Part shown: piece after piece, positions 1 to 47,897 of the stretch
Numbering within the stretch: the first letter of the stretch is position 1
Layout: the number at the start of each line of letters is the position of its first letter
Source of the DNA: Chloroflexota bacterium
GTDB lineage: Bacteria; Chloroflexota; Anaerolineae; UBA4142; SHND01
Assembly: GCA_029778615.1 (NCBI GenBank)
Contig: JAKOPZ010000214.1
Coordinates: 1-47,897, forward strand
DNA: 47,897 nucleotides
Direction: 5' to 3'
Notes under the pieces: model-generated
The model's input: the letters and a program-made list of their open reading frames with translations, nothing else
What the model was told of the DNA's origin: nothing
Database searches by the model: none
Position numbers and translations under genes: made by a program

Positions 1-13
1 CATTAGTCACAAG

Positions 14-250
14 TTAAGGTGAAGCGGAGTTTGTCAAGACCCCGCCTCTAGTTTTTCTGGTTGTCCGTTTGCGTTTGAGAACGCCGAGCCACTGGGCATT
101 GTCCGCCAAATAACGCACGACGTCATTTGCTTCGCCGCGCTGATAAGCTTGTGTGAAGAAATACAGACTCCGATACACCATTTCGAGCGACACGGCGGCA
201 AAGGGCTGATTCAACGCGGCAGCCACCGCATCGGTGAGGTCAACCAACAC
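14..250 (-). CDS. possible small hypothetical protein
   Basis: An open frame of 78 codons reads leftward from a GTG at 250 to TAA at 14-16. I recognise no family. The middle (VYRSLYFFTQAYQRGEANDVVRYL) is amphipathic and protein-like, while the C-terminus is a run of Lys/Arg/Thr. No Shine-Dalgarno sequence precedes the GTG and no ATG is available, although the frame stays open to about 295. It could be the 3' remnant of a longer gene or a chance frame. Confidence is low. Confidence 0.28.
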   Translation of the reverse strand: MLVDLTDAVAAALNQPFAAVSLEMVYRSLYFFTQAYQRGEANDVVRYLADNAQWLGVLKRKRTTRKTRGGVLTNSASP

Positions 251-401
251 GGCTGAGCTAAACCCAAAGCACCGGGGAGAATAACCTACAGAAATCTACA
301 GGTGTCATCTCTTGAAGATATTGCTAAACTCGTCGGCAATATAGGTTGCTGTTTATTTGCAGATGCGCGATTGCAACATCTGCCTTTGAGTGAGGTTGCC
401 A
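251..401. other. intergenic gap
   Basis: This is the 5' region of the secreted propeller gene. I see no convincing -35/-10 pair, hairpin or small gene. The only usable element is a GAGTGAGG ribosome-binding sequence at 388-395, just before the ATG at 402. Confidence 0.4.
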
Positions 402-1994
402 ATGCCTTGGTTTCGCTTTATTCGTTTTCTGTTTATCCTCCTTGGTATCGTTCTGCCAGAATTGCTCTTCACTGCACCGGACATGGTGACCGCTGCATTC
501 CAACCGCCCGCGCCCCATCGCAGGTTGCCGAATGTTCATTCCCAAATCACCACCTTTTCGAAAAACCCGCGTGCTTTGGCATTGAACTCATTACCCGGCG
601 TACTCTCTGCCAATTGCGAACCCACCTGGAAAACCCTTTCCAGCCCAAATGTCGCGGATTGGCCCAACAGTACTCTCTCTGATGTCAAGGCAATTTCGAC
701 AAACGATGTGTGGGCTGTCGGCATTTATTGGGGTTCAGCAGAGCCGCCAACGTTGACAATGCACTGGGATGGTGAAAAATGGCGCATCATCCCAAGCCCG
801 AGTCCCGGCTTGTTCAAAAGCGAACTCGTCGCGATTGATGGAACGGCTTCGGATGACTTGTGGGCGGTTGGCTATACCGAAGAATTGAATGATGAAACGC
901 ACACGCTTGCTTTGCATTGGGACGGTACTGCATGGCAGACAATTCCCAGTCCAAATCCGTATGCCGTTGATAACTGGCTGACCGATGTGGTTGCCGTTGC
1001 GCCTGATAACGTTTGGGCTGTAGGTTGGGGACGCGATGGGATAACCGACACAGATTTCACTCAGCCACTTTTCCTGCACTGGGACGGCGCAGACTGGACA
1101 CCCGTAAGCGCCCCGCAAATTGAAAATGCAGACCATCATCTCGCCGCGATTGATGCGAATGGCGCGAACGATATTTACGCCGTGGGCAATTACAGTTATT
1201 ATGACGAGAATTTGGATGACGAATTTGTTCTCACTTTGATACTGCATTATGACGGTGCGAACTGGACGATCATTTCATCACCAAATCCCGCTACCCATTC
1301 CAATGGTCTGGCAGCAGTTGAGACCATCGCCGCGAATGATGTCTGGGCAGTTGGCGCGTACACACCACAGAACTCGAATTCTCCCCGGACGCTTACCCTC
1401 CATTGGGACGGCGCAAGTTGGAACGTAATCGCCAGCCCAAACCCCGCGCCGAACTCAAATACGCTTGTTGGTATCAAGGCATTTGGTTCCAGTGAACTAT
1501 ACACAGTCGGAACAATATTCTATCCCACCCAAGTGCAGAGTCTTGCTTTGCGCGGCAATGGGAACGCATGGCATCAAGAAACAACTCCTATAACCAACGA
1601 GGTCGGACATTATCTCTCCGGTATAGATGGTGTAGCGGCTTCCGACCTTTGGGCAGTCGGCAGGCGATACAACCCTGGCAAATTTCGCACTTTGGTCCTG
1701 CATCGCGCTCCGCCGATTGCGCGCGCCGCGTTAGAGCTGCCTGTAAACAATGCGGTGATTTTTTCCAACAAGACTGTGCTCGATTGGAAAGAAAGCACTT
1801 GCGCGTCATTTTACATGCTCGATGTGCGCCGCGACTCGAAAACCGGAAGTCAAGTCATCTTTCGTGACAATCTTGACACAACACGCGTCAAACTCAGACA
1901 CCTGGCAAAGGCAAATTATTTCTGGCGTGTCCGTGCATGTAACGCCGACGCGTGCGCGGCTTGGTCCAAATGGCGTAGTTTTAAAAAAGGATAA
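402..1994 (+). CDS. secreted seven-bladed beta-propeller-like protein with C-terminal Ig/FN3-like module
   Basis: The protein has 530 residues. An N-terminal hydrophobic segment (FRFIRFLFILLGIVLPELLF) looks like a signal peptide or membrane anchor. Seven repeats of about 50 residues follow, each built as nDvWAVG, then LxLHWDG, then W..I.SPnP. The blade starts NDVWAVG, DDLWAVG, DNVWAVG, NDIYAVG, NDVWAVG, SELYTVG and SDLWAVG can be counted directly, so a seven-bladed propeller is likely. The last ~90 residues (LDW...CASFY, YFWRVRACN, terminal W..F) match the C-termini of three other secreted proteins in this window. The ATG at 402 is chosen because GAGTGAGG precedes it by about six bases; a GTG at 390 would add four residues. 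No catalytic residues are evident, so a binding or surface role is inferred. Confidence 0.85.
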   Translation: MPWFRFIRFLFILLGIVLPELLFTAPDMVTAAFQPPAPHRRLPNVHSQITTFSKNPRALALNSLPGVLSANCEPTWKTLSSPNVADWPNSTLSDVKAISTNDVWAVGIYWGSAEPPTLTMHWDGEKWRIIPSPSPGLFKSELVAIDGTASDDLWAVGYTEELNDETHTLALHWDGTAWQTIPSPNPYAVDNWLTDVVAVAPDNVWAVGWGRDGITDTDFTQPLFLHWDGADWTPVSAPQIENADHHLAAIDANGANDIYAVGNYSYYDENLDDEFVLTLILHYDGANWTIISSPNPATHSNGLAAVETIAANDVWAVGAYTPQNSNSPRTLTLHWDGASWNVIASPNPAPNSNTLVGIKAFGSSELYTVGTIFYPTQVQSLALRGNGNAWHQETTPITNEVGHYLSGIDGVAASDLWAVGRRYNPGKFRTLVLHRAPPIARAALELPVNNAVIFSNKTVLDWKESTCASFYMLDVRRDSKTGSQVIFRDNLDTTRVKLRHLAKANYFWRVRACNADACAAWSKWRSFKKG

Positions 1995-2052
1995 AACACT
2001 TTTGAAAGCCGGTTTTCCAGAAAATGGATTTGCGCTGACGTATCCTCCAAAT

Positions 2053-2080
2053 TTGCCCCCCACAAAAATTTTCCTATAAT
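2053..2080 (+). promoter_or_regulatory. sigma70-type promoter of the LuxR-type HTH gene
   Basis: TTGCCC (2053-2058) and a perfect TATAAT (2075-2080) are separated by 16 bases, about 40 bases upstream of the ATG at 2120. The -10 box is strong and the -35 is 4/6. Confidence 0.6.
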
Positions 2081-2119
2081 CCGCGCGTACCTACACCCTT
2101 TTTAATGGAGGCATGTTCC

Positions 2120-2434
2120 ATGAACGACCCGACTGCTCCGCTTGTTCGTACCGAACGCAAACCGCGCATGCAAAACGCGCGCCGCTGCCCCGCCCGCGAT
2201 GCAGGAGAACGCGACGTCACCCAAATTCCCCTCACCGCGCGCGAAATCCAAATCTTGAGATTGATTATGCAAGGACATTTGAATAAAGAAATCGCAAGCG
2301 AGCTAACTATCACCGAACGCACCGTATGGTTTCATTGCGGCAATCTCTTTGCAAAATTGGGCGTCGAACGACGCACCCAAGCCGCAATGCGCGGATATGA
2401 TATGGGATTTCATTTGACCACCGAATTGCTCTGA
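2120..2434 (+). CDS. small stand-alone LuxR/GerE-type HTH protein
   Basis: The protein has 104 residues. Residues 38-98 form a LuxR-type helix-turn-helix: LTAREIQILRLIMQG, then NKEIASELTITERTVWFH, then KLGVERRTQAAMRG. The first ~35 residues are charged and show no receiver or ligand-binding domain, so this is an orphan DNA-binding domain and nothing in the sequence indicates its signal. The start at 2120 is preferred over an ATG at 2105 because GGAGG (2107-2111) lies eight bases before it. The gene has its own TATAAT promoter and ends in a hairpin shared with the convergent gene to its right. The target genes are unknown; autoregulation is possible but not shown. Confidence 0.85.
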   Translation: MNDPTAPLVRTERKPRMQNARRCPARDAGERDVTQIPLTAREIQILRLIMQGHLNKEIASELTITERTVWFHCGNLFAKLGVERRTQAAMRGYDMGFHLTTELL

Positions 2435-2465
2435 ACGAACGGTTGAAAACTTTTGCTCGAAATGA

Positions 2466-2494
2466 AACGCCGCATCGAAAAATGATGCGGCGTT
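2466..2494. terminator. hairpin terminator between convergent genes
   Basis: Perfect 11-bp arms AACGCCGCATC (2466-2476) and GATGCGGCGTT (2484-2494) enclose a 7-nt loop. The T content downstream is modest on both strands. The position between convergent stops fits a bidirectional terminator. Confidence 0.7.
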
Positions 2495-2514
2495 CTTGTT
2501 CCGTCACTTTGGTT

Positions 2515-5500
2515 TCACTGCGCGTTCTTTTTAATCTTGAATTTTTGCCACGCACTCGCCGCGCAACCTTTCGCATTGCACGCTTTCAATTGCGCGTAAT
2601 ACGTTTGCCCTGTTTCCAGTGGCGCGGTCAAAAATTCCGTGCCGTTCTTGATAGTCTTTTTCGCAGCGCGCGCTCCATCCGTCGAACCTTGCTTTACGAG
2701 CACTTTATATTTCGTCGCGCACGTCACCGCGTCCCAATCCAACAGCACCGCGCGCGTATTCAATTTCGCATTCGGCGCGGGTGCAAGCAGTGTCGGCGCG
2801 TTCGGTTTGGACACCGCGCACGGGTCGGGTGTGTTTGTTACCGTTGGCGTCACCGTCGGCGTGGCAGGCGTAGTGGTTTGTGTGGGCGTTGCCGTTGGCG
2901 CTTCACCATCGGGGCTCGCTTCGTCGTCCATCCCCATTACCTCGATTTCGTTCAACGCCGCAACCTTGCTCCAATACCAATAGCCCGCTGTAGAATTGAT
3001 AGTAAAGCGCAGCTTGTCCACGATGATGGGCAAATTGAACGTGACGAGCGTGCCACCTTCCGCGTACGAATTCACTTGCCCCACATTCAACGACTGCACG
3101 GTTTGTCCGTTCAAGCTCAACGCCAACGTGCCGCCCGTAATGTGATACGGCGTCGTTTCCGGTCCTTGCCCAAAGCCGCCCCAATCGCCGCCCGTCGCAG
3201 GCGGACCGATGAGTTTCACCGATTTGATTTTGACGGGCGAGTCCCATTTCAATTGAATCCACTCGCCCGCCGCGCTCCCGTTCGTATCGTGTTCCGCCGA
3301 CATCCAACCGTTTTCTTCATCCTGCATGTTCGGGTCTTGCGCGGTCGTTCGTTCCGACGAATTCTTGTCTTGTGGCACAAACGCGCCACCGTTCAACACC
3401 TTTGTCAATCCGCCAACGGGCGCAGGCAGTAAATTGCCATCGCGCGCGGGATTCGGCGGACCGCCATTTGGAATTGGAATAAAGCCGCGTCGGTCGTTCA
3501 CGCGTGAGGGGTCAAAGGGTTGATACGGGTCGTCGGGATGGTCTTTGGATGACGCGGTTGCTTGCGCGTACGGCGCAACATTCGTCCAACCCGCTGTCGC
3601 TTCCGCTTGATTCGTAATCGAACCGCTCACATGTCCAAAATGACAGCCGATGCACGTGACCGTTTGACCGGGACGCGCGTAGGCGTTGCCTTGCGCGATG
3701 GAAATGTAACCGCGATTCCATCCGCTCACCGCGCGCCCCTCCGCATCGCGCAGCACAATGAACGCGGGCACGTCGGCGGGAATCTGCGCGGTAAATTCGC
3801 CGCGCGCAGAGACGGGAACGGTGGTGTATTTCACCGCGCGCACTTGAACATCTTGCTTGAACACATCGCACGGGTCGGGATAACCCTGCCCGTAACAATA
3901 CGCGCCCGTAAATTGATTCGCGTCAATATAAATATCCGCGAATTTAATCGAACCGGGGGGGGGCGAATTGTTGATGTACGGCAGACTCAACGGCGCGTTC
4001 GCGTACACGTTCGGATTGTGAATCGTTGCGGTCTGGATGCTGCCCGAATTTTTTTGTGACCAGCCATATTGATTCGGAAATAAATCGGCAGGCACATTCC
4101 ATTGACGCGGGTCATCGTCCGGCGTCGCGTTGAATTGGTCGCTCTTGCTCATCCAACCGGTGCGCGCGACAATCGGTTTCGCATCCATCGCGTCCGCTTT
4201 GCCAATGGTTAATGCAAGTTCGCTTTTTGAACTTCCATTAACATTCATCGTGAACAATTTGTATTGCAGATTCGAGCCCTGCAAATCAAAACGGCGTCCC
4301 GTCACCGGGTCGTTATAGCTTCCACTCGTCGGCAAAGAATTGTCCGCCGCGTTCGCGTACGAAAACAAAATTTTTCCATCCGGCATTCCGGCGGGATGAA
4401 GCGCATACGGCGGACTGTCGTCGCCGTGCCCCCACGCTTTATCGTACGACAAGCCCGCAATCGCATCGCCCGCATTCGCGTACAACATATCCACCGCCGC
4501 GCGCGCGACACGAATTCCCGTTTTCTGCGTGGAATGCACCATCGTACTGTCTTGCTGCGAAGTGAACGCAATCAACATTTCGCCATTGTTGAAAACGAGC
4601 GCGGGCTGCGCAGCAGTGTACGTATCGTGTCCGTCGTCTTCGGTGCGCGCCCATTCCGAATACGGCGTAAACGCGAAACGTTCAAACCCGCTGCCGTCGG
4701 GATTCACCGCGTGCAAATGCCACGCATTCGGACCGACGCGAATTTCGTCGCCGTTTGGTAATTTGCCGCCGGGCGGATTAAAGGTCGCGTCGGGGTTTGC
4801 ATAAATCAATGTCCCATCGCCGAGCGTGTGGTCGGTATCGCGATTGTCAATGCGATTAAAAATTCCTTTGCTGCTCGGCTGATTGAAATTATTCCACCAG
4901 CGCGAAAACAAAATGCGTCCGTCGGGCAGCGGCGTCGGATGCAAAAGCCCGCCGCGTTCGGTGGTGATGCGGTGCAAATTGGAACCGTCGCTGTTGACGA
5001 TATACAAGTTGTAATCGTAGCGCGCATCATAATGCGAACGCGAAGGATAGCGCGTGGACGAAAAGACGATGCGCCCATCCGCCAGATACGCGGGAAACAA
5101 ATCATTCCAAAAATGGTACGTCTCGTAATTCCCGTAATCGTATCCTTGACTGTTGTTGTTGGGAACGCTTGTGAACGTGCGGTCGGGAATCGGAATTTTG
5201 CGAAAGTTGTTTCCGTCCACGCCGATTTCGTACAGGCGCCAACCAAAACTCGCGGCATCGGAATCTATTGTCGTCGCGCCCGCGAAAATAATTTTCGTTC
5301 CGTCAAACGAAACATCGGGCGACTGCACATCAATCAAATTGCCCGTCGCCGCGCTCGGATTCGCGCCGTCCACCAACGTCGTCAGCGAGCCGTCCGCGTG
5401 GCGAATCATCAATTTCGATTTCGGCGCGAACTTGGGCAAACCCGAACCGAATTGTCCGGCGGGTCCCACTTCAGTATGAAAAATATCATCTGCGGTCGCG

Positions 5501-5631
5501 AGATGCTGACGCGCGACAAACACAATATCCGTCGCGGCAAACACACGCGCCGCCGAGCTAAAAGAAAACGCGAACACGCAAACGACCAGCGCGGCGAGAC
5601 CGAGAATTCGCAAAAGACGAAATGGGCGCAT
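2515..5631 (-). CDS. secreted PD40 propeller / CxxCH haem-motif / discoidin-like protein with C-terminal Ig/FN3-like module
   Basis: The protein has 1038 residues. It starts with a signal peptide (MRPFRLLRILGLAALVVCVFAF..., cleaved near VFA-AT). PD40/TolB-like propeller repeats follow (SPDVSFDGTKIIFAG, PAYLADGRIVFSSTR, PTPLPDGRILFSRWW, PAGMPDGKILFSYA). A single haem-c motif CIGCH is at residues 660-664 (DNA 3640-3654). A discoidin-like region spans roughly 730-900 (GEWIQLKWDSPVKIKSVKLIG), then a Thr-Pro linker and the shared ~90-residue C-terminal module. PD40 plus a single CxxCH recalls proteins annotated as related to the hydrazine synthase alpha subunit; this is from memory, and no other Hzs gene is present. 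One haem suggests an extracytoplasmic electron-transfer or redox-sensing role (inferred). The ATG at 5631 is chosen because it opens the signal peptide; a TTG at 5694 is possible. No clear ribosome-binding site is seen. Confidence 0.85.
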   Translation of the reverse strand: MRPFRLLRILGLAALVVCVFAFSFSSAARVFAATDIVFVARQHLATADDIFHTEVGPAGQFGSGLPKFAPKSKLMIRHADGSLTTLVDGANPSAATGNLIDVQSPDVSFDGTKIIFAGATTIDSDAASFGWRLYEIGVDGNNFRKIPIPDRTFTSVPNNNSQGYDYGNYETYHFWNDLFPAYLADGRIVFSSTRYPSRSHYDARYDYNLYIVNSDGSNLHRITTERGGLLHPTPLPDGRILFSRWWNNFNQPSSKGIFNRIDNRDTDHTLGDGTLIYANPDATFNPPGGKLPNGDEIRVGPNAWHLHAVNPDGSGFERFAFTPYSEWARTEDDGHDTYTAAQPALVFNNGEMLIAFTSQQDSTMVHSTQKTGIRVARAAVDMLYANAGDAIAGLSYDKAWGHGDDSPPYALHPAGMPDGKILFSYANAADNSLPTSGSYNDPVTGRRFDLQGSNLQYKLFTMNVNGSSKSELALTIGKADAMDAKPIVARTGWMSKSDQFNATPDDDPRQWNVPADLFPNQYGWSQKNSGSIQTATIHNPNVYANAPLSLPYINNSPPPGSIKFADIYIDANQFTGAYCYGQGYPDPCDVFKQDVQVRAVKYTTVPVSARGEFTAQIPADVPAFIVLRDAEGRAVSGWNRGYISIAQGNAYARPGQTVTCIGCHFGHVSGSITNQAEATAGWTNVAPYAQATASSKDHPDDPYQPFDPSRVNDRRGFIPIPNGGPPNPARDGNLLPAPVGGLTKVLNGGAFVPQDKNSSERTTAQDPNMQDEENGWMSAEHDTNGSAAGEWIQLKWDSPVKIKSVKLIGPPATGGDWGGFGQGPETTPYHITGGTLALSLNGQTVQSLNVGQVNSYAEGGTLVTFNLPIIVDKLRFTINSTAGYWYWSKVAALNEIEVMGMDDEASPDGEAPTATPTQTTTPATPTVTPTVTNTPDPCAVSKPNAPTLLAPAPNAKLNTRAVLLDWDAVTCATKYKVLVKQGSTDGARAAKKTIKNGTEFLTAPLETGQTYYAQLKACNAKGCAASAWQKFKIKKNAQ
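3955..3963 (-). repeat. 9-nt poly-C tract in coding sequence
   Basis: Nine G on the + strand are nine C on the coding strand, giving Pro-Pro-Pro in the PD40/CxxCH protein. The frame is intact across the tract. It is one of five such tracts in the window and a candidate slippage site. Confidence 0.9.
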
Positions 5632-5708
5632 AAGAAAAAAGGGGATGTCGTTTTCGGAGCGCGCGTTGAAAACAACAGTCCCCCGCAGAATCAAAATGGA
5701 GCGTTCGC

Positions 5709-5714
5709 ATTATA
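5709..5714 (-). promoter_or_regulatory. -10 box of the PD40/CxxCH gene
   Basis: A perfect TATAAT reads leftward at 5714-5709. Transcription would start near 5702 and leave about 70 nt of leader before the ATG at 5631. No good -35 is found at 16-18 bases. Confidence 0.5.
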
Positions 5715-5761
5715 GTTTGCGAGTCCGTCTGCGCGAAATAGGACAATGATGCCAGAACAAA

Positions 5762-5789
5762 AAAATGCGGCGCACTTGCGCCGCATTTT
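5762..5789. terminator. bidirectional terminator hairpin
   Basis: The palindrome has 13-bp arms AAAATGCGGCGCA (5762-5774) and TGCGCCGCATTTT (5777-5789), separated by CT. T-runs on both strands suit Rho-independent termination. It lies downstream of the small secreted protein gene, which reads leftward and stops at 5882. Confidence 0.75.
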
Positions 5790-5810
5790 GGAATGTGCGT
5801 TATTTTTTTC

Positions 5811-5861
5811 AGACGTGACAGGTTTCGGCGATGTAACCATCGCAAAAACCTGTTACGTCTT
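5811..5861. repeat. nested 51-bp inverted repeat
   Basis: The outer arms AGACGTGACAGGTTT (from 5811) and AAACCTGTTACGTCT (to 5860) pair with one G.T. The inner arms GCGATG and CATCGC close on a TAAC loop. It lies in the 3' region of the small secreted protein gene, before the terminator, and has no adjoining T-tract of its own. It looks like a dispersed palindromic repeat or an RNA-stabilising hairpin. Confidence 0.7.
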
Positions 5862-5881
5862 GAATTGAGGCGAGCTCGGCG

Positions 5882-6295
5882 TTAAAAACCTCCCGTCGCA
5901 ATCAGCGTGCCGGTGGACGTTTTGACCTGCACGACCGCGCCGGCTTGGATGTTGGGCACTGCGTTGCCAAGATTCGTGTTCAGATTCAAACGCGCCGCGC
6001 CCAAACCATTCACGGTTGCCGAACCGACCTGCGCGCCGTTGACAAAAATGTTCACTTGTTTGCCCGCGAGCTTTTTGATGTTTTCCACTTCGGCCTGAAA
6101 TTCGCGTTCGCTGCCTTTGGCTTTGTATGTCGCCGTGCCCTTGGCTCTGGGATACGCGCCGGCGGCTGTCAACGTGATGCGCGTTTTGTTGCCGCCGCCA
6201 CCACCGCTCCCATGTTTGGCGAACGCCGCTTGAGACAAACTGCCGAGCATGACGGCGGCGACGAGAGCGGCGAGTAAGAACATTCGGGTTTTCAT
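5882..6295 (-). CDS. small secreted protein of unknown function
   Basis: The protein has 137 residues. A clear signal peptide (MKTRMFLLAALVAAVMLGSL..AAFA) is followed by a short Gly-rich stretch (HGSGGGGG) and a beta-rich domain of about 90 residues with GAYPRAKGTATYKAKGSERE, KKLAGKQVNIFVNG and VVQVKTSTGTLIATGGF. This resembles a family of small exported bacterial proteins that I cannot name, and no catalytic residues are visible. The ATG at 6295 is chosen because AAGGAG (6305-6310) precedes it by nine bases and it opens the signal peptide; an upstream in-frame start at 6379 would bury both. It reads away from the sensor kinase at 6526. Confidence 0.8.
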   Translation of the reverse strand: MKTRMFLLAALVAAVMLGSLSQAAFAKHGSGGGGGNKTRITLTAAGAYPRAKGTATYKAKGSEREFQAEVENIKKLAGKQVNIFVNGAQVGSATVNGLGAARLNLNTNLGNAVPNIQAGAVVQVKTSTGTLIATGGF

Positions 6296-6485
6296 TTTCA
6301 AGGACTCCTTGTGCTTGGGCATTTCGGCAAAGCTTTGTTTGCCAAAATGCGCGGTGTGAATTGGAACGATTGACCGCATCTTAGCAGGAGCCGGGCGTTG
6401 GCGGAACGGACTGTGGTCTCGATTCGCGCTGCCGGAGGTCGGTAAAAAAATCCGACTTTGGTCCAGTATCCAAATCGGACGCGGG

Positions 6486-6494
6486 TGCTATAAT
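6486..6494 (+). promoter_or_regulatory. extended -10 promoter of the kinase-regulator pair
   Basis: TGC followed directly by TATAAT (6489-6494) forms an extended -10 element. No -35 match is seen at 17 bases, which extended -10 promoters tolerate. The start codon is at 6526. Confidence 0.6.
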
Positions 6495-6525
6495 CTCGTA
6501 TGTAACGCTATCGGCTTGCCGCAAA

Positions 6526-7977
6526 ATGTATTCCAAACTCGAATCCTGGTTTCGTGCGCGTTCGTGGGCACAACGTTTTTTGCTCGCGAGTTTTGTCATT
6601 CTTCTCGCCGGTATGGCAGCCATCGGCGCGTGGCTCGCTTCACAAATCGAACAAGGTGTGGTGCATCGCACAGCCGAAACGGCGGCAGTGTATGTGGACA
6701 GCGCGGTCGCGCCCTCGCTGCAAAGTCTGGCAAACAATGATTCGCTCGCCGCATCCGACCAAGCCAAACTCGACGAATTGTTTCGCGCGACACCGCTCGG
6801 CGAACGCATTCCTTCGTTCAAAGTGTGGACTCCGCAGGGACGCGTGGTGTATGCAACCAGCGCCAACATTGTCGGACAAACGTTTCCGATTGAAGGCGGA
6901 CTGGCGCAAGCGCTGCGCGGACAGGTCGCCGGCGAAATCAGCGCGTTGGACGAACAAGAAAATGTGAGCGAACGCGCGCGCGGCAAGCCATTGTTGGAAA
7001 TCTACAGCCCGGTCCGCCGCGAGGGTTCGGAAGAAATCATCGCCGCCGCCGAATTTTATCAAGCGGTGGACGAACTCGAACGCGACCTCGCCGCCAGCGT
7101 TCAACAAACGTGGCTCTTTGTCGGCGCGGTCACGATTGGGATGTACCTCTTGCTCGCGGGCTTTGTCCAAGTTGCCAGCAACACCATCGCGCGCCAAGAA
7201 AGCGAATTGACCGCGCAAGTGAATCGCCTGCGCGAGCTCTTGCGCACCAACGCGGAATTGGACGAACGCGTGCGCCGCGCCGCCGCGCAAACGACCGCGC
7301 TGAACGAACGCTTTTTGCGCCGCATCAGCGCGGAGCTCCACGACGGACCCGCGCAAGATTTGGGACTCGCCCTCTTGAAACTCGATAACGTCATCGCGCG
7401 CTGCGAGGCGCACGCCAAACAGGACAATACGCGCGAATTCGCGCAGGACGAAGCGGACTTGAATGTTGTCCAGCAATCGCTCAATCACGCGCTCCAAGAG
7501 ATTCGCGCGATTTCAGCGGGCATGGGCGTGCCGCAGCTCAACCATCTCACGTTGAACGAAATTGTCGCGCGCGTCATTCGCACCCACGAGCGGCGCACCA
7601 ACACACACGTCATTGTCGAAACAGAAAACCTGCCCACGCAAGTTTCGCTCGCCGTCAAAATTACACTCTATCGCGTGATTCAAGAAGCATTGACCAACGC
7701 GTACCGCCACGCGCAAGGCGTCGGACAGCGCGTCGCCGTGCGCGCGGTGGATGGTGAAGTACAGATTGAAATTGCCGACCAAGGACCCGGCGCGAACGGG
7801 GACGCGCCAACGGACGAGACCGAACATCTCGGCATCGTCGGAATGCGCGAACGCGTAGAAAGTTTGGGCGGCAGGTTCGAATGGCACAGCACGCCGCAGG
7901 GGACGCGCGTCCGCGCGCGTTTGCCCACGCGGGACGAGGAAACGCATGAGCGAAAAAATTCAAATCATCGTGATTGA
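6526..7977 (+). CDS. NarL-family membrane sensor histidine kinase
   Basis: The protein has 483 residues. Two membrane segments (about 17-38 and 196-217) enclose an extracytoplasmic sensor of about 155 residues containing FKVWTPQGRVVYAT, which is dCache/PAS-like. A coiled coil (220-255) leads into a HisKA_3 dimerisation domain with phospho-acceptor His272 (ISAELHDGPAQDLG). The ATPase domain has N box YRVIQEALTNAYRHA and G boxes IADQGPG and GIVGMRERVESLGG. This is the DegS/LiaS-type architecture. The 3' end overlaps the response regulator by 32 bases, so the two are translationally coupled and form one system. The signal is unknown. The next genes encode a lytic transglycosylase and a secreted protease, so envelope stress or cell-wall turnover is a reasonable but unproven input. 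Confidence 0.93.
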   Translation: MYSKLESWFRARSWAQRFLLASFVILLAGMAAIGAWLASQIEQGVVHRTAETAAVYVDSAVAPSLQSLANNDSLAASDQAKLDELFRATPLGERIPSFKVWTPQGRVVYATSANIVGQTFPIEGGLAQALRGQVAGEISALDEQENVSERARGKPLLEIYSPVRREGSEEIIAAAEFYQAVDELERDLAASVQQTWLFVGAVTIGMYLLLAGFVQVASNTIARQESELTAQVNRLRELLRTNAELDERVRRAAAQTTALNERFLRRISAELHDGPAQDLGLALLKLDNVIARCEAHAKQDNTREFAQDEADLNVVQQSLNHALQEIRAISAGMGVPQLNHLTLNEIVARVIRTHERRTNTHVIVETENLPTQVSLAVKITLYRVIQEALTNAYRHAQGVGQRVAVRAVDGEVQIEIADQGPGANGDAPTDETEHLGIVGMRERVESLGGRFEWHSTPQGTRVRARLPTRDEETHERKNSNHRD

Positions 7978-8596
7978 CGACCATCCGTTGTTTCGTGATG
8001 GCGTCGTCAACACGCTCAAGAGCGAAGCGGAGTTTGAAGTGGTAGCGGAAGGCACAACGGCTGCGGATGCCGTGCGGCTCGCAAGCGAACATCTGCCCGA
8101 TGTGTTATTGCTCGACATTAATATTCCCGGCGGAGGTTTGAGCGCGGTGCCGAAAATCGCGGCAAACAGTCCCGTCACCAAAATTGTCATGCTCACCGCG
8201 TCGGAAGAAGAAGATGATGTTGTGCACGCGCTCAAGGCGGGCGCGCGCGGTTACATTGTCAAAGGCGTTGCCGCGCGCGAATTGCGGACGATATTGCGCG
8301 CGGTGCACAATGGCGAAGCGTACGTCACGCCCGCGCTCGCCGCGAGTTTGCTTTCGGATTTTCAGGCGGAAGCGAAAGGGATGAAACAATCCAGTCCGCT
8401 TCAAGATTTGACAGAGCGCGAACGCGAAATTTTAGAATTTGTCGCCGTCGGCAAGAGCAACAAAGAAATCGCGGCGGAATTGTTCTTGAGCGAAAAAACG
8501 GTCAAACATCACATGACCAACATTCTGCAAAAGTTGCACGTCCGCAATCGCGTCGAAGCGGCGCTGCTCGCGCAGCAAGAAACGCGCGGGCTGTGA
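7946..8596 (+). CDS. NarL/FixJ-family response regulator
   Basis: The protein has 216 residues. The receiver domain carries the acidic pair D11/D12, phospho-acceptor Asp57 (LLLDINIPGG), Thr/Ser switch MLTASEE and Lys in YIVKG. The C-terminal LuxR-type HTH begins LTEREREILEFVAVGKSNKEIA and continues SEKTVKHHMTNILQKL. It overlaps the upstream kinase gene, its evident partner. The target promoters are unknown. The gene downstream at 8673 has its own TATAAT, so it may be a target rather than part of the transcript. Confidence 0.95.
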   Translation: MSEKIQIIVIDDHPLFRDGVVNTLKSEAEFEVVAEGTTAADAVRLASEHLPDVLLLDINIPGGGLSAVPKIAANSPVTKIVMLTASEEEDDVVHALKAGARGYIVKGVAARELRTILRAVHNGEAYVTPALAASLLSDFQAEAKGMKQSSPLQDLTEREREILEFVAVGKSNKEIAAELFLSEKTVKHHMTNILQKLHVRNRVEAALLAQQETRGL

Positions 8597-8637
8597 AAAT
8601 TGCGCGGAACTCGCGCGCCTTTCCTGGCGTCTTGTTT

Positions 8638-8664
8638 TTGTCACGTTCGGAATACAGTTATAAT
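8638..8664 (+). promoter_or_regulatory. promoter of the lytic transglycosylase gene
   Basis: TTGTCA (8638-8643) and a perfect TATAAT (8659-8664) lie 15 bases apart, which is shorter than ideal. The -10 ends eight bases before the ATG at 8673, so the transcript is leaderless or nearly so. Confidence 0.5.
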
Positions 8665-8672
8665 TTTGCCCA

Positions 8673-11144
8673 ATGATTTCTGCACGCCTCGTAAAATTCG
8701 CTTTGGTCGGGTTCGTCGTTCTGGCGCTGCTTGTCCTCATTCTCACCTTTACACCCTTTAACCCTTTTTCTCAAAACGAAACCACCGCAAATCGCACGCC
8801 CACGCGCGCGGCGCTGGCAACGCGCACACGCGTCATCGCGCCTTCCCCCCCCCCTCCGACGGAAACACCGGAACCGCCAACACCCGCGCCCGGCATTCCG
8901 CCGCCGACCATTCCCGCGAACGCGTCCGACGCGTTTCAACAAGCGATGACGCATCGGCGCAACGGCGATTTTGTGCGCGCCGCGACGACGTTCCGCGTCG
9001 CCCTGCAAGAAGGATTGGAACCTGCGCTGGCGCGGCAGGCGCAATTTCGTTTGGGCGAAGCGTTGTACCTCGCCGCCGATTTCACCAACGCGGTCCCCGC
9101 ACTGCAAGCGCTGATTCAAGATAACAACGACGACGACCTCGCGTCCCGCGCGCATTATTTTCTCGGCGACATTTTTACGCAGCAACAAAAATATGACGAC
9201 GCGCTGCAAGAACTGCGCTTTTATCGCACACGCACGCGCGCATTATTCGGCATCCTTGACCGCGAAATCGGCGATGTCCTGCTTGCGTCCGGCGACAGCG
9301 CGGCGGCAATCAAACAGTACGAGACCGCGTTTCAGGATGTCACGCTCACGAGCGCGCAGCGCGTGAACCTTTTGAAAAAAATCGCGGACGTGTACAACAC
9401 GCGCGCGGAACCAGAATTGGCGGCGGCGCGTCTGGGCGAAGCGTTCCAGCTTGCCCCCGACGATGCAACCCGCGCGGACGTAGAATTTCTGTGGGGACAG
9501 GCGTTGTACGACGCGGACAAGCAAGATGCCGCGATTGTGAAATGGAAGCACGCGCTGGCAAATTACACCACGACGGCGGGCGCGCATCGCTCGGTTGCCA
9601 AATTGGTGGAACTTGGCGTCGAGGACATTGACGAGTTACAGCGCGGCATCGCCAACTACAGCGTCGGCAATTACGAGCTCGCGCTGCAAGCGTTTCGGCG
9701 CTATATTGCCGCGCAAGTCGTGCCGGGCGCCGAAGTGTTGTACTATGCCGCCTTGTCGTATCAGCGTTTGGGCGATCACGCGGGCGCGCTGCGGAACCTC
9801 GACGTGCTGCTCCAAAGTTATCCGGAAAGCCAACGCGTGCCCGATGCGTTGTACGCCAAAGCGCTTTCGCAAATGCGGAGCGGGAACGCGCTGGCGGCAA
9901 TGAGCACCCTGCGCGTCCTGCTCAAACAGTTTCCCAACGACGCGCGCATTGACGACGGGTATTGGAACGCGGGGCTAATTTTGGAAAGCGCGGGACAGCA
10001 CGCGCAAGCCGCGCCGATTTTTTCCGAACTCGCGCAAACGTTTCCCGCGTCGCCGCTCGCGTCATCCGCTTTATTTAATGCGGGTGTCAATTATTATCTC
10101 GCGCAAGATTTTCAAAATGCAGCGGCGCGTTGGAACGCGCTCGTGCAAAATTATCCGACTACACAAAACGCGGACAGCGCGGCGTACTGGCTCGGCAAGC
10201 TGTACCGTCAGCAAGGCGACGAAGCCAACGCGCGTAAATTTTTTCAAATCGCCGCGCAGCCGCCGCGCACGTACTATTCGTGGCGCGCGCTGGACGCGTT
10301 GAATCAACCTGCCCCCCCCCCTTCATATCAGCTCGCCGATTATGAAATGCAGGACAATGCGGAAACGCGCGCGGAAATGGAACAGTGGATTGCCTCGTGG
10401 AACGGCGCGCCCGTTTCCGCGCAGCTCCCCGCGTCCGTGTTGAATGATGGGCTGTACAAACGCGGCAACGAATACGCGGCGTTGGACCGCGCGCTCGAGG
10501 CGCGCCCGCAGTTTCAAGCGCTCAACGAAAAATTTCAAAACGACGCGGGCGCGTTGTATGCGCTCGCGCTGTATTACAAAGACAACAATTATTTTTCCAA
10601 TTCGCTCGACGCCGCGCGCAAGCTCGCCGACCTATCCGGCACAAACGAAGCCACCCAGCCGCGCCTCTTGCGTCAATTGCTGTACCCCACCTACTTTGCC
10701 GATTTGATTGTCCCCTACGCGCAGCAGCACGGCTTTGACCCCGCGCTCTTTTTTGGACTCGTGCGTCAAGAGAGCGGCTTTAATCCGCAATCGTTTTCCT
10801 CCGCCTCGGCGCGCGGTCTGACGCAAGTGATTCCGAGCACGGCGGATTTGATTGCGCGCGCGCTGAATGTAAAGGATTTTAATCAGAGCGATTTGTTCAA
10901 ACCGTACGTGAGCGTGCGGTTCGGCACGTACTATTTCGGCAACGTATTGGATTCATTCAACGGCAATGCGTACTATGGGTTGATGGGCTATAATGGCGGA
11001 CCCGGCAACGCGCGCAAGTGGCAGCGCGACGATTTGGATGTGGCGGTGGAAATGATTTCGCTCGCCGAATCGCATTTGTACGTGCGTACCGTCATGGCAC
11101 AGTATCGGCAGTATGTGGACGTGTATCGCGGGACGAATCAGTAA
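8673..11144 (+). CDS. membrane-anchored TPR soluble lytic transglycosylase (SLT domain)
   Basis: The protein has 823 residues. An N-terminal membrane anchor (about 6-28) is followed by a Pro/Thr-rich linker (about 35-75). A long tetratricopeptide superhelix extends to about residue 660, with repeats such as RLGDHAGALRNLDVLLQSYP and AQDFQNAAARWNALVQNYP. The C-terminal goose-lysozyme-like SLT domain has catalytic Glu700 (FFGLVRQESGFNPQ), SSASARGLTQVIPSTA and YNGGPGNARKW. It cleaves MurNAc-GlcNAc bonds in peptidoglycan to give 1,6-anhydro ends, as Slt70 does with its helical superstructure. It follows a NarL-type two-component system, to which it may answer. Two 10-nt C tracts lie in frame (8845-8854 and 10312-10321); slippage at the first would remove nearly the whole protein. 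Confidence 0.93.
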   Translation: MISARLVKFALVGFVVLALLVLILTFTPFNPFSQNETTANRTPTRAALATRTRVIAPSPPPPTETPEPPTPAPGIPPPTIPANASDAFQQAMTHRRNGDFVRAATTFRVALQEGLEPALARQAQFRLGEALYLAADFTNAVPALQALIQDNNDDDLASRAHYFLGDIFTQQQKYDDALQELRFYRTRTRALFGILDREIGDVLLASGDSAAAIKQYETAFQDVTLTSAQRVNLLKKIADVYNTRAEPELAAARLGEAFQLAPDDATRADVEFLWGQALYDADKQDAAIVKWKHALANYTTTAGAHRSVAKLVELGVEDIDELQRGIANYSVGNYELALQAFRRYIAAQVVPGAEVLYYAALSYQRLGDHAGALRNLDVLLQSYPESQRVPDALYAKALSQMRSGNALAAMSTLRVLLKQFPNDARIDDGYWNAGLILESAGQHAQAAPIFSELAQTFPASPLASSALFNAGVNYYLAQDFQNAAARWNALVQNYPTTQNADSAAYWLGKLYRQQGDEANARKFFQIAAQPPRTYYSWRALDALNQPAPPPSYQLADYEMQDNAETRAEMEQWIASWNGAPVSAQLPASVLNDGLYKRGNEYAALDRALEARPQFQALNEKFQNDAGALYALALYYKDNNYFSNSLDAARKLADLSGTNEATQPRLLRQLLYPTYFADLIVPYAQQHGFDPALFFGLVRQESGFNPQSFSSASARGLTQVIPSTADLIARALNVKDFNQSDLFKPYVSVRFGTYYFGNVLDSFNGNAYYGLMGYNGGPGNARKWQRDDLDVAVEMISLAESHLYVRTVMAQYRQYVDVYRGTNQ
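8845..8854 (+). repeat. 10-nt poly-C tract in coding sequence
   Basis: Ten C lie in the Pro-rich linker of the lytic transglycosylase (SPPPPTETPEPP). The frame is intact. A one-base change here would truncate the protein near residue 60. Confidence 0.9.
10312..10321 (+). repeat. 10-nt poly-C tract in coding sequence
   Basis: This second ten-C run in the transglycosylase gene encodes APPPSY between the TPR array and the SLT domain. Slippage here would remove only the catalytic domain. Confidence 0.9.
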
Positions 11145-11159
11145 AGGCAGGGATGCGGG

Positions 11160-12698
11160 ATGAGCAAAGAGTCCGTCGCTAAATTTTTTCTTTTTACATT
11201 TTGCTTGAGCGTATTAACCATTTTTTCAACCCGTACATTGGGCGCGGCGAATCAACCGCTTTCGAAATTCGAAATTCAGAATTCGAAAATCACAATTGCC
11301 AAAATTGACCGCGCAGTGTGGGACACGCTGCAAAAAGGAAAAACGTCGCGCGCGTTGATTGTGCTGAACGAGCAAGCCGATTTGTCGGGCGCGGACAATT
11401 TGAAAACGAAACAAGCAAAGGGCGCGTTCGTGTTCAACGTGCTGCGCGAAACGGCGAATCGCACGCAAGCGCACGTGCGCGCGTTGTTGAATCAGCGCGG
11501 CGTTTCGTATCGCGCGTTTTATATTGCGAACGCGATTGCGGTGGACAAGCTCGACGCGACGATGGCAGCACAGCTCGCGGCGGAAACGAGTGTCGCGCGG
11601 ATTGCCGCCGACCCGGATGTGAAATTTGACGCGCCGATTCCAACTCCGGACGCGGAAGGAAAATACGACAGCGCGGAATGGGGTCTACAAAAAATTGGCG
11701 CGGTGAAATTGTGGGAGAAAAGAATAAAGGGTAAAGGCATCGTCGTCGCGAACCAAGATACCGGCGTAGACTGGCAGCATCCCGCGCTGATTCGCAAATA
11801 TCGCGGCTATGATGCGAAAACGCAAACCGTTGACCACAGCTACAATTGGTGGGACGCGATTCATTCCAGCATCACGGGCTATGATAACGCGTGCGGTTAT
11901 AACACTGCCGCGCCATGCGACGATTATGGACACGGCACGCACACGATGGGCACGCTGGTCGGACGCGCGGGCACGAATCGCGTGGGCGTCGCGCCCAAAG
12001 CAAAATGGATTTCGTGCCGCAATATGGACGAAGGCACGGGACGTCCGACAACATACATGGAATGTTTTGAATTTTTTCTCGCGCCGTGGGATGCGAACGG
12101 CAACAATCCCGACCCGAACCGCGCGCCCGATGTGGTCAGCAATTCGTGGGGCTGTCCGCCCTCCGAATTGTGCGAACCGGACAGCTTGAAGCAAGCGACG
12201 CGTGCGTTACGCGCCGCCGGCATTTTTGTTTCGGCTTCGGCGGGTAATGAAGGTTCGGGCTGCGCGAGCGTGTCCGACCCGGCAGGCATTTACAATCCAG
12301 CCACAACGGTCGGCGCGACGGACAAGAACGACAATCTGGCATCGTTCAGCAGTCGCGGTCCCGTCACGGCGGACGACAGCAATCGGCGCAAACCGGACCT
12401 CAGCGCGCCCGGCGTGAATGTGCGTTCGACGATTCCGGGCGCCAAGTACGGCACCAGCAGCGGGACTTCGATGGCGGCGCCGCATGTCGCGGGCGCGGTC
12501 GCGTTGTTGTGGCAGGCGCGCCCCGCGTTACGCGGATTCATTGGCGAGACGGAAAAAGCATTGTTCTATTCCGCCAAGCGCGACGTTACCGTTTCGGGAA
12601 ACCAAACGTGCGGCGGAACCGGCGCAAACGATATTCCAAACAATCTCTTTGGCTGGGGCAGATTGAATGTATGGAAGGCGTACAAACAATTGAAATAA
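11160..12698 (+). CDS. secreted subtilisin-family serine protease (S8)
   Basis: The protein has 512 residues. A signal peptide (about 1-30) and an I9-like propeptide (about 50-158, with SRALIVLNEQADLS and SVARIAADPDV) precede the S8 catalytic domain. The triad is Asp200 (VVANQDTGVDW), His258 (DYGHGTHTMGT) and Ser437 (GTSSGTSMAAPHVAG), with oxyanion-hole Asn363 (SASAGNEG). The long insertion between His and Asn, with several Cys, recalls bacillopeptidase F-type enzymes. It should act outside the membrane and mature by cleaving its propeptide. It starts 15 bases after the lytic transglycosylase and is probably cotranscribed with it. A strong terminator follows. Confidence 0.95.
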   Translation: MSKESVAKFFLFTFCLSVLTIFSTRTLGAANQPLSKFEIQNSKITIAKIDRAVWDTLQKGKTSRALIVLNEQADLSGADNLKTKQAKGAFVFNVLRETANRTQAHVRALLNQRGVSYRAFYIANAIAVDKLDATMAAQLAAETSVARIAADPDVKFDAPIPTPDAEGKYDSAEWGLQKIGAVKLWEKRIKGKGIVVANQDTGVDWQHPALIRKYRGYDAKTQTVDHSYNWWDAIHSSITGYDNACGYNTAAPCDDYGHGTHTMGTLVGRAGTNRVGVAPKAKWISCRNMDEGTGRPTTYMECFEFFLAPWDANGNNPDPNRAPDVVSNSWGCPPSELCEPDSLKQATRALRAAGIFVSASAGNEGSGCASVSDPAGIYNPATTVGATDKNDNLASFSSRGPVTADDSNRRKPDLSAPGVNVRSTIPGAKYGTSSGTSMAAPHVAGAVALLWQARPALRGFIGETEKALFYSAKRDVTVSGNQTCGGTGANDIPNNLFGWGRLNVWKAYKQLK

Positions 12699-12732
12699 AA
12701 AAAAAGCGGAGAAAATTTTCTCCGCTTTTTTT
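12697..12732. terminator. strong bidirectional terminator
   Basis: The perfect palindrome AAGCGGAGAAAA / TTTTCTCCGCTT is flanked by an A-run and a T-run. It follows the protease stop directly. Confidence 0.9.
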
Positions 12733-12744
12733 GTGTGTGAGCAT

Positions 12745-12773
12745 TTTACAGGTCGCGCGCTCTCTCTTATAAT
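12745..12773 (+). promoter_or_regulatory. consensus-like sigma70 promoter
   Basis: TTTACA (12745-12750), 17 bases, then perfect TATAAT (12768-12773). This is 31 bases upstream of the ATG at 12804 and is one of the best promoters in the window. Confidence 0.8.
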
Positions 12774-12803
12774 TGCGCCATTCCGCCTCTTGTGGAGCAC
12801 ACC

Positions 12804-13946
12804 ATGTCGCAATCCAACAAATCGTTTTTTGCCAGTTTGCTCGACCTGCTCAATTCCCTCTTTCGCAGCCCAGCCCCCCCCCCTACGCCTCCGCCCGCCG
12901 AAACTCCCAAATCCAACATGACCGACGAACCGCTCGTCCCGCTCGCCCCAAAAGTTTTGGTGGTTGTGTACAACCCGCTTGTGGATGCGATGCAAAATTT
13001 GCGACTCGTGGACTGGGGCGTTAAAAATCGCGGCTGGACGCGCGTAGAGGATTTGATTGCGGGTTACATCGCGGATGTGGACGAATGCTCCGGCGGTTTG
13101 GTGAAATACAATATTGTGCAGCGGATTGAAAGCGACGCGTTTCCGTTGAAATTGAGCGGCAAACGTTTTACCGCGCTCGAATATTTGGATTTGTACACCA
13201 ACAATCCCGGCAAATACAAGGAACCCGACGACCGTTTCGATTACAACGATTTCATCCGCGAGTTCAAGCTCATCGAACGCGTGAACGCGCGCGAGATTGA
13301 CGAAGTGTGGGTGTTTGCGTATCCGTTTTCGGGCACGTACGAATCGGTCATGTGCGGGACGAACGCGTTTTGGTGCAACGGACCTGTCATCGAAAATACG
13401 GCGGGGCGGCGTTTTGTCGTGATGGGTTTTTCGTACGAACGCGGCGTCGGCGAAATGGAAGAAGATTTGGGACATCGCACCGAATCGGTGATGGCGAAAA
13501 TTTATAACGCGAATGATTTTTTGCAATGGACGTATGCGTATGACCGTTCCAAGAATCCGTACGTCAAACTCGAACCCGAAAAATTCGACGCCGTGAAATA
13601 TGCCGAGACGAATTTGTTTGGAAAATTTTTATTGTACGACCGCATCGCGCCGGGCAACGCGCAGTGCGGGAATGTGCATTACGCGCCCAATTCACAAAAA
13701 GATTACGAGTGGGGCAACCCAACGCCTGTGATTACGTACGCGGACGATTGGCTCGCCTTTCCCAATTTGCCGCGCGTGCAAAAAATGCAAAACGCGAATT
13801 CGTGGGGCAGCGGGGATATTCGCAAACATCATCGCTGGTGGTTTTCGCGCTTTCCCAAAGTCGCGGGACGTATGGATGGGATTCGATTGAATTGGTGGAG
13901 CTATATCTGCGATGTAGCGAGCCCGGAGTTTGATTCACACATATAG
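12804..13946 (+). CDS. conserved-looking protein of unknown function
   Basis: The protein has 380 residues. I do not recognise the family. After a short N-terminal amphipathic stretch (SFFASLLDLLNSLF) and a Pro-rich linker comes a folded domain of about 330 residues rich in Trp, Tyr and Asp: KVLVVVYNPLVDAM, DEVWVFAYPFSGTYES, FVVMGFSYERGVGEMEEDLGHR, then C-terminal GSGDIRKHHRWWFSRFPK and LNWWSYICD. Conserved-looking His, Asp and Glu in GVGEMEEDLGHR and DIRKHHRWW could form a metal or catalytic site, but that is speculation. The ATG at 12804 is chosen because GGAG precedes it by about seven bases; a GTG at 12792 is the alternative. The gene is monocistronic, with its own promoter and terminator. 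A 10-nt C tract lies near the start. Confidence 0.85.
   Translation: MSQSNKSFFASLLDLLNSLFRSPAPPPTPPPAETPKSNMTDEPLVPLAPKVLVVVYNPLVDAMQNLRLVDWGVKNRGWTRVEDLIAGYIADVDECSGGLVKYNIVQRIESDAFPLKLSGKRFTALEYLDLYTNNPGKYKEPDDRFDYNDFIREFKLIERVNAREIDEVWVFAYPFSGTYESVMCGTNAFWCNGPVIENTAGRRFVVMGFSYERGVGEMEEDLGHRTESVMAKIYNANDFLQWTYAYDRSKNPYVKLEPEKFDAVKYAETNLFGKFLLYDRIAPGNAQCGNVHYAPNSQKDYEWGNPTPVITYADDWLAFPNLPRVQKMQNANSWGSGDIRKHHRWWFSRFPKVAGRMDGIRLNWWSYICDVASPEFDSHI
12874..12883 (+). repeat. 10-nt poly-C tract near a gene start
   Basis: Ten C at codons 24-27 of the unknown protein encode APPPTPPP. Its place before the folded domain makes it a plausible on/off slippage switch. Confidence 0.9.
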
Positions 13947-13950
13947 CGCA

Positions 13951-13990
13951 AAAAAAATTCGCTGGCAGAAATTGTCAGCGAATTTTTTTT
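13951..13990. terminator. terminator of the 380-residue protein gene
   Basis: TTCGCTGGCA and TGTCAGCGAA form a 10-bp stem (one G.T) with a GAAAT loop. An A-run precedes the stem and an eight-T run follows it. Confidence 0.88.
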
Positions 13991-14288
13991 CTCCGTTCGG
14001 GTCTGTGCGCGAGATGCAGAATCTCGCAGGTGTCCCATTTGTGTCATTGTCCGGGCATTGGGCGGAAGGATTGCAGTCTATTTTTGAGCGGACGACTGAA
14101 CCCTCGCAAAGAGTGCGTTTGACCCTGTAACGCGGCGACAAAGGGACGTAACATGATGCGAATTTCGGACCCCTTTAACCGGGACCGTATCTATTCATTT
14201 CTAATTCAAGACAGTCAGCGCCTACAAGGCATTTCTGTTCTGTCCCTCACGCCGCCGCGCGCTGACAAAGGAAAAAGTGGAGGAAACC
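13991..14288. other. long leader region of the malic enzyme gene
   Basis: About 300 bases hold no credible gene. A small hairpin (GCGAGAT, loop GCAGA, ATCTCGC; 14009-14027) is followed by GCAGGTGTC, which recurs before kdpE. GGAGG precedes the ATG at 14289 by about six bases. No clear -35/-10 pair is seen, so promoter placement is open. The length allows a regulatory leader, but I recognise no riboswitch. Confidence 0.45.
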
Positions 14289-15731
14289 ATGGCTCAAACT
14301 GAATCTCCAAAAACGGCAACACGAACGCCCAGCGCTTCGTACAGCATCACCCTGCGCGTTCGCCTCAACCACAAACCGGGAATGCTCGGCGCAGTCACAT
14401 CTGCAATCGGCTCCGCCGGCGGACTCGTCGGCGCGGTGGACATCGCGCAGGCATCCTCGCAATACACCATCCGCGATATTACGGTGGACGCCGCATCCGT
14501 CGAACACGAAGAGGCAATTGTAGAGGCGGTGCGCCGCGTGCCGGGAGCAGAAGTCGTTCACGTCTCCGACCTCACGTTTCTTTTGCATCTCGGCGGCAAG
14601 ATTGAAATCCACAACAAGTCGCCTTTGAAAACGCGCGCAGACCTTTCGATGGCGTACACGCCCGGCGTGGCGCGCGTCTGCATGGCAATTCACGCTGACC
14701 CCGAAAAAGCATTTACGCTGACCATCAAAAAGAATACCGTCGCGGTGGTGAGCGATGGAACTGCCGTGCTGGGTTTGGGCGACATCGGACCCAAAGCGGC
14801 GATGCCGGTGATGGAAGGCAAGGCGATGCTGTTTAAAGAATTTGGCGGCGTGGATGCCTGGCCCCTTTGTCTCGACACGCAAGACAGTGAAGAAATCATT
14901 CGCACGGTCAAAGCCGTTGCACCCGGTTTCGGCGGCATCAATCTCGAAGACATTTCCGCGCCGCGCTGTTTTGAAATTGAAGAACGCTTGCGGCGCGAGC
15001 TGGATATTCCTGTCTTTCACGATGACCAACACGGCACCGCTGTTGTTGTTCTCGCGGCGCTCATCAATGCGCTGAAAATTGTCAACAAGAAAATGCAAGA
15101 CTTGAAAGTAGTGTTTGCGGGCGTCGGTGCGGCGGGCGTCGCCTGTTCGAAAATTTTGATGAATGCGGGCGTGACCAACATTATCGGCTGTGATACGAAA
15201 GGTGCAATTTATCGCGGGCGCACAAGCCGCATGAACTTTATGAAAGAATGGTACGCCGAGCATACCAATCCGCAGAACGAACAGGGAACAATTCACGACG
15301 CGCTGCGCGGCGCGGATGTTTTTATTGGACTCTCGGGTCCCGGTGTGGTTCAAGCAGAGGACTTACAGTTGATGGCGCGCGACCCCATCGTCTTTGCAAT
15401 GGCGAACCCCACACCGGAAGTCATGCCGGAAGATGCTGCGCCGTACGTGCGCGTAATGGCGACGGGACGCTCGGACTATCCAAATCAAATCAATAACGTG
15501 CTGGCATTTCCCGGAATCTTTCGCGGAGCGTTGGACTGTCGCGCGCGCGAAATCAATGAGGAAATGAAATTGGCGGCGGCGCACGCCATTGCGTCCATTG
15601 TCAAACCGGATGAGCTTTCGCCTGACTATATTATTCCAAGCGCATTCAACCGCGACGTTGCGCAAGCGGTTGCGGCGGCGGTGATTCAAGCCGCGCAAGA
15701 AACCGGCGCCGCGCGCCGCGAACGGAGTTAG
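14289..15731 (+). CDS. NAD-dependent malic enzyme with N-terminal ACT domain
   Basis: The protein has 480 residues and catalyses oxidative decarboxylation of L-malate to pyruvate and CO2 with NAD(P)H production. Residues 20-95 form an ACT regulatory domain (LRVRLNHKPGMLGAVTSAIGSAGG). The malic enzyme core follows, with catalytic Tyr123 (MAYTPGVARV), Lys178 (MEGKAMLFKEFGG), metal ligands in NLEDI (220-221) and HDDQHGTA (245-246), and dinucleotide motif VVFAGVGAAGVACS at 275-287. The fusion suggests allosteric control by an amino acid or similar ligand. The ATG at 14289 is chosen because GGAGG lies about six bases before it; a GTG at 14277 would add four residues. The gene is monocistronic. A MITE-like element sits directly on its stop codon, between the gene and its terminator. 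Confidence 0.95.
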   Translation: MAQTESPKTATRTPSASYSITLRVRLNHKPGMLGAVTSAIGSAGGLVGAVDIAQASSQYTIRDITVDAASVEHEEAIVEAVRRVPGAEVVHVSDLTFLLHLGGKIEIHNKSPLKTRADLSMAYTPGVARVCMAIHADPEKAFTLTIKKNTVAVVSDGTAVLGLGDIGPKAAMPVMEGKAMLFKEFGGVDAWPLCLDTQDSEEIIRTVKAVAPGFGGINLEDISAPRCFEIEERLRRELDIPVFHDDQHGTAVVVLAALINALKIVNKKMQDLKVVFAGVGAAGVACSKILMNAGVTNIIGCDTKGAIYRGRTSRMNFMKEWYAEHTNPQNEQGTIHDALRGADVFIGLSGPGVVQAEDLQLMARDPIVFAMANPTPEVMPEDAAPYVRVMATGRSDYPNQINNVLAFPGIFRGALDCRAREINEEMKLAAAHAIASIVKPDELSPDYIIPSAFNRDVAQAVAAAVIQAAQETGAARRERS

Positions 15732-15909
15732 TACTACTTTGTCAGTTCAATTCTTGGCGATTAGAAATCGCAGCAACGCATAGCCAAGTCTGTCTACGCA
15801 GACTTGAAACGGCTCCAAATTATGCAAAATCTCAATCGGCGGAGGCCGATTTCGCTCTGGGTTGCCGCGATTTGAATCGCCCGACCGTAAAATGACAAAG
15901 TAGTATTAG
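15728..15909. mobile_element. MITE-like element with 13-bp terminal inverted repeats and TTAG duplication
   Basis: Perfect 13-bp terminal repeats TACTACTTTGTCA (15732-15744) and TGACAAAGTAGTA (15893-15905) bound 174 bp. Both ends are flanked by TTAG (15728-15731 and 15906-15909), consistent with a 4-bp target duplication; the left copy contains the malic enzyme TAG stop. No protein is encoded. Four internal palindromes (GCGATT/AATCGC at 15757-15771, AAGTCTG/CAGACTT at 15786-15805, AATCGGC/GCCGATT at 15834-15851, GCGATT/AATCGC at 15867-15880) would fold into a branched structure. From memory, 4-bp YTAR duplications are typical of IS701-family elements; that assignment is tentative. Confidence 0.78.
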
Positions 15910-15925
15910 GTACAGTACGGTAATC

Positions 15926-15967
15926 AACAAAGCGGGTGTTGGCGATTGAACCAACACCCGCTTTGTT
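15926..15967. terminator. bidirectional terminator between convergent genes
   Basis: Perfect 17-bp arms AACAAAGCGGGTGTTGG (15926-15942) and CCAACACCCGCTTTGTT (15951-15967) enclose an 8-nt loop, with a T-run to the right. It separates the malic enzyme from the leftward beta-helix gene. Confidence 0.92.
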
Positions 15968-15979
15968 TTTGCGCGCTTT

Positions 15980-17914
15980 TCATTTCACGGTGAACATGCG
16001 CCATTCCGATTTCGCTTTGCCGAAATTGTTTTTGGCGATGACGCGCCAATAAAATGTTTGTCCCGAAGTGAGCGCGGTGGTCTTGGTCTGCGAGAGCGCA
16101 AGATTTGTTTTCTTGAATACGCGCGGTCCGTTTGGCGCATCACGTTTCACAATCACCATGTAACTCGTCGCGCAGTTTGCATCATTCCAATCCAGCGTCA
16201 CTTGCGGTTTCACTTGTTTGTTGTTGCCCGGTTTCACAAGGAGGGGTTTGTCCGGTTTGTTCGTGCATGTGACCGTCGTCGCCGTGCGCGTTGGCGTTGC
16301 AGTACGCGTTGCGGTTTTTGTCGCCGTGCGCGTGGGGGTTGCTGTTTTCGTACTCGTGCGCGTTGGCGTTGCGGTTTTGGTGGGCGTTGGGGTCGGCGCG
16401 TTAGGTTCCACCTCGACCGCGCCCACATCATAGCCATTGCCTTGCGGACGCGCGACGCCGCGTTGGTCAATTGTGGGTACGTTGATGTACGAGCCGTTGT
16501 CAATCGCCGGGCTGCCGGTTTGCGGCATGTGTGTTTTGGTTTGACCGCCATTGTTTGCGAGCGGACCCAATTTCAAATCCACGTTATCGCGTCCCGCGCC
16601 AAAGTTGCACGAATTGTCGTTCGAGAGATTGGATTGATTGAGAATCGGCGCGGTGTAAAACGTGCAGTTGACTCCGATGCCGTCGTTCGAGTTCGAGAGC
16701 AAAACATTGGTGAGCGAGAGTTGTGGGTTATACACTATATCATTCCAAATCGCGCCGCCGTTGCTGGTTTCGGAAGTTGTCGTCACAATTGTCACGCTCA
16801 CGAATGTGGCACTGCCGCTGTCATTCATCAAGGCATCGCCGTAGGTGGCATGATTTCCTGAAAGCGTCGCGTTGGTGAGCCACAAGGTGCCATAGTTATC
16901 AATCGCGCCGCCGAACATGCCATCGTTATTGGACATAGTGACTTGACTCACACCGGTTATGCCCTTGTTGTGGAGCGCGCCGCCATCTCGTCCGTAATTG
17001 CCTGTCAACGTACTGGTCTCGAGACTCAATTGTCCTTCCGCGCTCACGTAAAGCGCGCCGCCAAAGACAGTACGATTGCTTTGGAATTGGCTGCTCGCAA
17101 TCGTCACCGGCAGATTTTCGATCGCCAGCGCGCCGCCCTTGGCGATTGCGTCTGCGCCCGTCGTCTCATTTTCGTTGAACGTGCTGCCCGTAATCGTGCC
17201 AAGCGTATTCGGATACGTCTTGCGCGCATAGATGGCGCCGCCGCCCCCCGCTTTGTTTTTGACGAATTGCGTGTTGGTGATGTCGAACGCGGCCGTGCTG
17301 TAAATCGCTCCGCCAAGATTGGTCGCGTTCGCTTGATTCTCGGTGAACGCGCTGTTGGTAATCGTGAGCAATGAGGTAAAGCTGTCGGCATAAATCGCGC
17401 CGCCCTCAATGGCGGTATTGTTTTTGAATGTGCTGTCGGTGATGTCGAGTTTGCCATTGTTGTGAATCGCGCCACCGTAATTGGCGCGATTGTTTTGCAG
17501 CGTCACGTGGTTCAGCGTGAGCTGTCCCACATTGATAATTGCGCCGCCATTGTCGGCATTGGCAAGTCCGTGCTCAAGCACGATATTTTTCAAGGTCAAA
17601 TTGCCGGTGGCGCCGACCTGAACGAGCCGCACATTGTCTTGACCGTTCAACGTGATTTTGTTGCCGCCGTCAATCGTCGTCTCGTACTCGATGAGCGGCA
17701 GTTGCGCGGACAGCACAATCGTTTTTGTGCCGCAATTGAAATTGAGTGTGCCGCCAAACGCCTCTTGAATCTGGACAATTTTGGCGCGCAGTTCGTTTTG
17801 ATTGTTGCAATTGGTGACGGTGAGTTGCAGCGCCGCGTGCGCGCGCTGTGCCGGGGCAAATGCCGCGAGCATCACCAGCGCGAACGCGAGCAGCCAGAAT
17901 TTTGTGTGTTTCAT
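15980..17914 (-). CDS. secreted right-handed beta-helix protein (choice-of-anchor Q / Pmp-like repeats) with C-terminal module
   Basis: The protein has 644 residues. The signal peptide (MKHTKFWLLAFALVMLAAFAPAQRAHA) is followed by a parallel beta-helix built from GGAI(Y/H)..G.L.I..S.F..N repeats. The choice-of-anchor-Q signature near 480 reads GPLANNGGQTKTHMPQTGSPAIDNG, then IDQRGVARPQGNGYDVGAVE. A Thr-Pro/Thr-Arg linker (DNA about 16264-16402) joins it to the ~90-residue C-terminal module also found on three other secreted proteins here. The helix probably binds or modifies surface polysaccharide, or serves adhesion (inferred). A paralogue lies immediately upstream on the same strand. There is no Shine-Dalgarno sequence before the ATG; instead a 15-bp hairpin ends about ten bases upstream of it. 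Confidence 0.9.
   Translation of the reverse strand: MKHTKFWLLAFALVMLAAFAPAQRAHAALQLTVTNCNNQNELRAKIVQIQEAFGGTLNFNCGTKTIVLSAQLPLIEYETTIDGGNKITLNGQDNVRLVQVGATGNLTLKNIVLEHGLANADNGGAIINVGQLTLNHVTLQNNRANYGGAIHNNGKLDITDSTFKNNTAIEGGAIYADSFTSLLTITNSAFTENQANATNLGGAIYSTAAFDITNTQFVKNKAGGGGAIYARKTYPNTLGTITGSTFNENETTGADAIAKGGALAIENLPVTIASSQFQSNRTVFGGALYVSAEGQLSLETSTLTGNYGRDGGALHNKGITGVSQVTMSNNDGMFGGAIDNYGTLWLTNATLSGNHATYGDALMNDSGSATFVSVTIVTTTSETSNGGAIWNDIVYNPQLSLTNVLLSNSNDGIGVNCTFYTAPILNQSNLSNDNSCNFGAGRDNVDLKLGPLANNGGQTKTHMPQTGSPAIDNGSYINVPTIDQRGVARPQGNGYDVGAVEVEPNAPTPTPTKTATPTRTSTKTATPTRTATKTATRTATPTRTATTVTCTNKPDKPLLVKPGNNKQVKPQVTLDWNDANCATSYMVIVKRDAPNGPRVFKKTNLALSQTKTTALTSGQTFYWRVIAKNNFGKAKSEWRMFTVK
16264..16402 (-). 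repeat. Thr-Pro/Thr-Arg linker-coding repeat
   Basis: Degenerate repeats encode a linker of PTPTPTKTA, PTRTATKTA-type units between the beta-helix and the C-terminal module. The paralogue at 18077-19879 lacks it, so the linker has expanded or been lost since duplication. Confidence 0.8.
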
Positions 17915-17924
17915 TTTTGGTAGC

Positions 17925-17963
17925 CGGTGCGGCGCGATGGCTATTGTGCATCGCGCCGCACCG
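17925..17963. repeat. 15-bp-arm hairpin abutting a start codon
   Basis: Perfect arms CGGTGCGGCGCGATG (17925-17939) and CATCGCGCCGCACCG (17949-17963) enclose a 9-nt loop. On the minus strand it ends about ten bases before the ATG at 17914, where a ribosome-binding site would be expected. It may block translation, terminate readthrough from the upstream paralogue, or be a dispersed palindrome. Confidence 0.8.
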
Positions 17964-17993
17964 CGTGCTTTTGTATTATGACTTGGGCAATGC

Positions 17994-18063
17994 TGTCATT
18001 TCGAGCCGCCGTTGCGAGAAATCTCTTTCGCAACCGAGATTTCTCACTCTGTTCGAAATGACA
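17994..18063. repeat. dispersed palindromic repeat, copy 1
   Basis: The 70-bp element is bounded by TGTCATTTCGA (17994-18004) and TCGAAATGACA (18053-18063), with inner inverted pair GAGAAATCTC / GAGATTTCTC. A second copy is at 26041-26135. It lies in the 3' region of the second beta-helix gene. Confidence 0.82.
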
Positions 18064-18076
18064 TGCAAAGCGATGT

Positions 18077-19879
18077 TTATTTCGTGGTAAATGCCCGCCA
18101 ACTCGATTTCGCTTTGCCGAATTCGTTGGTCGCAATCACGCGCCAATAAAATGTTTTGCCTTGGGCGAGCGCGCCGGTGGTTGTTTGCGAGAGTGTTAGG
18201 TTGTTCTGTTTGAATACGCGCGCGCCCTGCGGTGAACCGATTTTCATGATGACGTTGTAACGCGTCGCGCACTTGGCATCATTCCAATCGAGCGTAACCT
18301 GCGGTCCTTTCACTTTTTTGTTGTTGCCCGGTTTGACGAGAACGGGCTGTGCAGGTTTGCTCGCACAGATTTCGCCCGGCTGCACTTCGACCGCGCCTAC
18401 ATCCAGCGCCGCGCCTTGCGGACGGGTGAAACCGCGTTGGTCCATGGAAAGGTCGGTGAACGCGGCGCCATCAATCGCGGGACTGCCCGTTTGCAACAAG
18501 TGCGTGCGCGTGAATCCGCCATTGTCCGCCAGCGGCGCGAGGCGCACATCCACATTGTCGGCTTGCCCGCCAAAATTGCATGACGCATCGGAAGAGAGAC
18601 TGTTCTTGACGCTTTTGAGTGGTGTGCCGAAATAACAATTTTGGTTATGGACGCTGTCGGCGACGATGACGTTAAACAATCGCAGTTCGGGATTGCCCGC
18701 GCCAAAATTCCACAACGCTTCGCCGTTCACCGTCGCATTGTTCCTGGCAAGTGTGACATGCACCATCTGGGTCACGCCCGCTTCCTGAAGAAATCCGCCG
18801 CCATACGATGCGTTGTTTTCCGAAAACGTGGAATTGAAAAATTGCATCGCTCCTTGATTGTTGACCGCGCCGCCTGCGAATCCCTGATTGAGATAAAACG
18901 TATTCTGACTGACCAGCACTTGCCCTTTGTTGAACAATGCGCCGCCGTACAAGCTATTGTTCTTGTCAAAGCGATTGGCGCCAAGAATGAGTTGCCCCAA
19001 CGGCATCACGTGAATTGCGCCGCCCGCATGCGCGTTGTTTTCGGTAAAACTCGTGCGCTCGATGTTCATCTGCGCGCCGTCCAACCAAATCGCGCCGCCG
19101 TTCGCGTTCGGGTCCGCGCCGGTCGTGATATTTTTGTGGAACGTGTTGTCCGTCAGCATAGAGAATGCCAACCCATAATTGCTGTAAATTGCGCCGCCGC
19201 TGCCCGCCGCATTGTTTTCAAAGTGCGTGTGGTCAATGACCAGCTTCGCAAAGGCGTTAATTGCGCCGCCCCATTTATTCGAGTCGGCGGTATTCGATAG
19301 AAAGTTGCTGTTGCTGATGTTGACCTCGAAACTCGCCGCGCCCGCGTCCGCATAAATCGCTCCGCCGTAACCCGCGATATTGTGAAAGAATGTGCTGTTG
19401 CGAATGACCACCGTGTTGTATGCCGCAATCGCGCCGCCTTCTTTGGGGGTATAGTTGTATTGCAGCGTCGCGTGTTCCAGTGTGAGCAAACCATCGTTGA
19501 TGATGGCGCCGCCCACGCCCAGACCGCCGTACCCTTTTTCGACGATGATATTTTTGAGCGTGAGCTTGCCTGTTTTTTTGACCCATAACAAACGCACGCT
19601 GTTATTTCCGCTTAACGTAATTTTGTTGCCGCCGTCAATCTGCGTGTCATGCGTAATTTCGGGCAGTTGACTCGTGAGCGTTATCGTTTTCGTGCCGCAA
19701 TTAAAATTGAGCGTGCCGCCTTCGCCGTTTTGCAATTCAGAGATTGCGTCGCGCAATTCGACATCGTCGTTGCAATTCGTGACGGTGAGCGGAATCGGTC
19801 CGCCCGCGCGCGCGGGAGCGAAAAAGGTGAGCGCGGCGATGGCGGCGAGCGCGAGGAAAAAAATTCGAGAGTACTTCAT
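18077..19879 (-). CDS. secreted right-handed beta-helix protein, paralogue of the downstream gene
   Basis: The protein has 600 residues from the ATG at 19879, which opens the signal peptide (MKYSRIFFLALAAIAALTFFAPARA). Its N-terminus matches the paralogue closely (LTVTNCND, GGTLNFNCGTKTI, IDGGNKITL, VRL, LTLKNI). Pmp-like GGAI repeats, a choice-of-anchor-Q signature (LAPLADNGGFTRTHLLQTGSPAIDG, MDQRGFTRPQGAALDVGAVEVQPG) and the shared C-terminal module (VTLDWNDAKCATRY, FYWRVIATNEFGKAKSSWRAF) follow. The Thr-Pro linker of the paralogue is absent. A longer reading to 20011 is open but would bury the signal peptide. The leader before 19879 is A-rich with no Shine-Dalgarno. The pair arose by tandem duplication; the function is probably at the cell surface. 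Confidence 0.9.
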   Translation of the reverse strand: MKYSRIFFLALAAIAALTFFAPARAGGPIPLTVTNCNDDVELRDAISELQNGEGGTLNFNCGTKTITLTSQLPEITHDTQIDGGNKITLSGNNSVRLLWVKKTGKLTLKNIIVEKGYGGLGVGGAIINDGLLTLEHATLQYNYTPKEGGAIAAYNTVVIRNSTFFHNIAGYGGAIYADAGAASFEVNISNSNFLSNTADSNKWGGAINAFAKLVIDHTHFENNAAGSGGAIYSNYGLAFSMLTDNTFHKNITTGADPNANGGAIWLDGAQMNIERTSFTENNAHAGGAIHVMPLGQLILGANRFDKNNSLYGGALFNKGQVLVSQNTFYLNQGFAGGAVNNQGAMQFFNSTFSENNASYGGGFLQEAGVTQMVHVTLARNNATVNGEALWNFGAGNPELRLFNVIVADSVHNQNCYFGTPLKSVKNSLSSDASCNFGGQADNVDVRLAPLADNGGFTRTHLLQTGSPAIDGAAFTDLSMDQRGFTRPQGAALDVGAVEVQPGEICASKPAQPVLVKPGNNKKVKGPQVTLDWNDAKCATRYNVIMKIGSPQGARVFKQNNLTLSQTTTGALAQGKTFYWRVIATNEFGKAKSSWRAFTTK

Positions 19880-19894
19880 GTTTTGTTTGGCAAC

Positions 19895-20022
19895 GGAACG
19901 CGCATGAAATTCTGTTTGGAATCCAATATCATCGCCAATCGCAAAAAACTTTGCTAATTTCGTATCGCAAATTTGAAATTTGCGGTACTTGTGCAAAGGT
20001 ATTGGAATCACATGCGCGTTCC
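19895..20022. repeat. 128-bp inverted-repeat element upstream of a beta-helix gene
   Basis: Perfect 12-bp inverted ends GGAACGCGCATG (19895-19906) and CATGCGCGTTCC (20011-20022) bound the element. Inside is a tight palindrome, CGCAAATTT then G then AAATTTGCG (19966-19984). It may be a small MITE or a promoter with an operator; no target duplication is evident. Confidence 0.55.
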
Positions 20023-20054
20023 TTTGGTTGTAGGTCGTACTTGTACTGATTCAT

Positions 20055-20948
20055 TTATACAGGAACGGCTTGCAGTTTGTCCCACGGTTCAAAATTTTCC
20101 ACGTCATAGGACAGGTCCGTAAGGGCATAACTGCGCGTCGCAATCACCTCCAGATATTCCGCCTCGACGCACGTTGTGCCATCGGTAGCGCGATTGTGTT
20201 TTGCCCACAACAATTCCAAATCGAAACGCAGCGCGGCTTGTCCTGCTTCATCCAGCGCGGCGAACGCGCGATTCGTCGGTCCGTAGTAGCGGCGGAAAAA
20301 TTCCACCACATGCGCGACATCGAATGGATACGCGAACGACGGATACATTTTGCGCGCCAGCATCAAAGCGCCGATGCCTTGATTCAATCGTTCGCGCACC
20401 GTTGCTTCATCGCCCCACAAAACGGGCGACGCCATCAACGGCGACGGCGGCACGTGTTTCGCAATTGTCTTGAACATTTGCCCCACAAAACCGCGCGGTG
20501 TCCAATTCATCATGTAAATTGTTCCGCCCGGACGACAGACGCGCGTCAGTTCTGCCGCCACGCGTTCGGGACGCGGCGCAAACATTGCGCCGATGAGACT
20601 GATGACGACATCGAACGACGCATCCGGAAATTGCAAATCTTCCGCGTCGCCTTCTTGAAATTGCACGTTCCCTTGTTCCATCGCTGCGCGTGCGCGCGCT
20701 TGTTCAATCAAGTTGGTCGCAATGTCAACGCCGGTCACGCTGTAACCTTTGCGCGCGAGCGGAATCGCGATTTGTCCTGCGCCGCAGCCGACGTCGAGGA
20801 TGCGACTGCCGTGTGGAATCTCTAGCGCGTTGATGATTTCAATTGCGCCCGGTTCCAGATATTTGGCGAATACGCCATAGTCGCCGGACATCCACGTCGC
20901 TTGAAGTTTTGCTTTCAGCGTTTTCATTTCGGGTGTCATCGTGTTCAT
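20055..20948 (-). CDS. class I SAM-dependent methyltransferase
   Basis: The protein has 297 residues. The SAM-binding Rossmann fold shows motif [17 protein letters not shown] (50-65), acidic GVDIA at the end of beta-2, [20 protein letters not shown] (motifs II/III) and [14 protein letters not shown]. This matches the Methyltransf_11/25 type found in small-molecule, quinone and lipid methyltransferases. The substrate cannot be read from the sequence. The C-terminal ~120 residues look helical and may bind substrate. AGGAAA precedes the ATG. The neighbours are secreted proteins with no clear functional link, and a palindrome separates it from the gene downstream on the left side of its promoter. 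Confidence 0.9.
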
Positions 20949-20981
20949 GATTTTTTCCTGTGGTTCTCATGTATGGTGTAC

Positions 20982-21005
20982 TGTGCCGCGCAGCTGCGCG
21001 GCACA
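20982..21005. terminator. 24-bp perfect palindrome downstream of the tail-fibre-like gene
   Basis: TGTGCCGCGCAG (20982-20993) and CTGCGCGGCACA (20994-21005) are perfectly complementary with no spacer. It lies nine bases past the leftward stop at 21014 and has no T-run. It is a probable terminator or RNA-end stabiliser, or a dispersed palindrome. Confidence 0.6.
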
Positions 21006-21013
21006 ATCTGTTA

Positions 21014-22648
21014 TTATTTCGTGCGTAACGCCAAGTCCGCAGCGGGCGTTTCCGTGATGGAGACGATTTTTCCGTCCGTCACAGCGGCAATGAGATGGCT
21101 CTTGCGCGGCTGCGGATAGTTCATACCAACTCTGCGCGGGTCAAGCCACTCGGTCATCGTATAGGTCACTTGATTGCCATCGGCGCGCAACTCCTCGACC
21201 GCAAAGGAAAGCACCTCAGAGAATTCCAGCGCGTGTTTGATTGCTTGTGCGCCTTTGATTGTCGTCGCCGCATTGGGCGCAGGATTAATTCGCGTCAAGA
21301 CAACATCATCGGCGAGAAACTCGATTGCGGTCTCGATGTCTTTGCTCTTGAGCGCCGCGTAATATCCTTGCACCGTCGAGAGCGGGTCGGTCACGCGCAT
21401 TGCGACCGGCGCAGTGCCTTCCAATGCGGCGAGCCGCGATTCCATTTTCAACAGCATTTGTTTGAGCGCATCGTTTTCTTGCTGCAACGCGCGTACTTGC
21501 GCCGCCGCGTTGTCGCCAAAATTTGCAAACACTTGAATTGTGCCTTCCGCGTTTGCATCTTCCAATGCGTAACCGATGACTTTGCACGCGTCCGTCGCTT
21601 TCATGCCATAGCCCGCTTTGGAACTCGACGTAATGGCGTCGCCGCGTTTAATCGCGCCATTTTCCATCGTTACTTTGGCGGGAAAATATCCATAAATCGC
21701 AAGCGGCAAATAATGTTCGTTCTTGTACACACCGTCCGCGCCCGATTCCGGTTTGACGATGTAACCGAGCAAATTTTCATCGCACGCTTTCGGAGATTTT
21801 TGTACGACGAACGGACCGTGCGCGTCGCCGTATGGATTTTTCACTTCGGGCGCAATGCTCACGAGGTCGGCGGTTTCGGGGAAACCTTTGCCCGCGTCAA
21901 TCGAAGGAACATACTCGGCGGCGGAACTGCAGGTCGAAATCTTGTACGTCCCGAAATAGCAGAGATGATTTGTGGTGGATGGAGCGAGCGCGCCGACGGA
22001 AACGGTGCGGTCTTGCCCAACGTGAATCGCATAAAGACCCTGGTTGTTCGAAACTTGAAAGTCGCCTGTTACGTCCAGCGTTTGCTGCGGGTCCGTTTCG
22101 CCAATGCCAACTTTGCCGTTTGCCGCAATCGTCAAACGCGGCGTATTGACGCGCGCAGCGCCTGCTGTTACGTCCGGTCCGGTGTAATAAATCAATTTGC
22201 CATCCTGATTGTGAAATTGAAAAATTCCGCCAAAGCCATCCGCGCCTGCGGAATAATTCGGCGCTGCGCCCGCGTTAAAGCCAAGCGTCGGATACAAATT
22301 ATTCCCATCGCGGACGGTAGAGCCATAGACCCCGCCGTATTCCCCGAGCAGCGTTAGCCCGTTCACCTGAAGCATCGCCGCAGGATTATTGGTGCCGATG
22401 CCAACATAGCCGTCATTCGTCACGCGTATCCGTTCGGCGTTATTGGTCTTGACCACGAGCGGTTTGTTGTTGGTCGTGCCGATAAAACTTTTGTTGCCGG
22501 CTTTGTTGCCGTTGGTATTCCATGTTGTGATGGCATCCGACCCTTCGGGTCCCTGTGCGTGCGCGGGCGCGCTGCTGCCAATGCTCGCGAACAAAAATGC
22601 CGCAACCATGAGCACGCTCAACACGAGTCCGAAACGTAACTTGTTCAT
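21014..22648 (-). CDS. secreted tail-fibre-like protein with coiled coil and NTF2/SnoaL-like domain
   Basis: The protein has 544 residues. The signal peptide (MNKLRFGLVLSVLMVAAFLFASIGSSAPAHA) is followed by fibre-like repeats seen in S74-type tail spikes and many secreted bacterial proteins (DGYVGIGTNNPAAMLQVNG, GKVGIGETDPQQTLDVTG). A module with KRGDAITSSSKAGYGMKA and KVIGYALEDANAEGTIQVF, which often accompanies such repeats, comes next. A short coiled coil (AAQVRALQQENDALKQMLLK) leads to a C-terminal NTF2/SnoaL-like fold (TVQGYYAALKSKDIETAIEFLADDVVLTRIN to the end). In canonical S74 proteins the C-terminus is an intramolecular chaperone; here an NTF2-like domain sits there instead. AAGGAGG six bases before the ATG at 22648 fixes the start. 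The protein is probably a trimeric surface fibre (inferred). Confidence 0.85.
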   Translation of the reverse strand: MNKLRFGLVLSVLMVAAFLFASIGSSAPAHAQGPEGSDAITTWNTNGNKAGNKSFIGTTNNKPLVVKTNNAERIRVTNDGYVGIGTNNPAAMLQVNGLTLLGEYGGVYGSTVRDGNNLYPTLGFNAGAAPNYSAGADGFGGIFQFHNQDGKLIYYTGPDVTAGAARVNTPRLTIAANGKVGIGETDPQQTLDVTGDFQVSNNQGLYAIHVGQDRTVSVGALAPSTTNHLCYFGTYKISTCSSAAEYVPSIDAGKGFPETADLVSIAPEVKNPYGDAHGPFVVQKSPKACDENLLGYIVKPESGADGVYKNEHYLPLAIYGYFPAKVTMENGAIKRGDAITSSSKAGYGMKATDACKVIGYALEDANAEGTIQVFANFGDNAAAQVRALQQENDALKQMLLKMESRLAALEGTAPVAMRVTDPLSTVQGYYAALKSKDIETAIEFLADDVVLTRINPAPNAATTIKGAQAIKHALEFSEVLSFAVEELRADGNQVTYTMTEWLDPRRVGMNYPQPRKSHLIAAVTDGKIVSITETPAADLALRTK

Positions 22649-22692
22649 TTTGTCCTCCTTGTGGACAAGAGTGAACTGCGCGGTGGGCGCGC

Positions 22693-22926
22693 TCACTCGG
22701 AATCTGATTTTTTTTGTGACAAGAGCAAAGCGTTTTCGCGCGTCGGCTGCAATTGCGTTTGCACAAATTCGAGCAGCGCATCCCATTCTCGAAAATAGCG
22801 TTTCTCGCGGCTCGCAATGGCTAGGACCGAACCGCGCCACTCCGTTTCGCCGTCGCCTACCTCCGCGCGCCAGACTTTCACTACAAAAAGGTGGCAAGTG
22901 GGAACATGCGGCGAGTTATTCATCAT
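22693..22926 (-). CDS. small conserved-type hypothetical protein
   Basis: The protein has 77 residues. The pattern CHLFVVKVWRAEVGDGETEWRGSV, ASREKRYFREWDALLEFVQTQL resembles a family of 70-100-residue proteins common in Chloroflexota (from memory: FVVRIW..., WRGRV, YF...L..FI). I know of no assigned function. It has no signal peptide or membrane segment, so it is likely cytoplasmic. It ends 44 bases before the tail-fibre-like gene on the same strand and may be cotranscribed. No clear Shine-Dalgarno sequence precedes the two adjacent ATGs. Confidence 0.65.
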   Translation of the reverse strand: MMNNSPHVPTCHLFVVKVWRAEVGDGETEWRGSVLAIASREKRYFREWDALLEFVQTQLQPTRENALLLSQKKSDSE

Positions 22927-23044
22927 AGTTTCAAAAGGTCTTGCGTGCGTGCGTCAAAACGTTTTCCTCTGTCGGATGCAACCAGAATACCAAAATGAGC
23001 GTTATCAAAGCGTCACACCGGGCGTTTCATGGCGCGTTGTACGA

Positions 23045-23080
23045 AAAAAAAAGAGACGACTTGTGTCGTCTCTTTTTTTT
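23045..23080. terminator. bidirectional terminator of the BTAD regulator gene
   Basis: AGAGACGAC and GTCGTCTCT close on a TTGT loop, with an A-run on one side and an eight-T run on the other. The stem including A/T pairs is 16 bp. Confidence 0.9.
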
Positions 23081-23096
23081 CGTTTACGGATTTTTG

Positions 23097-25979
23097 TTAT
23101 TTTGTTTTTTCGATTGCCAACTCCATCGCTTGTTCCATTGTCATGGCGCGCCCGGCTGCCCACGCGCTGGAAAAATCGCTTGGCAAATTTGCGCGCACGC
23201 TTGCGAGGACGCGTTCATAATCAGCGCGGTCAATCGGCGGAATGGGCAACGCAATGGATTCGCGCAGCGCGTCCGACGCGCCCAAAAGCCGCGCGGCTTT
23301 GTACGAATCGCCCGCCGCGTCGAGCGCGGCTGCCAGACCTTCCAAACATTCCGGCACAAAACGAATTTCGCCGCCGGTGCGATACATGTCCAAACTCTCT
23401 TGGTGCAATTGAATCGCGCGCGCAAAATTGCCCTGCCGCGTCGCCACCAGACCCAGATTGTTCAACGCGAGCGCAATGTGCTGAACATGCTGGGCTTGCG
23501 TCGCTGCCGCGTATGCCTCTTGAGCCCACGCCTGCGCGTTGGCATAATCACCCTGATAGCGCGCGAGTTCGCCTTTGGTCATCCAGATAAATGTGAGAAG
23601 CAAGTGGTCTTTGAGTCCGCGCGCCAATTCCAAACTTTCATCCAGATAGCGTTCCGCTTTTTCGTATTTGGTTTGATGGATGAGCGCACCGGCGATATTG
23701 ACAAGCGCCAGCGCGACACCGGGCAAATCACCGAGTTCACGATTGATAGAGAGCGCTTGGTCTTGCCCTTGAATGCATTGTTCATACTCGCCGCGCAGCC
23801 ATGCCAGCGAACCAAGCCCCGCATACGCTTTGGCGCGCGCAGGCGTGGCAGTCGGCTCGCCTTGCGCCAATGCGTTGGTCAAAAATTTTTGCCCCTCGAC
23901 GATATGCCCGCGCGCGTACCAAAAACGCCACACCGCGCCCGCGAGCCGTAATTGCATTTCGATATGTTCTTGCGTTTGCGCGTGCCAACTCAACGCCGCG
24001 CGCACATTGTCGTGTTCCGCTTCCAAGCGCTTGTGCCACGCGCCTTGCTCGGCGCCCGTAAATTCGGGTTCGGCGCGTTCTGCCAATTCCACAAAATACG
24101 CGAGATGCCGCGCGGCGATTTCATCACTCTCGCTCGCGGCAGCAAGTTTTTCGCGCGCATATTCACGAATGGGTTCCAACATGCGATAACGCATCTCGCC
24201 GTCGGACTCGTTCACCATCACGAGCGACTTGTCAATGAGATTGGATAACAAATCGAGAATGAGTGAAGGAGAGATGGCGTGAGGGAGTGAACTTTGCTCT
24301 CCATCTCTCTTGCTCTCCAGCGCTCCATCACCGCATATCATTTCTGCCGCTTCCAATGTAAAGCCGCCTGAAAAGACCGACAGGCGTCGAAACAAAACAC
24401 GTTCCTCTTGGGAAAGCAGCGCGTCGCTCCAATCCAAAACCGCGCGCATCGTTTGCTGACGCGGCGGCAAGCTGGAACTGCCGCGTGTCAGCACCGCGAG
24501 CGCGTCATCGAGGCGCGCGGCGATTTGCTGCGGCGACAAGGTTCGCACACGCGCCGCCGCCAATTCAATTGCTAATGGGATGCCGTCGAGCCGTCGGCAG
24601 ATTTGCGCGATGGCTTGCAAATTGCTTTGATTCAAAGAAAACGTCGGCAGAATAAAACTCGCGCGCGCGATAAACAACTGCGCCGCGTCCGAGTGCGCGA
24701 CCTTTTCAAACGTTGGATGTTCCGCATCCGGCAGCGAAAGCGGCGGCACGCCAATCAATGCTTCGCCGGAAACATTCAACGGTTCGCGGCTCGTCGCGAG
24801 AATGCGAACGCGCGGCGCGGATTGCAAGAGCTCGTGAGCGAACACCGCGCACGCGTTGTGCAGATGCTCGCAATTGTCCAAGACGAGCAGCAATGTTTTG
24901 TCGCGCGCGTACTCGAACCACAACGCGTCAATGCTCATGCCCGTTTGTTCGCGCAATCCAAACACTGCCGCGCAAGTGGATACAATATCCGTCTCGTTTG
25001 TTACCGGCGCCAAATCTACAAACCACGCGCCGTCGGGAAAATCGGCGGCGATTTCGTGCGCGGCTTGAATCGCCAAACGCGTTTTGCCGCCGCCGCCAAC
25101 ACCCGTCAAGGTCACCAAACGCGCGCGCGCGAGCTGCGCGCGAATTTCCGCGAGCTCGCGCGTGCGTCCGATAAAACTCGTGAGCGGCACGGGCAGATTC
25201 GATTTCGGCGGAACGCGCGGGGTGATGGCGCGCGCGACAATTTTTTCTTGATGGCGCAGACGCTCAAACAAGTCGCGCGTGGTCGCGCTCGGTTCCGTAT
25301 CGAGTTCGCGTTTCAACACGGCGACGCAGGTTTGATACACGCGCACCACATTCGCGCGGTCGCCGCTTTCGGCGTACAAATTCATCAACTTGCGGTACGC
25401 GTCTTCGCTCAACGGGTCGGCTTGGAGCAAACGGCGCGCGTACCCAATCGCGATTTGATATTCGCGCGCGGCTTCGGATAATACAATCAATTGCGCCAAA
25501 CAATCCACAAATTTTTCGCGCACGCGTTCGCGTTCGGGCAGCAGCCATTCGTCGTAACACGCGGGCAATAAATCACCGCGATACAGTTCGACGGCATGCG
25601 ATAGACGGCGGACCGATTCCGCGTGTGTCGTCGTTCGTCCTTGGTCGTTCGTCAATATTTTGAATTCATCCACGTCGAGCGTGAACGACGCGTCAGAATT
25701 CCATTGCAGCGTTTGCGTGTCGGCGCTGAGATACCTGTCGGCGTCGGGCAAAATTTTTTTCAGGCGATGCACGAGGTTGCGTAGATTGCCGTGCGCTTGT
25801 TGTTCGGAAGAATCCTGCCAGAGGAGAAACGCAAGATGTTTGCGTGATTGCGGCGCGTCGCGGTGGAGGACGAGATAGGCGAGGAGAGATTGCAGGCGCG
25901 GCGCGTCGAATCCGTCAAGCGGCGCGTCTTGATAGCGGATTTGGAAATCGCCCAAGAGTTGAATTTGCAGAGCGGACAT
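23097..25979 (-). CDS. BTAD-NB-ARC-TPR transcriptional regulator (AfsR/SARP-like STAND ATPase)
   Basis: The protein has 960 residues. An OmpR-like winged helix (about 1-98: LQIQLLGDFQIRY, SRKHLAFLLWQDSSEQQAHGNLRNLVHRLKK) is followed by the bacterial transcriptional activator domain (about 105-245: ELYRGDLLPACYDEWLLPERER). An NB-ARC-type ATPase comes next, with Walker A GVGGGGKT (293-300), Walker B LLLVLDNCEHL and RILATSREPL. A C-terminal TPR array follows. Such STAND proteins couple a signal sensed by the repeats to DNA binding; target and ligand are unknown here. Residues ~552-574 (ALESKRDGEQSSLPHAISPS) are encoded by low-complexity inverted-repeat DNA and look like an insertion between the ATPase and the conserved LLSNLIDKSLV segment. 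The ATG at 25979 is chosen; a TTG at 25988 is possible. Confidence 0.92.
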   Translation of the reverse strand: MSALQIQLLGDFQIRYQDAPLDGFDAPRLQSLLAYLVLHRDAPQSRKHLAFLLWQDSSEQQAHGNLRNLVHRLKKILPDADRYLSADTQTLQWNSDASFTLDVDEFKILTNDQGRTTTHAESVRRLSHAVELYRGDLLPACYDEWLLPERERVREKFVDCLAQLIVLSEAAREYQIAIGYARRLLQADPLSEDAYRKLMNLYAESGDRANVVRVYQTCVAVLKRELDTEPSATTRDLFERLRHQEKIVARAITPRVPPKSNLPVPLTSFIGRTRELAEIRAQLARARLVTLTGVGGGGKTRLAIQAAHEIAADFPDGAWFVDLAPVTNETDIVSTCAAVFGLREQTGMSIDALWFEYARDKTLLLVLDNCEHLHNACAVFAHELLQSAPRVRILATSREPLNVSGEALIGVPPLSLPDAEHPTFEKVAHSDAAQLFIARASFILPTFSLNQSNLQAIAQICRRLDGIPLAIELAAARVRTLSPQQIAARLDDALAVLTRGSSSLPPRQQTMRAVLDWSDALLSQEERVLFRRLSVFSGGFTLEAAEMICGDGALESKRDGEQSSLPHAISPSLILDLLSNLIDKSLVMVNESDGEMRYRMLEPIREYAREKLAAASESDEIAARHLAYFVELAERAEPEFTGAEQGAWHKRLEAEHDNVRAALSWHAQTQEHIEMQLRLAGAVWRFWYARGHIVEGQKFLTNALAQGEPTATPARAKAYAGLGSLAWLRGEYEQCIQGQDQALSINRELGDLPGVALALVNIAGALIHQTKYEKAERYLDESLELARGLKDHLLLTFIWMTKGELARYQGDYANAQAWAQEAYAAATQAQHVQHIALALNNLGLVATRQGNFARAIQLHQESLDMYRTGGEIRFVPECLEGLAAALDAAGDSYKAARLLGASDALRESIALPIPPIDRADYERVLASVRANLPSDFSSAWAAGRAMTMEQAMELAIEKTK
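24262..24325. repeat. low-complexity inverted-repeat insertion within the BTAD regulator gene
   Basis: Arms GAGAGATGG (24269-24277) and CCATCTCTC (24301-24309), surrounded by GAGTGA/GAGGGA-like units, interrupt an otherwise conserved protein region without breaking the frame. Confidence 0.65.
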
Positions 25980-26398
25980 GAGTGACAAAAATCGCCTGCA
26001 TTATACGTCAACTCAATGTGCAACTCTTTCGCGGGACAAATGTCATTTCGAGCCGTTCCCTCAATGCTTCGGGACAAGTTTTGCGAGAAATCTCATTCGC
26101 GCCTTGCGAGATTTCTCGCTCCGCTCGAAAGGACTAAAGTGTTGCACATTAGGTACGTCAGTATCCCATCTGCTTGCGCCCGCGCGCGCCGCAAAACAAA
26201 AAACCGGACAAGATTTCATCTTGCGAGGTTTTCATGTGGCGGGTTTTTCTTAATCTGAATCGCAACATTTCCAAGTTAGAATCAAATTACAGGTAAATTC
26301 GATTTCAATGTGCCGCGGCACAAGTTCAGCGCAAACGCCGGAGCAATTTGCGAAACTGACCGGAACAAACAGCGGTACAAGGGTTGGGGGACTCTTGC
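25980..26398. other. intergenic region between divergent genes
   Basis: About 420 bases carry no credible gene. It holds the second copy of a dispersed palindromic repeat (26041-26135). A possible -10 box TAGAAT (26277-26282) for the kinase gene has no good -35. GGGGGA at 26386-26391 precedes the ATG at 26399. Confidence 0.5.
26041..26135. repeat. dispersed palindromic repeat, copy 2
   Basis: TGTCATTTCGAGCCG, TTGCGAGAAATCTC, GAGATTTCTC and TCGAAA appear in the same order as in copy 1 at 17994-18063. This copy has about 25 extra bases (26056-26080) and a degenerate right end. Confidence 0.8.
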
Positions 26399-27136
26399 AT
26401 GATGGCATTACCGCCTCTCCATTCGGGACCGACCAAAATCAAGCCGCGCAGCTTTTCGCCTGCGCCCATACGTACTCAAACGACCAAACCGGAACCGGAC
26501 GCGTTCCTCGAACAGCGTCTGCGCCAACAACTCGCGCGCGACTTGCATGACGGACCCGTCCAGCGCGTCTCAAACGCGACAATGAATTTGATGTCGCTGC
26601 AAGCGCAATTGGAGCGTGACCCGCAGAACGCCCAAGCGGAATTGAGCGATGCCATCCAAGCATTGCAGCTCGCCATCGCCGAAATGCGCGCCATGATGAT
26701 GAACCTCCGCCCGATTGTTTTGGAAAGTCAGGGCTTGGTTCCGGCGTTGGAAGCGTTGGTGCGCCAGATTAGTGAAACGACTCGGCTCGACGCGCAATTG
26801 GAAAATTATGTGATAGACCTCCGCTTGGCTCCGGGGGTTGAAACGAATATTTATTACATTGTGCAAGAAGCCGCGCAAAATATTATCAAACACGCGGGCG
26901 CCAAACACATCACGATTCGTTTGCATTGGTTTGAAGATGCCCTGCATGTGACCATTCGAGATGACGGACGCGGTTTTCATGTCGAGAACGTTCAGGACGA
27001 TTATGCAAAACGTCAGAGTCTCGGCTTGGTCAATCTCTATGAACGCGCGGAATTGATTCAGGGACAGATTACGATTGACTCGATACCCGGACGGGGAACG
27101 ACGGTTCGCCTGCGCGTTCCACTGGCTGCCAACTGA
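26399..27136 (+). CDS. soluble NarL-family histidine kinase
   Basis: The protein has 245 residues. It has no membrane segment and no sensor domain, only a HisKA_3 domain with phospho-acceptor His50 (LARDLHDGPVQRVSNA) and an ATPase domain (YYIVQEAAQNIIKHA; IRDDGRGF; SLGLVNLYERAELIQG). It must take its signal from a partner protein or act in a phosphorelay. The ATG at 26399 follows GGGGGA by seven bases; an upstream TTG at 26384 is less likely. A strong terminator and a separate promoter lie between it and the receiver-containing gene downstream, so partnership with that gene is possible but not implied by cotranscription. Confidence 0.9.
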   Translation: MMALPPLHSGPTKIKPRSFSPAPIRTQTTKPEPDAFLEQRLRQQLARDLHDGPVQRVSNATMNLMSLQAQLERDPQNAQAELSDAIQALQLAIAEMRAMMMNLRPIVLESQGLVPALEALVRQISETTRLDAQLENYVIDLRLAPGVETNIYYIVQEAAQNIIKHAGAKHITIRLHWFEDALHVTIRDDGRGFHVENVQDDYAKRQSLGLVNLYERAELIQGQITIDSIPGRGTTVRLRVPLAAN

Positions 27137-27159
27137 TTTGCTTTTTCACCGACACCTCC

Positions 27160-27195
27160 AAGCTGCGCCACCCGGTTGGGCGCAGCTTTTTTTTT
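27160..27195 (+). terminator. Rho-independent terminator of the soluble kinase gene
   Basis: Perfect 10-bp arms AAGCTGCGCC (27160-27169) and GGCGCAGCTT (27179-27188) are followed by nine T. Confidence 0.93.
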
Positions 27196-27236
27196 CAGAA
27201 CGCGGAAAAATGTACATATCAAGTACTCTTTTTCCA

Positions 27237-27265
27237 TTGACCCTTTTAGCCAGCATGAATACAAT
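27237..27265 (+). promoter_or_regulatory. sigma70 promoter of the receiver-ATPase gene
   Basis: TTGACC (27237-27242), exactly 17 bases, then TACAAT (27260-27265): five of six matches in each box. Transcription would start near 27272. Confidence 0.82.
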
Positions 27266-27275
27266 AGAGCGGGCA

Positions 27276-27331
27276 CAAAGCATTCGCAACGACATGTGCG
27301 TAAGAGGTTAGACAGTCCGGCGAATGCTTTG
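27276..27331 (+). promoter_or_regulatory. structured 5' leader, 12-bp stem with 32-nt loop
   Basis: CAAAGCATTCGC (27276-27287) and GCGAATGCTTTG (27320-27331) are perfectly complementary and lie just after the predicted transcription start, 31 bases before the ATG at 27363. It could be an attenuator or protein-binding leader. I recognise no known riboswitch. Confidence 0.6.
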
Positions 27332-27362
27332 CCCCGGCTTGGCGCAAAGAAAGCGCGTGCAC

Positions 27363-28598
27363 ATGCCAATCATTGTTGTTATTGACGATACGCAATCCAT
27401 TCTGCAATTGGTCTCGCTGTACCTAAAAGGGGCCGGGCATCAAGTACTGACCGCTGCCGACGGGACGCAGGGACTGCGCGTCGTTCAAGAAAATCATCCC
27501 GACCTCATCATTACGGATGTGATGATGCCCGGCATGGACGGCTATGAATTGACGCGCCGTCTCCGCCGCGACCCTGCCACTGCGCGCACACCCATCATCA
27601 CGCTGACCGCGCATTCCGAGCTCGAGAGCAAAATCAAAGCGTTTGAAGCCGGCGCGGACGATTTCATTCCCAAACCCTTTGACGCCGGCGAAATGGTCGC
27701 GCGGGTGAATGTTTTACTACGACGCGCGGCGGCGAACGCGACAGCGGACAAAGGGGCAGCGCCCGCAGCGGCACCCGCGCGCAAATTCGCCCACCTCATT
27801 GCCGTCCATAGTTTGCGCGGCGGCGTGGGTTGTTCCACTCTCGCGGTCAATCTGGGCATCGGGCTCACGAATCTGTGGAGCGAGCCGTGCCTGCTTGCCG
27901 ATTTTGTCACCACAACCGGACAAGTCGCGTTGATGTTGAACCTGCCGTTAAAACGAACGTGGGCAAATATTACGCACATTCCGTTAGCAGAATTTGACAG
28001 CCAAGACCTCGATGCTGTCATTACCCCACACGTCAGCGGACTGCGCGTGTTGTCTGCGCCCACCGACGCGGCGCAATCGGTGAATCTCGACGCGGCGCGC
28101 GTGGAAAAAATAATAGAGCTCGCGCGCTCGCGCTATAATTATTTCGTCACCGACTTGCCGCACGATTTCAGCCCGGTCACCGTCGCGGTGCTCAACCAAG
28201 CGGACGAAATTTTGCTCGTGCTCGCGCCCGACCTCGCTTCGATTCGCGCGGCGGCAGCCACCCTCGAAACGTACAAACAGTTCGGTTTGCCCGCCGACAA
28301 AATTCATGTCCTGCTCAATTGGACTTTTGCGCAGCAAGGATTTCCGCGCAAAGAAATTGAGGATGCCCTTGCCAAGCCGGTGCATTTCGTCATGCCGCAC
28401 GCGCCCATCGCGTTTATCAACGCTATCAATCGCGGCGCGCCGCCGCTGCATGATAAACCGGATGACCCCATCTCGCCCTATCTCGAAGACCTCGCCTTTC
28501 AAGTCAGTCGCGCAGCCGACCGCAACACCACTCCCTCCGAGCCCAAACCCGCCTGGAGGCGCGTCCAAAAGCGTCTCGCCACCGCAGCCCCCCGATAA
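27363..28598 (+). CDS. response-regulator receiver fused to CpaE/TadZ-like ATPase
   Basis: The protein has 411 residues. Residues 1-118 form a receiver with acidic D8/D9, phospho-acceptor Asp52 (LIITDVMMPGMDG) and Lys in IPKPFD. An Ala-rich linker joins it to a ParA/MinD-superfamily domain (from ~138) with deviant Walker A LRGGVGCSTLAVNLG, lacking the usual Lys before Ser/Thr as is common in CpaE/TadZ. Later motifs are YFVTDLPHDF and LVLAPDLASIRAAAATLE. CpaE/TadZ proteins localise Tad/Flp pilus machinery at the pole, but no other Tad gene (cpaF, tadB, tadC, prepilin) is in the window, so the role here is uncertain. The ATG at 27363 fits the conserved receiver start; an ATG at 27324 lies inside the leader stem. 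Confidence 0.88.
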   Translation: MPIIVVIDDTQSILQLVSLYLKGAGHQVLTAADGTQGLRVVQENHPDLIITDVMMPGMDGYELTRRLRRDPATARTPIITLTAHSELESKIKAFEAGADDFIPKPFDAGEMVARVNVLLRRAAANATADKGAAPAAAPARKFAHLIAVHSLRGGVGCSTLAVNLGIGLTNLWSEPCLLADFVTTTGQVALMLNLPLKRTWANITHIPLAEFDSQDLDAVITPHVSGLRVLSAPTDAAQSVNLDAARVEKIIELARSRYNYFVTDLPHDFSPVTVAVLNQADEILLVLAPDLASIRAAAATLETYKQFGLPADKIHVLLNWTFAQQGFPRKEIEDALAKPVHFVMPHAPIAFINAINRGAPPLHDKPDDPISPYLEDLAFQVSRAADRNTTPSEPKPAWRRVQKRLATAAPR

Positions 28599-28632
28599 CT
28601 CAAAATCCAGTCCGTTCTCTGCGTTTTTTTTC

Positions 28633-28671
28633 CTTGACCTTTTCTTGACCCCGCCGCGCTTTTTCTTGTCC
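28633..28671 (+). promoter_or_regulatory. candidate KdpE operator: CTTGACC direct repeats
   Basis: CTTGACC (28633-28639), CTTGACC (28644-28650) and CTTGTCC (28665-28671) have starts spaced 11 and 21 bases, so all lie on one DNA face as OmpR-family regulators prefer. A T-run (28624-28631) precedes them and CCCCGCC (28649-28655) follows. A weak promoter, CTGACG (28677-28682), 16 bases, TATTCT (28699-28704), lies directly downstream, as expected for an activator-dependent promoter. Confidence 0.55.
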
Positions 28672-28769
28672 CCCGTCTGACGCAATTCGCGCTATCGTAT
28701 TCTTGCACAGCGGTTTCGTCGCGCCTGTGCGGCGTTACCGTGCGCAAAAAAAAGATTGTGTGAGGAACA

Positions 28770-28874
28770 ATGCAAGACCTTTTGATGCTCGCAATTGTTG
28801 CAGTCCTCGTAGCGGCGACGCTCGGCTTGACGCGACTGGTCGAACGCCTGATGGCGGAGGAAACGGCAAAATGA
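28770..28874 (+). CDS. 34-residue single-pass membrane protein at the head of the kdp operon
   Basis: The predicted protein has one hydrophobic helix (LLMLAIVAVLVAATLGL) followed by a charged tail (RLVERLMAEETAK). GAGGA precedes the ATG by about five bases. Its stop TGA overlaps the kdpF ATG (ATGA at 28871-28874), so it is translationally coupled to kdpF. Small hydrophobic ORFs before kdpF occur in other bacteria, but I know no assigned role. It may be an additional KdpF-like stabilising or regulatory peptide (inferred). Ribosome-binding site, overlap and hydrophobic pattern together make it credible. Confidence 0.72.
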   Translation: MQDLLMLAIVAVLVAATLGLTRLVERLMAEETAK

Positions 28875-28963
28875 ACCTTGTCTATATTGTGACGGGCGTC
28901 ATTGCGCTCGCCCTGATGGTCTATTTGTTTCTTGCGTTATTGAAACCGGAGTGGTTCGGATGA
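28871..28963 (+). CDS. kdpF: K+-transporting ATPase subunit KdpF
   Basis: The protein has 30 residues with one transmembrane helix (YIVTGVIALALMVYLFLALL) ending KPEWFG, the usual KdpF pattern. KdpF is a lipid-like stabiliser of the KdpABC complex in the membrane. GGAGG (28856-28860) lies ten bases before the ATG, and the start overlaps the preceding small ORF. Its TGA overlaps the kdpA ATG by the ATGA arrangement at 28960-28963. Confidence 0.92.
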   Translation: MNLVYIVTGVIALALMVYLFLALLKPEWFG

Positions 28964-30699
28964 CCATTTCTTTAATTGCCCAACTCGCGCTCTATTTTGT
29001 CATTCTCATCGCCGCAGGATTTCCGTTGGGGCTGTACATGGCGCGCGTATATCAAGGCGAAAAAACATTTCTCGACCCGCTCCTTGCGCCGCTCGAACAC
29101 TGGATGTATCGCTTGTTTGGCATTCGCCCAACGGACGAGATGAATTGGAAAACGTATGCGCTGGCGATGCTCGTGTTCAACGTGCTCGGTTTTGCCGTCG
29201 TTTACGCGTTACAGCGCGTGCAGGGATTCTTGCCCTTGAATCCGCAAGCGCTCGGCGCCGTGTCGCCCGATTCATCGTTCAACACCGCCATCAGTTTCGC
29301 GTCCAATACAAACTGGCAAGGGTACGGCGGCGAGACGACGATGAGCTATCTGACGCAAATGCTCGGCATGACCGTTCAAAATTTTGTTTCGGCGGCGACG
29401 GGCATGGCAGTGCTTGCCGCGTTCATTCGCGGCTTGGTGCGCCACAACTCCAACACGCTGGGAAATTTTTGGACCGATTTAACGCGCACGGTGCTGTATA
29501 TCTTGCTGCCGTTGTCAATTGTGCTGGCAGTGCTTCTCGTTTCGCAAGGTGTGGTGCAAACCTTGACGCCGTACGCGACGGCGCATTTGCTCGAACCGAC
29601 AACGGATGCAAACGGCGCAGCCGTGACCACACAAATCATCGCGCTCGGACCTGCCGCTTCGCAAATCGCGATTAAACAGTTGGGCACGAATGGCGGCGGC
29701 TTTTTCAACGTCAACAGTTCGCACCCATTCGAGAACGCGACCCCACTCTCGAATTTTTTCGAAATGCTCTCGATTCTTTTGATTCCCGCCGCGCTCTGTT
29801 TCACCTTTGGCAAGATGGTCAACGACATGCGGCAAGGGTGGGCGCTGCTCATTACCATGCTCGTCGTCTTGATTGCGTTCGTCGGTCTCACCATGCTTGC
29901 CGAACAAAATGGCAACCCTGCCTTTACGCCGCTCGGCATTGACCAATCCGCTACCAATCTTCAAGGCGGCGGCAACATGGAAGGCAAAGAAGTCCGCTTT
30001 GGCATTCCCAATTCCGCGCTGTGGTCCATCGCTACCACTGCCGCGTCGAATGGTTCCGTCAATTCCATGCACGATTCGTACATGCCGCTCGGCGGTTTTT
30101 CACAGTTGGTCATGATGCAGTTGGGCGAAGTCATTTTTGGCGGCGTCGGCTCGGGGTTGTACGGGCTGCTCGTCTTTGTGATTCTCGCAGTCTTTATCGC
30201 GGGATTGATGGTTGGACGCACCCCGGAATATCTCGGCAAGAAAATTGAAATCTATGAAATGAAGATGGCATCGCTGCTCATCCTCATCATGCCGATTATT
30301 GTGCTTGGCTTTGCTGCCCTCGCGGTGGTGAATGACTTGGCGCTCACCTCGCGATTGAATCCCGGCGCGCATGGGTTTTCAGAAATTCTTTACGCGTTCT
30401 CTTCCACCGGCAACAACAACGGCAGCGCGTTCGCAGGACTCGTCGCCAACACATTTTTCTACAACACGCTCGGCGGCATCGCCATGTGGATTGCGCGCTA
30501 CTGGCTTGCAATTCCAACGCTTGCACTCGCGGGTTCGCTCGCGCGCAAGAAAAAAGTTCCCGAATCCGCCGGCACCTTGCCCACGCACTCGCCATTATTT
30601 GTGGGATGGCTGATTGCGGTCGTGCTCATCGTCGGCGCGCTCAACTTTTTGCCCGCGCTCGCGCTCGGTCCGGTGGTGGAACAGTTGATGTTGCGGTAG
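28960..30699 (+). CDS. kdpA: K+-transporting ATPase subunit KdpA
   Basis: The protein has 579 residues, close to the E. coli length. It is the K+-selective channel-like subunit of the KdpFABC pump and a member of the superfamily of K+ transporters. Selectivity-filter regions of the four pseudo-repeats are visible: SNTNWQGYGGETTMSY, GTNGGGFFNVNSSHPFENATP, the TTAASNGSVNSMHDS region and SSTGNNNGSAFAGL. About ten membrane helices can be seen. The ATG at 28960 overlaps the kdpF stop; a GTG at 28951 would overlap kdpF further. A 61-base spacer carrying a heptamer array separates it from kdpB. Expression is expected under K+ limitation through KdpDE. Confidence 0.97.
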   Translation: MTISLIAQLALYFVILIAAGFPLGLYMARVYQGEKTFLDPLLAPLEHWMYRLFGIRPTDEMNWKTYALAMLVFNVLGFAVVYALQRVQGFLPLNPQALGAVSPDSSFNTAISFASNTNWQGYGGETTMSYLTQMLGMTVQNFVSAATGMAVLAAFIRGLVRHNSNTLGNFWTDLTRTVLYILLPLSIVLAVLLVSQGVVQTLTPYATAHLLEPTTDANGAAVTTQIIALGPAASQIAIKQLGTNGGGFFNVNSSHPFENATPLSNFFEMLSILLIPAALCFTFGKMVNDMRQGWALLITMLVVLIAFVGLTMLAEQNGNPAFTPLGIDQSATNLQGGGNMEGKEVRFGIPNSALWSIATTAASNGSVNSMHDSYMPLGGFSQLVMMQLGEVIFGGVGSGLYGLLVFVILAVFIAGLMVGRTPEYLGKKIEIYEMKMASLLILIMPIIVLGFAALAVVNDLALTSRLNPGAHGFSEILYAFSSTGNNNGSAFAGLVANTFFYNTLGGIAMWIARYWLAIPTLALAGSLARKKKVPESAGTLPTHSPLFVGWLIAVVLIVGALNFLPALALGPVVEQLMLR

Positions 30700-30705
30700 T
30701 ACAGA

Positions 30706-30726
30706 GTAGGTAGCAAGTAGCAAGTC
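30706..30726. repeat. heptanucleotide tandem array (GCAAGTA type, 3 units)
   Basis: GTAGGTA, GCAAGTA, GCAAGTC run in exact 7-base register in the kdpA-kdpB spacer. It is one of five heptamer arrays in the window, each with a different unit. Confidence 0.65.
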
Positions 30727-30760
30727 AATATAGCCCGACTACCTGCTGCCAATATGAAAA

Positions 30761-32812
30761 ATGATAAAGCCCAATCAAACTGCTATGTATCAACGCGCGC
30801 TGGTAGATTCATTTCGCAAGCTGGACCCGCGTTGGATGGCGCGCAATCCGGTGATGTTTGTCGTCGAGGTCGGAAGCGTCCTCACGACATTGTTATTCAT
30901 TCAAGCATTGTTCGGCGCGGGCGAAGCGCCCACGGGCTTTATCGGCGCGGTTGCGTTGTGGCTGTGGTTCACCGTACTCTTTGCAAACTTTTCCGAAGCC
31001 CTCGCCGAAGGACGCGGCAAAGCACAAGCCGATTCTTTGCGCGCGGCGCGACGCGATACCCAAGCCAAAAAACTCCAAGAACCCAAATACGGCGCGCCCT
31101 TTACGCTGACGCCATCCGGTCAACTGCGACGCGGCGATGTGTTTCTCGTCGAAGCGGGCGAACTCGTACCGGCGGACGGCGAAGTGATTCAAGGCGTCGC
31201 GTCCGTGAACGAAAGCGCGGTAACAGGTGAAAGCGCGCCGGTCATTCGTGAAGCGGGCGGCGACCGCAGCGCGGTAACGGGCGGCACGCTCATTCTCTCC
31301 GATTGGCTCGTGGTGCGCGTGACGGCGAACCCGGGCGAAGGTTTTCTCGAACGCATGATTGCGATGGTCGAAGGCGCGAAACGCCACAAGACCCCGAACG
31401 AAATCGCGCTCAACATCTTGCTCGCCGCGTTCACGATTATTTTTTTGATTGTGTGTATCACACTCCTGCCTTTTTCAATCTACGCGGTCAACGCCAACAA
31501 CGCGGGTACGCCGGTAACCATCACCGTCCTCATCGCGCTGCTTGTGTGTTTGATTCCGACGACGATTGGTGGACTGTTGCCCGCGATTGGGATTGCGGGA
31601 ATGGACCGCTTGATTCGCCGCAACGTAATTGCGTTATCGGGGCGCGCGGTCGAAGCAGCAGGCGATGTGGATGTTCTATTGTTGGACAAAACGGGAACCA
31701 TTACGTTGGGCAATCGGCAGGCGGTTGAATTTATTCCCGTCGGCACAGCGGACGAACGCGCGCTGGCGCAAGCCGCGCAGCTTTCATCGCTTGCCGATGA
31801 AACGCCCGAAGGACGCAGCATCGTCGTTCTCGCCAAAGAAAAATACAACCTGCGCGGGCGCGCACACTCGGAAGGAATGCAGTTTGTCCCCTTCACGGCG
31901 CAGACGCGCATGAGCGGTGTAAATTTTAACGGCACCGAAATTCGCAAAGGCGCGCCCGATACGATGATGCAATATATCAGCGGAAATGGAAATGGGGTGG
32001 GCAACGAACTGCACAGCGCCGTCGAACGCATCGCGCGAAATGGGGGCACACCGCTTGTCGTCGCCCAAAACGGACAAGCGCTTGGCGTCATTCACCTAAA
32101 GGATATTGTCAAAGGCGGCATCAACGAACGCTTTGCCCATTTACGCAAAATGGGAATCAAGACGGTGATGATTACGGGTGACAATCCGCTCACGGCGGCG
32201 GCGATTGCGGCAGAAGCCGGCGTAGATGATTTTCTCGCGCAAGCGACGCCCGAAACGAAACTCACGCTCATTCGCAAATATCAAACCGGGGGGCGTTTGG
32301 TCGCGATGACCGGCGACGGCACGAACGACGCGCCCGCGCTCGCCCAAGCCGATGTGGCAGTGGCGATGAATACGGGCACACAGCCCGCGCGCGAAGCCGC
32401 GAACATGATTGACCTCGACAGCAATCCAACGAAATTGATAGAAATTGTCGAAATCGGCAAACAGCTGTTGATGACGCGCGGCGCGCTCACCACATTCTCG
32501 ATTGCTAATGATATCGCAAAATATTTTGCCATCATTCCCGCCGCGTTCGCGACGACGTATCCCGCGTTGCAAGCGCTGAACATTCTCGGGCTCGCCACAC
32601 CCGCGTCTGCGATTTTGTCGGCAGTGATTTTCAACGCGCTCGTCATCGTCGCGTTGATTCCGCTCGCGCTGCGCGGCGTACCGTATCGTGCCGTTGGCGC
32701 GGCGCAGTTGCTGCGTGACAATCTGTTAATTTATGGCGTTGGCGGAATCATCGCGCCGTTCATCGGCATCAAAATCATTGATTGGATTTTGGTCGCGCTG
32801 CGGCTCGCCTAA
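30761..32812 (+). CDS. kdpB: K+-transporting P-type ATPase subunit KdpB
   Basis: The protein has 683 residues. This P-type ATPase subunit hydrolyses ATP to drive K+ import through KdpA. It shows the actuator motif TGES (VTGESAPVI), phosphorylation site Asp309 in DKTGTIT, hinge motif [19 protein letters not shown], and [12 protein letters not shown]. The Ser in TGES is the inhibitory phosphorylation site known in E. coli KdpB; the residue is present here. The N-terminus ([21 protein letters not shown]) fits the family with the ATG at 30761, although no good Shine-Dalgarno is seen; an ATG at 30785 is possible. A small membrane protein gene follows within 20 bases. Confidence 0.97.
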
Positions 32813-32829
32813 CGATTGGAGGAAATTAA

Positions 32830-33003
32830 ATGATGCGTTCTTCTCAACCCCATTTCCTGCCCCAAGCGATTTTGCTCGTCTGCTTTGTCGGCGCGCTCTT
32901 TGCGATTCATGCCACTGTCGCATCATTAACCGGACGCGAGATTGCAGATTTCAGCGTTCTCATCGCGTTCTTTGTGATGCTCTTGTGGTTGGTGAACCGC
33001 TAA
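32830..33003 (+). CDS. 57-residue two-helix membrane protein between kdpB and kdpC
   Basis: The gene lies in the 215-base space between kdpB and kdpC, where many kdp operons have no gene. GGAGG precedes the ATG by seven bases. The product has two hydrophobic stretches (AILLVCFVGALFAIHATVA and FSVLIAFFVMLLWLV) separated by a short polar loop (SLTGREIAD), so it is a hairpin membrane protein. KdpC starts 24 bases later. I do not recognise a family. By position it may be an accessory subunit or a modulator of KdpB-KdpC assembly (inferred). It would be missed by gene finders with a 60-residue cutoff. Confidence 0.8.
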   Translation: MMRSSQPHFLPQAILLVCFVGALFAIHATVASLTGREIADFSVLIAFFVMLLWLVNR

Positions 33004-33027
33004 GTTTTTTTCGTACAGGTGCCAAAA

Positions 33028-33603
33028 ATGCTTTACGCACAGTTCAGACCCGCGCTGGTCGCGCTCGCGCTCTTGACGCTTTTGACCGGCTTGGTCTATC
33101 CCTTTTTCGTGACGCTGGTGGCGCAGGTCGCGTTTCCGAACCAAGCGCGCGGCTCGCTCATTGTCGAAAATGGGACCGTCGTCGGTTCGGCGCTCATCGG
33201 GCAAGCGTTTGATACGCCCAACTATTTTTGGGGTCGCCCTTCGGCAACCGCGCCGTTCGCGTACAACGCGGCGGCATCGAGCGGCTCCAATCTCGGTCCC
33301 ACCAATCCCGCGCTGCTCGACGCGGTGAAAGCGCGCGTCGAAACATTGCGCGCGGCGGACCCGCAAAACACCGCGCCAATTCCGGTTGACCTCGTGACTG
33401 CGTCCGCGAGCGGACTCGACCCGCATATCAGCGTTGCAGGCGCGGAATACCAGATTGGGCGCGTGGCGCGCTCGCGCGGCTTGGACGAATCGCGCGTCCG
33501 CGCGTTGGTTGCACAGTTTACCGAAGGACGAGTGTTGGGGATTTTAGGCGAGCCGCGCGTGAATGTATTGTTGCTCAATCGCGCGCTCGACGCGTTGAAA
33601 TAA
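33028..33603 (+). CDS. kdpC: K+-transporting ATPase subunit KdpC
   Basis: The protein has 191 residues. A single N-terminal membrane helix ([28 protein letters not shown]) precedes the periplasmic-type domain. Family motifs include [62 protein letters not shown] and [15 protein letters not shown]. KdpC acts as a catalytic chaperone that raises the ATP affinity of KdpB. The ATG at 33028 follows AGGTG by seven bases; a GTG at 33019 is less likely. It is the last gene of the pump operon. Confidence 0.96.
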
Positions 33604-33604
33604 A

Positions 33605-33637
33605 AACGCGCTGCGCCTTGGGGCGGCACAGCGCGTT
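33605..33637 (+). terminator. hairpin at the end of the kdpFABC operon
   Basis: AACGCGCTG (33605-33613) and CAGCGCGTT (33629-33637) pair perfectly around an inner GCGCC/GGCG stem. There is no T-run. It lies between convergent genes and is a probable terminator or 3'-end stabiliser. Confidence 0.6.
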
Positions 33638-33688
33638 ACGCTTCAACGCGCGCGAATGGCTTGACGCACCCGGCACGCGCCGCGCACG

Positions 33689-34906
33689 TTATTCTCCAAA
33701 CGTGGCGGACGGTTCAAACCTTTGGGGACGTTGGACGCGCAGTGGCATCACAATCACAGCGGCGACAAGCAAGAACAAGGCGCCGCTGATGTACGGCGCC
33801 GCCGGCGCGAGCGAATCGTACGCCACACCTGCCCATAACGGACCGACTATATTGCCAAGCCCCGCGAGCGCCGTGTTCACGCCCGCCAGTTTGCCCTGTT
33901 CATTCAGCGGCAATTGATTCGACGCCATCGCGCCGAGGGTGGCAAAAATCAACGCTGACGCGATGCTGTTCAAAATCATGGCGGGATACACGACCCATTC
34001 GACCGGCGCAAACGCCAAGACCAACATCGTCACCGCTTCCAAAACAAGTCCCGTCAACGCCAATTTCTTTTCGCCGAATTGATGTACCAATCTGCCGACG
34101 AGCGGAAACATGCCAACGCGCACCACCCCGCCGACGACCAACGCCCACGCGACCATGCCCGCGTCAATGTTAAAACGTCCAATCAAAAAGACGACGATGT
34201 TGCTCACGAACGCGGCAAATACAAAATTGAACACGAGTCCCGCGACCAACAATCCACCCAAAATCGGACGCCGCAAGAGTTCACTCGTCGCGCCCAACGG
34301 ATTCAAGTCCGCGAATTTCAATGGCTCGTGATTCCGCACGGAACGCGGGAGCGATTCGGGCAAAATAAAGAAACCGACCAGCGCGCCGAGCAAAGACAAG
34401 ACGCCCGCCGCGTATGCCGATGCGGCATAACCGAACGGCAGCAGCGCGCCGCTGAGCGCGGGTCCCAGAATAAAGCCCAGTCCGAACGCCGCGCCAAGCA
34501 TGGCAAAATTTTTCGCGCGGTCTTGTGGCGGCGTGACGTCGGCAATATACGCGGACGCGACCGAAATGTTGCCGCCCGTGATGCCGTCAATGAGACGCGA
34601 GAGAAACAGTACCCACAGCGCGCCGCCGATGCCAAAAATGAAATAACCGACGGACGAACCGAGAATACATACGAGAAGCACCGGTCGCCGTCCAAAGCGG
34701 TCCGACAAACGTCCCAGCAGCGGCGCGGCAAGAAATTGCGCGATGGAATAGACGACGGTCAGCAGCGCGACCGTCAACGCGTCCGAACGAAATTCGCGCA
34801 CAATGTAGGGCGTTACCGGAATGAGCAGTGACAGTCCGAGAATGTCCAACAGCGCGACGACAAAAATAAAAGTGAGCGCCGAACGGCTCGCGGTAGAGCT
34901 TGGCAT
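33689..34906 (-). CDS. MFS drug/solute efflux transporter (TetA-like)
   Basis: The protein has 405 residues with about twelve membrane helices. Motif A is clear ([14 protein letters not shown]), as is a second-half counterpart ([16 protein letters not shown]). The overall layout ([62 protein letters not shown]) matches the TetA/DHA1 drug-proton antiporters. The substrate cannot be deduced. GGGAGGA lies six bases before the ATG at 34906. It is divergent from a MarR-family gene with a palindromic operator between them, the usual layout of a MarR-controlled efflux pump. The pair sits between kdpFABC and kdpDE, apparently as an insertion. Confidence 0.92.
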
Positions 34907-34959
34907 TGTGGGTCCTCCCAAACCTTCCACGTCGGGTCAATGACCGCGCGGGCGAGTGA

Positions 34960-34987
34960 TTGACCTATGCGGAATTGGTGCTATACT
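34960..34987 (+). promoter_or_regulatory. sigma70 promoter of the MarR-fusion gene
   Basis: TTGACC (34960-34965), 16 bases, TATACT (34982-34987): five of six matches in each box. The MarR-type operator lies just downstream, across the expected transcription start. Confidence 0.8.
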
Positions 34988-34994
34988 GTAATTG

Positions 34995-35028
34995 TCTTAG
35001 ATAAGAATTATCTTAGTATCTAAGATAA
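34995..35028. promoter_or_regulatory. MarR-type palindromic operator pair
   Basis: A perfect 9-bp inverted repeat, TTATCTTAG (35008-35016) and CTAAGATAA (35020-35028) around TAT, adjoins a second palindrome TCTTA-GA-TAAGA (34995-35006). All half-sites share TCTTA/TAAGA. The site covers the start region of the rightward promoter and lies upstream of the leftward MFS gene, so one regulator could repress both. Confidence 0.82.
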
Positions 35029-35053
35029 TCAGAGTATAAGGAAATTTCAGAAA

Positions 35054-36286
35054 ATGTCAAGAGGGCAAACCGCGCCGCCGCGTCCCGCGCTCATCGCGGC
35101 ATTGAATGACGAGACAGGACGCAAATTGAGCACCGCCGCCATCCTGTTTCAACTCGCCATCGCCGACCGCCTCGGACTCGGACTCACCGATTTGGTCTGC
35201 GGCGAAATTCTGGCGCGCACCGGTTCCATCACTGCCGGTGAATTGGCAGAACTCAGCGGTTTGACGACGGGCGCCATTACCGGCGTCGTGGACCGATTAG
35301 AAAAGGTGGGCTTTGTGCGCCGCGTGAGCGACCCGCATGACCGCCGCCGCGTGATGCTCGAACCACAGTACGCGCAGTTTGACCGCGCGAGCGGGAATCC
35401 TTATCACGCGCTCGAACAGCAGTTCAACGCGCTGTATCAAAAGTACAGCGACCCGGAGCTCGCGCTGGTCTTGGAATTTCTGCGCCAGAGCACAACCATT
35501 TTGGATGAACAAGCGATGCGCTTGCGTTCACCGGACAGCGCGCCCGCCGCGTCTGCCGCGCCGCGCGTTCCGGAAAATTTGAATGCGCCCGTGAACGCGC
35601 GTGCGCGCACGCAAGCGGACCGGCGCGCAGAAACGCCGGACGCGGCGCTCATTCAGATTCGCCGCGGCGGCACGCCCCAACCGACGCGCACGTTCGCGAC
35701 GCCGCGCGGCGAACTCGGCGTCGCACAGTGGAAATGGATTTCGGGTGGCGTGAACGCCGTTTTCAAACTTGACCCCGCCATGACAGACCTGTATCGCGCG
35801 ACGTTCACGCACGACATCCCGATTGTGCGCGACCACAACGGCGCTGTTTCGATTCACTATCGCCATCGCACTTTGTTTGGGCGCGGCGGCGGACGCGCAA
35901 AAGTGGTGTTGAATCCGGCGGCAGCGTGGGATTTCGATTTTGAATGCGGGGCGTCGCAAATCCAAGCCGACCTGCGCGAACTTGTGCTGCGCGGTTTTGT
36001 ATTCAAAAGCAAAGCGAGCAAGGTGACCTTGCGCCTCCCCCCCCCCTCCGGCACGGTGCGTTTGCATTTTGAAAGCCCCGTGAGCGACATCCGCATCGAA
36101 TATCCAAAACGCGTGCCTGTACATTTAGAGTTTCAAGGTGATTGGTCTACGCTCGTGTTTGAGCGCAAAAAATTCGACGTCAGCTCCGAGACGCGCGAAT
36201 CGCCGGACTATAAACGCGCGTCGAATCGTTACCTCATTGAATTTGTCGGCGGCGCGAGCAAAGTGACCGTCGAAGAGAGCAAATAG
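35054..36286 (+). CDS. MarR-family regulator fused to a C-terminal beta-rich domain
   Basis: The protein has 410 residues, whereas ordinary MarR proteins have about 150. Residues 1-155 are a complete MarR dimer and winged helix (LSTAAILFQLAIADRLGLGLTDLVCGEIL, GSITAGELAELSGLTTGAITGVVDRLEKVGFVRRVSDPHDRRRV). A Pro/Ala-rich linker follows (about 160-225). The C-terminal ~180 residues are rich in beta strands (WKWISGGVNAVFKLDPAM, SIHYRHRTLFGRGGGRAKVVLNP, WDFDFECGASQIQADLRELVLRGFVFKSKASKVTLRLPPPSGTVRLHF). The regular strands and G-A-S/K-V-T-L pattern recall the beta-solenoid of DUF4097/LiaF-like proteins; this is tentative. It may sense a ligand that relieves repression. The gene is divergent from the MFS pump. 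A ten-C tract lies in the C-terminal domain. Confidence 0.88.
   Translation: MSRGQTAPPRPALIAALNDETGRKLSTAAILFQLAIADRLGLGLTDLVCGEILARTGSITAGELAELSGLTTGAITGVVDRLEKVGFVRRVSDPHDRRRVMLEPQYAQFDRASGNPYHALEQQFNALYQKYSDPELALVLEFLRQSTTILDEQAMRLRSPDSAPAASAAPRVPENLNAPVNARARTQADRRAETPDAALIQIRRGGTPQPTRTFATPRGELGVAQWKWISGGVNAVFKLDPAMTDLYRATFTHDIPIVRDHNGAVSIHYRHRTLFGRGGGRAKVVLNPAAAWDFDFECGASQIQADLRELVLRGFVFKSKASKVTLRLPPPSGTVRLHFESPVSDIRIEYPKRVPVHLEFQGDWSTLVFERKKFDVSSETRESPDYKRASNRYLIEFVGGASKVTVEESK
36037..36046 (+). repeat. 10-nt poly-C tract in coding sequence
   Basis: Ten C in the C-terminal beta domain of the MarR fusion encode LPPPSG. Slippage would leave the DNA-binding part intact and remove about the last 80 residues. 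Confidence 0.9.
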
Positions 36287-36328
36287 ATGCCGGGCATATC
36301 ACGTATCGCAAACTGCACGCTGCCCTAC

Positions 36329-36349
36329 GCGATATGCGATCTGCGATAT
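36329..36349. repeat. heptanucleotide array (GCGATAT type, 3 units) that supplies the kdpD start codon
   Basis: GCGATAT, GCGATCT, GCGATAT run in exact 7-base register and are followed by GCG. The kdpD ATG (36348-36350) is formed by the end of the last unit and the next G. There is no Shine-Dalgarno sequence in the array. Confidence 0.75.
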
Positions 36350-39041
36350 GCGTCCCGACCCCGATGCCCTGCTCGCGCAGGTGGCAAATGAAAAACCCGC
36401 GCACCCGCGCGGCAGACTCAAAATTTTTCTCGGCTATGCGGCAGGCGTTGGCAAAACGTACGCCATGCTCGAAGCGGCGCGTCAACTCGCGCACCTGCCC
36501 CCGCATCCATCAAACGGTGACGGACAAGACGGGCAAAAAGCGCCGGGCGTGGATGTTGTCGTCGCGTATGTCGAAACGCATGGACGCCCCGATACAGAGG
36601 CGCTCCTCGCCGGATTGGAAATTCTCCCGCGCAAAACAATCGAATATCGCGGCGTCACACTGACCGACATGGATTTGGATGCGGTGCTCGCGCGCAAGCC
36701 GCAGCTCGCGCTCGTGGACGAACTCGCGCACACCAACGCCGAAGGAATGCGGCATCCCAAACGCGTTCAAGATGTTTTGGAATTGTTGGACGCGGGAATT
36801 GATGTGTACACCACGCTGAATGTGCAGCATCTCGAATCGCTGAACGATGTGATTGCCAAAATCACCGGCGTGATTGTGCGCGAAACATTGCCCGACAGCA
36901 TCATGGACGCGGCGGACGAAATTGAACTGGTGGACCTGCCGCCCGATGAACTGCTCCAGCGTCTGCGCGACGGCAAAGTGTACGTCCCGGAACAGGCGCA
37001 GCGCGCGCTGCAAAAATTTTTCCGTCAAGGCAATTTGACCGCGCTGCGCGAAATGGCGCTGCGCCGCGCCGCGCTGCGCGTGGACAATCAAATGCGCGCG
37101 TACATGGAAACGCGCGCGATTGCGGGACCCTGGGCAGCGGCAGAACGGATTCTGGTCGCGGTGAACGCGAACACGTTGGGGGAAAAATTGGTGCGCCGCG
37201 CGCGGCAATTGGCAGATGAATTGAATGCCGAGTGGTTTGTCGTGTTTGTCGAAACCGAAGAACAATCGCGCCTGACGCCGCTCCGGCAAGACCAACTCGC
37301 GCGGACGCTGCGTCTCGCAGAGGAATTGGGCGCGCAGACACAAACGCTCGCCGCCGACGACATTACCGACGGGCTCTTGCATTTTGCCCGGTCGCGCAAC
37401 ATTACCAAAATTATTGTCGGCAAACCGGTGCGCCCGCGTTGGCAAGAATGGCTGCATCGCTCGCCGGTGGATTCGCTCCTGCGCGCGAGCGGTGAGATTG
37501 ATGTGTATGTGGTGAGTGCCGCGCCCGAACGCGCTCCCACCGCCGGACAGCGCGATTGGTTTCCGCATCGTCCCTTTGGACGTTATCTCTTTGCCATTTT
37601 GCTCGTCGCCGCCGCGACCCTCCTCAGTTATCTCATTGACCCACTGCTGTCACAAACCAATTTGGTCATGTTTTATTTGCTCGGCGTCGTCATCGCCGCG
37701 TTGTATTTGGGACGCGGTCCGGCTGTTTTGGCTTCTACATTGGGCGTGCTCGCGTTTGATTTTTTGTTTGTGCCGCCGCGTTACACTTTGATTGTGGACG
37801 ATGCGGAATATGTGCTGACTTTTCTCGCGTTGTTTGTCGTCGGTCTCGTCGTGAGCCAATTGACCGCGCGCGTGCGCGAGCAAGCCGACGCGGCGCGCCA
37901 ACGCGAACAAGAGAATGCAACGCTGTACGCGCTTTCGCGTGACCTCGCGGTCGCCGCGAATGTTAAAGAAATTTTGCGCGCGCTCAAAACCAACGCGGCG
38001 ACCATGTTCGGACGCCGCGTGCATGTGCTCTTGCCCGCGCCCAATCGCCAATTACAGATTGTGGGGCAGGACGAATCCGACATGGCAGAAAATGAACGCG
38101 CGGTGGCGACGTGGGCATTCGAGCACGCCCAAGCCGCCGGACGCGATACGGACACCCTGCCCGCCGCGCAAATGCGCTTTATGCCGTTACGCACCGCGCG
38201 CGGCGTTCTGGGCGTGATTGGCGTCGCGCCGGGCGATTCCGAAGCGCATCTCTCCCCCGCGCAGCGTCGTTTGTTCGACACTTTTGCATCGCTTGCCGCC
38301 ACCGCGATTGAACGCGCGCAGCTTGCCGAGCAAGCGCAGCAAGCCCAAGTGCTGCGCGCCACCGAAGAGCTGCAAAACTCACTGCTCAATTCCATCTCGC
38401 ACGATTTACGTACGCCGCTGGTTTCCATTACCGGCGCGCTGACGAGTCTGCAAGAGCAAAGCGGCGCGCTCGACGAACAAGCGCGCCAAGCGCTGCTCGA
38501 AAACGCGCGCGGCGAAACCGAACGCCTCAATCGGCTCGTCGGCAATTTGCTCGACATGACGCGTTTGGAAGCCGGCGCGCTGCGACTCACGCGCGAATTG
38601 TCAGACATGCAGGACGCGGTGGGCTCGGCGCTGGAACAATTGGGCTGGCGTTTGCGCGGACGTGAAGTGCGCGTGGATGTGGCAGAGGATGTTCCGCTCG
38701 TGCCGATGGACTTTGCGTTGATTGTTCAAGTGTTGGTCAATCTGATTGACAATGCTTTGAAATACGCGCCGCGTGATACGCCGATTGAAATTCGCGTCCG
38801 CGCGCAGCCGCAGCAAATTCAGGTGCAGGTGATGGACCGCGGACTCGGCATCCCGTCTCAAGATTTGCCGCGCGTCTTTGATAAATTTTATCGCGTGCAG
38901 CGTCCCGAAATGGTGAGCGGCACGGGCATGGGGCTCGCGATTTGCAAAGGCATCATTCAAGCGCACGGTGGGACCATCACCGCCGAAAATCGTCTCGGCG
39001 GCGGAACATTGATTACGTTTACGCTGCCGTTAAAGACCTGA
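36348..39041 (+). CDS. kdpD: KdpD K+-responsive sensor histidine kinase
   Basis: The protein has 897 residues. Domains in order: the N-terminal KdpD domain with Walker A-like GYAAGVGKTYAML (29-41) and LVDELAHTN; a universal-stress-protein domain (about 255-385); a four-helix DUF4118 membrane region (about 405-510); a GAF domain; HisKA with phospho-acceptor His685 (SISHDLRTPLVS); and an ATPase domain (LVNLIDNALKYAP, DRGLGIP, GTGMGLAICKGI). It is full length. KdpD phosphorylates KdpE when K+ is scarce. The start codon lies at the end of a heptamer array without a Shine-Dalgarno, yet MRPDPDALL matches the usual family N-terminus, so this start is likely used. It is separated from kdpFABC by the MFS/MarR pair. 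Confidence 0.96.
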   Translation: MRPDPDALLAQVANEKPAHPRGRLKIFLGYAAGVGKTYAMLEAARQLAHLPPHPSNGDGQDGQKAPGVDVVVAYVETHGRPDTEALLAGLEILPRKTIEYRGVTLTDMDLDAVLARKPQLALVDELAHTNAEGMRHPKRVQDVLELLDAGIDVYTTLNVQHLESLNDVIAKITGVIVRETLPDSIMDAADEIELVDLPPDELLQRLRDGKVYVPEQAQRALQKFFRQGNLTALREMALRRAALRVDNQMRAYMETRAIAGPWAAAERILVAVNANTLGEKLVRRARQLADELNAEWFVVFVETEEQSRLTPLRQDQLARTLRLAEELGAQTQTLAADDITDGLLHFARSRNITKIIVGKPVRPRWQEWLHRSPVDSLLRASGEIDVYVVSAAPERAPTAGQRDWFPHRPFGRYLFAILLVAAATLLSYLIDPLLSQTNLVMFYLLGVVIAALYLGRGPAVLASTLGVLAFDFLFVPPRYTLIVDDAEYVLTFLALFVVGLVVSQLTARVREQADAARQREQENATLYALSRDLAVAANVKEILRALKTNAATMFGRRVHVLLPAPNRQLQIVGQDESDMAENERAVATWAFEHAQAAGRDTDTLPAAQMRFMPLRTARGVLGVIGVAPGDSEAHLSPAQRRLFDTFASLAATAIERAQLAEQAQQAQVLRATEELQNSLLNSISHDLRTPLVSITGALTSLQEQSGALDEQARQALLENARGETERLNRLVGNLLDMTRLEAGALRLTRELSDMQDAVGSALEQLGWRLRGREVRVDVAEDVPLVPMDFALIVQVLVNLIDNALKYAPRDTPIEIRVRAQPQQIQVQVMDRGLGIPSQDLPRVFDKFYRVQRPEMVSGTGMGLAICKGIIQAHGGTITAENRLGGGTLITFTLPLKT

Positions 39042-39144
39042 CCGATTTCCACGCGAACGCGCCATGTGACGCGATGGTGCGGTTACGGCGCAAAGGTTGC
39101 GAGTGCCGCACACAGTTTGAAAACCTGGCAGGTGTCTACCACGA

Positions 39145-39834
39145 ATGAACGAAGGCGCGCGTATTCTTATCGTAGATGATGAACCGGCAATTCGGCGGTT
39201 CTTGCGCACCGTCTTGACCGCGCACGGTTATACGGTGTTTGAAGCCGCGCGCGGGCAAGATGCTATTGCGCAAGCCAACGCGCAGCGTCCCGACGCGATT
39301 GTTTTGGATTTGAGACTGCCGGATATAGACGGCGTGCAGGTGACGCGCGTCCTGCGCGAATGGTCGCAAACGCCGATTCTAATTTTGTCCGTGCGCGAAA
39401 GTGAGAATGACAAAATCGCCGCACTCGATGCGGGCGCGGATGATTATTTGACCAAACCGTTTGGTTCGGGAGAACTGCTCGCGCGCCTGCGCGTCGCGTT
39501 GCGGCGCGCGGCAAAAAGCGCGAACGAACCAATTTTCCAAACGGGCGCGTTGAAAATAGATTTCGGCAAACGTCTGGTGACGATGAATGAAAAGGAAATT
39601 CCGCTCACGCCGACCGAGTACGATTTACTGCGCGCGTTGGTAAATGACGCGGGCAAAGTGCTGACGCATCATCATTTACTGCGCGTCGTGTGGGGCGTGG
39701 GGTATCAAGATGAAATGCACATGCTGCGCGTCAACATTAGCAACCTGCGAAAAAAAATTGAACCGGATGCCACGCGCCCGCGCTATATTGTGACCGAACC
39801 GGGAGTGGGCTATCGCTTGCGCGTGAGTGAGTGA
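39145..39834 (+). CDS. kdpE: KdpE response regulator (OmpR family)
   Basis: The protein has 229 residues. The receiver has acidic D11/D12, phospho-acceptor Asp55 (AIVLDLRLPDIDG), switch LSVRESE and Lys in YLTKPFGSGE. The C-terminal winged helix (about 130-225) has LTPTEYDLLRALVNDAGKVLTHHHLLRVVWG, HMLRVNISNLRKKIE and YIVTEPGVGYRL. It follows kdpD by 103 bases and is its evident partner; the likely target is the direct-repeat site before the kdp operon. The spacer contains ACCTGGCAGGT, a short palindrome, and no strong Shine-Dalgarno sequence. A six-unit heptamer array begins right after the stop. Confidence 0.96.
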   Translation: MNEGARILIVDDEPAIRRFLRTVLTAHGYTVFEAARGQDAIAQANAQRPDAIVLDLRLPDIDGVQVTRVLREWSQTPILILSVRESENDKIAALDAGADDYLTKPFGSGELLARLRVALRRAAKSANEPIFQTGALKIDFGKRLVTMNEKEIPLTPTEYDLLRALVNDAGKVLTHHHLLRVVWGVGYQDEMHMLRVNISNLRKKIEPDATRPRYIVTEPGVGYRLRVSE

Positions 39835-39835
39835 A

Positions 39836-39877
39836 TTGGCGGTTGGAGATTGGAGATTGGAGGCCGGAGACTAGAGA
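39836..39877. repeat. heptanucleotide tandem array (TTGGAGA type, 6 units)
   Basis: TTGGCGG, TTGGAGA, TTGGAGA, TTGGAGG, CCGGAGA, CTAGAGA run in exact 7-base register, starting one base after the kdpE stop. It is the clearest of the five arrays. Confidence 0.88.
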
Positions 39878-39966
39878 TTCTGTACGGCAACATGAAAAGA
39901 ATTTTCGGGAGTTGTGCAGTAATTTTCAGCGCAATTCTCGAAAATTTTTATGTTAATCACCTAACG

Positions 39967-39995
39967 TTGTCATTCATGCGACAATGTTGTAAAAT
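39967..39995 (+). promoter_or_regulatory. sigma70 promoter of dnaN
   Basis: TTGTCA (39967-39972), 17 bases, TAAAAT (39990-39995). The -35 overlaps a small inverted repeat TTGTC/GACAA (39967-39984) that might bind a regulator. The ATG of dnaN is at 40061. Confidence 0.72.
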
Positions 39996-40060
39996 GCCGC
40001 ACAAGAAACATTTTGCGAGACGCGATGCGTCATGCGCGCTTCGCTACATCGAGGTCAGAT

Positions 40061-41209
40061 ATGCAAGTAAGTGTGCTGCAAGAAAATCTCGCGCGCGGTA
40101 TTTCGATTGTCAGCCGCGCGGTTGCCACCCGTTCCACGTTGCCCGTTCTGGGAAATATTTTGCTCGCCACTGAAGGCGGACGCCTGAAACTCGCCGCGAC
40201 GAATTTGGAAATTGGCATTACGCATTGGACCGGGGCGCAAGTGCATTCCGAAGGCGCGATTACCGTTCCCGCGCGCCAGCTCGCGGATTATGTGAACGCG
40301 CTGCCGCCCGACCGCGTCGAAATGGAATTGAACACGAAAACGCAAACGCTGCATCTCAAATGTGCGCGCTATGACGCAAACATCAAAGGCGTGGACGCGA
40401 GCGAATTTCCCATCATTCCGACGATTGGCGATAACTCGGCGGGTGGCAACCCAAAAATTTTGGTCGAACCCGATACCTTGAAAGAATTAATCGCGCAAGC
40501 AACCTTTTCTGCCGCGCAAGATGATTCGCGTCCGGTCTTGACGGGTATTCTTGCCAAGTTCGACAAGGACACGGTCACATTTGCTTCCGCCGACGGTTTT
40601 CGTTTGTCGGTGCGCAGCGCGGTGTTGGGAACAAAACTCGGCGCGCCGGTGAGCGTGATTATTCCCGCCAAAGCATTGCAAGATGTTGCGCGCGTGCTGG
40701 GCGACCAAGAAGCGCCTGCCGAAATTGCGATTACGGAAAATCGTTCGCAAGTGTTGTTCCATCTCGAAAACACCGACATTGTTTCGCAATTGATTGACGG
40801 CAACTTTCCCGATTTCAATCAAATCGTTCCGAAATCGTACACCACGCGCACCATCATGAACACGAACGAATTGCAAAACGCGGTCAAAGCGGCAAGCGTG
40901 TTTGCGCGCGAAGCATCGAACATTGTGCGCTTGAATATTTCGAGCGGCAACGATATGGGCGGCGGCAAAGTCGTCATCGCCGCGCAGAGCGCGGAAACGG
41001 GCGACAACGTTGGCGAGATTGACGCGACGGTGGACGGCGACCCCATCGAAATCGCGTTCAACGCGCGATTCTTGAGCGATGTGCTGGGAGTCTTGAACGC
41101 GCCGCAGGTCGCGTTGGAAACGAGCACCGCCGCGAGTCCGGGTGTGGTGAAACCTGTGGGACGCGATGATTTTACGCATGTGATAATGCCGATGCACATC
41201 GGAAGATAA
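40061..41209 (+). CDS. dnaN: DNA polymerase III beta subunit (sliding clamp)
   Basis: The protein has 382 residues, the usual clamp length, with three repeated clamp folds: MQVSVLQENLARGISIVSRAVATRSTLPVLGNILLAT, then DDSRPVLTGILAKFDKDTVTFASADGFRLSV, then a C-terminal LNAPQVALE..., PGVVKPVGRDDFTHVIMPMHI. The C-terminal VIMPMHI is the conserved clamp ending. It encircles DNA and tethers the replicative polymerase. The ATG at 40061 follows GAGGT by about six bases; an in-frame start at 40013 adds residues foreign to the family. dnaA, recF and gyrB are not adjacent, so this is not the common origin arrangement. A heptamer array overlaps the stop codon. Confidence 0.97.
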   Translation: MQVSVLQENLARGISIVSRAVATRSTLPVLGNILLATEGGRLKLAATNLEIGITHWTGAQVHSEGAITVPARQLADYVNALPPDRVEMELNTKTQTLHLKCARYDANIKGVDASEFPIIPTIGDNSAGGNPKILVEPDTLKELIAQATFSAAQDDSRPVLTGILAKFDKDTVTFASADGFRLSVRSAVLGTKLGAPVSVIIPAKALQDVARVLGDQEAPAEIAITENRSQVLFHLENTDIVSQLIDGNFPDFNQIVPKSYTTRTIMNTNELQNAVKAASVFAREASNIVRLNISSGNDMGGGKVVIAAQSAETGDNVGEIDATVDGDPIEIAFNARFLSDVLGVLNAPQVALETSTAASPGVVKPVGRDDFTHVIMPMHIGR

Positions 41210-41282
41210 TGCCGAATGCACAATGCCGAATGCACAATGCATAATGAAAAGTCGTGCATTGTGCATTTTCAATTGTGCATTG
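41208..41282. repeat. heptanucleotide arrays in opposite orientation forming a hairpin at the dnaN stop
   Basis: Six AATGCCG/AATGCAC/AATGCAT-type units (41208-41249) are followed by inverted TGCATTG/TGCATTT units (41255-41282). The first unit shares two bases with the TAA stop. Arms AATGCACAATGCA (41229-41241) and TGCATTGTGCATT (41255-41267) are perfectly complementary over 13 bp, so the transcript folds into a hairpin that may end or protect the dnaN mRNA. Confidence 0.85.
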
Positions 41283-41289
41283 ATTTTCA

Positions 41290-41634
41290 GTGAACGAACT
41301 ATTTTTGCTCACCGCGTTTTATGTCGCGACAGGGCTACTTCTCGTCGCGATTTCGATTCCCCTCATTCAGCGGCGTATCAAGCCGAATCCGTTTTACGGT
41401 TTTCGCACGCCGACTACGCTCAAGAATGAAAGGGTGTGGTATGAGGTGAACGCGTATTCGGGGAGACGGTTGCTGATTGCGGGAATCATTGTCGTCATTA
41501 CCGCAATTGTTTTCGTGTTCATTCCCAATCTGACGCTTGATGTGTATGCGATTCTTGTCGCGCTGGTGTTGGGCATGTCCATCACGATCGGACTGGTGCA
41601 GAGTTTTCGACATTTGAGAGAGATTACGAAATAA
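41290..41634 (+). CDS. SdpI-family membrane protein
   Basis: The protein has 114 residues. Three hydrophobic segments are visible (FLLTAFYVATGLLLVAISIPL, LLIAGIIVVITAIVFVFIP, VYAILVALVLGMSITIGLV). The first loop carries the SdpI hallmark NPFYGFRTPTTLKNERVWYEVNAYSGRRL. SdpI confers immunity to the SdpC toxin in Bacillus, but most homologues are unlinked to toxins and their role is unknown. The start is a GTG with no evident Shine-Dalgarno, directly after the dnaN hairpin. No toxin-like gene is adjacent apart from the unrelated Phd/PIN pair. Confidence 0.85.
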   Translation: MNELFLLTAFYVATGLLLVAISIPLIQRRIKPNPFYGFRTPTTLKNERVWYEVNAYSGRRLLIAGIIVVITAIVFVFIPNLTLDVYAILVALVLGMSITIGLVQSFRHLREITK

Positions 41635-41675
41635 AAAACCGCGCAGTTGTGGAGACCGCGACCTATTTGATTCAC

Positions 41676-41731
41676 TTGACGTGTACGCGCACATGGCGGA
41701 CACTGGCTTGGCTTGGACAAGCATAGCCAAG
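41676..41731 (+). promoter_or_regulatory. putative promoter and operator of the toxin-antitoxin pair
   Basis: TTGACG (41676-41681) is followed at 17 bases by a poor -10 (GACACT). Downstream, CTTGGCT (41707-41713) and AGCCAAG (41725-41731) form a 7-bp inverted repeat 21 bases before the antitoxin ATG, a suitable place for autorepression. The evidence is moderate to weak. Confidence 0.4.
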
Positions 41732-41751
41732 TATGGCTCAAGGAGAGAAAA

Positions 41752-42102
41752 ATGAAACGCAACGCGCAATCCATTCGCATTGTTCCCGCCAGTCAAGCCA
41801 AGAATAATTTCGGTGAGCTGTTGAAACGCGTCTACGAAAACGACGAACCACAAATCATCGAACGCGCGGGCATGCCCGTGGCGGCGATTATTTCCATTAG
41901 CGATTTTCAACAAATGTATCCGCAGCAGGGGAAAGCGGGAGCGCAGCTTGCCAACAGCGCGAAACGGCAGCAGGCGGCAAAGGAAATTGCTGCCTTTCTC
42001 AAGCAAATGCAAAAAGGCGGGGAAAAATTTAGCGAAGAGGAGGTAGATGCGGACGCGCTCGAGGCAGTGATGGAATTGCGACGCGCGCGGCGTAAAAAAT
42101 AG
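41752..42102 (+). CDS. Phd/YefM-family antitoxin
   Basis: The protein has 116 residues. The N-terminal half is the Phd/YefM DNA-binding fold: RIVPASQAKNNFGELLKRVYENDEPQIIERAGMPVAAIISISDFQQMY. The C-terminal half is charged and helical (KEIAAFLKQMQKGGEKFSEEE), the part that normally wraps the toxin. AAGGAGAG six bases before the ATG at 41752 fixes the start. Its TAG stop overlaps the GTG of the PIN toxin gene by one base, so the two are translationally coupled. Autoregulation through an upstream inverted repeat is likely by analogy with the family. It would neutralise a PIN ribonuclease. Confidence 0.9.
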   Translation: MKRNAQSIRIVPASQAKNNFGELLKRVYENDEPQIIERAGMPVAAIISISDFQQMYPQQGKAGAQLANSAKRQQAAKEIAAFLKQMQKGGEKFSEEEVDADALEAVMELRRARRKK

Positions 42103-42536
42103 TGCGCGTCTTTCTCGATGCAAATGTTCTGGTTAGCGCGGCAATCAGACCAAAAGGCAAGCCCGACCAAATTGTTCGCCGAGTTGTGACAGATTTTGAT
42201 TGGCTCGCCTCAGAGTATGTCTTGTCCGAAGTTGCGCGCGCGTTGTCGCGTTCGCACATCCAAAACAAGTAGGCTGGATTGGTGACATCCGAAAACCAAG
42301 CGCGATTCTTTGAAATGATTCGTCAACAGTCTGAGATTGTTGAAACCGACGTGGTAATTGATTCTACCTCTCGCGACATCAAGGACGACCCAGTTCTCGC
42401 CAGCGCAGCCGACGGACACGCCGATTACATTGTCACGGGTGACCGCGATTTGCTCGTATTGGGTGAATACGAAGGGATTCAAATCGTAACCCCAGAACAA
42501 TTTTTGCAGATTTTAGATGACATGCAAAATGATTAA
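42102..42536 (+). pseudogene. PIN-domain toxin interrupted by an in-frame amber codon
   Basis: Read from the GTG at 42102, the frame gives RVFLDANVLVSAAIRPKGKP, then SEYVLSEVARALSRSHIQNK, then TAG at 42270-42272, then in the same frame AGLVTSENQARFF, DDPVLASAADGHADYIVTGD, RDLLVLGEYEGIQIVTPEQFLQIL and a TAA at 42534. Together these make a complete PIN ribonuclease of about 144 residues with its acidic residues (D in LDAN, E in LSEV, D in DDPV, D in VTGDRD) on both sides of the stop. Homologues often have Tyr at the stop position (from memory), so a single TAY-to-TAG change is the simplest explanation. The product is probably inactive unless the amber is read through. The antitoxin upstream is intact. 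Confidence 0.85.
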
Positions 42537-42560
42537 GCCCTCCATTCGGAGGGCTTTTTT
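42535..42560 (+). terminator. terminator of the toxin-antitoxin operon
   Basis: AAGCCCTCC (42535-42543) and GGAGGGCTT (42548-42556) enclose ATTC and run into seven T. The stem starts inside the TAA stop. Confidence 0.92.
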
Positions 42561-42642
42561 TACTCTGGACATTTCTCGACATGCAAATATTTTTTACATT
42601 CTTCTTGGGTGAGTGAACGCGTCACGCGCGTTATTTCAAATT

Positions 42643-45600
42643 CTACTTGCGGCACGTGGGCTGATAATCGCGCAAATTGTATTGCTCAATCTCCTCTGTA
42701 TCCAGATCTCGTGACAAGCGCGCACAAGCCATGTCAATCGCGTTTTGCAAATCAATCGTCCATATCCGGATTGTACCAAAGTCGTTTTGCGTATAAATGC
42801 GCTTGCCGTCGGGATAGAACCCAAGATGATTGAGTCCGTCCTCGTGACCAATGAACTGACGCACTTCCTTGCCCGTTTCAACGTCCCACAACCGCGCCGT
42901 GCGATCATCTCCACCGCCACCACTCAGTATAAATTTTCCGTCCGGCGAAAACGCGACAGGAAAAACAGGACCGACATGCCCGATGAACTGGCGCAGCTCT
43001 TGACCCGTCGCCACATCCCACAAGCGAAGCGTTCCATCCTGACTTGCCGTAACTAAACGTTTTCCATCCGGTGAAAAGTCAACACCTTCGACCAGATTCG
43101 TGTGTCCGACAAATTGACGAACTTCCTTGCCCGTTTCCGTCTCCCAAACGGAAGCAGTGTTACCTTCGTGCGTGTTCGACGCAATATATTTTCCATCCGG
43201 CGAAAACGCGACGCGATATCCATCTCCGGTAGTGCCGATATACTCGCGAATCAACTTGCCCGTTTTCAAGTCCCACAAGTGCATTCCTTCCTGACTGCGC
43301 TCCACGAGGTATTTTCCGTCCGGTGAAATATCGGAACGCCATCCCGCCTTGACACCTTCAAAGCGCGCGACTTCTTTCCCGGTCGCTGTTTCCCACAAGT
43401 GTCCGACATCCTCGACGCGTCTGCCCCAAAAATATTTTCCATCTGGAGTAAATGCCAGCCCGTTGACGCCATTCTTACCGTCTAGCACGAGTGGCTCACG
43501 CAATTTCTTTCCTGTTTTCGCATCGTAAAAACCTATGGCATGATCCAGTCCTACCAACAAGAGCTTGCCGTCGGGCGATAATGCCGCGTCGCCAATGACC
43601 TGACCGCCAATGACAATGGGTTCGGGGTCTGGAAAAAGTTCCCAAATTCCCGCTTGCGAGCGAAGATCAATGCTCGCGAGGGCGAGATACCTGCCGTCAT
43701 TGGAAATATCCGCTGAAAGAATCAAGCCCTTGTATCCGCGAAATTCTTTCAGCGTTTCTCCTGTTTCTACATCCCAAAGCCTTGCCGTGCCATCCTCACT
43801 CGTGGAAACAAAGTGTTTTCCGTCGGGCAAAAATGAAACTGCGCCGGGAGCGCGTGGGTGGCCAACGAATTCGCGAATTACTTTGCCGCTTGGAATCTCA
43901 AACATCAAGATGGATTTCTTATAATAAGTTGCACCAAGTGCGAACCTCCCATCCGGCGAAAACGCAACCCCGTCAATACCTTCTTTCTCGCCAAGCCGCT
44001 GAATCTCCTTGCCGGTTTCGAGGTCCCAAAGAATTACCACCTCGTCCAGCCCCGAACTCAACAGCATTTTCCCATCGGGAGAATATGCCACACGGATCGC
44101 GGACTTGGCATGCCCCTGCAACGTTTGAACAAGCTTGCCGGTAGCAACATCCCAGAGACGTATAGCGCTGTCGTTCTCATCAATAGGATTGCTGCTTGCA
44201 ACCGTTTTGCCATCGGGAGAAAACACAACTTCAGTGCCCGCCAGATTGGGTGCAAAGCGCCGCACCTCATTTCCGGTCTCTGTATCGTACAAGCGAAGGT
44301 CCTCTGTACGAAGACTTGTTACAATGAGTTTTCCATCGGGCGAAAACTTGGCTGCACTCAACCTTACTGTACCGGGGAATTGGCGAATCTCCTTTCCCGT
44401 TTTTGCATCCCACAGACGAATCGTTTTGTCCGAGGAAGCGGTAAGCGCGTACTGGCCATCGGGGGAAAGGTCAATGCTCCACACGCTGTCTGTGTGACCA
44501 CGGAACGAGACGCGGGGATAATCGCGCGCTATTGCACGCAGCAATAGACCATCCGCCGGACCGAAATAACCTTGTTTCAAAACATGTAATGCCAGCAGCG
44601 CAGGCAAATCTGCGAAAACATTTTGGTCTAGCGCGAGATTTCCTTCAGCGACGAGACGTTGTTTGTCGGACAATGCGAGTCGTTCTTGCGCGACATTTTC
44701 ATTTGCAATTGCCGTCGCACGCGCGTATTGTTCTGCTATCGCATTCTCATTCGCGCGATTTCCAAAAAACAGTGCAGCACCCGCGAGTAAAATCGCCAAC
44801 ACAAACGCGCCCGCGAGAAACACCGCGCGTTGGCGCAATTTTCTATTCGCGTTCTGTTCCGTCTCCGCCAATTTTTGTGCGGCAACCAATTCGCGCTGTT
44901 GCTGTTCTTCGCGCTCGCGTGCTTCGCGTTTCTCGTTTTCTTCCGACGCGTCCAAAAACGCGCGTTCGCCCGCGTTCAACACATTCACATTCGTTACCGC
45001 AAATTCTTTCGCCTGCGCCAAACGCGCGCCGCGATACAACGCACTCGGATCGCGTTCTAACAGTTCCCACTCTTGCGCGGCTTCGGTGAGATGACGATGC
45101 AATTTCAAACCGTCGCGATTTTCATTCAACCATTCGCGCAAGCGGGGCCACTCGCGAATCAATGCTTCGTGCGCGACCTCAGCCGTACTTTCATGGGTCG
45201 TAATCAAGCGCGCATCCGCAAGCAGCGTCAATACCTCGCGCACGTTTGCGCGTTCGATGTCTCCCGTCTCCAGTTCTCGAATCTCGGCGCGTCTGCGAGT
45301 GTCTTCGGTACCTTCGCCAAGCTCGGTCAACCTTAAGAAAATGTTGCGCGCGATGTTTTGTTGTTCGGGCGAGAGTTGTTGATATGTAGATTCCGCCGTG
45401 TGAGCAATCGCGCCGCGCACGCCGTCCGATTCCGCATATCCTTTTAATGTCATGCGATGCCCGCTGCGCCGCTTCCACGTTTCAAGCAGCGCGTGCGATA
45501 AAAGCGGCAGCGCACCGGGTTCTCCGCCTACATCACGCAGAATCAAATCTACGAGCCCCGGTTCAAATTCCCAGTTGCCGCGTTTGGCAGGTTCCTCCAT

Positions 45601-47604
45601 TGCGCGCCGCAATTCCTCCACGCTCATCGGTCCGATGTACTCTTGCTGTTTTGCCACCGCGTCGCGCAATTCGGGATATTGCGCGAGGTGCGAATAAAAA
45701 TCCGCGCGCAGCGTAATCACGAGCGTAAGCAATTGCGTGCGTCCTGCACTTGAGTCCGATTGAACTCCCACCGCGTCGAGCAAATTATCAATGAACTGCT
45801 CGCGTTCAAATTCATCGCGGCAGAGCGTAAAGAGTTCTTCAAATTGGTCAACGACTAACAAGTGATGAGCGATGAGGGATGAGGGATGAGTAGTATCATT
45901 CTCACTCATTCGTCGCAACCACAGTTGGAGCGAACGTGGGTCGCGCGCCAAATCATCTAGCAATGTCGCCGTTGCCGTCACCGATTCCGCGTCCCGCGTC
46001 AATGCGACTGCCAGCGCTTCTAACGGATGCGCGGTCGGCGTCATCACAAACACGCGCCATTCGTAGAGACGTTCCGGCGGAACGTCTCTACGAATGGCAG
46101 GAATCAGTCCCGCACGCACCAGCGACGATTTGCCGCTGCCGGACGCGCCAACGACGACGGCGAGAAAACGCTGTGAACGAATCGAGTCCGCCAATTTTTC
46201 GACGAGTTGTTCGCGCCCGAAAAACAAATTCGCGTCTGCTTCGTCAAAAAATTCCAGTCCTTTGAATGGCGGTTCGCCCGGCGCGGGCGGTTCGTTCGCC
46301 GCGTCAAAATCTTTGAGCGGCGGAAACTCGGACGGCAGTCCCTCAATCGTCAGTTGAACGATACGCACGGGATAGCGCAAATCTTTTAGGCGATGTTCGC
46401 CCAAATCTTGAAGCCCGGTGCCGGGCGGCAATTCGTTTTCGACAAGCGCGCGCGTCGTTTCGGATAACAGCACCTGTCCGCCGTGTCCCGCGCTGCCGAT
46501 GCGCGCCGCGCGATGCACGTCAATGCCCACGTACCCCGTGCGCGCCAACATCGGTTCGCCCGTGTGCAAACCCATGCGCACACGCAAACTTTCACCGTGC
46601 TGCCACGGATGCGACGCGAGCGCGCGCTGTGCCTGTGCCGCAAAGCCGACCGCATCTGCCGCGCGAAAGAATGCAAAAAAGAAAGAATCGCCCTGCGTAT
46701 CCACTTCGTGACCGTTGTGTTGTTCGGCGATGGCGCGCAGGAGGTCGCGCTGGTCGGCGAGCAAATTCGCGTACGCGTCGCCCAATTTTTCCACGAGCTG
46801 CGTCGAACCTTCAATGTCGCTGAAAAGGAACGTGATGGTGCCGGACGGTTGAATCAGAATTGATGAGAGAGGCGTGACGAGCGGCTGCGTGACTTGATTG
46901 CCGCGCGAGAGTTCATCAAACAATGCACGCGTTTCGGGCGAAGGGTCAACGCCGAGGTCGTTGCGCAGTGCTTCGACGCAGCGTTCGTACGCGAGCGCGA
47001 GTTTGGCGGAATCGCCCTGCGCGGCGGCAGCTATCATCAATGCGCGATACGCAGGTTCGGGCGTTTGTCCCAGCGCAATCCAGCGGTCTGCCCATTCCTG
47101 CATTTGCTTCCAACGCTTTTCTTGAATCAAGTGCTCAAGCAGCGCCCCGCACTTGGTTTCAAAAATTCCCTGCACGCGGTCGCGTTCGAGCAGCATCCAT
47201 TCAGCATAGAAACCGGGCAAGAGTTCGCCGCGATACAACGAGAGACTGGAGATGAGAGATTCGGGATTGTCGTCGGATTTTTCCAGCGCGGCAACGTCGA
47301 GCCAATAGCCCGCGTCGGGGTTGAACGTGACAGAAAACTCGTCTGCGTTCAAATAATCGGGATTGCCTGCTTGATGCGCGGTGATGGCTTTGCGAATGCG
47401 CCACAATTCTTGCCGCAGATTTTTCCGTGCGATGTCGTCGGAGGTGTCTGGCCAAATCATGCCCGCGAGTTTTTCGCGGCGGTGTTCCGCGCCCGCGTAA
47501 AGGACCAAAAACGCAAAGAGCGATTGTCCCGAACGCGAAGCAATAAGGACGCGCTTGCCCTCTGTGCGAACGTCGAATTGACCGAGCAGCCGAATTTGAA
47601 GCAT
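42643..47604 (-). CDS. giant BTAD / cyclase-like / STAND ATPase / TM / WD40 regulator
   Basis: The protein has 1653 residues. In order: winged helix (1-95), BTAD domain (about 100-235, LSLYRGELLPGFYAEWMLLERDR), class III cyclase-like domain (256-420), nSTAND1-type ATPase (about 445-830; Walker A GASGSGKSS 486-494, Walker B LLVVDQFEEL 582-591), coiled coil (about 885-925), one transmembrane helix (about 927-948), then about fourteen WD40-type repeats (FSPDGK...RLWD.ETGKE). The cyclase domain keeps metal-binding Asp in FSDIEGST but has VDTQGDS and VHRAARI where active enzymes have a purine-binding Lys and Asn, so catalysis is doubtful. The helix implies a membrane-tethered DNA-binding protein with the propeller on the other side or wrapped nearby. 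Residues 503-516 and 572-581 are encoded by repeat DNA. GAGGTG precedes the ATG by six bases. Confidence 0.93.
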   Translation of the reverse strand: MLQIRLLGQFDVRTEGKRVLIASRSGQSLFAFLVLYAGAEHRREKLAGMIWPDTSDDIARKNLRQELWRIRKAITAHQAGNPDYLNADEFSVTFNPDAGYWLDVAALEKSDDNPESLISSLSLYRGELLPGFYAEWMLLERDRVQGIFETKCGALLEHLIQEKRWKQMQEWADRWIALGQTPEPAYRALMIAAAAQGDSAKLALAYERCVEALRNDLGVDPSPETRALFDELSRGNQVTQPLVTPLSSILIQPSGTITFLFSDIEGSTQLVEKLGDAYANLLADQRDLLRAIAEQHNGHEVDTQGDSFFFAFFRAADAVGFAAQAQRALASHPWQHGESLRVRMGLHTGEPMLARTGYVGIDVHRAARIGSAGHGGQVLLSETTRALVENELPPGTGLQDLGEHRLKDLRYPVRIVQLTIEGLPSEFPPLKDFDAANEPPAPGEPPFKGLEFFDEADANLFFGREQLVEKLADSIRSQRFLAVVVGASGSGKSSLVRAGLIPAIRRDVPPERLYEWRVFVMTPTAHPLEALAVALTRDAESVTATATLLDDLARDPRSLQLWLRRMSENDTTHPSSLIAHHLLVVDQFEELFTLCRDEFEREQFIDNLLDAVGVQSDSSAGRTQLLTLVITLRADFYSHLAQYPELRDAVAKQQEYIGPMSVEELRRAMEEPAKRGNWEFEPGLVDLILRDVGGEPGALPLLSHALLETWKRRSGHRMTLKGYAESDGVRGAIAHTAESTYQQLSPEQQNIARNIFLRLTELGEGTEDTRRRAEIRELETGDIERANVREVLTLLADARLITTHESTAEVAHEALIREWPRLREWLNENRDGLKLHRHLTEAAQEWELLERDPSALYRGARLAQAKEFAVTNVNVLNAGERAFLDASEENEKREAREREEQQQRELVAAQKLAETEQNANRKLRQRAVFLAGAFVLAILLAGAALFFGNRANENAIAEQYARATAIANENVAQERLALSDKQRLVAEGNLALDQNVFADLPALLALHVLKQGYFGPADGLLLRAIARDYPRVSFRGHTDSVWSIDLSPDGQYALTASSDKTIRLWDAKTGKEIRQFPGTVRLSAAKFSPDGKLIVTSLRTEDLRLYDTETGNEVRRFAPNLAGTEVVFSPDGKTVASSNPIDENDSAIRLWDVATGKLVQTLQGHAKSAIRVAYSPDGKMLLSSGLDEVVILWDLETGKEIQRLGEKEGIDGVAFSPDGRFALGATYYKKSILMFEIPSGKVIREFVGHPRAPGAVSFLPDGKHFVSTSEDGTARLWDVETGETLKEFRGYKGLILSADISNDGRYLALASIDLRSQAGIWELFPDPEPIVIGGQVIGDAALSPDGKLLLVGLDHAIGFYDAKTGKKLREPLVLDGKNGVNGLAFTPDGKYFWGRRVEDVGHLWETATGKEVARFEGVKAGWRSDISPDGKYLVERSQEGMHLWDLKTGKLIREYIGTTGDGYRVAFSPDGKYIASNTHEGNTASVWETETGKEVRQFVGHTNLVEGVDFSPDGKRLVTASQDGTLRLWDVATGQELRQFIGHVGPVFPVAFSPDGKFILSGGGGDDRTARLWDVETGKEVRQFIGHEDGLNHLGFYPDGKRIYTQNDFGTIRIWTIDLQNAIDMACARLSRDLDTEEIEQYNLRDYQPTCRK
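45862..45889. repeat. heptanucleotide tandem array inside a coding sequence (4 units)
   Basis: GTGATGA, GCGATGA, GGGATGA, GGGATGA run in exact 7-base register. On the coding (minus) strand they encode THPSSLIAHH (residues 572-581), immediately before Walker B of the STAND ATPase. The frame is preserved. Confidence 0.85.
46057..46097. repeat. 41-bp perfect palindrome inside a coding sequence
   Basis: The 19-bp arms CCATTCGTAGAGACGTTCC (46057-46075) and GGAACGTCTCTACGAATGG (46079-46097) are exactly complementary around GGC. It is translated as AIRRDVPPERLYEW (residues 503-516), just after Walker A of the STAND ATPase. The core CGTAGAGACGTT recalls dispersed palindromes of cyanobacterial and Chloroflexota genomes (from memory). 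Confidence 0.92.
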
Positions 47605-47897
47605 AGCGCACCTCTTTTGGTCCGCAGGTTGAAACCTGTGGGCAAGGGTTCATGCTCAAGCAGTTCGTCACTTGCTTTTCCCTTGCCATTAGACTTTAGA
47701 CTAAGGATTTTCCGAATAGCAAATGGGCTTGGCTGCCCACTGTACCCTTCAGGAGGAGCAGTTCAGCGCGGATGAATCGCAAACCGGCTCAACTTTTTGC
47801 CAAGCCCCCCGAGACTTTAGCCAAGCGGTGTCTTTTTAGCGTCTCCAGTGTGAAATTGACGGCGGAGACGCAGGAGCGACGTGGTTCTGTTTAAATG
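47605..47897. other. right-end intergenic region with two hairpins
   Basis: No credible gene is seen in these 293 bases. CCGCAGGTT (47622-47630) and AACCTGTGG (47633-47641) form a near-perfect palindrome upstream of the giant gene. GCGTCTCC (47839-47846) and GGAGACGC (47864-47871) form a second hairpin. A weak leftward promoter (TTGCTA ... TAAAGT, near 47731-47702) may serve the giant gene. Confidence 0.45.

Follow-up and report, generated by a model that had tools for sequence, protein, structure and literature searches.

A two-helix membrane protein gene between kdpB and kdpC in a kdp operon of Chloroflexota

KdpFABC is a textbook pump, known mainly from E. coli as a complex of four subunits. 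One of these, KdpF (PF09604/TIGR02115), has been described as an accessory subunit of the complex (PMC10654040); like the protein reported here it is tiny, hydrophobic and encoded in the kdp operon, but it has a single helix and its gene lies upstream of kdpA. A variant arrangement is found in three cyanobacterial plasmids (Picosynechococcus pAQ7, NIES-970 and Trichormus), in which an annotated KdpF of 83–90 aa with an extra helix is encoded between kdpB and kdpC. A KdpF domain makes up the second helix of this protein (hhalign, P 4e-7 against KdpF), and no other KdpF is annotated in those stretches. We presume that this gene and cyanobacterial KdpG are the same. The Synechocystis operon is given as KdpABGCD (PMC13099474). 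Outside the cyanobacteria, the parts of the literature that our search reached, which did not extend to the original KdpG papers, yielded no report of a protein whose gene lies in the kdpB–kdpC gap.

The window analysed here, a stretch of 47,897 nucleotides from a Chloroflexota bacterium, carries a kdp operon on its plus strand, comprising a canonical KdpF of 30 aa (28871–28963; PF09604 at 32.6 bits with a cut-off of 21.2, TIGR02115 at 35.3 bits), kdpA (28960–30699; PF03814, 816 bits), kdpB for the P-type ATPase subunit (30761–32812; TIGR01497, 1045 bits) and kdpC (33028–33603; PF02669, 259 bits, and also TIGR00681), with a kdpD sensor kinase gene on the same strand at 36348–39041, whose product contains KdpD, DUF4118, GAF, HisKA and HATPase_c domains according to Pfam (including PF02702). 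The kdpB stop at 32812 and the kdpC start at 33028 enclose a spacer of 215 bp, most of which is taken up by an ORF of 57 aa on the plus strand (32830–33003). It begins with ATG, is preceded at a distance of 7 nt by a Shine–Dalgarno sequence, GGAGG (32818–32822), read directly from the DNA, and ends 24 nt upstream of kdpC, which it does not overlap. The initial annotation had described this ORF as an undescribed two-helix membrane protein gene that fills a gap in the operon, and its start, length, ribosome-binding site and filling of the gap are all borne out.

Two hydropathy peaks are present in the 57 residues, and AlphaFold2 places helices at residues 10–29 and 35–56, joined by a short loop, with moderate confidence (mean pLDDT 73); the N-terminal net charge is +1. 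The membrane hairpin claimed earlier is therefore recovered by prediction, and the label of undescribed also holds, in that Pfam and NCBIfam scans of the 57 aa matched no family. The frame has a codon-usage score of 0.27, compared with 0.37 ± 0.10 for in-frame pieces of neighbouring genes, scores that are slightly flattered since the pieces were cut from the training genes themselves, and −0.29 ± 0.15 for off-frame pieces, none of which reached 0.27; one gene in the training set had a wrong start. When a 215-bp spacer was simulated 20,000 times with a first-order Markov model, closed ORFs that begin with ATG and encode at least 57 aa arose in 2.65% of the runs, and ones that also had two hydrophobic segments in 0.05%. 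The ORF is a real small membrane protein gene of a kdp operon, undescribed so far.

Occupancy of the kdpB–kdpC junction was surveyed using KdpB-centred loci (the best 80 of 580 confirmed matches in genome contigs) and KdpC-centred loci, the latter found in 9 of 20 genomes of the order, 58 of 396 of the class and 116 of 400 of the phylum, where the sample comprised 30 loci and 59 chosen kdpC stretches, i.e. part of the 116-genome result. Within the class, 60 KdpC matches in 58 genomes were reduced to 56 readable junctions by setting aside two partial matches (G292) and two at contig edges (G009 and G010); the 56 include one junction (L110, G143 C399) that is identical to that of G005 and is maybe shared sequence. 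Eighteen of them hold a member of the main hairpin family, here called type T, one is that of the window, one holds a second type of hairpin (type S), four hold a DUF4118/GAF-like protein (type D) and the remaining 32 hold none. Many Chloroflexota spacers measure 170–450 bp and some 770–1060 bp; among the best 80 of 580 KdpB matches, those from Burkholderia, Acidobacteria and Planctomycetes mostly have short gaps, nearly all below 100 bp. When all sources were pooled and identical spacers dropped, with the DUF4118/GAF type and L031 included, a sense-strand ORF of at least 40 aa encoding at least two hydrophobic segments was present in 41 of 57 distinct spacers of 150–1500 bp, and an antisense ORF with at least two such segments in 0 of 57, the plus strand having been scanned over the spacer with 15 bases before and 100 after it and the minus strand over the spacer only. 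The majority of these sense-strand proteins are of type T.

Since two-helix ORFs are common at related kdpB–kdpC junctions, conservation in related operons, on which the initial annotation had staked its proposal, stands for gene position and fold; it fails for the sequence, and the gene is absent from both readable junctions of the same genus. The TBLASTN check that had been proposed with it gave matches at chance level only, both across 60 relatives and against plasmids, and the residues themselves are not conserved among those relatives. That many Chloroflexota carry a similar gene at the same junction suggests that the pump has an additional component or regulator which has been overlooked.

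Type T is a previously unnamed Chloroflexota family, which is defined here. Its members range from 52 to 134 aa and are clearly united by their first 65 residues, which have the consensus MxxxxxPxWWxLYxxxPLxIxLLxxExxLxLSxxxHxxxxxGIxxxxxGxxxxWxxxNxxALE; in the family profile, A1, helix 2 has an invariant tryptophan at its end (W54), and W9 is nearly invariant (≥90%) and is typical rather than defining. Leave-one-out profile scores lie between 22.7 and 99.7 bits for 22 of 23 members, the 52-aa protein of L144 scoring 8.3. A C-terminal tail is usually present but differs between subgroups, and is predicted with the very low confidence typical of disordered tails. Helices 10–29 and 34–70 were predicted in the AlphaFold model of one member, that of L035, and across the type the mean net charge is +2.1 at the N-terminus and −0.1 in the loop. 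Nothing above cut-off was found for type T members in Pfam and NCBIfam scans, and the family profile had no match among PDB sequences.

Values of dN/dS are 0.14–0.43 in type T pairs with defined dS, 0.08–0.25 in type S and 0.04–0.26 in type H, which we take to be Herpetosiphon-like; judged from these ratios, the type T hairpin family is under purifying selection. The genes are closely fitted to their neighbours: of 24 type T members, 15 start 7–17 nt past the end of kdpB, and 15 stop between −16 and +3 nt relative to the beginning of kdpC. At several loci the kdpB stop codon merges into the Shine–Dalgarno sequence (TAGGAG). Distances between hairpins follow those between the KdpC proteins of the same operons (Mantel r 0.66, P 0.0002, n = 21, with L117, L144 and L155 left out; r 0.57, n = 27, with these three, two type H rows and the window included). 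For the hairpin family, the kdpB–kdpC junction is a recurrently used slot, with tight gene coupling, co-inheritance and constraint.

A search of the phylum with the profile gave matches at E ≤ 0.01 in 15 of 400 genomes. Three strong matches sit at kdp, and a further one, in G558 (L164), falls at a kdp junction that has no intact ORF for a hairpin; ten others, in long frames, are taken as chance. One protein of 99 aa (L261, near position 8000, G493; also L163) matches the profile at E 1e-7 and is encoded away from kdp, among membrane proteins.

Other proteins occupy the same junction. Type S, a second short hairpin of 56–60 aa, is present at L037, L039, L043, L044, L045 and L139 and always overlaps kdpC by 4 nt. 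It has no profile kinship with the main type (hhalign P 0.11), so the junction probably took up hairpins more than once. Type D, a protein of 249–255 aa at L027, L032, L123, L124, L127 and L143, resembles the sensory part of KdpD; its domains, DUF4118 and GAF without the kinase part, are presumed from inspection by eye. In comparison with the hairpins, type D proteins have more helices and a soluble domain, and no profile link was found. Kinship of the hairpin with type S and with DUF4118 was ruled out by hhalign. Single junctions depart from these patterns: at L143 an extra hydrophobic ORF of 68 aa lies behind the type D gene, at L145 two hairpin-like ORFs follow one another between kdpB and kdpC, and at L031 a hydrophobic ORF follows tandem repeats of a unit of about 67 bp, again between kdpB and kdpC.

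Considering whether the window ORF belongs to the main family, it scores 13.7 bits on the type T profile, a value that segment-wise shuffling attained in 3 of 2000 cases and that none of 969 natural hairpins attained when loci fetched via the profile are excluded; when these loci are kept, 10 of 1011 hairpins match or exceed it. Six type H proteins score 7.3–17.0 bits on the same profile, the window ORF lying above five of them. By hhalign, the window ORF matches the family with P 0.0002–0.0007 over 42–53 columns, and in the alignment, which is nearly gapless across the whole length, its W53 falls on the invariant W54 of A1, with Phe10 where the family has its nearly invariant N-terminal tryptophan. 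A pairwise best-of-family test gave a weaker result, with 13 of 500 shuffles equalling or exceeding the score of the window ORF, and when the window's own 6-Mb genome was searched with A1 at E ≤ 10, the ORF was absent from the matches, and chance matches elsewhere reached 13.0 bits. The helix ends agree with those modelled for L035, an agreement that is not independent because the two models share alignment rows. The window ORF has no C-terminal tail, as in L117 (65 aa) and type S. From these comparisons, it is probably a divergent, tail-less member of the Chloroflexota hairpin family. The weak similarity to that family, and the precedent of types S and T as unrelated hairpins, would also suit a separate recruitment, in which the window ORF would be non-homologous to type T, as type S is, and have the same or another function; given a score that none of the 969 natural hairpins attained and a near-gapless alignment over the full length, we consider this unlikely.

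A history of loss has also to be weighed, in which the window ORF would be the decaying remnant of an ancestral tailed hairpin gene, with the tail and the coupling to kdpC gone, and would be heading for the empty state of the two same-genus junctions. Both same-genus genomes with readable junctions, G004 and G005, lack a hairpin gene, their spacers measuring 60 and 41 bp and holding a short inverted repeat, and their kdp operons group with that of the window on the KdpC tree (4-row clade, SH-aLRT 98). The missing tail and the stop 24 nt short of kdpC fit such a course, and possible partial relics occur elsewhere, at L118, where TAGGAG is retained after kdpB with no ORF, and at L177, where no intact hairpin ORF was found though the profile matches its second half. 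On the KdpC tree of 67 rows hairpin presence switches at least 15 times, gains and losses being indistinguishable there, and hairpins are found in both of its deep halves, which would be in keeping with decay and suggests more generally that the hairpin gene is old and dispensable. Against decay, however, the frame of the window ORF is intact, it has a consensus ribosome-binding site and coding-like codon usage, and tail-less proteins of similar length, namely L117 and those of type S, sit at the junction coupled to kdpC. We therefore regard a decaying remnant as a doubtful explanation. Among the empty junctions, L022, L023, L034, L130 and L178 contain short inverted repeats that resemble small mobile or REP-like elements.

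The close fit of most family members between their neighbours, with the start adjoining the kdpB stop and the stop at the kdpC start, raises a further explanation, according to which the hairpin would act outside the finished complex, either as a helper in the assembly or membrane insertion of KdpB and KdpC or as a device that feeds translation of kdpC. Coupling needs no protein, since kdpC follows soon after kdpB in many hairpin-free operons, and the amino-acid sequence of the hairpins is under purifying selection; a role confined to assembly or coupling thus appears improbable.

On balance, we lean towards the joint reading that the window ORF is a translated transmembrane hairpin, a divergent and tail-less member of the family, and an accessory or regulatory protein of KdpFABC. 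Operon position, co-inheritance and translational coupling make it plausible that the hairpin is a subunit of the pump. It would be inserted beside the pump during synthesis of KdpB and KdpC, with both ends probably in the cytoplasm, and may pack in the membrane against KdpB and/or the helix of KdpC, where it could stabilise or tune the complex; in the longer members, the variable tail might touch the cytosolic domains of KdpB or the K+-sensing KdpD. An accessory or regulatory rather than core role is indicated because the pump works without the hairpin, 32 of the 56 class junctions being empty, and regulation rather than core transport is favoured by the absence of the gene from many operons together with the presence of a KdpD-like sensory protein in the same slot. 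In E. coli, the pump is inhibited by KdpD through serine phosphorylation (PMC11018627), so that, speculatively and by analogy, a membrane protein that regulates the assembled pump would fit in with this. A bolder and more tentative proposal is that Chloroflexota KdpFABC has a fifth, hairpin subunit which regulates it post-translationally through the cytosolic tail, and that the kdpB–kdpC junction serves specifically to house interchangeable regulators of the pump, as may be suggested by the KdpD-like sensory modules or unrelated hairpins that occupy it in other Chloroflexota. If true, this widespread extra protein would give a P-type ATPase a new accessory component, would be a candidate for controlling it after translation, and would indicate that family databases still miss small proteins in well-known operons.

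The cyanobacterial KdpG/KdpF proteins share both the gene position and the two hydrophobic segments of the Chloroflexota hairpins, and by analogy appear to be the nearest precedent for the position of the latter. The existence of these elongated KdpF proteins between kdpB and kdpC in three plasmids could suggest that the hairpin is paralogous to KdpF or corresponds in Chloroflexota to KdpG/KdpF, but the hhalign values for the main family against the cyanobacterial proteins (P 0.07) and for the window ORF against KdpF (P 0.18) stand against 4e-7 for the cyanobacterial control, the window ORF matches neither PF09604 nor TIGR02115 whereas the KdpF of its own operon does, and such kinship is very improbable. 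By hhalign the hairpin was ruled out as KdpF or KdpG, the second helix of the window ORF being unrelated to KdpF. As a canonical KdpF is present in the operon, the hairpin comes in addition to it and is no KdpF that has moved; KdpF likewise accompanies all 13 type T, S or D carriers with a readable kdpA start among the first 30 genome-contig loci, L041 being unreadable. In Picosynechococcus pAQ7 (L176), kdpB is separated from the annotated kdpF by a response regulator gene at 11431–12135.

That the window ORF is an untranslated chance ORF, as the want of a close homologue of its exact sequence might suggest, is hardly credible in view of its coding-like codon usage, the rarity of such ORFs in simulated spacers (0.05%) and the excess of sense over antisense hairpin ORFs at the junction (41 of 57 versus 0 of 57).

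A further small ORF was noted at the other end of the operon, where 34 codons on the plus strand (28770–28874) encode a putative single-helix protein and overlap the start of kdpF (ATGA); Pfam and NCBIfam scans of it gave no match. Upstream of kdpF, ORFs of 30–36 aa with endings like CERLM, CDRL or CEKL are present at the majority of the Chloroflexota loci read and similar ones at several Burkholderia loci and one Planctomycetia locus, a crude pattern detecting such an ORF at 38 of 71 loci.

Follow-up and report, generated by a model that had tools for sequence, protein, structure and literature searches.

A perfect palindrome within the gene for a 1653-residue STAND protein of a Chloroflexota bacterium is very probably one copy of a dispersed GTAG-tagged REP, made up of GTAG and a 21-nt hairpin (AGACGTTYCRNYGRAACGTCT) and often accompanied by a mirrored CTAC, that has repeatedly landed in genes of this genus. 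The palindrome lies in the window, the 47,897-nt stretch of DNA that was analysed, whose relevant features are the following.

42643-47604, minus strand: host gene, encoding a 1653-aa protein (open reading frame and Pfam)
46054-46098, minus strand: codons by which the palindrome is read as residues 503-517, AIRRDVPPERLYEWR
46056-46098, no strand: perfect palindrome with 21-nt arms and a 1-nt centre (inverted-repeat listing, folding)
46056-46062, no strand: outer arm GCCATTC, which pairs with GAATGGC at 46092-46098
46063-46066, plus strand: GTAG tetranucleotide (REP tag) 5' of the hairpin, with its mirror CTAC at 46088-46091
46067-46087, no strand: 21-nt REP hairpin core AGACGTTCCGGCGGAACGTCT, common to about 40 other sites in the genome

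The preliminary description of this palindrome had given it 41 bp, with 19-bp arms and a 3-nt loop. The palindrome is real and its arms are exact, but it is longer than had been stated: the maximal perfect inverted repeat spans 43 bp, two arms of 21 nt around a single central nucleotide, and is the longest perfect entry among the inverted repeats of the window. Folding of this segment as single-stranded DNA yielded -26 kcal/mol (z = -7.8 versus shuffles), and perfectly complementary 21-nt arms separated by at most 3 nt are expected by chance about 5e-6 times per 6 Mb (6e6 x 4 / 4^21). The pattern GTAGAGACGTN{0,14}ACGTCTCTAC has a single match in the window, where 0 are expected, and four in the genome; the reversed pattern, used as control, has 0. 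The window copy is symmetric, its GTAG being mirrored by CTAC, and the outer arms that extend it fall in the flanking codons Ala503-Ile504-Arg505 and Glu515-Trp516-Arg517, outside the element. A tandem/inverted AATGCACAATGC motif located between genes at 41215-41281 of the window has no relation to the palindrome.

Pfam places an nSTAND1 domain at residues 446-853 of the host protein and WD40 repeats from residue ~1030 onward; by eye, the N-terminus contains a BTAD-like and a cyclase-homology-like region. Translation of the open reading frame bears out the earlier claim that the palindrome is read in frame near Walker A: GCC ATT CGT AGA GAC GTT CCG CCG GAA CGT CTC TAC GAA TGG C(GC) encodes AIRRDVPPERLYEW(R), residues 503-517, which start about 12 residues beyond the Walker A lysine. 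The segment had also been said to be variable in related STAND proteins, and the loops of homologues do differ in both length and sequence, which indicates that the loop tolerates insertions. Thus, at the position of the palindrome an 80%-identical paralogue has the peptide SLKNESRKLETGDW (loop PSLKNESRKLETGDW, built from GAGACTGGAGACTGGAGA micro-repeats), a 75%-identical orthologue has ALKDVEGNKGTEGTW (loop PALKDVEGNKGTEGTW) and another, shorter homologue has PALRRDTPPW. None of these three loops is palindromic beyond 7-nt arms, and none of these homologues without palindromic DNA has the peptide of the window copy. The window loop is as long as that of its nearest, 80%-identical paralogue, whose loop bears another repeat; two close paralogues therefore carry two different repeats in the same STAND loop. 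As judged from the alignments, the window copy may either have replaced its loop or have lengthened it, both of which fit because every close orthologue known has a disturbed loop. A single-sequence AlphaFold prediction reached a pLDDT of 39, too low for use, and a PDB sequence search with the nSTAND1 segment returned no relative. In the 80%-identical paralogue of the window gene (L094, ~2220-2290) the micro-repeat GGAGACTGGAGACT, with peptide DWRLETGD, fills the STAND loop; the same repeat and peptide are also translated in frame in the L128, L058 and L063 proteins of this genome, and related WRLEVGG repeats are present in the congener G001 (Chloroflexi bacterium NC_groundwater_1493_Pr4_B-0.1um_56_6).

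The palindrome is not confined to this gene. Allowing at most two mismatches, the core is present about 40 times in the genome (6.0 Mb, 372 contigs) and the reversed control not once, and exact symmetric copies are present in 17 of 60 relatives. In the sister species G001, 52 copies were analysed, and another sister species has about 8. When 38 copies were aligned in one orientation, GTAG directly preceded the hairpin in 33; CTAC directly followed it in only four, the window copy included, whose GTAG is thus paired. Four copies in the genome are perfect GTAG...CTAC palindromes, and the unit, 21 nt for the hairpin, amounts to 25-29 nt with tags. In relatives the inner stems vary yet stay paired (TTCC/GGAA, TTTC/GAAA, TGTC/GACA, TTAC/GTAA, TTAT/ATAA, TTGC/GCAA). 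Among 20 distinct variants from relatives, retrieved with a pattern that left the covarying stem bases free, 97.5% of cells were paired, four pairs had changed on both sides, and double-change cells numbered 23, compared to 6.2 after shuffling. The element qualifies as a GTAG-REP on its tag, size, copy number and covariation, and was set beside the 24 published GTAG families by architecture and not by consensus. Among the matches listed, the same 25-mer is abundant in cyanobacteria (Tolypothrix, Hassallia, Iningainema, Plectonema) and also occurs in Chloroflexi, Dehalococcoidia, Nitrospirae and Rubrobacter bins. An Rfam search of the region matched no family, and a literature search for the letters GTAGAGACGT returned unrelated papers only. 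Many REP copies come after short tandem repeats GGTGAACGGGTGA (L051, L052, L053, L061, L130, L133), and in L130 a 36-bp unit with the REP inside it is repeated three times.

At least 15 copies in this genome lie in frame in open reading frames, which are backed by homology or domains with the exception of L134, which has no Pfam hit. The hosts are the window STAND gene, a second nSTAND1 gene, a class A penicillin-binding protein, an alpha-2-macroglobulin (A2M)-like protein, a glycosyltransferase, an AMP-binding ligase, an FGE-sulfatase-like protein, an alpha-amylase, a methyltransferase, a HEAT protein, TrpE, PurL, a BTAD regulator and a Cas6-like protein. The Pfam domains that hold or adjoin the elements are nSTAND1, the A2M bait region, transpeptidase, FGE-sulfatase, methyltransferase, HEAT, BTAD, Cas6-like, amylase, chorismate-binding, AIRS and AMP-binding. 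Fifteen intragenic copies are read as xRDV[PS]xxRL (9), RRxxxTS (3) or [EK]TFxxNVS (3). By direct reading, the core as carried here is free of stops in all six frames; with GTAG, one of the sense frames acquires a TAG; this is the frame of the A2M-like copy, in which GGAG replaces GTAG. Eight intragenic copies are antisense, two sense and five symmetric or undecided; the orientation bias was too weak and was dropped. In G001, REP-derived peptides are tandemly amplified inside open reading frames (L412, L427, L437; DVPTRDVPTGDVPTGDVPTERLY, RDVPAERLYAERLYAERL).

The location habit differs greatly between host groups. According to mechanical counts, which include some spurious open reading frames, 58% of the copies in this genome are in open reading frames of 250 aa or longer (77% for random positions), as are 35 of 52 copies (67%) in G001 (random, 79%), whereas only 6% of copies in low-GC, mostly cyanobacterial loci are in long ones (random, 61%). 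The extragenic predominance that is usual for GTAG-tagged REPs is absent in this genus, where ~60% of copies are in long open reading frames. Such predominance describes how these REPs usually behave and does not define them by sequence; PMC3733652 counts intragenic copies as members.

Comparison with orthologues that lack the palindrome supports, for other copies, the proposal that the element inserts in frame into genes: net gains ranged from 3 to 42 nt and were always multiples of three. The penicillin-binding protein has AFGQRDVPPERLYTAATV, a gain of 21 nt that is also present in G001, where congeners without the insert have AFSQNFTPATV or AFARDYTPATV. The A2M-like gene likewise gained 21 nt. 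The amylase gene gained 12 nt in this genome and 15 nt in G001; in the G001 hairpin a T-A stem pair is replaced by a compensated C-G. The FGE gene gained 42 nt, and G001 has another short repeat there. Net gains of only 3 nt were found in the methyltransferase and in PurL, which has ARKRDVPTERLYKDD in place of APKNKHPRAPQKND, the form of most relatives. TrpE contains TCRDVSAERLYG between GYFGFP and NMD (+18 nt), where five to seven residues are found in G003 (the congener uncultured Chloroflexi bacterium SRR6670122_bin.22), G004 and G005, and where aligned solved TrpE structures have almost nothing at the loop and are without the 11 residues. TrpE of G001 has, at the same position, another GTAG hairpin whose stem differs but is still complementary (GTAGAGACGGGGCGGTGCCCCGTCTATCC), and in the same loop TrpE of G009 (L177) carries in frame an unrelated palindrome of ~100 bp (TGTCATTGCGAGGAGCG...CGCTCGCAATGACA). 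At the level of aligned sequences we regard it as established that orthologues either lack the copies or have other palindromes at the same place, with net changes in multiples of three. Because these changes differ from 25-29 nt, simple insertion alone is insufficient, and since most are smaller than the element, native bases would have been lost during or after insertion. A fixed 21-nt unit inserted beside a pre-existing GTAG was rejected; it fits the penicillin-binding protein and the A2M-like gene and fails for PurL, the methyltransferase, TrpE and the amylase. A clean empty site with a target duplication was not found among the orthologues compared.

In some copies the palindrome reaches into its surroundings. 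Outer complementarity of at least 6 bases beyond GTAG..CTAC was observed in 6 of 67 distinct symmetric copies from all loci, compared to an expectation of 0.016; for some of the others, which are intergenic, a terminator may have played a part. In the window copy the Leu that precedes the loop in nearly all homologues is Ile, and its codon ATT completes the arm. We infer from this sequence that the outer arms GCCATTC/GAATGGC were probably made complementary by hairpin-templated correction. It is also possible that the element inserted into a pre-existing palindrome, as has been reported for other REPs (PMC3733652); since Leu is otherwise conserved there and Ile is atypical, we favour the later templated change.

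How would such an element have spread? A dispersed family with covarying arms, with copies in open frame in conserved genes and with species-specific presence is, as far as sequence comparison goes, established. The element would have spread as a single-stranded hairpin, probably by the action in trans of a Y1/HUH (RAYT-like) transposase, target bases being lost at or after insertion. Out-of-frame events would be purged by selection. An element arriving in frame in a tolerant loop would be translated with its host, yielding a short charged peptide (typically RDVPPERLY), and would be retained; in-frame survival would be easy because of the 21-nt length (seven codons) and the stop-free core. The peptide would be a tolerated spacer, with no new function. 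No REP copy was found near the Y1_Tnp genes of this genome or the 16 Y1 loci of relatives, and a 20-seed profile, which may miss distant transposases, detected no Y1 transposase gene near the copies in the loci of the named genomes. A linked transposase was therefore rejected, and the loci examined do not have the arrangement of a REPtron, in which a Y1/HUH transposase gene is flanked by or near the repeat. A different palindromic family (GGGCGAAT..., GACCTGCGTCGAA) forms long inverted repeats flanking a Y1 transposase gene in L143 (~815-1505; G000 C94), an arrangement resembling a TIR-associated tyrosine transposase.

An explanation that differs from the preferred one in the mechanism of spread alone is that loops were overwritten rather than lengthened, in a transposase-independent way, through template switching at a REP hairpin or repair of the gene-conversion type there. 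The net gain of just 3 nt for both PurL and the methyltransferase despite an element of 25-29 nt, the extension of palindromes into native flanks far beyond chance, the equal loop lengths of the window gene and its 80%-identical paralogue, and the lack of a linked transposase in the loci examined all point to overwriting. The penicillin-binding protein and A2M-like copies, however, fit a plain gain of 21 nt, and a loop that was first lengthened by insertion and then shortened would look the same. We consider overwriting a serious possibility, though not the probable course of events. Somewhat more doubtful, and offered tentatively, is the broader idea that this REP family has shifted from an intergenic to a protein-coding life, in which loops of proteins are overwritten or lengthened in frame by single-stranded hairpins, tandem amplification within proteins multiplies the seven-codon hairpin and hairpin-templated repair extends the palindrome into native codons, making the family a continuing source of new loops.

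The three remaining explanations concern what the palindrome is for, or whether it is an element at all. It might be a REP of the extragenic type with a regulatory role in DNA or RNA (a terminator, an mRNA stabiliser, a gyrase or protein site) whose in-frame location is incidental. The very stable hairpin, the conservation of GTAG in 33 of 38 copies, the covarying arms and the 94% of copies outside long open reading frames in cyanobacterial loci are consistent with such a role; the location of ~60% of copies in long open reading frames in this genus, in frame in conserved enzymes whose frame is unbroken, and the lack of an Rfam match argue against it, and we consider it unlikely. Even less probable, in our view, is that the RDVPPERLY-type peptide is a useful loop or interaction motif that has been recruited repeatedly. 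Nine of the 15 intragenic copies use the same frame (five expected if uniform), the peptide is tandemly amplified in proteins of the sister species (e.g. GDVPTRDVPTGDVPTGDVPTERLY) and three palindromes of different kinds occupy the same TrpE loop. The frame bias is weak, however (p of about 0.03 by our own arithmetic), the frames RRSxGTS and ETFxRNVS occur as well, and other loop-filling repeats do equally well in paralogues. A coincidence of coding sequence or convergent codon choice has next to no chance of being correct, given the rarity of a 43-bp perfect palindrome, and was rejected on the grounds that the same core is present at dozens of sites and the reversed control at none.

The class of GTAG-REPs and its occasional entry into genes are already known. 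New are the predominantly in-frame habit, the presence of different palindromes at the same TrpE loop across species and the extension of the palindrome into native codons. The literature searched yielded no family that is located mostly in open reading frames in one Chloroflexota genus and whose element is extragenic at cyanobacterial loci. With one sequence family behaving in these two ways, and with sister species that carry or lack individual copies in a genus known from groundwater and other metagenomes, it becomes testable how tiny palindromes enter essential genes, what sets their landing place and whether new protein loops arise. The results also carry a warning: short peptides such as RDVPPERLY that are common to unrelated proteins of these genomes are repeat-derived and do not reflect homology.

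Association with short tandem repeats is a trait of the very small mobile repeats of cyanobacteria. Compared by description, the present family resembles those repeats, credited to Elhai et al. 2008 (cited in PMC3733652), in being very small and dispersed. REPs are the textbook extragenic repeats, and in-frame palindromes are a hallmark of Rickettsia. GTAG-tagged REPs are asymmetric, with an unpaired GTAG at one end and a palindrome of 20-40 nt (PMC3733652, PMC2817692), and form a super-family with dozens of dispersed copies and compensatory arm variation (Di Nocera et al. 2013, PMC3733652). They have been reported in Chloroflexi and Cyanobacteria and are mostly intergenic in general, although occasional intragenic REPs and REPs nested in larger palindromes are on record (PMC3733652). 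The present family shares with them the size of the palindrome, the GTAG tag, the dispersed high copy number and the compensating arms, and differs in that more than half of its copies here are in frame in long open reading frames. GTAG is part of the recognition by the TnpA-REP transposase, strictly so in E. coli and less so elsewhere (PMC8266576); unlike RAYT-linked REPs (PMC2817692, PMC8266576), the present family has, among the loci examined, no copy with a Y1 transposase gene close by. The preliminary description had likened the palindrome to a Rickettsia-like mobile element in a protein loop. The in-frame habit was upheld, as was the placement of the host, a Chloroflexota bacterium, in a different phylum; the class was not, the element being a GTAG-tagged REP. 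Rickettsia palindromic elements have a CGTC end tag (PMC3733652). What the two have in common is that palindromic repeats are found in frame in unrelated, apparently functional proteins, as judged here from open frames and conserved domains; with GTAG in place of CGTC, and with a host in the Chloroflexota, the likeness drawn here is one of habit.
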